Shown in pieces: positions 1 through 64,000 of a DNA stretch of 64,000 nt. The notes below the pieces were generated by a model, which saw only the letters and a program-made list of their open reading frames with translations, was not told the origin of the DNA and ran no database searches. Source of the stretch: Heterostelium album PN500 (lineage: Eukaryota > Evosea > Eumycetozoa > Acytosteliales > Acytosteliaceae); assembly GCF_000004825.1 (NCBI RefSeq), contig NW_008805074.1:558001-622000 (forward strand). The letters run 5' to 3'. The translations under genes were made by a program, and so were the position numbers. How positions within the stretch are numbered: position 1 is the stretch's first letter; the number at the start of each line of letters is the position of its first letter.

Positions 1-1640
1 ATGTCCACGTCTATTGAATAGATTTATTAAGTTAATAAAATGTATATGATTGTCCAATTATTGAGATTGAAGGTACTTACTTTTTAAACTTTAAAGATGA
101 GGATTTTGATTTTGATTTGGATACAGATGATCTTTTGGCTGAGGTGGTTGATGACGTCTTTTGTTTTTTCTTTTTCTTCTTTGTTGATGATGATGATGAT
201 TTGTCCTCTGATTCAGAGTTATCAACATCAGAATCATCGTCGGAATCATCTGAATCGTCGGAATCAAATTCACTGTCATCTTCATCATCCTCCTCTGCAT
301 CGGCATCATTATCTTCCTCCTGACTGCCGACACCACTATCTTTCTTCTTTGTTTGTTTCTTTTTTGACTTTGATTTAGAGTTTGCTTCATTCTCATTTAT
401 GGCTGTCACTGTTGTGTTGAATCTTGTCTTAAAAGATGGATCTAAATGACCGAGTACATTCTCTGTGTATTGCGTCTTGAAGAATGATACCAACTCTATC
501 AGTTCATCGTCGATAAGCTCACACAACGAAAGACCAACCATCGGTATGTTTAGAATCTGAAGGATTAGAATGGACGATTCCAGAGAGAGTTCGAGTTTGC
601 GCAACTCCAGAAGTTCTTTATCACTCAATTGCTCACTGAATGTCAGTGAGTGAACATCCTTTGCCTCTTTGACATACTTCAATAGCAGTTGGAAGAGATT
701 GGCATACTGCTCGAGCGCGACAAGATCTTGCAGTTGACCGAGTGAGTGACTGACCATCGATGCCAGGTCGGAGCGCAGTGTCGACACCGTCTGGAGCAAC
801 AGGTCTATACTACCGACAGACTTTATGGCAGCGCTCACATGACCGACCACTTTGGCATCGTCGATAAACTGTTGAACTGACTGTTGAAACTTCTCGATTG
901 GAACGACCTGTACCACCTTGTTGTGAATGATTTGATCCAGTTGATCTTGAATATGTTGATCCAAAGGTGTCTGAGCAGATTCAATATATTTATCCTTTTC
1001 TTTTTCCATTTCCTTTTCCTTTTGTGCTTTTGATACTCTTGGTTTCTTTGTCGTTGTAGTTGCTACTTTCTTTGTTGTTGTAGTTGTTGTTGCAGTATTA
1101 TTATTATTACCATTAACTCCATTTGTTCCATTTAAATACGATTCAAATTGATAGTTTGGTTGTGGAATATATTGTTGTTGCTGTTGTTGTTGTTGTTGAT
1201 ATGTATTTTGTATGAATTTATTATCGTTTAATACAAATACATTTGAAGGATTATGTGGAATTGTCAACATTGGTTCACTACCAATATTGTATTGATAGAA
1301 TGGTTGACCTGTTTGTTGTGCATGTTGTTGTTGCTGTTGTTGTTGTTGTTGATGAATATTTATTGTTCTAAAATTATCTTGTTGTTGTTGTTGTTGTTGT
1401 TGTTGAAATTGTAATTGTTTCATTAACATCTGTTCTTGATATTGATGTTGTTGTAATGTTATCGATGGTAATTGTTGTAATATATTATTTAAAATAGGTG
1501 TTGGTTTTATAAAATAATAGCCATTATCTTGATTATTATTTATATTATTATTAAAACAATCATTCTTCATTGATAGATAATTAACATTTGTTTGAGCTAA
1601 TCTATTATTTATATCTTTAAATATATCATTATTATTTATA

Positions 1641-1707
<67 letters not shown>

Positions 1708-1930
1708 GATTTAATAACTCCAATGTATTATTTAAAACAAGAGTATCTTGTAGTTGCATAGATACGGATCTCTCATTTCTATAGCAAGGCAATGGTAATT
1801 CATGAACAGGATCACCTATTTGTGCAAGATTACTAAAACATCCAAATGGTAATTGAAGTGATTGTTGTTGTTGTTGTTGTTGTTGTTGAAATATGTTCTC
1901 TTTGTTTTGATAGTTATCATTATAGTTCAT
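1..1930 (-). CDS. PolyQ protein, probable NIPBL/Scc2-like cohesin loader, 5' part
   Basis: The ATG is at 1930 and the frame is open to 77, but a GTAAGT donor lies at 80-75 and an acceptor ending AATAG at 12-11. I therefore infer exon 81-1930, intron 11-80, and a next exon running off the window at 1-10 (joined codons K-R-G-H). What is seen: long polyQ tracts near residues 15-23 and 75-96 and several more up to about residue 260, then a basic stretch (TTKKPRVSK), a helical region about residues 320-510, then an acidic Ser/Asp/Glu run and a Lys/Ser tail. The helical part ending LGHLDPSFKTRF resembles the segment of human NIPBL around NTLYPQYDPVYR, followed as in NIPBL by a basic Ser-rich stretch. 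Assignment to the cohesin loader is an inference from memory of that family; the diagnostic HEAT repeats would lie outside the window. PolyQ protein: certain. NIPBL: moderate. Confidence 0.6.
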
Positions 1931-2479
1931 TTTTAATATTATAGTTAATTAATAATAAAATATAGATATATCAAATTAATGATTATCTAAAACTAAAATT
2001 TAAATAAACCTTTTAAAAGAAAGAAAAAGGTTCCCTCAAATAATAAACAATATTGAAAAAAAAAAAAAAAAGCGCCAAAGAGATTTGCAGCAAAACTATT
2101 TCTTGGTATGACCTGCTAATTTAGTCATTGATAATTATATTTAATGGATAGAGAATAAAAACATATAAAAATTAACTCAAGTATTTAAGATAGGAAAGAA
2201 ACAAATAAAAATTTATAGATATTGTCAAAATATATGAGGCAATGACAATAAATAATAATAAAAAAAATGGTTACTAAAATAAATTAAATGTTTAAAGTTA
2301 AATAATGTGTGTGAAAAAAAGGTAGTTGATCATGAATTAATTATTTATCACAACAGCTAAATATGAAACAAAGAAATATTTGTATAAGTGTACTTTAGTT
2401 TTTTAGGGTGAAAAAATTTTAATCCAATTGTTTCGATTGAATTTAAAATTAAAGAATCAACCAGTATTGCTACCAGCCA
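1931..2479. other. AT-rich intergenic region
   Basis: No coding signal is seen on either strand. It holds A/T homopolymers, including an A run near 2057, and presumably the promoter of the minus-strand polyQ gene. Confidence 0.5.
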
Positions 2480-3245
2480 ACCAATTCAGACAAGTATACC
2501 ATATTTGAGACGCAGTATGAGGAATCGATTGCTTAGAAAATATAAAGCTATGTGAGACAGTATCGTTGGAAAAGAACATATCAAGGGTACTACTTCTTGC
2601 ATCCGATGAATTTGGCGCACCTGAAATACCATAGAGTAGATATATCTATTAGCTTTTATTCATTTTTTATTTAAAAGACACATCTAATCAAATAACTTAA
2701 TATTGGATATAGATTACAAGGTAGAATGACATTCGAAGATCAACTCTTTGAAATATTTTTTATTTTAGGTACCTAAAATAATCCCAGTATATGTTGTAGA
2801 GTTGACAAAATCAAATACTCAAGAAGTTGTCTATAACAGCAATAAAACAGTTCTTGTTCAAATCTACTACTCGATCGTGGAATGAGCTATGCACCTACGA
2901 TGGACCGTGGAATCTACTTTCAATGCAGCGGCATCGAAGGATGATCCATGCAATATTAGAACTGTTGAGTGGCTACATCTCAATCGAACGGAATGCCAAC
3001 AATTCAAGATCAAAGACAAAACATTTTTGGCGCTAGCTCGCACTAAAAATTCAATCGTAATAGAATGGCTGTTGAACAACCGAGATATCCCATTGTACAA
3101 ACTAATTAAATATAGAGATACACTCGTCAGTGAACGATCGATCGTTGAACCACAAAGACTAGAGTTGATATTGATCAATCTACAAATAGAGATTGAAAAA
3201 CAAAAACATCAAAATAAGCGAAAGATATCATTTATTAAAAAATAA
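2480..3245 (+). pseudogene. Relic of a dictyostelid ankyrin-repeat protein
   Basis: The only sizeable frame is 2889-3245. It reads TFNAAASKDD, then RTVEWLHLNRTEC, then IVIEWLLNNRD, a pattern typical of the degenerate ankyrin repeats ('VEWLHxNRTEG') that are abundant in dictyostelids. The C-terminal 30 residues are Lys-rich, also as in that family. Upstream, 2480-2570 has a short frame with RRSMRNRLLRKYKAM, like the start of such proteins, but it is interrupted and no intron set I could find links it to the downstream part. I read this as a truncated, decayed family member. A short expressed gene starting near 2889 is not excluded. Confidence 0.4.
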
Positions 3246-4092
3246 AATAAAATAAATATTAACCAATTGGTCAAAAGTACTACTATTTGTTTGTTGATGA
3301 TGAATTAATAAGTACAAATGTATTTTTTAGGTTTATTTACTTCTGTTGTTTCTTCTTTAAAATGTAGATGTTGTCGATATTGATTTATTTGGTAAAGGTG
3401 GTGTATGTTTTAAGAGAGTCCATCACCTAACCAAATAATATTGTTTTTTTTTTTTTTCAAATAAGAGCTTGATAATTCAATGATAAAAGTCAGAAATTAT
3501 GTGATAATATAACATGTGACATTAACAAAAAAAAAAACTTTTTTAATTTTTTTGATTTTAGGATCACCATTTTAAATTCATAAAAAACCACCACATTTAT
3601 TTTCTTTGGTAACCCCCACACAGATGGTTTTTTTTTTTTTTTTTTTTTTTTAGTTTTTTTTTGATATTTTTATCTGTGAGAATCTGGTTGATCCACCATT
3701 CTATAATGTTGCACCAAAAGCCTCTTTAGATTAATAAAACATGCGTTGATTTGCAGGTTATTTTAAGTATCTTTTTATTTTTTTTTATTAATTAATGTCT
3801 CACTGTGTGAATATTGTATTATCACATAAACACACACTTTTTTATGAATGGCGCAAAAAACCCACAAACCTAACTATTAAACAACAATAAAAATATTATA
3901 TTTTATTTATATTTATTTTTTAACACTCAAAAATAATTAATTTATATAATTGTATCATCAATCCATCAATCAGATAATTTATTAAAGATAAAAAATAATA
4001 ATTTATAATTTAATTTTTTATTGGTTAGTTTTTACAATTAATTTTATTTAATATTTTGTAATAAACAATTGATATTTATTCATAACAATAAA
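3246..4092. other. AT-rich intergenic region
   Basis: No gene seen. It holds poly-T runs (for example about 3630-3650) and the likely promoter of the fucosyltransferase gene, with an A/T-rich leader directly before its ATG. Confidence 0.5.
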
Positions 4093-5361
4093 ATGTTAAT
4101 AAATGTTGGTGGAAATAAAAGATCATACTCTTTGAATAACAAGAGAATATTGTTTCTTGTTTTATTTTTAATAGTATTTCTATTTATTTCGGTTGGTGTT
4201 TTCGTTAGATATGGAGAGATATGGAGAATGTATAGTATAGAAACTCAGCAAGTAGAGATAAATTTGTATAATTCCGTGGTTAAAGAAAAGAGAACTCTTT
4301 TTGTATTGGGTTCGACAGAGTGGGGAGAGCGATCGGATTTGGAGGCAACCTACAGTTGTGGACGTGAAGATGGTTCCGTCACCACCGAGTGGACACACGA
4401 CAAGTCCAGACTGGCAGAAGCTTCCGGTGTATTATACTTTGGTTCGGACATATCGAAACCCGGACATTTCAACCCAATTCCGCTGGCATCGGACTCGATG
4501 GTTCGTGTCTACATGAATTTAGAATCACTGGGGTCAGAGTTTTCTGGATGTTTGAAAAGAGAATCCTGCTACAGCTATTTCAACTGGACGATTGGCGCAA
4601 TCGATGGATTCAACGATATCGTTATTAAATACTTTTCGAAATCGCAGTTTGAAGAGTTTTACACGGCGGAGGTGGCCAATCCTTTTGACGCCAAGAAACT
4701 GTTGGAAAAGAAGAGATTGTATCCAGAGAATGTAGTTGCCTGGATGTGTAGCCAATGCGAGAATTTCACAGTCTATGGGTTTCCACCGACGGACAGAGGC
4801 AATTTTATGGAGCGTTTTATGAAGCATATCCACGTCGACAGCTACGGTACTTGTTTGAACAACAAACAACTTCCAGCCGGTGGACACAGAAAGGAGGACA
4901 ATGCACAGGCAATCAAGTTGGACTTGATCTCGAAATACAAATTCTATATGGCACTAGAGAATCACAATTGTTTCGGCTATATCTCTGAGAAGGTATTTCA
5001 ATGTTTAGTTAGCGGAGTCGTTCCCGTTTATATGGGGCATGATTCAACGTTTGATCTACTACCACCGGGATCGTTCATCAATGGCAAAGCATTCAATTCC
5101 ACAAAGTCACTGGCAGACTATCTGACATATCTGAACAACAACGACGAAGAATACCTCAAATACTTTAAGTGGCGAGAAGATCTTCAGGGTATGAAGAAAT
5201 GGGGACAGAAATTCGACAACATTAAATATTCCAACATACCATGTTATCTTCACGATAAATATGTGAACTTCTACAAAAACAAAAGAAATTATCCGAGAAA
5301 AAATCTAAATATTAAACCAGACGATATATTTTGTCCTCAAATGTTTGATAATAGACCATAA
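4093..5361 (+). CDS. Alpha-1,3-fucosyltransferase (GT10), type II membrane protein
   Basis: Intronless, 422 residues from the first real ATG at 4093; the frame extends upstream to 4069 only through a TTG. Residues about 19-39 form a single hydrophobic anchor after a basic N-terminus, as in Golgi type II glycosyltransferases. The C-terminal catalytic half has the GT10 hallmark: KYKFYMALENHNCFGYISEK followed by VVPVYMG and LPPGSFI, which in this family bind GDP-fucose. Known for the family: transfer of fucose from GDP-fucose to N- or O-glycans in the Golgi. Cysteines in the stem (CLKRESCYSYFNW) and near the end could form the usual disulfides. The exact acceptor cannot be told from sequence. 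Next gene downstream is on the same strand, 315 bp away. Confidence 0.9.
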   Translation: MLINVGGNKRSYSLNNKRILFLVLFLIVFLFISVGVFVRYGEIWRMYSIETQQVEINLYNSVVKEKRTLFVLGSTEWGERSDLEATYSCGREDGSVTTEWTHDKSRLAEASGVLYFGSDISKPGHFNPIPLASDSMVRVYMNLESLGSEFSGCLKRESCYSYFNWTIGAIDGFNDIVIKYFSKSQFEEFYTAEVANPFDAKKLLEKKRLYPENVVAWMCSQCENFTVYGFPPTDRGNFMERFMKHIHVDSYGTCLNNKQLPAGGHRKEDNAQAIKLDLISKYKFYMALENHNCFGYISEKVFQCLVSGVVPVYMGHDSTFDLLPPGSFINGKAFNSTKSLADYLTYLNNNDEEYLKYFKWREDLQGMKKWGQKFDNIKYSNIPCYLHDKYVNFYKNKRNYPRKNLNIKPDDIFCPQMFDNRP

Positions 5362-5675
5362 TTAATATAAAACAATTTTATTGAAATATAGATAATATTA
5401 AAAAAAATTGTTTTTAAAAATAAATTTAGAAAATATATTAATTTATTTTTTAATATTATTATTATTTTAATTAAATATTTAAAATTTTAGAAAATCTTTT
5501 ATTATTTATTATTATTGATTTGATCTTTTTTTAGACCCAACACTCATTACACACATACACACTAACCCAAAAAAAAAACATTAACCACCTTTTTTAAATT
5601 GATTTTTTAATATATAATTATTTTTAAATTTGATCAATTATTTTATTTGGAGATATATTTATATTTATTTTAGAT

Positions 5676-6990
5676 ATGAATAAATTTAATTTAATATTTA
5701 TTTATATTTTTTTATTAGCTGCTGGATGTTGTAAAGGTGAGAAAGACAAAAGATTGAATAGAAAATATTATCCAGTACCAAAAAGTTTTGAAGATATACC
5801 AAAACAACCTATACCTTGTCCATGTGAAGATGTATCATTATGCCAACCATTATCTATTCCATTTCCTCGAGAGGAATTTCTTGGATTTGCTGTGACTGCA
5901 GCTGATTATACAATCTATGATTGGGAACATCTTACAACTATAGTTCTATTCGAAGAACCAGATCCACAAATGATATGTATAGCTCATAAAAACAACGTTA
6001 GGTAAGTTTATTATCAACAACAGTAAATATCTTATGAATTTACAAAAGATCTAATGATCTATTCAATTTTGGAAATGTAGATTATCAATTGGTTCAGAAT
6101 TTCCATTCGATCATCTAGGAGATGGAAACTTCACTCAACAATGGATACAAGGATATATTCAAGTGTTAAAGAACAATTATTATGATGGTATTAATTTCGG
6201 TAAGTTTTAAACCAATTCAATTGAATTGAAATGATAACATTTTTGTTCCAATTTACTTATTAAAGTAAATATGTTCATCAATCAAGATTTTGAATATGTT
6301 ATTTCAGAAAATCAAAGTATTCTGTCTGGATTGTATACGGGTGTGGTTGCTCAGACCACTTTTGAGATGAAAAAAGTCAATCCTTTCTATCAGATATCGG
6401 TAGATGTACCGTTTTCACCTAGTTGTATTTACGACCGATGCTACGATTACTTTGGTATTGCACAGGCATCCGATATCCTCTTGGTGATGGACTACGATAT
6501 GAATCTATCGCCCGACTTGGCGCAGGCAAACTCCCCGCTACCCAACGTAGCGTCTGGGCTCACCAACTACACAGATTTGCTGATTCCCCGCGAGAAAATA
6601 GTAATGGCATTCCCGTGGTACGGCTACGACTACCAGTGTATCAATAACATGACACTGCAACAAACCGAATGTATAATCGATCCCGACGGTACTCTGCAGC
6701 GCTACTTCTTTGACATCAACGAGATCATGATGAATCAATCGCTGCAGTCCACCGGTGAACTCTGGAATGATCCGACGTCGTCGCCATTCTTCAACTACTT
6801 CAATAGCACAACCAACTCTGTACACCAGGTGTGGTACGACAACGCCGAGTCGATAGCACTCAAAGTTCAATACTCAAGGAAATTGGGTGTTGGTGGCGTT
6901 GGTGTTTGGACTATCGACTATGTTAGTCCATCGACACAGCCATCACTCTCTCAAATGATGTGGGATGCAATGAATTCATTCTTCCAATAA
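5676..6990 (+). CDS. ctbs: Di-N-acetylchitobiase-like GH18 protein, catalytic acid apparently missing
   Basis: Three exons: 5676-6001, 6081-6199, 6266-6990 (389 residues), with GTAAGT donors and AG acceptors that keep frame. A signal peptide (residues 1-22) precedes a Cys-rich start (PCPCEDVSLCQPL) that matches lysosomal chitobiase (CTBS). Later landmarks also match CTBS: YDRCYDYFGIAQASDILLVM, MAFPWYGYDYQC, HQVWYDNAESIALK and VGVWTIDY. CTBS trims chitobiose cores of N-glycans in the lysosome. The odd point is the GH18 active-site strand: human CTBS reads DGINIDIEQ, whereas the spliced protein here reads DGINFVNMFINQ at the exon 2/3 join, without the catalytic Glu. No alternative splice in the 66-nt intron restores a DIE. 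It may be a non-catalytic sugar-binding relative. Confidence 0.85.
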
Positions 6991-7085
6991 TCAAACAACC
7001 AATAAATCAACCCAACATTTGTACAAAATTATAATTAATATATTTACTTTCATTTATATTTTATCAATATATATAATTATAATTA

Positions 7086-7488
7086 TTACAGTTTATTACT
7101 ATTGTTGTTATTGTTGTTATTATTATCGTTATTACTATTGTTGTTGTCAGATGATGATGATGATTCTTTTGATTCTTTTTCCCATGTCATAGCAGCAACA
7201 TTACCTCTAAATCTATTTCTTGGATCAAACTAGATTAATTATAAAAGAGAATTGTTTAATTAGACTGATTACATGTAATTTCTCAAAGAAAGAGAATGAA
7301 ACTAAACATACCATATCAACTTTACATTTAAAATAAGTATATAGTAAATCTTTACAGTCTTGATCAAGATTATCGTCCTTCATACACTGATGAAAGGTTT
7401 TACCTTTCTTCATACATTCACTTTGTTGAATACACTTTACAATAGCATCTTTTATCTGTTGACAAGGGTGACCTACTGATTCCGACAT
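7086..7488 (-). CDS. coa5: Cytochrome c oxidase assembly factor COA5/PET191
   Basis: Two exons: 7312-7488 and 7086-7229, joined in phase 0 (donor GTATGT, acceptor CTAG), 106 residues. Residues 1-56 have the paired-cysteine pattern of the PET191 family (HPCQQIKDAIVKCIQQSECM, then QCMKDDN, QDCKDLL, FKCK). The second exon supplies the conserved FDPRNRFRGN tail, then a Ser/Asn-rich extension typical of dictyostelid low-complexity growth. Known role: a small twin-Cys protein of the mitochondrial intermembrane space needed to assemble complex IV. It is convergent with the chitobiase-like gene, whose stop lies 95 bp away. Confidence 0.88.
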
Positions 7489-8013
7489 TATTAATATTAT
7501 CTATTATAACTATATTAATATAATTAATATTTTAAAAAATAACTACAATAGTATCTATTTGTTTAAAAACATGTAATGTAATGATTGTGTGTCACCTGTT
7601 ATGCAATTTATCAATCATTTTTTCATTGAAAGTGTAGTCGACAGATCATGATCAATAGAACTCAAATTTTAATTTTAAAAATTAATATATAATTAATTAA
7701 ATAATTATACCAGATGATTTTGTTCATAATAAAAAAGATATATAGAATCTTTATATTTATTGTTTGTTATTTGTTATTTGTTTGTTATTATTATAGATTG
7801 TGGTTGGTTGGTTAGTTGTGTTATGCTCGTAGGAGATGTTGGTGATGATGATGATTGTATACAATGTTGTTTTCAGAGTTTGAATTAATTGTTTGATTTG
7901 TTTTGATTTGTTTGTTTGTTTTGATTGTTACACACTGACTGATAACGATGATGATAATAAAGCTTGAATATGTCTACACAAAAGTAATGTAATTATCTTA
8001 TCTACTATCTGGT
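7489..8013. other. Intergenic region, promoter of COA5 gene and 3' side of psmD11
   Basis: No coding signal. TTG/TTTG-rich repeats lie around 7740-7940. Confidence 0.45.
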
Positions 8014-9840
8014 TTATGATAACTTGTTTGTCTTTTCATAAAGTGATCCTACAACACGATCCAATGAACTGATAGTATCGAGTGATGTATTATATAATTT
8101 CTAATTAGAATAAACAAAAAAAAAAAAAAGAAAAAGAAAGTTAGTTATCTTTTAAACTACAATTACAAATATTTGTTATAAAATAATCAATCAAGTGGTA
8201 ATACAAACATTTTGTTTGGCTTCATCGAAAACAATCAAAGTACCAGTACCTTGATCTAGAATACCATGATACTTCTTATCCAAAATCATCAAACTGAGTT
8301 TCTTCTCGACGGTTTGCACTGGTAGCTTGAGAAGATCGGCAATGTGAGAGATCTCAACTCTTGAGAATGGCTCGATGATACGACAGAGATTCTGCTCCAA
8401 TAACTTATTATACAATTCATTCAAATGATTGTGGATGATTGCATCATTCTTTAATTCTATTTTAATTAAGATATATATATATATTAGTATTTAATTATCA
8501 TTATTAAAATCCTATATAAATGTTACCTTGTGGATATTGATTGAGTGTCTCTTCGAAAGCCAAGAGAGATCTATTGGCGTGAGACTTGGCAACGGCTTTC
8601 ATTGCCTCGACTTCCTTACCGACGTACTTCAATCCGATCTTTCCGTTGATGAGTGCAAACACATCGTCGGTCTGATTAGTCATAATCTTACAGAGCAACA
8701 TGTACTTCAATGCCTTGAATGCAATTGGATCATCCAAAGTATCATAAGTTTCAAACGATTCATAGAAATATGAATAGCTAGTTATATTGTAGTAGTTATA
8801 AAAGTAATAATAATAATTGGTAGTTTAAGATTGACTATTAGTATAATTGTTATTGTTATTGTTGTCAATGGTAATGATTAAAACTTACGCAGTCTTATAA
8901 TCTTTCTCTTCGGAATGAAGTATACCGGATTGCATATCGATTTCACCTTGGAGTTTGGGTGGACAATAGATGGTGTTGGCGTTGGTACGTGCAGAGGTCA
9001 ATGCAGCTCTTGCCTTTGGAATGTTCTTCAGTGCGTGTTGAATACGACTTTCAATCAACTGAATCTCGACCAACAATGGTTTATCATCCAACTTTTTGAT
9101 CTCTGACAACAATGAACTCAATCCAACCAAAGCATTATTATAATCTTTAACATCAAACATCCTGATTAACAACAATAACATCAACATGATAACAATAACA
9201 ATAATATTATTATTAGTTAAAAAGTTCAAAACAAAAAACAAAGTAAAATGAGAGTACTTACAAAGAGTATAGTCTTGTCTCTAAACGTTGTCTTAGATAA
9301 CCTCTGTTGGTTTGTTTACACCACTCGATGTTCTCTTTGCAGAAGGAGATCAAGATTGGTTCGTTACCGGGCATACGCAGAGCGTAGTCGATGAATGCTC
9401 TGACGATTCTGTCGGTCTTTGGCTTTGAAATCTTATCAAAGAATGGTCTGATCGTATTCAAGAGTTCCGACAATTGATTGGCTCTGCCCAGCTTTACCAA
9501 GAGTTGTGCTAACTTGTGAATTGCATCTTCTTTAATATCATCTGGTGTTTGTGCTATATAAAAATAATAATAACAAAAAGTAAAATATTAATATTTCACA
9601 ACAACTTTCATTCATGAATGTGAATTAATCACAAAAACAACAACAACAACAACAAAAACAACTACAATTACTATTTCTACAAAATCACAAATAAAATCAA
9701 AACAATAATAATAATAATAATTAATTAATTAATTAATTAAACTTACGTGATAAAATGAATTCTTTATATTTATTTAAAGCTTTCTCTGAATCTAGTGCTT
9801 CATTTGAGTGTACATGTTCAATTTCTTTCTTCCAATTCAT
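8014..9840 (-). CDS. psmD11: 26S proteasome lid subunit Rpn6 (PSMD11)
   Basis: Six exons on the minus strand: 9747-9840, 9262-9553, 8889-9161, 8527-8777, 8209-8456, 8014-8100; together 414 residues against 422 in human. Every join keeps frame with GT-AG borders. Signature segments match Rpn6 closely: [55 protein letters not shown], then the PCI winged helix [20 protein letters not shown] and [19 protein letters not shown], and the last helix [16 protein letters not shown]. Known role: a horseshoe of TPR-like helices plus a PCI domain that clamps the 19S lid to the 20S core and base. Five introns make it the most intron-rich housekeeping gene here. It is divergent from the gene at 10953, with about 1.1 kb between. 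Confidence 0.96.
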
Positions 9841-10952
9841 TTTAATATATAATACTAATCACACAATCAAACTATTTTATATCGCGTTAATCTAACCTAT
9901 AATCTATCTATCTTTTTATATATATTGTTATTAATTTCGAAATGTATGTTATATTCTTTTAATATTATTATTATTCGAATTAATTCTATCTTTTCTTTTT
10001 TATTTTTATATTAAATAAATGAAAAAAATAATATTAATATTCAACCCTTAAGTTCACAACCCCTTTTTTTTTTTAATTTTTTTAAATTGATTGTTTTTTT
10101 GTGATGATAAAAACAAGTGAAGTTCACAGAGATCAAAAAAAAAAAAATGATTTACACAATTTAATAAAAAATTATTAATTTAGATAATCGATGGTAATTT
10201 GTATTTTCTTTTCTCTTACTCGACCAAACAAAGAAACTTTAGTTAATATGATCTTGAAATTCATATTGTGCGCTTGATAAAACTTAATAGCAAATCTATG
10301 TTTTCTAGAGTTTAATCGTGATAATTAGTATCTATAGCACAAAACCACTTCAAACTTGACGAATTGAGTTACTTACTTTTCAAGGGTATTCCACTTTTGT
10401 TATTGTTGAAAGAATGTTTGAATTGTAGTTTCTTTGTTTGATCGAATAAGAGAAAAGAAAACAAACTTCACAGTTTAAATAATAATAACAACCTTTTGTA
10501 ATCAAAAATAGGATGGAAAAAAAAAAAACTTAGAAAAAATTTTTTTGGTGAGATACCTTTTTTCATTTATTTAATTTTGATTAAAAAAATAAATAAATAT
10601 TTTTGAACAATAAATTATTTATCTTAATTTAGAAACCCAAAATTAATACTTGTATGAATATTTTTTTATAACTTTACCATATACAAATACAAATATATAT
10701 CTAGTATAGTTTTTTTTTTGTTAAAACAATTGCTTTTTTTGATTAAAAAAATTTGTTTTTTTTTTTGCAAAAAAAAACGAAAATTTTTGATTGTCTGATC
10801 ATAATTACATTTGAAAACAAGTTATTTGTTTGTTTGTTTATTATCATTATCAATATTACTAAACAGTAGTGGTAGTGATTTAAACTATAAATCTCATATT
10901 AATAACAATTAAAACAATATATATATAAATAACTAAACATAGATAGATAGAA
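9841..10952. other. Divergent promoter region of psmD11 and the 95-residue protein gene
   Basis: No ORF of note. Strongly AT-rich with many A and T homopolymers, for example near 10064, 10135, 10517 and 10740-10775. Confidence 0.5.
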
Positions 10953-11449
10953 ATGTTTGGAGCTACCAGAGCAGTATTGAGTGGTCTTGTCAACAAACCA
11001 ATCAAGCAGACACACACATGGAGAATGGGACAGAAAAAAAGAAAGACTATGCAAAAGGATGTTGAAGATTTCCTCAGATTACACAATACTTGTTACTCAA
11101 AGAATTTACCAAAACCAAGACAGTCAGTATCATTATATGCACTTAATTCTTTAAGAAAGATCGATCGAGAATCATAATATTGTTAGTTAGATAGATGATC
11201 GACCTACCTTACCTATAATCGATCGATCTATCTTATCTATCACTGTGCTGCTTTTGGTTGTGAATAAAACTGAAAACGATTATTAACAATCAACTATTAT
11301 TATCTTTTACCATTTCAATATATCAATATAGATGGACAGATACAGATGTAATTCAGCCAATGTATAAATTAGATCATCAAAAACTATTAGATAAATATGG
11401 ATATGGAAACAAATTGTACAAGCATTTACAAAAGTACGAAGGAAAATAA
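10953..11449 (+). CDS. Small basic protein of unknown function, possibly mitochondrial
   Basis: The first frame, MFGATRAVLSGLVNKPIKQT onward, is open from 10953 to 11177. A second stretch starting WTDTDVIQPMYKLDHQKLLD and ending KHLQKYEGK runs to a stop at 11449. The only join that keeps frame is donor GTCAGT at 11123 and acceptor ATATAG ending 11331: exons 10953-11122 and 11332-11449, 95 residues. The donor is weak, so the alternative is a 74-residue protein ending at 11177. The N-terminus has Arg, Thr and Ser with no acidic residue for 45 positions, which suggests mitochondrial import, and the body is Lys-rich as in mitoribosomal proteins. I do not recognise the family. Confidence 0.6.
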
Positions 11450-12873
11450 ACACCTATCAAATCATTTATATATTTAAGCGAACCATAAACAAAACTTGTG
11501 TTTTTAGTACATATCATGAATTCATCTTCAAAAGAGTAGTTGGTTGTGTTGTATGAAAAAAAAAATAGTTAAAAAGTTTTCAAAAGTTATTTTATTTTAT
11601 TTTTATGAACATAACATTATCCTAGAAGTAGAATAGATTAAAAAATAAAGAATAGAATAGATAGTAAAAATATCAATTGATTTTATAAGTTGGATCTATA
11701 TAGATTTAAAATTATGAATTGTATGAATATTTCGAATTGCAACACAATCCAGAAGAAGATAGAGCTCTAATCAGGTAAGAAAACATAAAAAAACGGAATT
11801 ATAATTTTGATAATAATAGAAAGAATAATTATAAATGCACGATTTGCCGTATACGGCAGTGAATGGTAACAGACAAGACACCATTAAAATTTGACCAACT
11901 TTAAATAATCATCATCATTTTTTTTTTTTTTTGGTTTTTAATTAAGTGCCGTTGAAAATGTTTGTTTATTGTTGTTGATGTTTTCGGTTGATAGTTAATG
12001 TGTGTTGATATTGGTTCATTCTACTCTGAATCCCGAAGGAATCTGACAAAAAAAAAACTAATTTTTTATTCGTTTTTTTTCATGAACATTTTTAATTTTA
12101 TTCATGGTCAAATATATAGTCTGGGGGTATTCAATCATAATGATATCAACAACAATTTTTGTTATATTTATAATTTAATATTTTTAATTTAAAATTTAAT
12201 TATTTCTCGAATTACTCTCGATTCTCACTGTCGCTCATGCCTATTTAAAGGACGATGTCACATTATTATTATTCGCTCTTCATTAGAAAGAGCCATCAAA
12301 CAAATAAAATAAAGAAATAATAAGTATAATAACTCTATTATTGTAATTTATCAAAAACAAACAAATTTATCTTTTCATTATTATCCTATTTACTTTGTTT
12401 ACACTACTTTTATTAACCAAAATATATTTTTGAAAAAACAATATTATATTTATACAAATATTCAAAAATTATTTATATATTTCATTTCAATTAATTTATT
12501 AATATTATGTTATAATATTTTCGCAATCAAACAATATATCCCAATGAACCATCGAAGTTATCTTCTTTCGGTTTATTTTGGATGTAGTGTTTGTTGTTCG
12601 CATTTTTTTCGCAGTCCGTTTTTAAAATTTCTTTGGAAATTTTAGTATTTTTTTTTTTTTTTTTTTTTTTTTTAGTTTTTTGTCCGATGTGTTGTTGGGA
12701 TAGGATATAAATTAAATTTAATATAAATATTAACAAATTGTTATTTTCCTTTTCGTTTTTCTCTATATATATCTATTTATAGTTTAAACAATATTTGATC
12801 TTTTTCTTTTTTATATAAATAATTATATATTTGTAATTTTTAAATATTTATTAAAATAGATTCTTCACTAAAA
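11450..12873. other. Long AT-rich intergenic region upstream of IMP dehydrogenase
   Basis: No convincing gene; short frames here are AT-rich and lack family resemblance. It holds a perfect 14-bp palindrome at 11845-11858, a small hairpin (GCTCTT/AAGAGC) near 12277, and a long T run near 12650-12674. Confidence 0.5.
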
Positions 12874-14427
12874 ATGGATAATAAACAACAAAAGTTGACT
12901 CATATGCCAGGTGGTAAAGCCTATGACGACTCGATGTTTGAGGATGGTCTCGATATTTTCACATTGTTCAATAAGCAACACGGTTATACCTACGACGACT
13001 TGATCATGTTGCCAGGACACATCAATTTCTCTGCGGACCAGGTCGACTTGAAGTCGCGTCTCACCAAGAATATCAACCTGTCGATTCCACTCGTTTCCTC
13101 GCCAATGGATACCGTCACCGAACACCTGATGGCCATCAACATGGCGTTGCTCGGTGGTATCGGTATCATCCATTACAACAACTCCATCGAAGAGCAAGTC
13201 GCCGAGGTCAAGAAGGTCAAGCGTTTCAAGAACGGTTTCATCACCGATCCACTCGTGCTCTCACCAAAACACCGTTTGTCCGACGTCGACAACATCAAAG
13301 CCAAGTACGGATTCTCTGGTATTCCCATCACCGAGGAAGGACGTATCGGTAGCAAGCTCGTCGGTATCGTCACCAGCCGTGACACTGACTTTATCAAGGA
13401 CCGTTCCACCCTGCTCTCTGAGATCATGACAACCGACTTGATCACCGCACCAGCCAACGCCACTCTCGAGGAGGCAAACAACATCATGAAGAAATGCAAG
13501 AAGGGTAAGCTTCCACTCATCAACGACAAGGGAGAACTCGTTGCTCTCGCTTCGCGTGACGACCTCGTCAAGAATCGTGACTTCCCATGCGCCACCAAGG
13601 ATCATGAGAACAAGCGTCTTTTGGTCGGTGCCGCTTTGGGTACTCGTGATACCGATAAGCAACGTTTGGCCGCTCTCGATGCCGCCGGTGTCGACGTCGT
13701 CGTCATCGACTCTTCACAGGGTGACTCATCGTTCCAAATCGAAATGGTTCGTTGGATCAAGCGTACCTACCCAAGAATCGATGTCATCGGTGGTAACGTC
13801 GTTACCTGTCGTCAATCCGAGTCACTGATTGGTGCCGGTGTCGACGCACTCCGTGTCGGAATGGGTGTCGGATCGATCTGCACCACCCAAGAAGTGATGG
13901 CTTGCGGTCGTCCACAGGCTACCGCCGTTTTCAAGACCGGTCTCTACTCATCGCAGTTTGGTGTGCCCATTATTGCCGACGGTGGAATCCGTACGATCGG
14001 ACACATCATCAAGGCACTCTCACTGGGTGCATCGTCCGTTATGATGGGATCGATGTTGGCCGGTACCGAAGAGGCACCCGGTGACTACTTCTACAAGGAC
14101 GGAATGCGTCTCAAGAAATACAGAGGTATGGGTTCGCTAGAGGCCATGGTCAAGGGTGGCGATCAACGTTACTTCTCCGAGACCGAGAAGATCAAGGTTG
14201 CCCAAGGTGTCTCGGGTAGCGTCGTCGACAAGGGTTCAGTCAAGAAGTTCGTACCCTACTTGGTTCAGGGTATCAAGCACGGTCTCCAAGATCTCGGTTG
14301 TCAATCCATCAATATTTTGCGTCAAGATGTATATAACGGTAAAGTCAGATACGAGGTTAGAAGTACCGCCGCTCAAGTAGAAGGAAGCGTACATTCACTC
14401 CACTCCTACGAAAAACATTTTATTTGA
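12874..14427 (+). CDS. impdh: Inosine-5'-monophosphate dehydrogenase
   Basis: Intronless, 517 residues, normal for eukaryotic IMPDH. It catalyses IMP + NAD+ to XMP + NADH, the committed step of guanine nucleotide synthesis in the cytosol. N-terminal beta/alpha barrel half: [13 protein letters not shown] and [12 protein letters not shown]. Two CBS modules follow, about residues 115-235 ([19 protein letters not shown]). The barrel then resumes with [22 protein letters not shown] and the catalytic loop [10 protein letters not shown], with the nucleophile Cys336. The mobile flap is [10 protein letters not shown]. Third codon positions are strongly C/G, the most biased gene in the window, which suggests high expression. 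The start is the first ATG after an in-frame-free A/T leader. Confidence 0.98.
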
Positions 14428-15344
14428 AAAAATTATTATTAAATTAAAATCAATCACACAAAAGAATCAAATCAAATCGCATATATTTAAATCTTTAAAC
14501 AATCACATAAATTTTAAAATAAAATTAATTAAAATATATAATAATATATAAATATAAATATGAACAATCTATAGATTATTTGGAATTTAAATCTATAATT
14601 ATTGTTGTTGTTTTTTGGGGGTTTGAAAAAAGTTGATGGTTATTTTCTTGATCAATAAAACAATCCTTTTCTTGACGCGGTTTTTTTTCTACTTTTCAAT
14701 GAAAATTGCAAAAGTGTGAGCTGTTTTTTTTTTGATCAGGATTATCCAAAAGTCAGGTTGATTATTATGATTGACAGCCATAAAAAAAGAAAAGAATATT
14801 ATTATCAGTAATTTTTATAATCATATTGTAAAGCAAAATATGATAAATTATTAAAATCTAAAAAAAAAAAAACAAACAAACAAACAAACTTAATTTATTA
14901 TTTATTTATTTATTATTTTCCTAATACCAAGTTATCATAAGTAGTTTAGAAACTAGTTCATTTGAAGTAGCATTATTAGACATTTCATTTTTTAGATTTA
15001 AAGGTAAATTAATTTATCATTTTTTTGTTTAAATTCAATTGTTTGAGGATATATTTGTAATGGCAAAAGCAAAAGGAAAAGCAAAAACAAAACAAAAAAG
15101 TAGTATTATAAAAAATGAAATGAAATTACCATATATATAACAAACATAAACAAGTAATTCGCTTCATTCACTTTTGGATTGAATTTGGGCAATTTGAATG
15201 AAAAGTTCATCAACTTCCATTAATAAACACCAGTTGTTATTAATTAGTTCTTCCGCGCGGATCACCACACACTACACACACAGCCAACCACAAGTTCATA
15301 CATACTACTACCAAGTATTCAAGTTTAGGTACCGAGCTTTATAT

Positions 15345-15345
15345 G

Positions 15346-15403
<58 letters not shown>
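15345..15403. repeat. (TTA)n microsatellite
   Basis: About 19 uninterrupted TAT/TTA units. Translated, it gives a polyTyr frame that is not a gene. Confidence 0.9.
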
Positions 15404-15404
<1 letters not shown>

Positions 15405-17030
15405 TTTGTTGTTTTTTACTAATGACTTGTTTGTTACTGGTTAGAGCAGCATATTAAGAACAATAATAATAATAATAAGTACTACTTATTAGTAACACCC
15501 GTAGAGTATACTCTTGTTTTTGATATTCACCACATTGAACAACAACAACGCAACACACCACACTACCACTACCACTACCACCACCACTCTTTAATGATCA
15601 TACTTACTAAATTGAACAATAGAACTAGAACATAAATATTTGTATAATAGCATAATTATATTTTTTATATGTTAAATTATAATTATATTATATTACCCAT
15701 ACAAATTAATAAAACAACGATCTGTATATCTATCTATATTTAAACATATAAATATATATATATATATATATTTAAGTGTATTGGTGTATACATATTCCAA
15801 CACCATGGTGGTAAAATTTATTGTTTAGAGTTAGTTGTTTGTTGATTATTTTGTGTTTTAATAATAGAGACCAATTTTTAAAACAACAAACAATAATATA
15901 TAATAATAATAATAAATAATAATATGGTGTAGTAGTAACATCAACCAGTTGAGTTTAAACTCAACATCATTATAATCTACACCATCTCTTAACTATTCAA
16001 CTACAAACATCAACATCAATATCAACATTGATAAATCCAATATATCAATCAATATATCAACAATCAATAATATTAATTCAAACAAAATTGTTTTAAAAAC
16101 AAAACAAAGCAAATCACAAAAACAAATAAATCAAATATGATAAACAAATTTGAATATTTTTATCAATTATTATAATAATATTTAAAAATAAAATAAAATA
16201 AATAAAATATTTTAAAAGCAATGATAATATAATTAGATAGATTTAATAAAATAAATAATTAAAAATAAACAAAATAAATAGTCAACAATAATAATATAAA
16301 ATTATTTACTAAATATTTTTAATATAAAATAATAATATACATAGTATACCAACATAAATAATAGTTCTGAACTATTAAAACAATCGAGATTGTAAGAGAG
16401 ACAGAGAGAGAGAGATCATCTACATCATCATCATCATTATAACAAACTTATTGTTTTTTTTTTTTGAATTGGTTTTTCATATTAAAAACAAGATAATTTT
16501 AAAGAATATTGATTGCTTTATATATCTTTGTATGATTGATTTATTTATCATAACAAATGAATGACATTCTTTTTTTTGGACCTTTTATAATTTAGAAGCA
16601 AAAATCAAAAAAATTTTAAATCCAAACAAAACACACAAGCAAACCAAATTTGTTTTTTTTTTTGTTTTTTCATGAATATTATTTTATTATCACACAATTT
16701 CTAACTCAAATTTTAAAAACCAGCTAAGTTGTCTAGTACTAAAACACAGATAATCACAATACAGCAACAGTCGGTTGTACCATTACTTTACAACTTTTAA
16801 TAAGATCTAGTCATCGATTTTTAAAAGTATCATAGAAACAATAGTGAAAAATAGTGAATAATAGATAGAATAGAATAGATAACAGAGAAATAGAGAACAG
16901 AGAAATAGAAGAAGAAGTGTACTACTTGATTAGATTGTTGATTTGAACTTCTTAGGCTTAGATTAGATTTATAGATACAAAATAGAGAGAAAAGAGAAGA
17001 GAATACAAATTGTGTAGTTGAAGAAACTGT

Positions 17031-17053
17031 GAGAGAGAGAGAGAGAGAGAGAG
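17031..17053. repeat. (GA)11 microsatellite
   Basis: Uninterrupted GA dinucleotide run about 165 bp before the kinase start codon, probably in its 5' leader. Confidence 0.9.
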
Positions 17054-17217
17054 TAGTAGTAATACACTTTTTGTTGGAAAAGTAGTAGAGGTAGATCCTT
17101 CCTTCCTTCTTTCTTTTTTTTTTTTTTTTACAATATTCCCTGACATCTTTTTGTTTGGGAAGTGTGTGTAACATTCGCGATTGATATCGTATCACCTAAG
17201 AAGAAGAAAAAAAAAAA

Positions 17218-20200
17218 ATGGATATAAATAATAACGATATGAATACGAAGGTAGAGTCTGAACAACAACAGCAGCAACAACAACAACAGTCATCACCAAC
17301 ACAACAATCACAACAAGCAGCAGCGGCATCGGCAGCAGCACCATCTCTGATGAGAAGACGTTCAGCAAGCGATGTATGTCCAACAACAGATACAAAGCGT
17401 CCATTCCGATTCTATTGGGCAAGTGATGATCATATGTATTGGACATTACTTTTAGATCAAACAAATACAGGTAACTAAATAGCTATAACTTTGAGCTATA
17501 TATATATATTTACTTAATTAATATGTACTAACAACAACAAAACATCAACAATTGATATTATTATATAGTTCGAGATATAGCAGAGGGATTAAAATCAAAA
17601 GTACCATCGGGTCATAATATCTATCTTTACAAGAGAACCAAAGGCAAGTTTGGACGAACTAAAGATCGAAGACTGTCGAATGAAGACAAGATATGGGAGA
17701 TTGTTGATAAGCGACGTGAGAACAACAAGTCGGACCCGACCTTTGTTGTAAAGAAGAAAAAAGCATCGTCACTGAATTTGGCGGTTGCCAAAGCTGCCAA
17801 ACAACAGCAACAGCAACAACAGCAGCACAGCTCAAACAACAGCAGTAACGAACAGCAATCCGACGGAAGTGGTTCACCTCTAAGTTACTCTGGTGAAATA
17901 TTAAATACATCTATCAATTCTTCAATTTCTTCTTCATCAACAACTACAACAACTACTACAGCTACAAACAGTAGTAGTAATATTCATAGTAATAGTAATA
18001 ATAATAATAATGGGTTGGATAGAATATCGATATCTACACCACCAAATACAACACCACCTCCACTTCCATTCTTGAATACATCGCCACTACAACAACGACG
18101 TGGACACGAACAACAACAACAACAACAACAACACCAAGGATTGAAGAGTACGATGGAGTTGAATCCACCTTCGTCATCTTCATCGACCTCTTCTTATTCT
18201 TCAACAACGACACCCGATGAGGAAATGAGCAATCATCTACAACAACAGCTACACCTCCAATCGTCAACAAAACATTCGTCGCTCAAAAAGCAGCTGACCA
18301 TAAAGACTCCAGCGCCCAAATCAATCAAAGAAATATTTATGACATCAAGTCCAACCACTCCACCAACTACCAACGGAAATAGTAGTTCTAATTTAATTTC
18401 ACAACAACAGCAATCACCTAATAAGTTAAAGAATGGATCGGTATTACCACCGATCTCACCCACACCAACAAGCAACAACAATAGCATTGTTGGTATCAGT
18501 ATAACCAACAGCAGTAGTAATAGTAGTAATTCATTATTGTCAGCTGCAGTCATTAACAATAGTAATAATAATAATAATAATAACAATGGAATGAATGGTA
18601 ATAATAGTTTAAGTGGAAGTGGAGGAATGGGTAGACCGGCAAGTCCGTCCCCCTTTGCCAAGAAAGGATCGCTCGCCGACTCGAGCAAGAGAAACAGCAA
18701 TCGATTGTCGATGCAACAGGACAACTCAAAGGATGTGATGAGACTGATGCGATTCTACTTTGGAGAGTTCAACGCCATTGGTGGACTGTCGAATAATATC
18801 GATGGTGGCGGTCGTTTCTTCACGCTGGCGCTCGTCAAGGAGACAACGGCGCGTGACGTCGGAATCTCTGTGGAGCAAAAACTCCAGTTGCCACCCAACT
18901 CGATCTCGGTGTTCCTGGTGTTGCCGGTGCAGTCGAATGGCAGTAAAATCGAAAGAATGCTCGGTGAGGACGAGCTGATCATCGACGTCAAAGACACATG
19001 GGAAGATCCCTCACAGACGTTCTTCACGGTGAAGGAGACCTATCAGAAACCGCTGAACAAGCGTCTCTCCAAGCAGATCGCAGACAGCTCACAACAACAC
19101 AATGTTATTCCCAGTGAATGGCGTCGTAGTACCGACGCTATCAGCTTGCGATCTCCCTCGGACGACAGCTGGAAGCGTCGCTCCATTCCGATCTTCCTGC
19201 AGGTGTTGCCGAGCTCGCCACACTCCAAGTCACAACTGGCCAACCAGCAGGGTGGCGGTGTTGGACCGTCGCCACTCTCCACAGAGTTCAACGACTACAG
19301 CAATGGCGACCACGACAAGTACGACGACAGCGACGACGATGACTCCTCCGAGTTGGACGTCTCCGAACTAATGGGATGGGCACATCTCATCCCCACACAG
19401 GATCTCGAGTATATCAAACGAATCGGTTCTGGAACCTACTCAAAAGTCTACAAAGGTCGTTATCTTGACAAGTACGTGGCGATCAAGACACTCCGTGGCA
19501 ACATGACACCCGAGCAGATACAGGGATTCCGTAAGGAATGCGACATTCTCAGCACAATAAAGTCACCGCATCTCATTTCATTCTATGGATCGTGCATTGA
19601 AGACAGTCAGCTCTCGATGGTCGTCGAATACTGCAGTCGTGGCACGCTACACAAAGTGCTGAATACCAGCTTTGATTTCGAGTGGGACAAGTGGATTCGC
19701 TGGATGATTCAGGTCGTCGAGGGAGTACACTACCTGCACATGATGAATCCGCCAATGGTTCATCGTGATCTGAAGACACTGAACATCCTGCTGTCGTCCG
19801 ACTACAACGCCAAGCTCTGCGACTTTGGATTGACGCGAACCATGACCATGACCAACGTCAGCACTCTCGGAATGCTGCGTGGCACCATGGCATACACAGC
19901 GCCAGAGATCTACGACGGAATGCTCTTCAACACACGCTCCGATGTCTACTCGCTCGGTGTCATCATGTGGGAGTTGGCGCAGCGTTGCATCACCGGCAAC
20001 TATCAACGTCCGTTCCACGACTATCCGATATCGATGGACATTCAGATCATCATCATGACCTCAAAGAACAAGGTGCGACCCAAACTCATCGAGTCTTGTC
20101 CCGAGCCAATCAAATCGCTTATCAGCCAGTGCTGGGACCAGGATCCAACCGTGCGACCCAACACCTCGCAAATCCTTGCCGAACTTCACACCATCAAGAA

Positions 20201-21008
20201 ACATTACGAAGAGAATCGCGACGAATGGGAGTTGATCAGAACGAAAACATCTAAACCACTGGCATCCACCACCAGTCCAACAAGTACAGCCACCAAAGTC
20301 ATTACAACAACACCTTCAGCAACAGCAACATCAACAACAACAACAACACAACAACAACAACAACAATCAACAACCACATCTACAGATCAACAGCAACAAA
20401 TATCACCACCATCTTTAGAACAATCAAATAATAATAATAATAATAATAACAATAATATAGATAATAATAGTAGTATTAATAATAATGAAATTTTAAAAGT
20501 AGATAATAGTAATTGTAATAATATTAATTGTAATAATAATGCTTTGGATAATAATAGTAATAATAGTATAGAATCAAAAGAAAATTTTGTAAATCAAACA
20601 CCTACACAAACACCTACACAAACACCTACACCTTTAAACACAACAACACCAACACCACCACCAACAACAACAAATAACTATGTAGAAAATAACTGTATAG
20701 ATAATAATAGTTTTCACAATGAAGCAATTGCTCCATTGAATGTATCTACGTCAATAGTCTGTAAAGTCATTGATGAGAATAATTATAATAATGATGTAAA
20801 GAATCAATCACCAATACAAATACAATCACAACAAGAACAACAACAACAACAGGAAACTCAGTCAAATGAATCTTCACCACAAGAACAATCACAACCATTG
20901 GAGACAACATCAACAACAACACAACAACCAACTTTGAATTCATTGTCACAGATAGATGTTGTCATCAGCAGTGCCAACGTAGATCAACAGACTTTATCAT
21001 CGAGTTGA
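17218..21008 (+). CDS. TKL-family protein kinase with ubiquitin-like (RA/RBD-type) modules
   Basis: Two exons: 17218-17470 and 17569-21008, 1,230 residues (codon G|TT split by a GTAACT intron). Architecture: polyQ/polyA start; a first ubiquitin-fold-like segment about residues 60-140 ([34 protein letters not shown]); long Q/S/N/T-rich linker; a second such segment about 475-575 resembling Ras-association domains ([31 protein letters not shown]); kinase domain about 695-965; Q/N/T-rich tail. Catalytic signatures are complete: [26 protein letters not shown], and [15 protein letters not shown], typical of tyrosine-kinase-like kinases. It probably couples a small GTPase signal to Ser/Thr phosphorylation in the cytosol. 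The specific orthologue is not clear to me. Confidence 0.88.
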
Positions 21009-21869
21009 GCGCACAGGACCTTTCCTTTTTAAAAGTTAGTTAGTTTACAATCCGAAAAAAACCAAAAAAAAAAAAAAAAATTAACAACCAGTAATAATAA
21101 TAAAACAATAATATTAAAACTAAAACAAAACAATCAAAACAATTTAATTTATTATAATATATAATATATCTAACAAAACAAAATAAACAAATTAATCACA
21201 AAAAAAAAATTAAAAAAAAAAAAAAGAAGAAAAAAAAAATAACAAAAATTACATGTTGTAATGTAATTAATATGAATAATATTTTTCATTGCAATGTATA
21301 ATACATTCGACAATTGTTTATTTATTCGATATTTTTTTTAAGATCATTTCTCGATATTATATAGATATTATAAAATGTTGTTTCCGAACCGAAAGTAAGA
21401 AGATTTGAAACAATCTAAAAATGAATCAAAAATAAATAAAAAAAAGAAAATTAGTTTTCTCGACCAAATAGTTGAGGTCATATGATATAATCTTTGACCT
21501 GGGTCAGTTGAAAAGTCATTCCAAATGCCATATCCCAAAGATATCATGATATTCATTAAAATTTATTCTATCACCCCCATCAACCCCACAATGTTTCAAA
21601 AATAAGGTGTCTTTTGGATTTTATACCACCAATTAAATTGTATTGTTACTCCCCACTATTTCACTCAATGATTTAAATTACAACTCTTACTCTTTTTATC
21701 ATAGTAGTAGTTAGTACTAGCAATAATCATTCATCATCATCATCATTAATCATCATTAATTATTATTTCTTATCACTACATTTTATTTATATATATATAT
21801 ATCATTACATTTATTTATAAATATTATATTTATAGAAATTGGTTAATACTAATCTTAAAAAAACTTAAT
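21009..21869. other. Intergenic region
   Basis: No gene seen. A-rich homopolymers at 21065-21240 probably mark the kinase 3' UTR; CATCAT repeats near 21730 precede the next gene. Confidence 0.45.
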
Positions 21870-23810
21870 ATGATTGTTATTGAAGATGATATCAGTAGTA
21901 TTGATCAAGGAAATGAAGAGTTAGAGAGTGATCATGATCATCCTCATCATCATCAACATCACAAACAAGATCAAGTTATATTAGTATCAAGTCAAGACGA
22001 CCACAATGATGAAACTCTACGTATTATACAATCAGAGAGTACAGATCATACACAATCATTCCAAAACAATAATGATTTGGAGATGGAGGAGTTGGATCTC
22101 AAGGAGAACGGTGATGTCGATGGTGCTAATCAGCGATCGTCAAATTCTTCGTTTTTCATTGTAAAGATATTCAACTCTATAGAGAAAGAAGTTAAATATA
22201 CAGTACATCTTGCAGTTGGTTTTCTATTTATTTTCTTTGGATGTATGTATCAATCTATTTTCCACAATAACTTATTTATTCTAATTTCTTTTCGTTCGTT
22301 CGATTTGATTTATAGTTTCACCAACTCAAAATCTAATGAGTGTAATTCATCCAAAGGATGGAACGATTGGACTCGGACTGGTATATTTCTTCTTTGCAAT
22401 CGGATGTTTTATATCACCTGTTTTTTGTAAAAAAGTTGGATTAGTGTAGAGTATCAATTTATTTAAACTTGTTATTTAGGTTGATCTTTTAGTTATTAAT
22501 ATTATTTCAATATCATCATCATCATCATTTCAAAAGTAAATCATTGTTTATAGCTGGATTTTTCTATTCTGTTTTTTGTTATTGCAGTATTCCTAAAATC
22601 TCTTTTTTATATTTTCCAGCATCGATTTTAGTTGGAACTGCTGCCTCTATATTATGGACAAGTCAACCTGTAAGAAAAGAAAAGAATAGAAATGAAAACA
22701 AAACAAACAAATGTCAAACATCTTTTTCTAATTATTTTATTATTGTCAATCTTAAAGGCTTATATTAGTAGAGCAGCAAAGAATGAAAAAGAACTTGGAA
22801 AATATTCATCGATTGTAAGTGTTTTTTTTTTTTGGAAATGTAATAATTAATTGTTATTAATAATAACTGTGACTTATTAATGAAATTCCTCTTTATATAT
22901 TTCCAGTTTAATAGTATTTATACATGTGGTGGTATTTCAGGTAATGGAATGTCTGGTATCTTAAATAGTAGTGGTGTTCCCATTACCGTTGTGCTGGTTA
23001 TTTTCGGATCGGTTGCATTACTCGGTGTAATTTTAGTTGGATTGGTTCGAAATATACCCTCAAAAGTAAAAGAACCAGTACTAAGTATCAAAGTAACTCT
23101 TATCAATGTATTCTCTTGTTTCAAAGACAGACCAATTCAAATTCTATTTCCACTTTTAATTTTACAAGGTTTAACGTAAGTAACAACTAAGTAATAATAT
23201 ATTTCAAACTAAACAAAACTAAACTAATGAATAAAATTCCAATAATAATAAATATAGTCAAGGATATTTCTTTAGTGTCATTCCGAAATTAGTTGGATTG
23301 GAACAAACTGGATTTGTTATGGTGATGTTTGGTGTTGCTTCGGTGGTTGGTTCCTCGATTTGGGGAGTGGTACACGATCGTCTCGGTAAGAAAATACTGG
23401 TTGTCGCAATGTTGTTAATTCTGCCAGCGTCGTTGCTGTTCTGTGCACTCGGTAACTACTCGCAGCGTGTATTCCTCTTCTACGCTGCATCGACGTTGAA
23501 CGGTGCGTTCGATTCACTTCAGAACATCTATATCTTTGCCATAATCGCAACGATCTATCCAACCGATAACATCTCAGAGTACTCAGTTACACGTTTCCTC
23601 CAATCTCTGTGCACAGCGGTCTCCTTCTTTACATTCGGTCATCTCACACTCTATGTAATCATACCGATTCTCATGACGGTCTTGTTAGTCTCAACGTTTA
23701 CACAATTCTATCTAATTTCACAACACAACTCCAACAAATTTAAAACAATCAAAAATAACAACAACATCGACAACAACGACAACAACATTGAAACATCAAT
23801 ACATCCCTAA
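21870..23810 (+). CDS. UNC-93-like multi-pass membrane protein (MFS fold)
   Basis: Exons read with confidence: 21870-22242, 22316 to about 22440, an exon ending at 22669, 22758-22814, 22907-23175, 23258-23810. The acidic, His-rich N-terminus (about 90 residues) is cytosolic-looking; then repeated hydrophobic segments begin: VHLAVGFLFIFFG joined to FSPTQNLMSV, IGLGLVYFFFAIGCFISPVF, FPASILVGTAASILWTSQ joined to AYISRAAK, VPITVVLVIFGSVALLGVIL, and VVGSSIWGVVHDRLGKK. The order (FGFxxxQN, GLVYFFFA, GxxASILWTSQ+AYIS) is that of UNC-93/DUF895 proteins, relatives of MFS transporters that regulate channels or receptors in animals. The 3' end of exon 2 and start of exon 3 (22430-22555) are uncertain: several splice choices fit and a (CAT)n tract intervenes. 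Confidence 0.8.
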
Positions 23811-24757
23811 ATCATACTCTAAACTAAAAATAAAAGATTAATAAATTAAAATTGTTTATTACTCTACGAGTTGATAAAGATTGACTATTGGTATCGGAGG
23901 AGTTCAATAAGATAGTCATAAACACCCAAAAAAGTACTCCGGATACCATCTAGGAATATTCGTGATTTTATCTAAAATGATGTTGCCATATGGGCTGTCA
24001 AATGCACCAACTTGTTTCGAAATCTGTACAGAATTTTTCGAAATGTTTAAACTACAAAATCAAGCCTAATCATTTACCTCGCTCTTCGCTTAACAAACAA
24101 ACTAACTAACTAGCTAACATATCTAATAGAATATAGTATAAATATATAAATAACAAACTTAGATTTTACTTTTCTGACAACAACAGATGAGATGACTGAC
24201 AAGACTGACTGCCGATTATAAAATCAATCTAATCAATCAATCTCTGATTATAATTATTAAAACAAAAGTAAGATTAATTTTCCAATTAAAGAATTCTTAG
24301 TGATCTGAGAGTTAGGTAGGTCCTTACTTACTTTTTACAATGCATAACAAATCAAAAACTTTCAAAAAAAAATATGAAAAATCATTTTTAATTTTATTAA
24401 TTATTTAATAATTTTTTTGAGTGCCAACAATTCCTTGCAAATATTAACCCCAGAATTAAAATAATATTAACAAGCAACAACTTACATTTTGACACACATT
24501 TTGAACAACACACAACCTAACAAACAACCAACCAACTAACAACTAAGAAAAAAAAAATACAAATAACAATAAAAATATAAGTCTCAAAAAAAATTTAACA
24601 TATTTTATTCAATATTTTCTTTTCATAGAAATCTTTAGATTTGAATAGAAACTCGATAGATAGATTAAATAGATTATATATATAGAATATAGAATTGTTT
24701 TTATATTACTAAATTAGTGTGTGCGTGTGTTCATATAGAAGGTGGGTGTGTTAATAA
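23811..24757. other. Intergenic region with a structured-looking segment
   Basis: No protein gene seen. A short segment at 23883-23947 has two interleaved complementary pairs (see findings). The remainder is AT-rich and holds the promoter of the EPG5 gene. Confidence 0.45.
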
Positions 24758-27700
24758 ATGAATTTCCTAAGGAATACTATAGGTAGTAATAGCAATAATA
24801 ACAGTAACAACAACAATAACAATAACAATGGAATAAGTAATAGTTTTAATAGATTAAGTATAAATGGTGATGGCGATGTTGGCTCGAGTGGTGGTGGAAG
24901 TGGTAGTGGTGGTAGCAATGCAAACAATAGATTCGATTTCGAATTGGTAGAGTTTGATCCATATGGTAAACCGGCAACTAACAACACAAATAGTGCATCA
25001 GCAACATCATCTTCATCGAATTCTAATTCAACAACAACCACTACTACAACTACTACAACAACATCATCTTCACCATCTTCACCAACACCTAAATCACCAA
25101 CAACAAAATCGAAATCAAACAAAATAAGTACAAATCCATTTCTTAAGGATGAAGATGAGGAAGAGGAGATTGCCATTGAAAGATTGCCGATCGATGAGAA
25201 TCAACGCACACCACTGATCACTCAACAACAATCGATTGAGGATATGTTTGACAGTATCGATCTCTTTAGCAACCAGACACCCCATCCCGATGAATTCGAA
25301 CAACTCTTCCTACATGGAAACAGACCATCTGATTTACAACAAATGAGAAGCAGTAGCAGTGGAACAGCAACAGCAACAACAACAACAACAACAGTAACAT
25401 CGCCAACAACAGCAACATCACAACAACAACAACAACAACAACAATCATCAATATCACCAGTATTACAAACACAATCATCATCCAATTCAACCAATTCCAA
25501 CAAAAATAATAAGATAAATATTAGTCATGATTTAGATCCATTTTCATCGGCTATGGGAGATGATGATGATGATCAGTTATCAATTGATAAATCACCTATC
25601 TTGGTACCAAAGTTGTCAAAGAAGGATTTGATTGCTCCGTTGAAGTACGATAATGTTTCAATGGATTCTTTTATCGATAATCTAAAGATGACGACGATGT
25701 TGCACCAAGAAACACAGGAGGAGAAATTCATCAATGAAAACTCCATTAGAACGTTGTATCGTCAGTTGTGGATGGTCGTTGACGAGCCGACCACCGTCAG
25801 TGACCACTGTCCAGACGGCCAACTCTGTACTCAGACCTTTAGAAGCCAGGTTAGCAAGTTGAACACGCAGGCTTCGAAACAGCTGGAAACACTACTCGCT
25901 CAGAATCACTTTTACAACACGACACAATTCATTGGTAGTCTGTTCCAGCAGACGCTGAACGAGTTGCGACTCGCTGTTTCGATCTACTCGAACATTGCCG
26001 CGTCCGGGAGTGACTCGCCAGCTGTCATTGCCATTGAGTTGAATCGACTGGCGATGGCATACATGAACTCGAAACCACCTCAAGCCGTCATAAACATTCT
26101 TCTTCATCTGTACAATCGATTGGTAGCTCTCTTGGGAGATGTTCCTCCCTCCCTTGTTTCCAAGTATGCCAATCTCAACAACGATATTAATATTACCAAT
26201 AACAACAGCAATAACAGTCAACAACAACAACAACATAATAATAATAGCTTTGAAAAATCAATTGTTGATATAGATTTCTATGATGAACGTGACTCTCAAC
26301 AACATAGTTCAGCATCATCAAGATTCAACAAACCAGGTTTGAATAACAATAGCAGCAGCAATTTGTTGAGTGGAAGTATTGCGTTACCAAGTAGTGAGGA
26401 TGAACTGGAAGTTGGATATAGAATATTGATGACGTTGAATAGACAGATCACTTTTAATTTCAACGAGGAATTCTTGATTTGGGGATACACTATGATACAT
26501 CCAACGTTTGAGGATATCTTCCAGCGTGAATGGCTGTTGAAGTTGTTCCATGTCGATGAGCTGATGGCTGGACAAGCCAACTCTATCAACTACCTCCAGG
26601 AGGACATCTATGTAAACTTATTGCTCCAACTCGATTTCTTCAACTTTTCGAATCTTATCAACTACCGTCATCTCAATATCCAAGAAAAGATACTGTTTCC
26701 ACTGCAAAAGGGTTTGGAACTTTCAATCCAATTGAAAATGACAAAACTAGCGCTGACCATCGGTAAAATTGTTTGTGTAAGTTGTTTCCATTTCATACAT
26801 ATCTAAACCATTCTAATTGCATATATACATTTATAACTATATATATAGTTAATTAGTTTCTATTTCCCAGCTGAAATAGATCGTTGTATTACATTGTTAT
26901 TCAAGACGTTGTGGCCATCTCAACTGATATCATGTACTTTGCTACAGCTTTTCAATTGGGGTGGAATGAGTCAGACCTGTTTGACCAGTCTGTTTTTGGA
27001 TATCTATCAACTCACTATTCTACCGCAAGAGTTTAGCAAGCAGACTGAGAATATCAAGTATAACAATCGCTATCAATTCGTACACACGCTGTTCTCCTAT
27101 CAGTATATCATCGGTGGTATCTACGAGTTGGATCCAGCCATTAGCAACAGCAATATAAACGGACTGAAATTCCCACAGCTGTTGGCACTCCGACGTATCG
27201 CTCAATCGTCGTCGTCCAACATCAGTGCGCTGCTCCTCGATGGTGGCACCATTTTCCATTTGTCGCGACTGATCCTCGACGAAATGTTCTTTTTTGCATT
27301 CATTTTCAAACCACCAACCAATTTGAATCCACAGCTGTTCCAGTCGTTCCGCTCCGAGCTGTACACTCACATCTTTGTGCTGCTCCAAACGATGCCACAC
27401 CTCGTCAATCGCTTCATGTATAATATCTCACAGCACCTGCTCTATATCGATTTGGAGTCGTTCACATCGTTCATTGAACCGCACTCCAACTCGCCACTCT
27501 ACTTTTGGGACATGAGTGGCGACGGTATCTCATGGCTTGGTTTCGTTCTGTGCCAGCGACTTCTCCCGATTATCGACGACGTCGAATTCTGTAACCAACA
27601 TCAAATGATTATCCAGCAATTTGTAATCGACCCGCCGCAATACGAGATTGCGCAGTCACACATGCAACACGCATCGTCGATCGTCTTTAAGATTCTGCTC

Positions 27701-30700
27701 AATGTCAACTGGGAGAAAGTGACGCCACTCGCCAAACTCAAGACGATTCTCATCTTGATTGGCGCACGCAAATACCTTGGAAACAACTGGATTGCATTCT
27801 TTATCAATCACTCGAGAATTCTGCAGTGCAAAGAACTCAATAAACCGATGATGAATGCACTGCTCTCGATCAACCCCAGAAACATCTACCACTGGAGTGA
27901 CAACAACATGTTTGTCTACATTCAAATCATGTTGGGATTGAACGTGGCCTATAGTAACCCAGCGAATCTGCAACAGAGTGTCTTTGAGCACCTCACAAAG
28001 ATTCGCTCGTTGCCACCCAGCAACTTTGAGATGCTTTCATCGATCTTGTGCTACCTCGTATACATCCTACGTGATCGAATGGTCGAGTTTGATCGTGAAC
28101 TAATCATACTCTATCAAAATGTAACACAAAACCGACAACAATATTCAACCAACTTGAACATTCTCCTCAGCTTTATCAAACCGTGGTTCACTCAACCGCT
28201 CGATTGTCATCCTCAACTTTTATCACATTGGATACATTTATTAAAACACAATGTAAGTATATATTCAAAAAGCTAGTTTGAGAAATCAATCGATTAGTAT
28301 ACTAAACTTTATAACATGCTAGATTCAAGATGAAGAGAATATGGCAATTTTGAATCATTTATGTAATGGCTCTTATTTGAAGAACTATGGTGCTGATATT
28401 CCAGTGCAGTTGGAGTCGGTTATTGGTGGATTCAGTAGCGGTGCCATTAAGAAGTTGATTCTTAGAAGACCTTGGATCGGCTATTTCCTGGCTATCACTT
28501 GGTGTAAATTCAAAAAGTATAAACCAAAGGAAACGTTGATGTTCTTCCGTGAGTTGGCTGTGGAGCTACGTAACGATGCGCTCTCACTGTTGTTCTGGGA
28601 GTACTTCTGGATGATCTATTTCGATTCTCTCATTACTCTGCAGGTGGATCCACTCAGCCAAGACATCAAGAATGACATCTACCAGTCGATCTACACCAGC
28701 AAAGGACCGATGCTTCCACCGATTCGTCGTGTCTACGAGACGTTCACCACTTGGAACAAAGAGAGCATACTGCCCAACAACGGGCGAATCGTCAGCGTTG
28801 AAAACCAGGAACTCTGGAAACTGTTTAGCAACTCGGCACTCTGGATATTCAATAAGAACGAAGACAAAGTATTCTATGAAACCAACCAGAGAAATTGGCT
28901 TAACAGCTTGTCGCAGGACATCAATTCACATCTGTTGGTCAATCAACTCTTGATTCCAAAGCGAGATGCCGAGAGTTTCAACGCCGAGGAAAAGAAATAT
29001 CAGAATTTCGAGGATATCTTCAATGAAGCTGCACAATCCATTTTGAAATCAACGGTTGTTGAATCAATCAAGTTGTTCAACGATTTGAAGCTGTATCTCG
29101 GTCATAGCAAGCGATTGTCTCAGAACATCTTGCACGACGACAAGGTATTCTCGGAACTCAGTCAGAGTCTACACAACACGAAACTGACGAGAAACAACGC
29201 GATCTTGAAGTGCTCGAATCCCAGCTGTCTCGGTGTCACCGTCAGTGTGGAAACCAAGAGTTCACAACCGAATGCCCAATCGTCATCGATGATCAAAGAC
29301 AACAGAAAGTCGTTCAACGAACACTTTTACAACTTGTTTGAGCGTGTCTATCAATTGGCTGTGCTTACACTGGTCCTGGAGGATCGTCGTCTGCACGACC
29401 TCTACTTCCAGAAGGAAGATCTCTTTGCACTTCTCGTCCAGATCTCCTCGGATCACTCTGATTCCATCACAGAGACAGTGATCAATACTCTCAGTGAGGT
29501 TGCCTATCGCATCGGTAAGGACATCTTGGATAAGGATCCTTCCAACCAAACATTCCTTCTCAACACATTCCTCCCACAAGGAATTGCATCGGACAACGCA
29601 CCGAAAACCGACTACTCACTGTTTGTCAGACTGTTCTCACCCTCGCTTGTCAATGACATGACGAAATACCTCGATTATCTCGAACTCAGTATAACCAGCC
29701 CGAGAATCTCTAACCAACAGAAGCGTGATATTTTCGAATCGTTCAAGATCGACACCAAGATTCAACAGATCACTCATATGCCCGGTGGAAAAGAACGACT
29801 CTTCCAATTGCTACCGACGATGTTGGAAACCAACGCTATCGAACCAACCGCTATTATTATCAACGCACTGCTATTCGTTGATTCCAGCTACTTGATCAAT
29901 GTGACACTGGCGCTGGTGAAAGACTTTGCTTCGTTGGAGCTAATGGAGCGTGTCTATGGCAAGTCCCGACAGTTTTACGAATTCGTAAAGTCAATCAAAC
30001 CGGAACAACAGAATCTAATCATCCAAACGCTGGTCGAGAAGATCTCCGATGTAAAGTCACCGAGCTCGCTGTTCCTGCTGTCGAACCTGATATTCTATGA
30101 GTTCCTCTCGAAGCAATTCATTCAGTCGCTACTCACAAAGATTCGTTTGATCTACATTCAATCGATTCGTCCCAACGATCGCAACGTTTTGTTGAGTGAC
30201 TCTGAGTTTGCGCGTACCACTCAGTTCTTTATCGATCTAATCAAGCTCGTTCCCAGAAGTATTAACATGGCTTGGGAAGTGTTCTTCTACGGTTACATCC
30301 CGCTGCTCGACAAGTACAGAAAGACTGACGAAGCCAAGAAGAATCGCCACATTCAAGAGCTCGTTGAGTTGATGGGCAATATGGTGGCGGAGGGACATCT
30401 TGAGACTGCCACTTTCCACGTGCAGCCAAACGATATTCTCGAGCAGATGTGTAATGTCATCTGTCAGACCGAGTACGGTGAGATTGTCGTTGCACTGTTC
30501 TCCATTCTCGATTGGGGATTGTTGCGATCGATCGCAAAGATACCTGACCACGTCGGACTGCACTACCTGAAGCTCTGTATGTATATTTCCATTTTGAATG
30601 GTTCCTCTATTGCCGCGCCAGACTTGGGACTGGCACTCGGCGGTGATAATTCGATCGATTGGTACAAGTGTGGCGATCTCCAAGATGCAACCGTTATCTT

Positions 30701-32098
30701 TGACGGTCTTGCACTGACGAATGTCATCACTTGTAGTTCACTGAAACGCAATCCATCCACTCAGATCATTGAAGCACTCACCTTACTGAAAGACACAACA
30801 CTCTTCCTGGACAACTACAATTTGGCGATGGCATTCGCTCTAGAGATGCGTGCACTGCTCTACTTCAATGCCACCAACCAAGCTGGAAAATACTGGTACA
30901 TTCCACATCAACAACAGCTCTACCTGGTGCAGAATCTCATGCTGCCACTCATCCGTTCGCTCGCCGAGAACAAGGCGGCCAAAGACCAAGAGCAATCGGG
31001 AACACAACAGAGAATGAAGAATATCCTCAAGATTGCCATGTCCTGCTTGGACTACGATCCGAAATCGAAACCGATCATCTGTAAATCACTGTCGTTCGCC
31101 ACTGACCTCTATCAACAAGACACGCTCTCGAAGGATCTCAACATCAAAGTTCAAAACTTGATATTGAACTTCTGTTCGACACTCTCACTGAATCTTTGTC
31201 TACAGATCATGCCGGTCACGCATATCGCACTGAAAGGCAGTCACTTTTGTCTGGTGATAGAGGCAGTGCTACACTCGCTGCTCTCGGACGACACCATCCA
31301 AGTATCGACACTGATCAACAAGTACTTGGTATTCACCGATGCCGACTCTGTCATTCTCAAATCCATCCAAAACAATTGTCCGGTCACTCTCTACATTGTG
31401 ATTCTCCAGCAACTACAACAAAAGACTCTGGATCATCATCATATCCTCGATCTCATCACCAACATCTCATTCCAAAACAATCGTGAGTACGAACTATGGA
31501 TCATTTGGATTTTAATCATCAAATTGATTAGAACCAACGATATTAACTTAAAAGATAAAGCAACTTTACAAAAGGTAAGAAAAAAGCAATTCAATTAAAT
31601 TTATTTGAAAACTACTACTAAATACTAATATTATACATTCTTTTTTAAAAAAAGATCAATATTGTTAAATCATGGATTCAGTCATTCTTTGGAAATACCA
31701 ATCCAATTACATCGTTATTCTCAAAGAACAAGACTGTCATTCCACAGACACATTTGGCATCTAGAGCATGTTATATTTTCTTAATTAGATCAATCATTCA
31801 ACAACAAGGTGTAAGTTATATTTTAAATATCTTTGCAAAAAAAACATATTTACATTTACTAATTAATTATGAAATATAGAAATCAAAGGATGATGAACAA
31901 TTGTTGAATTCCACGGTTGAAGGACTTTTAGAACTAAAGAAGAAATCTAAAGACTATCAGACATACGATGCATTCTTTAATCAAGTCGATAATTTCCTAT
32001 CACCAATTGTCGAAGTGGATGATTTCTCTCAGATTCTCATTCAGACTCTTGTGCCATTTGCCAGTTACCTCTCTAACCTTTTAAAATATGAACCTTAG
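24758..32098 (+). CDS. epg5: EPG5-like autophagosome-lysosome tether
   Basis: Five exons: 24758-26776, 26849-28252, 28323-31574, 31655-31810, 31880-32098; all joins are phase 0 and total 2,349 residues (human EPG5 has 2,579). The first about 290 residues are N/S/T/Q-rich, followed by an all-helical protein. Anchors to EPG5: NQELWKLFSNSALWIFNKNE (human has a similar LVRLFNVYILWLEDEN), the small Cys motif CSNPSCLGVTVSVE near residue 1436 (human CRGSSGKKCQGAAVVTVQFE), then a helix-rich C-terminal half. In animals EPG5 is a Rab7 effector that promotes fusion of autophagosomes with late endosomes/lysosomes. The match is remote and rests on collinear segments and overall length, so I call it EPG5-like. 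Confidence 0.8.
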
Positions 32099-32330
32099 TC
32101 TTATTTTTAAAATCCAAAAAGACTGTATTATAATCATTTATATAAAAGATATTAGAGATATATCATTTTAATATATATATTTCATTTTAAATCAATATTA
32201 TTTTATTTTTATAGAAAAAAAAAAAAGACAGAGCAGATTTATTTATTTACATTACAATGATTGTTGTTGTTGAATCGGAGTCAATTAGAGTGAGTATTAA
32301 TTAATAGTAGAGTTTGGAATTGTAAAACTA

Positions 32331-32519
32331 TTAGTTAATTGGGAAGATTCTAGCGTTACTGACATTACCATTGGCAACCAATTTATCTTTCTCTGGATAG
32401 ATTGTTGTTTGATTGGCAGATTGACTTAGGATACTACCACTGGAGTGCGAGACTCTAGAGACAGAGAGGGAACCAGTAGATGATTGAGAAATTAAATTGG
32501 ATAAACAATTGATTAACAT
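32331..32519 (-). CDS. Small Ser-rich hypothetical protein
   Basis: A 62-residue uninterrupted frame with its ATG at 32519, starting MLINCLSNLISQSSTGSLSV and ending NARIFPIN. Serines make up about a fifth of it. Codon use is more like a gene than the flanking AT-rich DNA, and it is convergent with EPG5. Size and Ser-rich start recall the small developmentally expressed proteins of dictyostelids, but it has no Gly/Cys tail, so I do not assign it to the hssA group. Confidence 0.4.
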   Translation of the reverse strand: MLINCLSNLISQSSTGSLSVSRVSHSSGSILSQSANQTTIYPEKDKLVANGNVSNARIFPIN

Positions 32520-34082
32520 TTTTGTTTTTTAGAAATTTAGAATCGTTTTTAAGAATGGGATATTGGTTTTGTATGTCAAAAAACACTAGGTTTTAGATTG
32601 GATACAATATAATACTAATAAGAATAGATAAATTTATATTTATATCTTTTAAATTCTTAAGAATGAAAATTATAATAAAGCATTAAGAAATTTGATCATA
32701 TTTATAGTTGGATTGGAGTATCATCCATCATTATTCACTCTCTTTAGTTGTTTCAAATCTAACCAATACAATTGTATTTTACCTTACAAACAATACAACT
32801 CTATATTTTATATATTACGATTTGCTTAAATTCAAATATTGATTTTCTTAGATATATCCAAAACTATCCTAACCAATCATAACGCTTGATTTGTATTCTT
32901 TCATCAAGAATATAATAAAATCAATAGTAATCAACAATAGAATGCGGAAACAATATTGATTTGATATATGATTATTTAATATTGATTGAATCTATTTATA
33001 AATTTCGATTATTTTTAATAGTTTAATGGAAATTATTTACCAAACCACTGTTGCAAATATGTGTTTTTTGACTGTTGGGGTTGTAGTCAAAGTAAAATAA
33101 ATAAAACACCATCAAGTTGATACACCATATTTTTCAACTCTTAATGATCAAAAGTAAACCATTTTCTATATTAATTTTATTATAAAAAAATTATAATAAA
33201 AATAGTAAACAATAATTGATCATTATTTTGTTTTTTTTAACCAATCATACATAATTATTTAAATATTATGTATGCTTTAATTAAAATTTTGAAAACTAAT
33301 AACTTTGATTAATAAAATTTGATAGTACTATCAAATTTTAGTATTAATTAATAATATCTGTTAGAGCAATGACTATATTTTTTTTCTTAATACTAATGAA
33401 ATCTTATGTGATTCTGTAATTCTCTTATTAGTTCGTCTTCATTATCATTTACAAATTAATTTGATCAAAATTTTTGCAACGTTTTAACTCTCTTTTTAAT
33501 TCATTGAAAATTTTTCACTAAAAAGTTTGTTTGTTCTTTTTTTTTTGGTTTAAATTCTTTTTTGGTTTATATTTTTGCCTTAGATATATATTCAACTAAA
33601 CAGAAACAGTCTTTTGCAATTTGATTTTTAATTTTTTTATTTATTTATCTATTATATATATATCTTTTTTTTTCTTTTTTTTTTATTATTATCACTAAAA
33701 TATTTTTTATTACTTTGTGTCACAATTATAAAAACGGTTGGAACGACTTTTTAAAAAAAAAATTAAAATCAAAAAAATATTACCACACACACCACTATTT
33801 CATTCCCAGGTTTAAATTCATACACCTTTTTCCTTACAAAAAAAAACAATCTTTAAATCAATCTTTTTTAACAATTATTTGTTAATTTATATATTTGTAT
33901 CTTTTTCTTATTTATTTAGTTATTTGTTTGTTTTTAGATCTAAAAACAGTCAATATTTATATATTTTATTTGTAATTTAGTTTATTTAGTTTTTTAAAAA
34001 AAAACAAGTTAATATATAAATTAGTAGTAGTAGTATCGGTATTTTTGATTTTGATAATCAAAAATTAATATAAAATAAAAAG
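32520..34082. other. 1.6-kb AT-rich intergenic region
   Basis: No gene seen. It includes a perfect 26-bp palindrome at 33314-33339 and T-rich runs at 33535-33680 before the LMBR1-like gene. Confidence 0.5.
33314..33339. repeat. Perfect 26-bp palindrome
   Basis: AAAATTTGATAGT followed directly by its reverse complement. The flanking bases keep pairing with a one-base offset (ATTAAT on both sides). Confidence 0.9.
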
Positions 34083-35832
34083 ATGGTCAACATTTTTATG
34101 ATTATAGTATGTGTTGCGATTACCGTACTTATTATGTTGGCAAGTCTTTATCTCATTGTTTACTTCCAACATCCAGACGACAAGAATGTAGCATATTTCC
34201 CAAAGATTATAGTTGTATGTAAAAAAAAACAAAGAAAAACAAGAAACAAAAGAAAAAATTTGATGTGATATTTACAATTTTGATAATCAAATCGTTATTA
34301 GATTCTAGGTATAGGTTTAGCTTCTATAAGTATTTTAATGTTACCTCTGGACGTAGCAAACAAAGGTGGTGAGGGAGGTTTCCCAATGGAGACACTGTGG
34401 ATCGTTGTCTATATTGCGATTGCTGTGTTCGCCATTGTTATTGTGCCTTTCGCCATGTTCTTCTACGAGTCGGACGAAGCCGATGGTGGCAATCAATTTG
34501 TTAGTGCCATCAAGGGAACCATTGTAATTCTATTTGTTTTCGTAGCACTCACAGGTATTCTTTGGATTTTGATTGGAATTGCCGAGATTCCAACGATCGT
34601 CGTATCGAATCCCTTGATCCCCAAGGATCCTAATTTCTTTGCCACCAAGCCCGACGCAACTGCGACAGTTGCATACCAACAGGCATGGTGGTCGTTCTAC
34701 TTGGCATCGTCGGGTGCACCGGGTCTTCCAGCGGAAGCACTGCCAACTCAGGCAGCCAATCCCAGTTTGCCAGTCGACAAATGGGCAGAATACTCTGATG
34801 CCGCCACTGGCGGTCGTATTCTCAATGAGGTTCGTTCGGGAACAGAGTTCCTAATGTTCCGTGTCTCGATTGCCTTGTTTATCATTACGATGGTATCTTT
34901 CGGTGGTTGGTTGTTGTTCATTTTGTTTGGTGGTATCGGTGTTGCCGCGCTCCCAATGGATATGATCTCCGACTTTAGATATCGTCCACGTAGAATTCCC
35001 TACGACAAGTACCTCGAGAGAAAGTCAAAGATTGGTGAGCGTGCCACAGAGTTGGTCGACATCGGTAAGGAGATTCAATCAAAGTTGACCGGTGGTATCA
35101 TGGGTCGTAAGGATCGTCGTAACTACAACCGTTACAGAGCTGCGGTGTTCTTGCTCGAGGAGGACTACGAGCACTTGAAGATCTCCTACCAACGTCAAGG
35201 TGGTAAGGTCATCTTCTACTACGTCCAGTTCTTCCTTGGTTTCATTGCTGCTGCACTCTCTATCACCTGGGTACTCCAGAACATCCTCTACATGTGGACA
35301 CAGCCCGAGCCATTCTTCCCATTCTTGAACAACATGATGATTTCACTCGATAACGCCTGGGGATTCTTGGGTACCATTACATACGGTGTCTATGCATTCT
35401 ACCTCTTGTTCTGCGTCGTCAAAGGAAACTTTAAATTTGGACTTCGTTTGTTCTTCCTATTCCCAATTCATCCAATGAAGTAAGTTGTTATGATTATTTA
35501 ATGATAGAGTATTTCCAAACAAATATTAACAATTTATCACTTATTACTATTATAATAGGGTTGGAGGTACTATGATGAATGCATTCCTTTTCAATATTGG
35601 TTTGATTTTGATTTGTTGTGTCAGTGTAACTCAATTTACAACAATGGCTTTTTCACAGTATGCAACACTTACATCGATCAACAGTATGTTCCAATCGGCC
35701 GTTCGTAACATCAGAATTCTCAAGTGGTTCTGGGTTGTCTATATCATTGCTTTCTTCATCATGGCCATCATTTCCGCCATCTTCTTGGCTGTCAAACCAA
35801 AGGATAAGCCAAAGAAATTCAAGTGGGAATAA
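34083..35832 (+). CDS. LMBR1-like (LIMR family) polytopic membrane protein
   Basis: Three exons: 34083-34214, 34302-35479, 35559-35832, 527 residues. About nine hydrophobic helices are visible: the first at residues 3-28, then [40 protein letters not shown] with FFYE, a long luminal loop rich in Pro/Ala, then [14 protein letters not shown] and the charged loop [14 protein letters not shown] with a coiled-coil-like stretch, and four C-terminal helices. The 'LPxDV', 'PFAMFFYE' and 'GxxALPMDMI' patterns are those of LMBR1/LMBD proteins (lipocalin receptor and lysosomal cobalamin exporter relatives). Substrate is unknown. The last residues [12 protein letters not shown] are basic. Confidence 0.88.
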
Positions 35833-36040
35833 AATAATAATAATATATATATAATAATTAGTAATATTAAAAAAGTAATAATAGTAATAATAATAAATTA
35901 ATTTCATCAATTTTCTACATATGAAAAAAAATGAAAACAACGAACATCCTTTCATTTTATATACACTCAACCAAATAATAAAACATCCTTTTTTTTCTTA
36001 ATCAATCAAACAATAAGATAATTTATTTGTGTAATTATTA

Positions 36041-37392
36041 TTATTGTTGTTGTTGTTGTTGAGTTGATTCTAAAAGTGGTTTTTGATATTTTCCTCTAAT
36101 CCAAACACGATACATTGAAATCATCTTCTTTCTGTTTCTAAGTTCACGGGTGTCGTACTTGGCAACGAGAGTGTTGAAACCTGCATCCGTAAAGAGTTGT
36201 GAAAGCACCTCGGTGGTGAAGAAATAGGTACGAGTACCATCGGAACGCAAATAGAAGTTTTGATCGATCTTTCTTCCCTTCTTTGAGAGGAATCTCAGTT
36301 GAGTCATATCGTAAAGTCCATAGTCACGAACATAGATGATTCCACCGGGCTTCAGTGATTTGTAGAGTGTCGATAACACCTGATTCATCTTCTCAAAGGA
36401 GATCGCCGACAAAACAAAAATACACAAAATAATATCCACTGAATTCTCTGCAACGTTCTCTGGCAGCGGTTCATTTGCAATATCACAAACGAATGCTGTA
36501 ACTCTATTTTCATTATAACTTGGATGTGCCTGTAAAATAATAAAGTTGGTTAGAGAAATCATAAATATATCTATATTTATTATCAGCATTACTTACTTTA
36601 ACAAGATTGACAGCATGTGGTGAGAAATCGAATGCATAGAAATACTTTTCTGGATTCAACTTTAAGAGTGGCCAAACAGAGTTTCCAGCACCACAACCCA
36701 CTTCCATAACAACTTTCTGTGCTGTCTCTTTATTTAATTCTTGGATATTCTCCCACCATTTATCTATCACTTCGTTAGTGGCAGCAGTGTTACTTTCAGA
36801 GTTTGTTGCAGTAGTTGAAGTAGATTCTTCTACTTCTGTAGTATTGTTATTATCAGTTGAAACCGATGTTGTTGTTGTTGTAGTAGTTGTAGTTGTTGTA
36901 GTTGTACTGTTTTGTGAGTTTATGAAATTAAAGAAATGAGTTGTTTGATCTCTGTTGATGTTCAATGGATTCAACTCTGGATATTCCAAATGTAGATAGG
37001 TTCTATCTTTAAAGAATTTCTCTTGATTTCTATGATAGAATTTATCCCTATTATAAAATATAACAAACAAATAATGTTAGTGGTTGAATGATTGTAGTGT
37101 ATGTTATTTTCCTAATATATAATAATAAATCTTACCAAAAATCCATTGCACCCTCTTCATATTTCTGACGATCTGTATCTGTAAGTATTTCTGTTTCAGC
37201 TGCAATCATCTGTTCAGCCATCTGCGCTCTGATATGATCGAAATCAACATCTTCCCACGAGGTCTCCTTTTGAATTGCATCTTCAGCGATCTCCTCTTTC
37301 TCTTTTTGCTCACAAAACTTGTAATTTACATCTGTCCATTTTCTATTTACTCCACCACCACTATTATCATTGTTATTATTATTGCTATCCAT
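36041..37392 (-). CDS. tRNA (cytidine-32-N3)-methyltransferase, METTL2/6/8 type
   Basis: Three exons: 37136-37392, 36597-37047, 36041-36529 (398 residues); the ATG at 37392 is preferred, since the upstream frame opens only with TTG. The intron 1 join makes the family motif W-DKFYHRNQEKFFKDR, followed by YLHLEYPEL. A Ser/Thr polymer (about residues 120-160) is inserted, then the SAM site MEVGCGAGNSVWPL (about 195-210), FYAFDFSPHAV, VTAFVCDIANEPLP, DIILCIFVLSAI, LKPGGIIYVRDYGLYDMTQL and NFYLRSDGTRTYFF, all diagnostic. Known role: 3-methylcytidine formation at position 32 of some tRNAs. It is convergent with the LMBR1-like gene and divergent from the DUF4419 gene. Confidence 0.93.
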
Positions 37393-37607
37393 TTTAGCAA
37401 CGATAACAAAAAAGATATATATAAATAAATAAAGAAATAAAATCGAAAACAATTAAAAAAAAAAAAAAAACGAATCGATTAATTTTGAAAAAAATCAAAC
37501 AATTTCTTTCGATTTGGAAAAAATAAAGATTTAAAAAATTTATAAATCAAAGTTTTGTTCAAAACAACTAATCTAAAGTTAGAGAAAAAATACGGACAGA
37601 TAAAAGA
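37393..37607. promoter_or_regulatory. Compact bidirectional promoter
   Basis: Only 215 bp separate the start codons of the methyltransferase (-) and the DUF4419 gene (+). The stretch is A/T-rich with an A run at 37454-37470. No specific factor site is recognised. Confidence 0.5.
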
Positions 37608-38873
37608 ATGTCAAAGTATTGTAAAATAGATTGTCAAGAAACATCTTTTGACATTACCGGAAAATATGCATCACTTCATAAGAATCAATTGAGAGAATTC
37701 GATGTAGCTAAACATATACCATTGAAACAAGAAAAGCAAGTAGATAGAAACAATGATCTAGATCAACCGATGTATAGATCATATCTACAACCATTGCAAT
37801 CCAGTATCAATGCGGACGACAGTGAAAAACAATATTATCTCGGTAGCAATTCATTTGTAAGTTCTTGTTATCTTGCGTATTCTCAACACCAACGATTAGT
37901 GTTACGACCGGACGATGTATGGATTGCTATTATGACACAGTTTTCATTCTATTTGAATGCCAATTCGGAACGACTTCGATCGCGTCTCGTTGACTTTGAA
38001 GGCAAGCGAGAATTGACAGTTGTGTTTGAGTCGACATTACTCAGTGCACCCTACGATGTAATGACATTGGAAATGACCAATCTAATTGCTAAGAACATTA
38101 AGGATCCATCGATTAGAGATTGGTCAATGCCATCGTTCTCCACTACCACCTACGACGATAGAATCGTCGGTGCAATCTGCTTGATGGCATCGGCCAAAAA
38201 CTTTTTTACTTACGTCTATGAAACTGACTGTGGACTGCCATCGGTAACTCTTCTTGGTTCTGAGGAGGACTGGATATCACTCAAAGAAAAGGCAAAAAGA
38301 TTGGTAGAGTTTGATGTTGGCAAAGAGAAGCTGATGAGTAAGTGGAGTGCAATGTTGCTTCCTGTTTTGGATAAATTCATAGAGTCTGTTCAGAAGAAAC
38401 CGGATTTAAATTGGTGGAATAGAATTGCCGATCATGTAAGTGGTGGTTCCGGCTCGACCTGGCTATCGGGCTGGATTACGGTGTTCACCGTTTTTTCGAT
38501 CGATGGCAAATGGTACGGTGATGATAAGCACCAATCGTGTTGGTCGGGACAAGATTTCCATACCGAGTGGGCATTGGTGGAGACTAACGATGTTGCAACT
38601 GGATTCGTTGAGGTTGAAGTAATTATTGTTAATAATCTAATAGAACACAATGCTAAATTGATTGGTGGTCACTACACTGCTAAAATCTATGATAACAATC
38701 AGACATTGGTACCACAACTCAATTGGTTTATGGCCACCATACAAAAGAAAGAAATAGAAGAGAGACCGAAAATAATCAAAGCAGCTAACAACACTTCAGC
38801 TACAAACACTTCTAACCCACCAGAAAAACAACCTACAACAAATACCTCTACATCTAATTGCAACATTTTATAA
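37608..38873 (+). CDS. DUF4419 family protein
   Basis: Intronless, 421 residues. The DUF4419 pattern is clear: LGSNSFVSSCYLAYSQHQRL, LRPDDVWIAIMTQFSFYLN, then VLDKFIESV, NWWNRIADHVSGGSGSTWLS and GWITVFTVFSIDGKW. The last 40 residues are Asn/Thr/Pro-rich. The final residues, CNIL, form a CaaX-like box, which could direct prenylation; this is an inference. DUF4419 proteins are found in fungi, amoebae and bacteria; no function is established to my knowledge. No signal peptide or membrane helix. Confidence 0.85.
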   Translation: MSKYCKIDCQETSFDITGKYASLHKNQLREFDVAKHIPLKQEKQVDRNNDLDQPMYRSYLQPLQSSINADDSEKQYYLGSNSFVSSCYLAYSQHQRLVLRPDDVWIAIMTQFSFYLNANSERLRSRLVDFEGKRELTVVFESTLLSAPYDVMTLEMTNLIAKNIKDPSIRDWSMPSFSTTTYDDRIVGAICLMASAKNFFTYVYETDCGLPSVTLLGSEEDWISLKEKAKRLVEFDVGKEKLMSKWSAMLLPVLDKFIESVQKKPDLNWWNRIADHVSGGSGSTWLSGWITVFTVFSIDGKWYGDDKHQSCWSGQDFHTEWALVETNDVATGFVEVEVIIVNNLIEHNAKLIGGHYTAKIYDNNQTLVPQLNWFMATIQKKEIEERPKIIKAANNTSATNTSNPPEKQPTTNTSTSNCNIL

Positions 38874-39108
38874 AACAACAAATAAAAATTATCAGTTTAC
38901 ATATAATTAAAATATTCAAAGTTTGTTTTTTATTTTTGCGATCGATATTATTGTTTAAATTTTTTGTAAAAATAGCATCAGATTTTTCTTTTGAAATCTA
39001 GATTTTTTAATCAGTAGAACTTTTCTTTGACAATTTTTTGATTTATGATTGATCTCTCAATTCATCACAGAACATTATTTACAAATAGTTCCAAACTTAT
39101 ATGAAGGA

Positions 39109-42100
39109 ATGGGATCTAAAAAAAATATATTTGTATTTTTATTTTTGTGTGTTTTATCATGTTCAAATTCAGCCCCTCCTAGAGTTTATCCAATGTCAGA
39201 TGATGAATGTATGATTTATAAAGTAGAAACAAACAAACAAAAATAAACAACTAATATAGTATTAATATCTAGATAATTCTCTATTATGGCTAAAACAACA
39301 GTATCAAATAAATGATTGGTCTATTAATGGAAAAAGATGTATCCTCATTATCTCTAAAGATATTCTGTGTCGATCGCAAGATAATAGAGACACTATAGTT
39401 GAAATGTAGGTTAATTTAATGAATATCAATTAAGTATTATATAAATCAACCTTCTATTTCTCTTTATAGTACTATTTCAAACCCACTTAACCCGGTGGAC
39501 AAGGGAGAACCACCAGTTATCGATAAACTAATTTTCCCATATTTACGATCATTTTCTTTTCAAACCAATATCGAAAAGAATTCCTCCTACAATATATTCA
39601 ACTTACTTGATAATGAAAAGAATGTTAATCTAACAACAGTAGATATAAATAACCAGATTTGTCCAATGATTCCTAATGACTTTCCAAAATATCTACCACT
39701 TGAGAGTCTGTAGTGTATCTTTGTTTATCAATTTTCCAATATAGACCTATAATACTAACTCAAAGTTATCATTTAGTCGAATTTATCCATCATATTTTAA
39801 CCAAAATATATCTTCTAGTTTTTTTGTTCCAACTTTGAAGAGTATCGAGTTGAACGAAGGTTTAAGTAGTTATTCAGTCATAAATTTTGATATTACAAAG
39901 TCCTATCCTGTCCTTGAAACTTTGTACGTTTTCTTGTACCCCCAAATATCTATTTATTCAAGACTAACTTTCTCCCCAAGATCTTTTCAAAATGTTAATT
40001 TGAATATTTCAGCGACAGATTTTAGAATTGAAGGTAGCAACTTTCCAAAAATTTCATATTTGTAAGTATTTAGAAAACTGTTTTTTATCAAAAAATATTT
40101 ACCAATTATCATAGGTCTTTAAAATTTAAAGATGGAAGAAAAAACATTATTTTTGATACCATGACATTAAAAACATTGTATGTAACTTTCTTTTTTATTC
40201 CCTAAATATAATATAATATTATACTAAAGTAAATTTTTTCAGAAAAATATCACACTCAAATATTCAGTTTCTTCAATACCCTAATTTGGAAATGATGTAA
40301 TATAAATCAATTATTATTATTATTTATTTTAAAATATTAATTACTACTATTTTATATAGTGAATTCTATCAAGTATATCATAGTATATCGGACTATACAA
40401 TATTCCCTAATCTAACATCTTTGTATGTAATACTATTTTTTAATTTAAATTAAATGTCTCTAACCAATAATATATATTAGGGGAGTGGAAAGTGGAAACT
40501 CTTCAGTTTCAAAAGTATCCAATATAAAATATCTGTATGCAAACTATTATTTATTGTTAGAAAATATAAACTAATTTGAATTGTTTAGAAAAGTTGTTGG
40601 CGCGGAATGTGCAATCCCTCAACATTCATGGTTTCAAAAAGGTTTTGATTTGTTAGTATATTTTTAGCTTAAAAGTAGATCGATAATAGTTGTTTACTTA
40701 TTCATTCTATATATTTGCGTAAAGATATCTATTTCAAAATAATCTCACTGGATTCTTTGGAGATTTTGGGGATTTAGAACCTTCATCAATTTATATATCT
40801 GATGGTGAACGTAATACAATCTATACAAACGTTACAACTAATTTATTTCAATCCAATTGTTATACCCAATACATATTCCCAATCGGAAAGTTGCAAACAA
40901 AATATTTTCCAGATTGTTTCAGATGTTATGGAAACGAAATCCAGTTTTTGGTTACTCGTGATGTATTTTTCGCTTGGGTAAATTACACATGTCGTAAGTA
41001 TTCTATATCTTTAAATAAAAATAATCCTATTTACAAAAATATTGGTTCTTAAAGCAATTAAATTAGATAAATTAATATACCCAATTGGTTTATGTAAGTA
41101 ATCTCAATTTGATAAAATCATAAAAATAATTAATGGTTAACAATTTCATTCTATTACTAGTCGATTTGAATAAACCAATAAAAATAACGGGAGGTAAGTA
41201 TTTATTTAAAAATATCTTCAATTAATAAAACTAACATTTCAATTAGAAAACTTGGGATGGGGTTATAATATAGACCCGACTCTTTCTGTAATGATACCAA
41301 ATAAAGAATTTCAGTAAGTTGTAATTATTACGCTAGTTCATGATTAAATATTAATCCATCTCATTTAAATAGATTTAGAAATCCAACTAGAAATGGAGAA
41401 ACAACCATTCACTTTTCAGTTGGATATAATGACAAATATGCATTTAATATTACTTGGGGACCAGAAAGTAAGTGTATATTATCACATTCTTGAAAAAGAT
41501 AGTTTTAACTTTAAATTTTTTTTTTTAGTCCTTAATTTTTTATTCTCATTCTAAATTAATTCCGAATACAAATGACACCTATATCACGATGGTGGGAAGC
41601 ATAAATACATATTATCCATTCACTGTTTTTGGTGATCGACAGCCGTGTTTACTACAATCTAATAGCTCAATGGAAATGAATTGTATTATCAGTAATTACA
41701 CATTGGATAAAGAAATTTCACTCGATATCCAATCTAAACTTCAAAATATATCAAGTTTGACTTCACTAGGTATGTTATTATTTTTGTTTTGGAAATATGG
41801 AAATGACAGTCAATTTTAATTAAATATAATATTATTTTTAGATTTAATTATAACATCAATTTCAAATATTACAAATAATGGTGGTCATATTACAATTGTA
41901 GGTAATTTTGGAACGAATGCATATTTCCCACAAGCTAGAGTGTTGACTGATGGTGACTTTTGTGGCTTAGTTACATTCAATGCTACAGCTTTAATATGTA
42001 GTATACGTGCTGGTTATGAGATTACAACTCATAATATTTCAGTGACTAGAAGTGGTCAAGAGGGTTTTGGAAATTTAAATGTTGGTAAGTTGAAAAATTA

Positions 42101-43150
42101 TAATAAATCACTCTATTTTGTTTCAAAAATATTAATATTAATAATATAATCGTAGTCCCGCCAGTTGATGATTGTGGAGCTAATTCTTTGTGTAATAGTA
42201 ACGGTAGATGCTATCATGCCAGATGTCAATGCTTCAATGGATACAACGGTTTCTATTGTGAATCAAAGATTGACAGTGGTGTTGTTGTGCTTCCAGACGA
42301 CCACTATCCTTCACCTACTGTTGTCACAACAACTGGATTCCTCTTTAAATTCAATGTTATTGCCGTTCAAGAGTTGGATCCACTTGGTGAAATAGTCGAT
42401 GAAGTGATAACAAACCAATGGAATTACTCGGTCACCTCCAATAGTACACTGACCACTCACAGCTATATGATATCACGTCCTGGACAATCTACGACCATAG
42501 AAGCTACCATCGATTATTCATCTCTGGAAAGATCTATTAAATTTGCAGGTATCACAACCATCTATCAAGCTCAATCGTTAAAGCTTATGATTGCACTGAA
42601 ACAATGGAATTTCCAAGACAAGTTGAACATTATCAGAGTCATTATGGAGAGTGAATTCGAAGCTGAAAAGAAAGAAAAGAGTGAATGCGGTGATGAAGAC
42701 GAAGCAGTGTCTGACATTGGTATAGACTCGATCACCGACAATATGAAATTCGTCAAAGTAACCTACGGAGACAAAGCATTCTATGGTAGATTCCTTCCTT
42801 TTGCAATGGCAGACAAGAGATCGGTAGCTGTCGAGAATAGAGTGCTGAATATCACTACGGTCAGCAATACAACCAAAGCATATATCTCAATGACACTACC
42901 GTATTGCGATCAACAATGTATTATAGATCCCGACTTCTCATTGCTAATCGATACCGGTGCTTCAGAGGTAACATGCAAATCCAAAGAGAAGAGTAAAGCG
43001 TGGTTGATCGCAACCGTTGTTGTTGTTGTGTCGGTTGTCTTGATAGCCGCAGCAATCACAGCTTATATGCTTAGCAAGAAGATTGCAAAACAAAAGAGAG
43101 AGCATAGAAATATGCAACAAAAATTACAGAAATTCGCAAGTGGTCAATAA
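39109..43150 (+). CDS. ComC-like type I membrane protein with LRR-like exons, EGF module and supersandwich domain
   Basis: A many-exon gene. A signal peptide opens at the ATG at 39109 (NIFVFLFLCVLSC). Exons I could place: 39109-39208, 39273-39405, 39470-39709, 39777-40061, 40115-40177, 40243-40296, 40360-40422, 40481-40534, one from 40588, then further short exons to about 41465, a segment 41525-41772, 41843-42084, and the last from about 42156. Exons 3-9 are cut in phase 2 in a Leu/Ile/Met codon and encode Leu-rich units of about 18-21 residues or multiples. IPT/TIG-like segments follow, then an EGF-like module (CGANSLCNSNGRC...CQCFNGYNGFYC), the long conserved domain of ComC-type proteins (about 42290-42980), one transmembrane helix (WLIATVVVVVSVVLIAAAIT) and a short basic tail. 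Probable cell-surface recognition or adhesion. The stretch at 41465-41560 does not join cleanly (see findings). Confidence 0.72.
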
Positions 43151-43239
43151 ATTACAACAACATTTATATTCTTTAGTAAACAACATGTTTATTGTATTAT
43201 ATCTATTATAATATTGTTATTTCTACTCTAATATTATTA

Positions 43240-44897
43240 TTAAGCTTTCCAAATACAAACAGATTTATCGAAAGAACATGATGCTAAAAGATTCAAAGTT
43301 GGGTGAATTGATAGATCTCTAATTGATGAAGTATGTTGTTTCAATTTAGATACAACTTTTTGAGTTGATACATCCCATACATATATTTGATTATCTTGTG
43401 AAGTCTATAGTAGTATCGATGATTAATAAAAATAACGATAATTGTTAATATGTTTCTTTTAATATTATTATTATTATGATCATAAATTGTTAACATACTG
43501 AATAAATATATTGACCAGTAACATCAAATGTATTTCTTGTAGTACAGAAATTATCGTTGAATGCACCATAGAAGTTACGAAGTTGCTTATCGGTACCTAG
43601 CTTAAAGAGAATCAAACGATTACGATCGGTAGAGACCAAAAGATACTTCTTGTTTGGCGAGATACCAAACTCCATAGCTGAGAAACTAACATGATCGTCA
43701 CCGTTTGCATTCATATTGAACTTCTCGATTGAACCATCTGCAAAACTAACATATTGAATATAATTCGATTCTCTACATGCTGTAATAATTCTTTCTGAAT
43801 CCTATAATAATACGATGATGCAACAACAATAACAATATCAATAAACAATGTTAACAGCATTGATGTGATGTTTGTTGTACTTACTGGTGTAAAGATTAGC
43901 GATTCCAAGGAGAATGGGAATTCAATTGAATTGACCAATACGAATTTAGAGGTATCTTGTTGATCTCTTTGATAGTACTTCAAAGTCTTATCGTATGAAC
44001 AAGTTGCGAAACGATCTCCGTTTGGACTCCATCTTACTCTTACTACATACTTGACGTGATCTTTGAACTGTTGTACGACTTCACCCTCTCCAGTAGTACT
44101 ATTGATTCTCAGCAAAGAGGTAGATCCATCAACTGATGAAGCTAAAAGTAATTCTCTATTATAAATAATAGTAATAAATACATTAATAATTTGTGGTTCT
44201 TTTGAATAGATCACATATATATTCTTAAACATACGGGTCAATTGGACTGAAATCTAATGAAATGAATGGTGCATGTGATATCTCTGAGAATGTATATAAC
44301 ACTTTTTGTGTAATGAAATCGGTAACCTTAATGGTTTTATCGGTTGAACCTGTAACAATTATATTACAATCTATATATATATATATATATATATTTAAAT
44401 AAGAAGATGAGTAATTGTTGTTTTGAGTTGCTTGTTTGCTTGTTTGCTACTGTCGATATTTACTTGGTGAATTCAAGAATCTACATGCCAAGATATTACT
44501 CTTATGAATCTCAAAATATTGTTCTTCCAATTCCTTTGGATAATTACCATTACCAATATCATTCTATTGTTTATAATTAAATATAATAATATATTATATT
44601 AGTTAAATTGAAATGAATTGTTAGTCGAATGGTTTGTTTAGCGCGTACCAAATCTTGATCTTCATCATCGATTGCCATTTCGGCGAATGCGGCGGATGTT
44701 TGTAATTCCTTATGTTCATTATAGATGTAGTTCAATTGACTACCCATCTTGATTTGATCTGGGTTATAGATTTTACCACTGTTGTGTTCCAGCGATGCAA
44801 GAGTCTCTTTGTAACCACGTTCGTCTAACCACTGACAAACCAACATAGTAAGTTCATCTTCCTCATCGACTTCATCTCCAAACATTCTATTTGACAT
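43240..44897 (-). CDS. LisH and WD40-repeat protein of unknown function
   Basis: Exons 3'-5': 43240-43404, 43499-43801, 43885-44155, 44235-44370, 44464-44563, and a first exon starting at 44897. The N-terminus has a LisH-type helix pair (ELTMLVCQWLDERGYKETLA). The rest is WD40: NSPNCNIIVTGSTDKTIKV, PFISLDFSPIDPELLLASSV, RVRWSPNGDRFATCSYDKT, FGISPNKKYLLVSTDRN, DVTGQYIYS joined to TSQDNQIYVWDV, and SIHPTLNLLASCSFDKSV. LisH plus WD40 usually makes a dimeric scaffold. The end of exon 1 is uncertain: the most likely donor is GTACGC at about 44647, which would make the protein continue DQDL-NDIGNG. The stop lies only 89 bp from the stop of the ComC-like gene. Confidence 0.75.
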
Positions 44898-45210
44898 TTT
44901 CTTTACTGAATGAATATAAACAATAACTTATTGGTAAGTAATAATACTAATTAATTAATATCTAAAACGAAACAAAACAAGTATTTGGAGTTCATTCAGA
45001 TTTATCATGATTTCTTTTTTTGTTTTTTGTTTGAATTTTTCAAAGCAAAATCAAGTCAACCAGGTCAAACGAAAAAAAATCCAAAAAAAGAAATAAATAA
45101 AATTAAACCCTGGTTAATGTAATTTAAGTTGTAAATTTATTGAAAAGTAGAATAAAAATAATAATATTTAAAATATAGATATAAATAAAAAAATATTTTG
45201 TTGTTTGTGT

Positions 45211-45503
45211 TTAGAAACAACTAAGACCACCACATCCACAGCCACCACTGAAGACATTAACATCACCAAAGATAACTGTGTTAGTTCTTCTTCTACCCCA
45301 ACCAAAACATTGTTCTTGATTATCGGAGTCAATCGATGATTGACCAGAGGTTTCAACAAACTCAGAGCTAGAGTTGTTTTCCAAACCAGAGAAAGAGTTA
45401 CCCAACATTGAAATTGATTCTAATAGAAAAGAAAAGAAAGAGAATTATTAGTATTTACAACAATTAAAATTTCTTAGATAATATTCTTACTGATAAGAGT
45501 CAT
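45211..45503 (-). CDS. hssA-like small protein with Gly-Cys tail
   Basis: Two exons: a 13-nt first exon (45491-45503, MTLI plus one base) and 45211-45419, joined by a GTAAGA-ATTAG intron; 73 residues beginning MTLIKSISMLGNSFSGLENN and ending SGGCGCGGLSCF. The tiny first exon coding MTLI/MTLF, the Ser/Asn-rich body and the Gly/Cys-rich end are the pattern of the dictyostelid hssA/2C/7E multigene family, whose members are strongly expressed in development. The middle (WGRRRTNTVIFGDVNV) is unlike the standard repeats, so this is a divergent member. Confidence 0.65.
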
Positions 45504-45878
45504 TTTATTTATTTAATTAATTAATATTTCTATTAAATTTGATTTGAAAAATAAACTACTAGTATTTCAATATTTATACTAATCTACCTTTGATTAATTT
45601 AGAAAAAAGGTTTTAAAGATGATTTGACAGATTACAAATTTGAACTTAGGTACACATATCATTTTGTCAATTATTTACCAAATGTCAAATGTTTAAATAA
45701 AAAAAATATTAAATTCCCTATATAAAATAGTTCTGATATTTATGATGATTTGTTCAACACCAATTGAAAAAATTAGAAAAAAAGTAAACATCTATCAATC
45801 TTTATATTTTACCAAATAATATAAATTATTAATATTAATATACTTTTACAGTTTTTTTAGTTTATAAATATGAAAGAT
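45504..45878. other. Intergenic region
   Basis: No gene seen; AT-rich promoter of the hssA-like gene on one side and 3' side of SQOR on the other. Confidence 0.45.
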
Positions 45879-47332
45879 TTATTGTTGTTTTACATCTGCA
45901 CAAGTGTATGGGTTAAAGACAGCACGTGGACCGAACCAACGTCCATTGAGTACACCATGCCAATAGGCAGTTGGGAAAACGTGTTTCTTGAGGAGCATTG
46001 CGAATCTCGATGGCTTTGATTGGTCGAATGGGAATGACTCTGCGACGACGTTGTCATATTTGAATTCGGCCAACATGATCTCTTTGTAACTGGTTGTAAT
46101 TGGACATGAGGTGTAACCGTCGTACTTGGCCTCGAGTGGCTGTCCATTCTTGTGACTGATGAGATTGGCGACGAGACATGGTGCCTGCTTGGTGATGGCT
46201 GCCGCCGTCTTGGAGGTCGGTAGATTGCTGCAGTCGCCAAGTGCGAAAACATTTGGATATTTGGTGTGTTGCAGTGTCTCTTTGTTGACGGTGACGTAAC
46301 CGGTGGTTGGATCGGCGAGTGGCGAGCTCTTTACCTCTGGGATCGGTCCCATCGGTGGAACGACGTGGAGCATGTCGAATTGCACGGTCTTGTTGCCCTC
46401 GGGTGTCTCAAAGACCGCTTCTTTCTTCTCACCGTTGACTTCTATCAGATTGTACTTGTAGTTTCTGGTGACGTCGCGCTCCACTGCCATCTGGTCGAGA
46501 GCGTCGGAATACTTCTTGACGGCAAACATCGAGACACCGGCAGTGTTGAAATTGATGTTGATCTTGTCGCGAACGTTGTGGTCGCGGAAGTAGGAGTCGG
46601 CCAACCACAAGATTTTCTGTGGAGCACCACCGCACTTGATTGGAGTGTTGGGGAAGGTGAAGATGGCCGTTCCCGACTTGAGTCCCTTGATGAATTCAAA
46701 GGTCTTATCGACCGAGTCGAACGAGTAGTTCGAGGTGACACCGTTCTTTCCGAGCGTCTCCTTCAGACCGCGAATACGGTCCCAGTACATGGTGATACCG
46801 GTGGCGACAATCAAGTAATCGTAGTTCAGTGTTTTTCCTTGCTTTGTGACAACGAGATTCTCATCGGGCTTGAAAGTTGCGACACCGTCCTTCTCCCATG
46901 TAGTTCCCTGTGGAATCAAATCCTTCTCATTTCTCTGACTGGCATCCTTTGTGAAGATACCACCACCGACCAAAGTCCACAATGGTTGATAATAATGTTT
47001 ATCTGATGGTTCCTAAAGTTATCAAATTTATATATATATATATACATATTAACATTTTCAAATTTGAGCGATTTGTCTTTGTCAACTTTATCATTGATTG
47101 ATCGATTAACACTTACAACAATGACAATATCACCATTGGATTGGAACTTTCTTTGAAGCATTGAAGCAGTTGACAAACCACCAGCACCTCCACCAACAAT
47201 GACAATCTTGGTGGTTGTTTTGCTTCCCTTTGGTGCAGAAGGAGCAGCAGCACCTCCAGTGTTCTCTTGAGGAGCAACACTCATAGTTGGGAAGAAAGCA
47301 AAATGAAATGATTTAAATAATGATGATGACAT
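45879..47332 (-). CDS. SQOR: Sulfide:quinone oxidoreductase, mitochondrial
   Basis: Two exons: 47117-47332 and 45879-47012 (phase-0 intron), 449 residues. The first 35 residues have Ser, Lys, His and Phe but no acidic residue before Glu22, which fits a mitochondrial presequence. FAD-binding motif: KIVIVGGGAGGLSTAS. Both redox cysteines are present: Cys199 in PNTPIKCGGAPQKI and Cys375 in YTSCPITTSYKEIMLAEF, as in human SQOR. YDYLIVATGI and VFALGDCSNLPTSKT are the usual second FAD contacts. Known role: oxidises H2S at the inner membrane, passing electrons to ubiquinone and sulfur to an acceptor such as glutathione or sulfite. The coding sequence is rich in C/G-ending codons. Confidence 0.96.
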
Positions 47333-48370
47333 TTTATTTTATATCTTTTCTTGATGATAAAAAGGTGGTAAATCTAAAACAATATTGTTTACAACTAATT
47401 AACTATCTAAAATTAGTATTAGTTGTGGGTGTGTGGTTTATTGTTGTTGTGTTTTGATGTTATTGATACCAGATATATATCATTGCGAATTTCTCATTGC
47501 AACATTTTTCTTTAATTAAAAAATAAAAAATAAAAAATAAAAATCAAAAAAAAAATTAAACAAAATAAAAATTAAATTAAATGATGTCTTTTTTATTTAT
47601 TTATTTTTGTTTTTTTTATAAATTTCAGAATCTCCACCTCATTTTCAATCACCACCATTTTTTTTTTTTGAAAAAAACCAATCGTTTGTCTCGACATCAT
47701 ACCACAAAACAACCACCACAAACCACTTCGATGGATTCCTTGGACAAAACAACATTCATCGAATAACTGTGAATTCCAAATTTAGTCAACAATTAAATCA
47801 TATTACAATTTGCAAATTGATGATGACTTTCTCATACACTTGATTTATCTCTAGGAAAAAAATTTTACCCAGGTTTACCAAAAATAGTTTGTTTTAGTTT
47901 TATCAGAATGAAAACTATTGATATCTAAGTTATAACTTTTTAATACATACCCAAAAACTTTAATTTATTGAATTTCTTTTTATTAGATTGCTGAATATCA
48001 ATATATGTGATCGATGGAACAACAATTCTATAAGGGTCTTTTTGATATCAAAACATTGAATTTCAAGTAAAAGATGAATCTATAAACCATGATCACAAAG
48101 AACATATAATATAATCAATTAACAGATAATTAAATAGAAATATTAATGGTATTAATAAAATAAAATAAAATTTTATAAATTTTTAATAAGGATTGGAAAT
48201 ATTTATGTGTATGATACCTTTTTTAATTAATTTGGGATTTTTTTATTTCCTTTAATATATGTATAGATTTTAAAAAATTTATATCTATTCATTCTATCAA
48301 TTAAGATCAATTCATCATTCTATCCTTATTTTAGAAAATGTTAAATAATAGATAATAGTATGAAACTCAG
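47333..48370. other. 1-kb AT-rich intergenic region, edge of the accessory region
   Basis: No gene supported. A frame at 47581-47766 is Phe/His/Thr-rich and looks like chance. Confidence 0.45.
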
Positions 48371-48765
48371 TGATACTATGATACAATCGAAAGTTAATCG
48401 TCAGAAAATCTTTCGATTTAGTATCAGCTAGCTTTTCTCAATCATAATCTTTGAACACAACACTTTTGACATTGATTCATATATTGTATACAATATATGA
48501 ATTCATTTGGGAGAACTTTGAGGGTAATCAAGTTCAAATAGAAATGATCAAAGATTTCATAAAGATATTCGATGGTCAAGTAAAGTGTCGCAAGATCATA
48601 CTATCAAAATATAATTTTAATAAATATGATCTTACAATCCAGTGTGTTCATTATGACTTTATTAAATATGTGCCTAATGGTACATCAAACATTAACTGTT
48701 CAATCAAAATTAACCAAAAACATAAAGATTATAAAATAATAAGAATAATAGAAAGAAATAATTAA
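48371..48765 (+). pseudogene. Truncated copy of the F-box/LRR-like gene
   Basis: The frame at 48451-48765 ends GTSNINCSIKINQKH...RNN and contains IFDGQVKCRKIILSKYNFN. It is collinear with the C-terminus of the intact gene at 57082-58683 (TFDGQIACRKIILVKFNFN, GTSNIDCSIKKNPK). Just upstream, 48371-48410 matches the start of that gene (TACAATCGAAAGT), then sequence like FVQSLALNTTLS follows at once. So most of the gene is missing by internal deletion. It lies about 960 bp from the 3' end of terpene synthase 1. Confidence 0.75.
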
Positions 48766-48928
48766 TCTACAAATATGGTTAAAATCAAACGAAGAACTAT
48801 AAGTTATCATTGTTGTTAAGTTGATTAAGGTGGGTTTAGTGTGATCTACGATGAATGAGTGACTGAATTGGTGCGTGTCGTTGTCATTGGATTTGATGCT
48901 GATGATTGATTAGGCGAGCATGAGTGCA

Positions 48929-49021
48929 CAGCATAGATCAACTATTACGTAGTGTTGGCCGCGGAATTACACTAGTGGTGGTGGTGGAGCATTCTGATCA
49001 ACATCTATGCTGCTGCGGCTG
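48929..49021. repeat. CAGCAT-ended dispersed repeat, short copy A
   Basis: Begins GCACAGCATAGATCAAC and ends ATCTATGCTGCTGC; the ends form a 10-bp inverted repeat (CAGCATAGAT/ATCTATGCTG). The left 40 bp match the copy at 59331 (CAGCATAG-CAACTATT-TGTTGG). Confidence 0.6.
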
Positions 49022-49724
49022 TAAAATAAAATAATAAAAAAATTCCTTTTTTTGTTTTCAATTTTTAAACATTAAACCATAAAAAAATCTAATTAGATTT
49101 TCATTTCAATATTGTGCGGTCTTGCTATCTATGAACGGATGATGATCATTACTAAACTTGAATATGTTACAGTTGAGCTTAGGAGGTCTGGTTCAAAATT
49201 TAAAGTAGTAGAGGTGTAAATATTTATTTAATCTATTAGTTTTCAATTAAAGATAACAAGAGTTAAAAATATTAACTATTGATGATGTTTGTTAGTTAAG
49301 ACAGTACAGTTGTTACAGTTGCAACAGCTCGTTATATCTGGAAGTAGTAGTAGTAGAATTTTTTTAATTGTTTTTAGATAAAAAACACAAAAATTTTCGA
49401 GGTTTCTCATATTTCACATCTCTTTTTTCTTATTAATATTGTTTTCTATTTACTTATGTGGTTTACACTAACAATTGGTAAGAAAGAATATAAATAGTAT
49501 TGAATATTTTCATGGTTTAAAAAAATTTATTGTGGTTTTTAAATGTAAAAACATAGGATGTGTTTTTACTTCATTTTGCAAGCAATCAATATTCAAGTTA
49601 GTCACGATCTTGTGGAAAGGGAAAAAAAATAAAAGATGTGAATCTAATAATTAAAAACAAAAAATCTAATAAATAAAATCATTGTTTCTTTTTTGAAATT
49701 CGGGAATTTATTTATCTCAGATTT
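49022..49724. other. Intergenic region 3' of terpene synthase 1
   Basis: No gene seen; AT-rich, with a TAGTAG run near 49345. Confidence 0.45.
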
Positions 49725-50803
49725 TCATTGAATTTTAGTTCTAAGTTCAACAAATATGGAATTTGGTGATTTATAATTTGGCTTTACTAAGTACAGAGCT
49801 ACTACCGCAGATACCATGGTATGAAAGTGGTCAACAATTTCAATGAACTCTTCTTGATCTTCTTTGTTTTTGAGAATTGGAATGAATTTTTGTTTAATAA
49901 GATTTTCATAAATAAAATATTGTTCAAAACAATTATCAAATTCTTTGTCCATGAAATCGAGACACTCTTGATCTGACCAATTGTTTTGAGTTTTCATAAA
50001 ATGGAAACTATTCATTCTTTCATCTTTTTCTCTGAGTTCTTTTTCATATGAGAAGACATCATTATAAAGAGCACAGATGTTTCCTGAATGATCCATTAAA
50101 CTTTTCCAAAGTGGATCAAGAATTATATCAGAGTTTAATCTTTTCATAATGAATATTGCACTTAAAGAAAATGTTGGTACCATTCCAATATTGTGTCTTC
50201 TCATATTGTAATATAAATTCATACTCATGTCACCATCTAATTTCTAAAAATTAAAAAAAAAAACCAATTTAATTATTAATAATTTGTTTATTTAAAATAA
50301 AATAATATTGAACTTAAACTTACCTTGATATTTTGCCATGGCATTAAATTATCAAAATAATCCATGAATGCTTTTCTGAATAGATTCATCAAAGGATGTT
50401 GATCTCCAACTCTGCATTCTAAGCTCTCATTTAAATCAAAAGCAATTCTTTCAAGTGGTGTAGCATCCTCTTCTAGTTTACCCAATTTGAAAATATTGAT
50501 TGCTCTATTGATTTGTTTCATTCCAAATTCCGGTTCATTCGTATCAATAAGGTCATCGAATATTACTGAAAAAATAAAGAATTGTGTACCCAATACCATT
50601 GACTCTTGATCTCCAGATGGCCAAATATTTCTTACAAACATTGAAAGTCCTTTGAAAATCTGTCTATATTTTTGACGATTTTCATCATTTAATATTCCAA
50701 ATTTCTCCATTTTTTCAATCACCATTTCCATGGGATCATTTGAGTTCATAGGTAAAGTCCAACTCTTTGGAGTTTTATCAATAATTTTTTGTAAAGATAA
50801 CAT
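49725..50803 (-). CDS. Terpene synthase 1 of the cluster
   Basis: Exons 50324-50803 and 49725-50243; 332 residues, intron phase 0 after codon 160. It has both class I metal-binding motifs: the Asp-rich FDDLIDTNEPE (about residues 82-92) and NDVFSYEKE, the Asn-Asp-x-x-Ser-x-x-x-Glu motif. Other shared blocks: MFVRNIWPSGDQES, LGTQFFIFS, PWQN, KLDGDMSMNLYYNMRRHNIG and RMNSFHFMKTQNNWSDQEC. These are features of dictyostelid terpene synthases, which convert prenyl diphosphates such as FPP or GPP to volatile terpenes, mostly during development; the product cannot be predicted. No transit or signal peptide. The C-terminus (RTKIQ) is three residues longer than in its paralogues. Confidence 0.93.
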
Positions 50804-51283
50804 TTAGAATTCCTTTTTGTATATAGTAAGTTTAAAATGAAAATTCTGTTTTTGATAAAAAATATTAACTTCTATTTCAAATACTTTTTGAATAATCATT
50901 TTGTTGGTACAACAAAGTACAGTAATAAAAATTTCCACTTTTTTTATAGATAATTTCTATCTGAACAATAGATACAAGTGGTTTTAAAACAACAGTTAAA
51001 AACATAATACAACAAATATATTCATCATGTAGCTGAGTTTAAATTTTTATAACCACCACATACATTTTTAAGCAAAAATTTAATCTCTTTTTTTTATTAT
51101 TATTATTTCTATTTCTAAAACGGTTAGTGTTAACTATTTTTGGATAAAAAGAGATTTAATGAACCAATAGTAAATACAATTATTTGTGTACAACTTGCAA
51201 TACCTCTAATAAGAATTAACTGTATAATTTCATTATATCCCTCTTCCTCCAAAAAATGAAAAAATTTTGTAAAAATATATATT
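50804..51283. other. Promoter side of terpene synthase 1
   Basis: AT-rich, no gene; runs up to the left terminal inverted repeat of the DNA transposon. Confidence 0.45.
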
Positions 51284-52107
51284 ACACCCAGTCATGATTG
51301 CAAGAAATTTGCTTTCTCATTTCCTAACTAAATTTGTGAAAATGTTTAAAAAAATTAATATTGGTTTTTTTTGAAGCTAAGTTATTAATATCTGTAGATT
51401 TTAAGATATAAATAAACAAAGTTATATTAAAATAGAATGTATCAATGCAATGGTATGTCGGGTTTAACATTATTTAAAAATTATATTATTATTTAGAAAA
51501 GATGGTGTTAATATAGCACTTTTAATAGGAGGATACAAAAGAATTAAGCAATATCATAGGTGTAACACCTCAGAGGATTAGTCAAATGAGCAGAGAAGAG
51601 AGGTTGATGGAAGCAATAAATGAAATTCAAAACGATACAAGTTTTAGTCAAAAGGAGCTCTCTCAAAAGTATGGTGTTTCTGAAAGTGAGCTATCCAAGA
51701 AAAAAAATAAGCTCTCCTTTAAGCCAAGAGGTAGATATCTCACCGAAGCAGAAGAATTAGAGATGAAAAAGATGATAGAAGAATCAAATACCAAGAATAT
51801 TCCGATAACGAAAGAGAATTTTCTAAATTGGGTGGTCGGAAAGGTATATGACAAATATGGCTATACAATAGTCGTCACTGGTCGTGACTGGTGGACAAAG
51901 CTGAAACAAAAATATCGATCTTAAAGTTAAGAAAGGTTAAGTTTCAAGTGAAGCCAGATTAAAAGCGGAGAAAGAGGCCGATATTCAAGGTTTCATCCAG
52001 AGAGTTCAACTACAACCAATTTAAAATTTCATATAAAATATTGTCAAAAATGAATTTTTTTTTTCAAGAAATGAGAAGTCAAATTTCTTGCAATCGTGAC
52101 TGGGTGT
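51284..52107 (+). mobile_element. Non-autonomous-looking DNA transposon with 40-bp TIRs
   Basis: The left end 51284-51323 and the reverse complement of the right end 52068-52107 match at 37 of 40 positions, starting ACACCCAGTCA(T/C)GATTGC. The 824-bp element encodes only a DNA-binding protein (next entry), with no DDE catalytic domain. The N-terminal HTH and Tc5/CENP-B-type second HTH point to the pogo/Tc5-like side of the Tc1/mariner group. Left flank TATATATT and right flank TATAATGC share only TATA, so a target-site duplication is not clear. It sits between terpene synthases 1 and 2. Confidence 0.8.
51586..51924 (+). CDS. Transposon-encoded HTH (psq/CENP-B-type) protein, no DDE domain
   Basis: 112 residues from the ATG at 51586; the frame is open upstream to about 51523 behind a possible acceptor, adding KELSNIIGVTPQRISQ, another HTH-like stretch. 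The visible fold is helix-turn-helix: SFSQKELSQKYGVSESELSK, then a linker (RGRYLTEAEELEMKK), then a second HTH as in Tc5/CENP-B DNA-binding domains (ITKENFLNWVVGKVYDKYG ... TGRDWWTKLKQKY). The frame stops where a transposase catalytic core would begin, so it may be the remnant of a transposase or a separate binding protein. Confidence 0.7.
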   Translation: MSREERLMEAINEIQNDTSFSQKELSQKYGVSESELSKKKNKLSFKPRGRYLTEAEELEMKKMIEESNTKNIPITKENFLNWVVGKVYDKYGYTIVVTGRDWWTKLKQKYRS

Positions 52108-52404
52108 TATAATGCGAGAATAAAAAAAAGCTGGATGAAATAACACATTTTATTTTAACAATGATATGAATTATTAATTAATTATACTAAACAATCAAAC
52201 AGGAAGTTATACCAATCAAAAATATTATTTAAAAATCTAAATGTATTGTATTTCATTTTATAAAAAGACTGAATTAAAAGCTATTATTATAAAAAGGTGA
52301 GGATTGGGGAATTGTTTAAATAAATGATGATCAATCTCTTTATTAGCAATTCATATTGTTTAGTTTTTATGTTGAACTTAAAAACTAAATAAAATATTCA
52401 ATAT

Positions 52405-53469
52405 TTAGTTTCTAAGTTCAATAAAGATTGAATCTGATGATTTATAGTTTGGTTTTAGTCTGTACATCATTAGTAAAGAAGACAACATTGTATGACCGAA
52501 TTCTAGGATTTGATTGAATTCTTCTTGATCTTCTTTGTTTGGAAGAGTTGGAATGAATTTTTTAATAATAAGGTTTTCATGAATAAAATATTGTTCAAAA
52601 CAATTATCCAGTTCTTTTTCAAAGAATTCAAGACATTCTTGATCAGTCCAATTGTTTTGAGTTTTCATAAAATGGAAACTATTCATTCTTTCTTCTTTTT
52701 CTCTAACTTCCTTTTCATAAGATAATACGTCATTGTAGAGAGCACCAATTTTTCCTCCACTTTCAATTAAACTTCTCCAAAGTGGGTCAAGAATTATATC
52801 AGGGTTTAATCTTTTCATTTTGAAAATTAAACTTATATAAAAAGGGGGTGCAGTTGCAAAATTATGTATTCTTAAATTGTAATATAAATTCATACTCATA
52901 TCACCATTTAATTTCTATAATAAAAATAACCAAATCAATCGGTTGATTAATAATATTATTAATTTAAAATTTAAATTCAATAAACTTACATTCATATTTT
53001 GCCATGGAACTAAATTATAACAATAATCCAAGTAAGCATTTTTGAATAGATTGATTAATGGATTTTGTTCTCCAACTCTAGATTCTAAATTATGAATCAA
53101 ATCAAAAATATTGAGTTCGACTGGTGTAGGATCATCTTCTAGTTTACCCAATTTGAAAATATTGATTGCTCTATCAATATATTTAATTCCAAACTCTGGT
53201 TCACATGAATCGATAAAGTCATCGAAAATCCTATTAAAAATAAATAATTGTGCACCCAATACCAATGACTCTTGATCTAAGGATGGCCAAATATTTCTAA
53301 CAAACATTGAAATTCCTTTTATAGTTGGTCTTATTTTTTCACTATTTTCATCATTTAATATTCCAAATTTTTCCATTTTTTCAATCACCCTTTCCATAGG
53401 GTCATACGGATTCATAGGTAAAGTCCAGCTCTCGGGAGTTTTATCAATTAGTTTTTGTAAAGATAACAT
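52405..53469 (-). CDS. Terpene synthase 2 of the cluster
   Basis: Exons 52990-53469 and 52405-52914; 329 residues; phase-0 intron after codon 160, identical in place to the other three copies. Motifs: FDDFIDSCEPE and NDVLSYEKEVREK, so the metal ligands are complete. It differs from the others in the first motif (Phe in place of Leu, Cys in place of Asn) and around residues 167-185 (LRIHNFATAPPFYISLIF), which line the active site in class I synthases; a different product is plausible. It is closest to copies 1 and 3 by eye (YDPMERVIEKMEKFGILNDEN). Divergent from synthase 3 across 1.47 kb. Confidence 0.93.
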
Positions 53470-54939
53470 TTAGAATTCTTTTTTTTTAAAAAGTTAATTG
53501 TTAATTATTAATTTTTATTTTGAATACTATAAGAAAAATAAAAAATATTATATAGAAGTCAAAGTCTCCAAATTTTATTTCTATCTTAAAAAATGTAATA
53601 ATTTATAGACAACATAAATATAGAGATTTTTGAGAGAATTTAGTGTGAGTCAATAAAAAATGGTACTATCTACACCACCAAAGTATACAATTAATTAAAC
53701 AATCTACTAATTTATTAATATACTGTCATTTCAATCCAGATTATTCATAATAAAACTGTAGATTTGAGAAACATAAGATAGATTAAACTTTTTTTGGTAT
53801 TATAAATGAAGTTGTAGGTATAGAAATTTTTTTTTTAAAAATAAAAATATTGATCTTAAATTATAGGTTTAAATTGATATTTGTCATTATTGTCCCTGTT
53901 ACAATATTATATTGTAAATATCATAATATGACAGAGTTATAGTCGGAAGTCATTAATAACAATATACTGACTCACTATAACATCCCAGGTTTAAGACTAC
54001 AATAAGTCCATAGATACAATTTATCACATAAAGATATCACAATAGTCACAGAAATGGGAGATTCTAGTAATTAAATCGTTCATAATAAATAAAGTTAGTT
54101 TAATAGAATTGTTTAGTAAAAAATTTCATTTTTTGGGAGGGATTAAATCATATAACAGAATTAAAGAAATAAAATTTTATTAATAATAAAGAATCAATAA
54201 AGAAAAAAAATTTGGTTGGTGGGTACAAAAATTTGTTAAAAATCTATAGAAAAACAAAAACAAAAATGACATATGCACATTTTTTTGTCAGATTTTTCTC
54301 TATCTCTATGAAGGAGTGGGTTAATGATTTGATTTTTTCAAATTATGAGGTGATATAATATTTGGTTTGCAATATTGAACGTTCCAAGCTACAGAGAAAA
54401 ACAAATAAAAATTAGAGATCATCCAAATTTTTTTAATTTTATTTTTTTCATTGGAACAAAACAAATATTTTGCTTTTTTTTTAAATAGTAATTTATACAA
54501 TATATTACAATTGAATTAAATTAGAAATATATATATATATATTTATTTAGTTGAAAAAAAGAAACATACAAAAAAATGAAAAATTTTATTAAATTTTATT
54601 TATTTCGATTTTTCATTGGTCAACTAACTTTCAACCTCGATATATTAGGAATGTAAATGCAAATGATATTTTAGAGGGAAATAATTCAATTTATTTTCAG
54701 TAGTATGAATTTGTTTAATCATCATTCAATAGATTTTTCTTTCTCTTTTATTCCATTTATAACAATTGTACCTACAGTTCAGGAGTTAAATATAATCTAT
54801 GATAAATAAGAATAATATTGGTTGATAGCAATTTTTCTTTTAAAAATATTTATTAAGAATCATTTATAAATATAATAAGATAAAAGTATAAATAGAAATA
54901 TTTTGATATAAAATATCCTTAGAAATAATAGAGTTCTTA
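53470..54939. promoter_or_regulatory. Shared 1.47-kb region between divergent terpene synthases 2 and 3
   Basis: No ORF of note. It must hold both promoters. It is very AT-rich with long A/T runs; I recognise no specific site. Confidence 0.4.
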
Positions 54940-55995
54940 ATGATATCACTACAAAAATTAATTGACAAAACTCCTAAGAGTTGGAGTTTACAAATGAATC
55001 CATATGATCCTATGGAAATTGTGACTCAAAAAATTGAGAGGTTTGGAATATTAAATGATGAAAATCGTGAAAAAAATAGACCAATGTTTAAAGGAATTTC
55101 AATGTTTGTCAGAAGTATATGGCCATCTGCAGATCAAGAATCAATAGTATTGGGTACACAATTCTTTATTTTCTCCAGAATTTTTGATGACCTTATTGAT
55201 TCCAATGAACCAGAATTTGGAATAAAATTAATCAATAGAGCAATTAATATTTTTACATTAGGAAAACTAGAAGATGATCCTAAACCATATGAAAAAAATA
55301 TTTTCGATTTGGTTCAGAATTTACAACTTAGAGTTGGAGATCAACATCCTTTGATGAATCTCTTTAGAATTGCTTTCTTGGATTGTTTTGACAATTTAAT
55401 ACCTTGGCAAAATATGAAGGTAAGTTATGTAAAATTAAAAATTATAAATATATTAAATAATAGATATTTTTTTTATTTTTTTTAGAAATTAAATGGTGAC
55501 ATGAGTATGAATTTATATTATATCTTAAGAAGACATAATATTGGTACGGCTCCAACAGTTTTTTTAGGTTTAATGTTCATAGTGAAAAGATTAAACTATG
55601 AAATATTTCTTGATCCTCTTTTGAAATGTTTATGGGACCAAGGAGGAAGAATCAGTGCTCTATACAATGATGTATTGTCCTATGAAAAGGAAGTTAGAGA
55701 GAATGATGTAAGAATGAATAGTTTCCATTTTATGAAAACTCAAAACAATTGGTCTGATCAAGAATGTCTTGAATTCTTTGAAAAAGAAATGGATAAGTGT
55801 TTTGAACAATATTTTATTCATGAAAACCTCATCATTCAAAAATTTATTCCAACTCTTCAAAACAAAGAAGATCAAGAAGAATTCTATCAAATCATTGGAT
55901 TCTTTCATAAATTGATATCTTCCTTGTTAATGATGTATTTAAAAAAACCAAACTATAAATCACCAGATTCCATCTTTGTTGAACTTAGAAACTAA
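54940..55995 (+). CDS. Terpene synthase 3 of the cluster
   Basis: Exons 54940-55419 and 55486-55995; 329 residues. The Asp-rich motif is Asp83-Asp84-Leu-Ile-Asp87 in IFDDLIDSNEPEFG; the second motif is Asn221-Asp222, Ser225, Glu229 in YNDVLSYEKEV. The intron sits after codon 160 in phase 0, with AATATGAAG|GTAAGT. Blocks QMNPYDPMEIV, FVRSIWPSADQES and RMNSFHFMKTQNNWSDQEC are shared with the paralogues. Third codon positions are mostly A/T, in contrast to the housekeeping genes. Its stop is about 170 bp before a copy of the CAGCAT-ended repeat. Confidence 0.93.
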
Positions 55996-56168
55996 ATAAA
56001 ATATTGATAATCATCTTATTCTTAATTAGATTTTTCGAAAAAGATTATAATTAATTAAATAGATATCTTTCAAAGAAAAATAGTTCTATATAGCACTGCT
56101 TGTATTAAATAAAAAAGTTAAATAAATCTTTTATCTTTTATTCATAAAAACATCGTGTAACCAATAAG

Positions 56169-56408
56169 TACAGCATAGATCGTTGTAGTGGTGTTGGAAT
56201 TGTCATTACACATACTCTCTCACTCTCTTTGGAAATGAATTCTTGAGTTACATTCTTATCGGGTGGACTGTAAGTACAGTGACATATATCTATTTTCTGT
56301 AATGCGTATGATGAATGAGCAAAGATTCTTCTTTTTTATTAGTCTGTAGAGTATGACTGCTTTTAGTATAAGCATAATAATCTACACCAATACTGCTGTT
56401 GTTGGTTG
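56169..56408. repeat. CAGCAT-ended dispersed repeat, copy B
   Basis: Aligns with copy C at 59331-59582: TACAGCATAGATC, GGTGTTGGAATTG-CATTACACAT, CTCTCTTTGGAA-TGAATTCTT, GTA-GAGTATGACTGCTTTTAGT, and the end AATACTGCTGTTG. Its right terminal repeat is degenerate. It lies between terpene synthase 3 and the F-box/LRR-like gene. Confidence 0.7.
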
Positions 56409-57081
56409 TTAACCCACTACCAGTTATAAAACTAACTGTAATTATAAGATCTTACAGTTTTCATAACAAACAGTATTAGAATGTATTTATTCAATCGTTA
56501 TTTCTTAATCTACCTGATAAATAAAAAAAGAGTATTTAATATTTAGATACAAAGCCTTGTGTTATTTAATCATTGACTAGCTAGTCAAATTAGTACTACA
56601 AACTACTATTAAATTCACTGACATTTTATATTGGTATGCTTCTTCTCTATCTACTTTATCCTCTAATTGTTATTTATTAAATATTAAATAATAATTTTTA
56701 AAAAATAAAAAAGGATGATTACAATGACAAAAAACTTAATAGTGATTTTTTAGTATATCAGCATTTGATTTTTACATGTGACAAAGTAATTGTATAGAAT
56801 TTACATTTAAGAACTGTTTCTATTTTGTTATTCTTGCTGGTGTTATAAAAAGAAGAGCTGATTTTATTTGATAGAATAGATTAAAAAAAACAATTATATA
56901 AAAACTAAAAAACTATTCATTTCAAGCTCTTAATTAAAAATATCTGAATTTTTTTGTTAAAAAATCGTATGGTCTTCAATCAAAAAAACAAAAAAAAAAA
57001 CAATCATTATTTTTAATTAAATATTAAATATTATTCAATATTATTCATTATTTATTTTAAATAGCTAAAACTTCATTGAAA
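56409..57081. other. Promoter side of the F-box/LRR-like gene
   Basis: AT-rich, no gene seen; A-rich tracts at 56880-57000. Confidence 0.45.
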
Positions 57082-58683
57082 ATGTTAAATCAAGATAAAA
57101 ATAACAATATTAATAATAGTTTTAGTCTTAGTAAAAGTAGTAGTAATCCAACGATACAATCGAAAGTCATTCTTCAGAAAATAATTAGACTTGCATTAGT
57201 TGGCCGAGAGAATATCAAAACTAATTTTAAATACTGGGTTTTTGTCAATGGTGGTCGATACAATTCAACAAACAAACCATTCACTATAAACAAAGAATTA
57301 TTCAATTATGCTTTCGTTTGTAAAGAATGGTGTAATATCATATCAAATACGTTCCTTACTGAATTTATATTAAGATACCCTTCCAATGAAAGTACATATC
57401 TAGATTTGCAAACTTCGGTTGGTTATCTTTCAAACAGTCGTTCTCTATATCAGCTCAATAGCATCAAAACTTTATATTGTTATGAAGTCCGCAAATACAC
57501 ACGTGATGAAGCGTCAGAGATGTTCGAGCTTCTTTCAAAGTTTAGCAATCTCGAACGATTGTATATATTCACTGGTGACATTAATCTAATAAGAAATATC
57601 ATTAAACGCAAACCATCATTCAAAATTCGATTGTATTTCAATCAATACGCCAAGGAGGTATCGCTTTTTGATCTCGACTATTCGGTTTTAGAGCGTGTGA
57701 CATTGGTTACCCGAGACTTGGGATATTGTGGTGATGGATATGATTTCGAACCGACAGAACAGTGGCGTGTCAACAAGATATACTTTGACTACGAAGGAGC
57801 CTATGATGAAGATGGTGACAACAATCATATTGCACATGACGAGCTCTTTGCAATCGAATCACTGAAATCCATCGATATCAGTGACTTTGATTACGTTGAT
57901 ATCAAAGAGTTAAAGTTGGCTATGAACGATCATCTTGAATCGTTCAGATGTTCATCGATACTCAGTATGTTTGGATACGATGAAGACGAAGATCTAGGTT
58001 GGACTTGTAGATGTATTGAGAATAGTGTTGACAATGACTATGAACAAATGATATCTGACAACAATCAAACCGATGATTGGATAGAGTTTTGTCAGAGGCT
58101 ATCAAAAAACAAAACATTGAAACATCTTAAATTGTCAAACTTTTGCTCGGAACACAAGATAGATGATCAATCTATATTGAAGTTAGTATCAGATAGCTTT
58201 GTTCAATCTTTAGCATTGAACACAACTCTTTCAAGACTTGAAATATCATGTGATATTCTTGATGAATCATTTTACACGATGTTTTCAAACAATAGAAATA
58301 CAACGATATACAAACTTACACTCTTCAATCTCAATAGCCAACATCTCCAATGGACAACCAACATATTGAAATTCAACAATCATATCAACAGTCTTGACAT
58401 TGAATCATATATAATTCCACATTGGTATAATTCTGAAGATCTGGATGGTAATATCCAAGTTCGAAAAGAATTGATCAAAGAATTGATTACAACTTTCGAT
58501 GGTCAAATAGCATGTCGTAAAATCATACTAGTCAAATTTAATTTTAATCGATTAATCGAGACTGTAGAAAATATATTAATCGAAGATTTACTTTATGGTA
58601 CATCAAATATTGATTGTTCAATCAAGAAAAACCCGAAGAATATATATTTTAATAAGATAAGATTAATAAAAAGAAATAATTAA
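57082..58683 (+). CDS. F-box/LRR-like dictyostelid family protein
   Basis: Intronless, 533 residues from the ATG at 57082 (a TTG two codons earlier is not used). After an Asn/Ser-rich start, residues about 70-95 (KELFNYAFVCKEWCNIISNT) look like the C-terminal half of an F-box. The rest alternates hydrophobic and Leu/Ile strands (SIKTLYCYEVRK, NLERLYIFTGDINLIRN, LKSIDISDFDYVDIKELK, TLKHLKLSNFC, TLSRLEISCDI, NHINSLDIESYI), as in degenerate leucine-rich repeats. If right, it is a substrate-binding subunit of an SCF ubiquitin ligase; this is an inference. Two decayed copies flank the cluster at 48371-48765 and 62072-62600, so this is the only intact member here. Confidence 0.75.
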   Translation: MLNQDKNNNINNSFSLSKSSSNPTIQSKVILQKIIRLALVGRENIKTNFKYWVFVNGGRYNSTNKPFTINKELFNYAFVCKEWCNIISNTFLTEFILRYPSNESTYLDLQTSVGYLSNSRSLYQLNSIKTLYCYEVRKYTRDEASEMFELLSKFSNLERLYIFTGDINLIRNIIKRKPSFKIRLYFNQYAKEVSLFDLDYSVLERVTLVTRDLGYCGDGYDFEPTEQWRVNKIYFDYEGAYDEDGDNNHIAHDELFAIESLKSIDISDFDYVDIKELKLAMNDHLESFRCSSILSMFGYDEDEDLGWTCRCIENSVDNDYEQMISDNNQTDDWIEFCQRLSKNKTLKHLKLSNFCSEHKIDDQSILKLVSDSFVQSLALNTTLSRLEISCDILDESFYTMFSNNRNTTIYKLTLFNLNSQHLQWTTNILKFNNHINSLDIESYIIPHWYNSEDLDGNIQVRKELIKELITTFDGQIACRKIILVKFNFNRLIETVENILIEDLLYGTSNIDCSIKKNPKNIYFNKIRLIKRNN

Positions 58684-59330
58684 TTTTAATATTTTACGTT
58701 GATCCTCCTGATTGTGAATATTCTTTCAAATGTATATTCAAAAGACTTTGGGATATTAATTACACAATCTATTTTTACCATGAGAAGTTCATGTGTCGAA
58801 ATAAATTCATTATAGAGTTTAACAATCTAGATTGTTAATTAATCGGCAAATGTTTAATAAATCTTTTATTCTTTAAAATTAAATTGTCTATTCACATTAA
58901 TTCCTATTTCTAAGTTATTTAAATGATTAAAATGGAAATAAGTTTGTTTGGAGTTGAATGTTGTCTGGTGATTGTTTATATCTTGACATTGTTTTACTGC
59001 AGTATTTACTGATCTATACAACAATTAATCGTGGTAGATTGCAGTCGAATTTACACATTCTAGTATATCTAAACATAAACTCGTTTCTATCATCTCTATA
59101 ACTATTATTGATTGTATATATACTGTTGTTGTCATAAATCATCAAACAAACCAACCTGATACGTTACCGCATAATTATACGGGTTCCACCACCAAATAGT
59201 TAACAGAAACTTTGAATAGAATACTGCGGTGTTTACTTGGAGCAACTAATCCAAGATATTCATTGAGAAGAGTCTGCATCGACAAAAGGGAAGCTGGCGT
59301 ACGAGCCACTACCTATTGTATCGTTGAACA
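58684..59330. other. Intergenic region
   Basis: No gene supported. A frame at about 59212-59412 opens without an ATG and overlaps repeat copy C; I cannot assign it. Confidence 0.4.
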
Positions 59331-59582
59331 GTGCAGCATAGACCAACTATTGCTTGGTGTTGGTATTGGCATTACACATATAAACACACTCTCCCATCTC
59401 TTTTGGAATTGAATTCTTTGAGTAGTAATATCTTATCTGTTAGCTGTATCTACACTGATATTTATCTCCTTTGTGATGTCTACAATGAAATAGAGCTTCC
59501 CTTTTGGTATGTCGAGAATGACTGCTTTTAGTGGAGGTAAAAGAGCAAGCCAATAAACACGAATGCTGCTGCTTGCGTTGTG
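59331..59582. repeat. CAGCAT-ended dispersed repeat, copy C
   Basis: Starts GTGCAGCATAGACC and ends GAATGCTGCTGCTTG; the ends pair over 7 bp (GCAGCAT/ATGCTGC). The body matches copy B at many blocks (see copy B), including GAATGACTGCTTTTAGT. It is followed by a terpene synthase relic. Confidence 0.7.
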
Positions 59583-60029
59583 ATTCTCTCCCTATGTATT
59601 CCCTAGTTTCGAAATGAATTCAATCGTTATTAATAATAATCTACACCTATTTATTGTTCTTTTTTAGTAACTAAATAGATCTATCCATTGATTAACCAAA
59701 ATAGCTCTATACATACTACAGTTATCATAACTCTGAATTAGTTTGTATCTTCTCTATCTATACAAACTAATATCATTGCTTAGAACTTCTTTAATAAAAA
59801 AAGTAAATAAAAATTAAAAAATGTGAAATTATAATTATAATTGTTATTGTTTGCAAAAAAAAACCCAACCTATAAAATTAAATAACACAAATATAAAACT
59901 TATATTTACACAATAAATATATTTTATTAATTAACTTTTCAGTTTCAATCAATAGCGTTAAGTTCTACAATTTCATAGAAGAATCTTGTCGAATCATCTG
60001 CTCTTTGTTCTAAATAAATCAAAAATATC

Positions 60030-60186
60030 TCTTTATAATGATGTGTTCCCATATGAAAAGATACTAAGAGAAAATGATATAAGAATCAATAGTTTTGATT
60101 TTATGAAAACTCATAACCATTGACCTGACCAATTTTTTTTTAACAATATTTTATTAATGAATCTCCATCTTTGTTCAACTCTAAAG
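60030..60186 (+). pseudogene. Terpene synthase relic
   Basis: The sequence CTTTATAATGATGTGTTCCC onward reads as LYNDVFPYEKILRENDIRIN then SFDFMKTHNH, matching the second metal motif and RMNSFHFMKTQNN of the intact genes; the motif Ser is Pro here. A stop follows (NH*PDQ), then part of the EQYFI region, a deletion, and CCATCTTTGTTCAACTC, which matches the SIFVEL end. Only about 160 bp of the second exon survive. It lies about 460 bp upstream of terpene synthase 4. Confidence 0.8.
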
Positions 60187-60214
60187 AATAAATCAATTTA
60201 ATTCATATCTTTGT

Positions 60215-60256
60215 TTTTGCAACCTCTTATTATTGCAATAATAAGAGGTTGCAAAA
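60215..60256. repeat. Perfect 42-bp palindrome
   Basis: TTTTGCAACCTCTTATTATT, then GC at the centre, then the exact reverse complement, with no mismatch over 42 bp. Confidence 0.95.
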
Positions 60257-60649
60257 CTTGCTTAACAAATTTTAATAGTTTGGACAAGGAACAAAATAAA
60301 AATATGTTACACATATAAATTGTTCAAAATATTTCTTTAATAAAACTATTTATCCTTTCTATCTAAGGTTAGATTTATTATACACTTGTCATTGAAAAAT
60401 CTTTAATAAGTAATTATGACAAATTAATGTAAAAAAAAAAGTGGGTTTACAACAAGTTTGTAGATATATAAAAAAATAGAATTCTTCAATAAGATACTCA
60501 TAAGTATTATATGAGTATAATATATTAAGTAATAATAATTTTAGTTTAATATTTGTAAGAGAAAACCCAACTATAAATTCAAAAAAATAGTTTATTTTTT
60601 TATAATTCCAATTTTCAATATTTTTTTAATTCAAACAAAATATAATTAA

Positions 60650-61712
60650 ATGTTGTCATTACAAAAAATTATTGATAAAACTCCAAAGAGTTGGAGTATA
60701 TATATGAACTCATTTGATCCCACAGAAATAGTATTTGAAAAAATGGAACAATTTGGTTTATTAAATGATGAAAATAGTGAAAAATATAGACCGTGGTTTA
60801 CAGGAATTTCAAAGTTTGTAAGAAATATGTGGCCATTAGCAGATCAAGAGGCTATAGAATTGGGAACACATTTCTTTATTTTCGCGAATGTTTTCGATGA
60901 CCTTATTGATACCAATGAACCGGAAATTGGAATGAAACAAATCAATAGAGCTATCAATATAGTTAGATTTGGAAAACTCGAAGATGAACCAACACCACTT
61001 GAAAGAGATTTGATTTATTTTTTTGAGAATCTAGAAGTAAGATTTGGAAATCAAAATCCAGTATTAAATCAATTCAGAAATGTATTCATTGATTATTTTA
61101 ACGGTTTAATGCCATGGCAAAATATAAAGGTATCTATTTATTTTATTTTTAAATTAATAAAAAGGACAAGTTATTTATTAATAATTTTTATTTTTATTAT
61201 AGAAATTAAATGGTGACATGAGTATGAACTTATATTATAATATGAGAAATCTAAACATTGGAGTAACACCAAATTTTGGTATTGGTGTTTTATTCACAAT
61301 GAAAAGATTAAACTCTAATATTCTTCTTGACCCACTTTGGAAATGTTTAAAGGAACAAGCTGGAAGAATCTGTGCTCTATACAATGATGTTTTCTCCTAT
61401 GAAAAGGAACTTAAAGAAAATGATGTAAGAATGAATAGTTTCCATTTTATGAAAACTCAAAACAATTGGACTGATCAAGAATGTCTTGAATTCGTTGAAA
61501 AAGAACTGGATGATTGCTTTGAACAATACTTTATTCATGAAAACCTCATCATTCAAAAATTCATTCCAACTCTTCAAATCAAAGAAGATCAAGAAGAATT
61601 CTATCAAATCGTTGATATCTTTCATAAGATAGTGTCTTCAGTATTAAATATGTATAAACAAAAACCAAAATATAAATCTACAGATTCCATCTTTGTTGAG
61701 CTTAGAATCTAA
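60650..61712 (+). CDS. Terpene synthase 4 of the cluster
   Basis: Exons 60650-61129 and 61203-61712; 329 residues. Motifs VFDDLIDTNEPE and NDVFSYEKELKEN are complete. The intron is after codon 160 in phase 0 (donor GTATCT, weaker than in the paralogues). It is the most divergent copy in exon 1 (IYMNSFDPTEIVFEKMEQFG, FVRNMWPLADQEAIELGTHF), while the block RMNSFHFMKTQNNWTDQECL is nearly identical to the others, so parts of exon 2 may be kept alike by constraint or gene conversion. Class I terpene cyclisation of a prenyl diphosphate is expected. Confidence 0.93.
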
Positions 61713-62071
61713 ATAAAAAATTTTTTGATTCTTCAATTGTTTTTCATTTTCTTTATCTTTTTTCTTTTGATGGATTAATTAAGTAAACGATAGTATTATA
61801 AAGATAATTGTAAAAGAATTCAATAAGAGATATAATTTAGTCATTAAATAGGTTTTTTTTTAGGAATATGAACAAAAACAAATTAAATAATAGTTAGGAA
61901 ACCGAGGTTCTGCACAATTTCACAATTGTTTTTTTGCACAAAAAAAAATGGTGAAGAGTCATAACAGTTAACCATAACAGGCCTCATTGATTTTTTTTTC
62001 GTTTTTAAAAAAAAAATAGTGTTGATTTTAACTCTATTTAATTATTTCTCATTGGTAGTCAACCAAAATTC
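61713..62071. other. Intergenic region
   Basis: No gene seen; AT-rich with T runs near 61852 and 61990. Confidence 0.4.
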
Positions 62072-62600
62072 ATAACTCTTTGCGATCAAATCTCTCAAAT
62101 CAATTGAAATCAGTCGTGAAGATTTCGTCTATATCAAAGAGTTATAGTTGATTGTGAACGATCAAGTTCAATCTTTCAAAGCTGCGGCGATACTCAGTTT
62201 GTTTGGATACGATGAAAACGAAGACCTTTGTCGTTGCAGTTGTACCTATAATAGAGGACATTAAACCAATGATATCTAACAATAATCAAACCGATGGTTG
62301 GATAGAGTTTTGTCAGAGATTATCAAACAACAAAAAATTTTCATTGTCAAACTATTGTACCACAAGATAAGAGAACAATCGTTTTTCGATTTGGTAACAG
62401 ATTGTTTTGTTCAATCATAAGCATTGAACACAACCCTTTCAAGACTGAAATATGAAATGATATACTCGATGAATCATTTTATACGATGCATTCAGCCAAC
62501 ACAACTATAAACAAACTTACACTCTTCAATCTCGATGATCAACATCTTCAATGGACAACCAACATATTGACACACAAACAATCATATCAGAAATCTAAAT
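62072..62600 (+). pseudogene. Decayed copy of the F-box/LRR-like gene
   Basis: Collinear with about 57840-58390 of the intact gene: CTCTTTGCGATCAAATCTCT, ATATCAAAGAGTTA, TGTTTGGATACGATGAAAACG, AACAATAATCAAACCGATGG, TTGGATAGAGTTTTGTCAGAG, ATTGAACACAACCCTTTCAA, and CAATGGACAACCAACATATT. Several stops and frameshifts break it and both ends are missing. Confidence 0.85.
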
Positions 62601-64000
62601 ATTCTATCTTTTTTTAAATCATTTTCGAATACTCATAATATCCCAGAAACATTTAAACTTTTTTTCATCCTACTATCCAAAACAATTTTCCTTTTTAGTT
62701 GCAAAAAACAAATCTTTCATGGAAAGGCTAAATCTGTTAAACATTGAAAATCAAACAAATATTGAAATCTACCGAACCATCAAAGATAAATTTATCATAC
62801 AAAAAAAACAAAAACGAACAACATCAAGTTGAAAATGTTGATTAAATTTAATAAATAAAAATAAACAAAAATGAAATTTATTATTTTAAAGATTATGAAT
62901 CTTATTTCAAAACTTTGTTAGGCATTGGAAGAGGTCAACAAACTAGGTTATAAAATTTCTTAATAAAGTAATCATGAGAAAACAATTTGTGTGATGTGTG
63001 GTTATCAAAAAAATGTATCTTCAATAAAATAAATAATAATAAAATATAAAAAAAAATTTTAATTGACCCAGGCTATCAAAAAAAAAAAACAAACTTACCA
63101 TTTTAGTAAAATTTGCAAATTTTATAAATTAAAGTAGGTTTTTTATTTAATGAAAAAACTAAAAAAAAAATTGTTTACCATATATTAAGGTATCGAATTT
63201 TTGCATCATCTCAAACAAGATTGAAAGTTGAATTTTTTTTATTGCTTTTATTTTTTCCAATTCAATGAAAACAATTACAAGCTCATTTAAAATTTTAATT
63301 AATTTTATTGCTCCAATAACGAATCATTATTAAAATTAATGAATTGTTTTTATTGTTGTTTTGACAAAAAGGAATAAACATATATAATCAATAGTCAGCT
63401 GAACGAACCTTTTTCTTTTGGATCAAAATTTTGACCTGCATATTCATTCCTATTATAACAATACAATTTTATATAATACTAGAATAGTATCTATTACCAT
63501 ACAGTAAAATAAATAACAAACTTTCAATTTTATTTTTTGCAACTTCAAAACTTTTTAACTTTTTGCAAATTTTAATTTATCTAGTAGATAAAAAGATAAG
63601 AATCATTTTTTATTAATATTAAAATTAAAATTAAAAAAGATTATAACATTAATCATATTATGTAAGTATAGTTTTACTAAAAATAATTAAAACAATCAAT
63701 CAATCAATATCAATAAATCAATAATCAATATCTTATTTTATTTTGTTTTTTGTTTTATTTTTATTGATATTCTTATTACTTTATTCATATTTCTCTTTAT
63801 TTCTATGTATCATACGCCAATCTTAATCAATTGTTTATATCCATTTTTCATGTCTATTTTGACAAACACACTAACACTTAAACACACTTTTATAACCAAT
63901 ACCACCACAAAAACACCTTTTAAAAAAATCCAATATTTATCATTTTTTTCTACCACTTTGGAAAATGTGTGTTTGAAATCTGATGGTTTGATAAATCATT
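62601..64000. other. AT-rich intergenic region to the window end
   Basis: No gene is supported. Base composition is extreme, with many A/T runs; the last 200 bp (CACAC/ACCAC patches) resemble the promoter regions seen before other genes here, so a plus-strand gene may start just beyond the window. Confidence 0.45.

Follow-up and report, generated by a model that had tools for sequence, protein, structure and literature searches.

The four terpene synthase (TPS) genes found in a 64,000-nt stretch of the genome of Heterostelium album (P. pallidum) PN500, hereafter the window, probably form an old array within the published lineage-specific clade of this species, from which units were later copied elsewhere, and encode enzymes of predicted activity, probably makers of terpene scents, with a rebuilt active-site lid. 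As can be seen in Table 1, our gene models bear out the four intact genes, 329-332 aa in length and in the order -,-,+,+, that a sequence-only reading of the window had placed at 49725-61712. All four proteins match PF19086 (class I terpene synthase; E 3.3e-19 to 9.4e-27), and the aspartate-rich and NSE motifs are complete in each, as that reading had claimed, with DD[LF]ID at residue 83 and NDV[FL]SYEKE at 221. The deposited models of TPS3 and TPS4 both lack their starts, and cloning PPL_10201 and PPL_10203 as annotated would yield truncated proteins.

Table 1. TPS genes and associated features of the window (positions within the window).
Feature	Position	Strand	Description
TPS1	50803-50324 + 50243-49725	-	two exons, 332 aa; nearest copies on other contigs (C4, C15)
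TPS2	53469-52990 + 52914-52405	-	two exons, 329 aa; nearest copy C13d (G000:C13:744053-745114)
TPS3	54940-55419 + 55486-55995	+	two exons, 329 aa; deposited as PPL_10201 without first 18 residues
TPS4	60650-61129 + 61203-61712	+	two exons, 329 aa; deposited as PPL_10203 without first 31 residues
TPS relic	60025..60161	+	exon-2 fragment with internal deletions
TPS1 upstream region	50804..51190	-	blastn: common to C4 and the C13d block, partly to C15
TPS2 unit, gene and flanks	52154..53632	-	90% identity to C13d locus (L012 4183-5629)
Degenerate DNA transposon, TPS2-TPS1 spacer	51280..52111	.	53-nt inverted ends, 85% complementary

Our trees support the proposed membership of the four proteins in the dictyostelid TPS family, and also the existence of a lineage-specific group. 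Fourteen H. album copies form one clade (100/99), separate from the 18 other proteins in the tree, namely 16 assigned by name to other dictyostelids and two EukProt entries; H. album is the only Heterostelium genome in these trees, which omit three of its TPSs that have a single exon (C17, C28 and C30b). According to the consulted parts of PMC6156593, H. album has 19 TPS genes, 14 of which belong to the species' own clade III. Our clade, which may be the same one, agrees with it in species, copy number and family, and TPS1-TPS4 are almost surely among the 19 genes. Since both the family and its expansion have been published, the cluster by itself adds little. The consulted parts of PMC6156593 make no mention of the array, the exported units, the relics or the lid substitutions described below.

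The sequence-only reading had taken the cluster for a recent local expansion in which the four copies group together, and our data do not support this. Such an expansion, with the four copies as mutually closest relatives, would fit their position inside 12 kb, their protein identity of 65.0-74.5%, their common intron and the restriction of all copies to an H. album-only clade; moreover, TPS2 and TPS3 do group, together with C13d (96/97 in the CDS tree). Yet a clade of TPS1-TPS4 is rejected (AU p 8.8e-58), and neither TPS1 nor TPS2 has its nearest copy within the cluster: C4 and C15 are the partners of TPS1, C13d is that of TPS2, and TPS4 groups with C7a/C7b (96/84 in the protein tree, the only one in which this node is starred, and 91/88 in the CDS tree, but unresolved in exon 2). 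Rejection of a clade that unites the four window copies with C4, C15 and C13d is not clear (p 0.0515). An old cluster in which each copy stands beside the orthologue of another species is not what we find either, the nearest relatives being other H. album copies. Each of the four genes does have a single phase-0 intron after codon 160 (GT-AG, 66-80 nt), but this intron is not diagnostic of them because the distant paralogue C24 has an intron at the corresponding place; the deposited PpTPS18 protein is likewise joined at this site. The intron of the window copies is inherited.

Synonymous divergence tells against a recent origin as well. While dS is 0.45-0.54 among window pairs, it is 0.105 for TPS1-C4, 0.125 for TPS1-C15 and 0.082 for TPS2-C13d, with TPS4-C7a likewise an old pair (0.434); reading these values as copy ages presumes the absence of gene conversion, for which our test is weak, and C33 was left out of the dS and dN/dS figures because its exon 2 is misregistered. 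We searched for conversion through the longest identical runs, which gave no convincing tract: the smallest uncorrected p among 45 pairs of 10 copies was 0.007, and the smallest within the six window pairs was 0.043. We regard a tandem expansion of the four genes as very improbable in the form stated, its recency being refuted on present data.

In the reading that we prefer, units consisting of a gene with a few hundred upstream bases would have been copied out of the old array, TPS1-like units to two further contigs and a block of TPS2 plus TPS1 to a site ~133 kb along the same contig (C13), where C13d lies at that distance from TPS2. The region upstream of TPS1 travelled with the gene (Table 1). 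The degenerate transposon in the TPS2-TPS1 spacer, whose ORF (51529-51924) matches HTH_psq marginally and one end of which has nine additional matches elsewhere in the genome, outside the element, is missing at the equivalent junction beside C13d. The window also contains a genuine TPS relic, although the end at 60186 first reported for it is backed by eye only. Over 104 nt (60029-60132) its identity to exon 2 is 81% for TPS3 and 83% for TPS4, there is an additional 25-nt match at 60137-60161, and the local alignment score of 195.5 compares with a maximum of 124.5 among 200 shuffles.

As for the surroundings, the statement that no P450 or prenyltransferase gene is clustered with the array holds on the whole of contig C13, where none of the best candidates for either family is located (0 of 76 PF00067 and 0 of 13 PF00348 matches). 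As in Dictyostelium, where TPS-P450 clusters such as DdTPS8-CYP521A1 are described and a tandem TPS pair is mentioned for D. purpureum (PMC6524965, consulted parts), dictyostelid TPS genes are clustered here; in contrast to those clusters, no P450 lies beside a TPS at the window, and it does not qualify as a TPS-P450 biosynthetic gene cluster.

The model of TPS3 in its deposited form, the one protein of the four that was modeled, displays together with its matches an α-helical class I fold. The best matches in both sequence and fold are sesquiterpene cyclases, and an N-prenyltransferase of the same fold (9m1w, E 1e-4) is found among the distant solved matches. The fold, the Mg-binding motifs and the pyrophosphate sensor are shared with the bacterial pentalenene and T-muurolol synthases. 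All four window proteins have the sensor Arg175, 46 residues before the NSE triad, and Asn238, the usual Asn eight or nine residues after it. However, unlike bacterial sesquiterpene synthases, they have neither the Trp nor the Arg of the C-terminal lid (W-x5-RY). Residue 310, six before the RY pair and normally Trp, is Leu or Met in all four; residue 316, the Arg of the pair, is Asn, Asn, Asn and Lys in TPS1-4, and Tyr317 is retained throughout. In microbial class I TPSs, sensor Arg, Asn, lid Trp and RY Arg are usual but not defining anchors (PMC8450962, consulted parts). At another of these anchors, residue 141 is Leu, Leu, Leu and Gln and residue 189 Ala, Leu, Leu and Val in TPS1-4.

This lid is common to twelve copies that make up a crown group and include TPS1-TPS4. 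Both Trp and Arg are absent in 12/12, while the Mg motifs and the sensor are retained in all except for the DD of C33. Moreover, despite a dS of about 0.5, Tyr311, Lys318 and a basic residue (Lys/Arg) at 314 are found in every copy. As a control we used 82 bacterial loci, 35 of which had no domain under our filter (duplicates included); of 49 domains, the 10 that do not have the sensor Arg at precisely -46 were excluded, and none of the remaining 39 had lost the lid Trp and Arg. W-x5/6-R[YF] occurs in 45 of the 49, and the other four also lack the sensor Arg at -46. The single-exon H. album TPSs C17, C28 and C30b retain Arg-Tyr but have Phe for Trp. A helix F-G salt bridge is also lost, a statement based on the dictyostelid alignment; at fixed offsets, of which that of the Arg is unreliable across indels, 20 of the 39 bacterial domains have both partners, 35 the acidic one and 3 neither. 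A methionine-lined pocket like that of hydropyrene synthase (PMC13244428, consulted parts) was considered and dropped: although Met replaces Trp310 in 7 of the 11 crown copies aligned, the crown shows no consistent excess of Met (3.0-6.3%, vs. 3.4-4.6% in four canonical sequences).

The pocket varies too, in keeping with the differences between copies noted from the sequence alone. The pocket lining was judged by alignment to pentalenene synthase, whose Phe76-Phe77 pair is replaced here. The motif differences quoted for individual copies are present (FDDFIDSCEPE in TPS2), but most are common to TPS2 and its copy C13d. The four enzymes may make different products.

We take these proteins, and the crown as a whole, for putatively active cyclases with a rebuilt lid, whose genes may be expressed in development. 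Each enzyme would most likely bind a prenyl diphosphate, probably FPP and perhaps also GPP or GGPP, by way of three Mg ions coordinated by the DDxxD and NSE motifs; ionization would follow, and the cation would be folded within a pocket differing from copy to copy. Above the diphosphate, the lid without Trp and Arg would offer Tyr311, Lys/Arg314 and Lys318 beside the retained Tyr317. It is possible, though we hold it only tentatively, that a new lid subfamily evolved and multiplied in which these four residues capture the diphosphate in place of the Trp and Arg that the canonical relatives compared retain, with sensor and Mg motifs preserved and the F-G salt bridge lost earlier. Natural replacement of conserved residues, lid Trp included, is also known from the sestermobaraene synthase SmTS1, an active sesterterpene synthase with altered metal motifs and sensor and Phe for Trp (PMC8450962, consulted parts); the H. 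album crown differs in keeping metal motifs and sensor and in losing both Trp and Arg. Since SmTS1 is active although other conserved residues are absent, the lid changes need not alter chemistry.

The same substitutions could instead mark a crown that is losing function, the lid and salt-bridge losses being early decay and the intact frames merely young. Three of the twelve crown copies (C7b, C11 and C33) are broken, so decay does continue within the group, and additional relics exist in the genome; dN/dS is also higher in copies younger than the array (0.54 for TPS2-C13d, 0.46 for C7a-C7b). We nevertheless judge general decay unlikely, considering the nine intact frames, dN/dS of 0.24-0.54, below 1, in the tested pairs of intact copies, the near-universal Mg motifs and sensor, and the invariance of Tyr311, Lys318 and basic 314. 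Alternatively, the fold may have turned to another prenyl diphosphate reaction, for example by passing the prenyl group to a second substrate, and the lid would then not have to shut in a cation cascade. Loss of Trp and Arg with Mg motifs and sensor in place would suit this, as would the match to 9m1w. It is very unlikely, however, with cyclases as the best matches and all assayed dictyostelid TPSs named in the consulted parts of PMC6156593 producing terpenes, among them PpTPS18, which lies outside clade III and is the sole H. album TPS assayed in those parts.

The lid change of the crown is apparently new, judging from literature searches and the consulted parts of PMC6156593, PMC8450962, PMC6524965, PMC10563020, PMC9826473 and PMC13244428. 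In this single genome anchor and lid residues disappear step by step, from C24 through C25 and C10 to the crown, a natural series for finding which conserved residues a class I terpene synthase needs, and in the near copies (TPS1/C4/C15 and TPS2/C13d) a change of product could be traced to few substitutions. If a new lid subfamily did arise, a different product chemistry, for example more water-quenched or less cyclized products, would lie behind the species-specific expansion.

The four terpene synthase (TPS) genes that the sequence-only reading had placed in the window, TPS1 to TPS4, proved to be intact. Their spliced models encode proteins of 332, 329, 329 and 329 residues, respectively, each with DD[LF]ID at 83 and NDV[FL]SYEKE at 221, and all four proteins match PF19086. 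The single phase-0 intron after codon 160 was likewise found in every gene model (GT-AG, 66-80 nt), and the relic is a TPS exon-2 piece carrying internal deletions. The intron has a counterpart at the corresponding place in a distant paralogue, C24 (exon 1 of 477 nt), and was thus inherited, which means that it carries no information on the recency of the window copies. TPS3 and TPS4 correspond to PPL_10201 and PPL_10203 of H. album PN500, whose deposited forms lack starts (311 and 298 aa).

These genes are real, and both the family and its expansion in H. album are already published: 19 TPS genes have been described in this species, 14 of which make up a clade restricted to it (PMC6156593). 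In the 32.9 Mb genome that we searched (39 contigs, the window being C13:558001-622000), 20 loci score above the PF19086 cut-off, broken fragments being additional to these. Besides the window genes, our trees include the copies that we named by contig C4, C15, C7a, C7b, C13d, C11, C9, C10, C33, C25, C24, C30 (PpTPS18) and C4b, and they exclude three single-exon TPSs (C17, C28 and C30b). At C15, the deposited PPL_10493 apparently joins the end of an intact TPS to an adjacent TPS relic, unlike the genome frame, which encodes a normal 332-aa enzyme.

Coordinates of features in the window and elsewhere in the H. album genome
Location	Strand	Feature	Remark
Window 49725-61712	-,-,+,+	TPS1-TPS4	
Window 51280-52111		Degenerate transposon at the TPS2-TPS1 junction	53-nt inverted ends
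Window 57082-58683	+	Gene between TPS3 and TPS4	No Pfam match
Window 62076-62569		Degraded/partial relative of 57082-58683, after TPS4	47-76% identical
Window 48511-48762		Degraded/partial relative of 57082-58683, before TPS1	51% identical
Window 56181-56370 / 59355-59532		Direct repeat on both sides of 57082-58683	72%, 190 columns
C11:194195-196380		Longer relative of the transposon	Both ends, ~2.2 kb apart
C15:309313-310885		Intact TPS and adjacent relic	PPL_10493
C28:672691-684269		Array of P450 matches	
C28:684800-685354	+	Single-exon TPS (match)	Directly after the P450 array
C33:132637-136521		Broken TPS copy and TPS fragment	Adjoin a gene for a polyprenyl synthase (matches to PF00348 at 135559-136521)
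C33:159254-167283		P450 matches	~23 kb from the C33 TPS/polyprenyl synthase genes

The array had been called a recent local expansion, a claim that our analysis corrects. In the 35-row protein tree, built from 17 H. album loci and 18 other proteins (16 of them named to other dictyostelids), the window four and ten further copies form one clade (100/99), which C24 adjoins (100/99). Within it, TPS1 groups with C4 and C15 (100/97) and TPS2 with C13d (100/100), a pair that TPS3 adjoins (89/75; 96/97 in the CDS tree). TPS4 groups with C7a/C7b (96/84; CDS tree, 91/88), to which the exon-1 tree adds C9 (85/92); exon 2 leaves the position of TPS4 open. A topology uniting TPS1-TPS4 is rejected (AU p 8.8e-58); for one that also takes in C4, C15 and C13d, rejection is not clear-cut (p 0.0515). 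By Nei-Gojobori counts, pairs among the window copies show dS of 0.45-0.54 and dN/dS of 0.28-0.40, and the TPS4-C7a pair is likewise old (dS 0.434); dS is 0.105 for TPS1-C4, 0.125 for TPS1-C15 and 0.082 for TPS2-C13d. These groupings and dS values, with which the flanks agree, show the array in the window to be old, with later copying of two of its units.

Homology between TPS1 and C4 extends ~390 nt upstream of the start. At C13d, a TPS2-like copy is directly followed by the upstream region of TPS1 and a truncated exon 1, a junction which argues that a TPS2-TPS1 block was copied ~133 kb along the same contig, C13; the direction of copying is one that we infer. The end of the transposon lying between TPS2 and TPS1 has nine further matches in the genome, and no such transposon was found at the C13d junction. 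The gene between TPS3 and TPS4 may have been copied together with TPS genes, since it has relatives after TPS4 and before TPS1. Elsewhere in the genome, the P450 array and adjoining TPS at C28:672691-685354 may constitute a TPS-P450 biosynthetic cluster.

What appears to be new is a set of substitutions in the lid, the C-terminal W-x5-RY region over the active site, in a crown group of 12 H. album copies (TPS1-TPS4, C4, C15, C7a, C7b, C13d, C11, C9 and C33; C33 was read in the raw frame, the other eleven in the alignment). The usual anchors of class I TPSs are listed in PMC8450962. Two lid residues have been lost in all 12 copies: the Trp that normally lies six residues ahead of the RY pair is replaced by Leu or Met (position 310), and the Arg of that pair by Asn, Ser or Lys (position 316); Tyr317 is kept, and Tyr311, Lys/Arg314 and Lys318 occur in 12/12. 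The states of C24 (Trp310, Arg-Tyr), C25 (Trp310, Arg-Phe, with Lys318) and C10 (Trp310 and Lys316, with Tyr311, Lys/Arg314 and Lys318) indicate that these lid residues were lost stepwise along the tree. Among the other non-crown rows, Trp310 is present in 19/19 with a letter and Arg316 in 18/19 (His in C4b); the three single-exon TPSs keep Arg-Tyr but have Phe instead of the Trp. All 15 rows comprising the crown, C10, C25 and C24 have lost the helix F-G salt bridge (141/189), and the remaining 20 rows have Arg141 (19/19 with a letter) and Glu189 (20/20). Positions 79/80, aligned with Phe76/Phe77 of pentalenene synthase, are small, polar, charged or aliphatic in eleven crown copies, the only Phe being at 79 of C11.

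For comparison with bacteria, 10 relatives found in one scan were supplemented by family searches in six single genomes and three larger genome sets (151, 98 and 145 genomes, of which 17, 19 and 7 had matches), and the resulting 82 loci were filtered to 49 domains from 47 loci, a sample neither random nor large. Part of these are paired domains within one frame, as in geosmin synthases. W-x5/6-R[YF] is found in 45/49, the remaining four also being without the pyrophosphate sensor Arg 46 residues before the NSE triad. Exact W-x5-RY is present in 36 of the 39 domains with this sensor, and in the remaining three, Trp and Arg are retained but spaced by one extra residue (one has Phe for Tyr). Combined loss of the lid Trp and Arg despite retention of the sensor and metal motifs thus occurred in 0/39 bacterial domains, 0/19 other dictyostelid-type rows and 12/12 crown copies, though C33 is without one first-motif Asp.

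Some copies are broken: C7b has a frameshift, C11 a stop just before the NSE triad and C33 several lesions, as C25, outside the crown, has a frame break, sequencing error being possible in each. The intact copies are under constraint and the new lid residues are invariant, both of which speak against plain decay of the crown group. By analogy with D. discoideum and D. purpureum enzymes, shown to cyclise prenyl diphosphates with Mg (PMC6156593), the window enzymes are most likely Mg-dependent cyclases of FPP, perhaps of other prenyl diphosphates. When hydropyrene synthase closes, the RY-pair Arg forms a bridge to the Asp-rich motif, and the diphosphate analogue is bound by the Tyr (PMC13244428). 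In the H. album crown enzymes, Tyr317 would retain its part, and Lys/Arg314 or Lys318 may substitute for the lost lid Arg.
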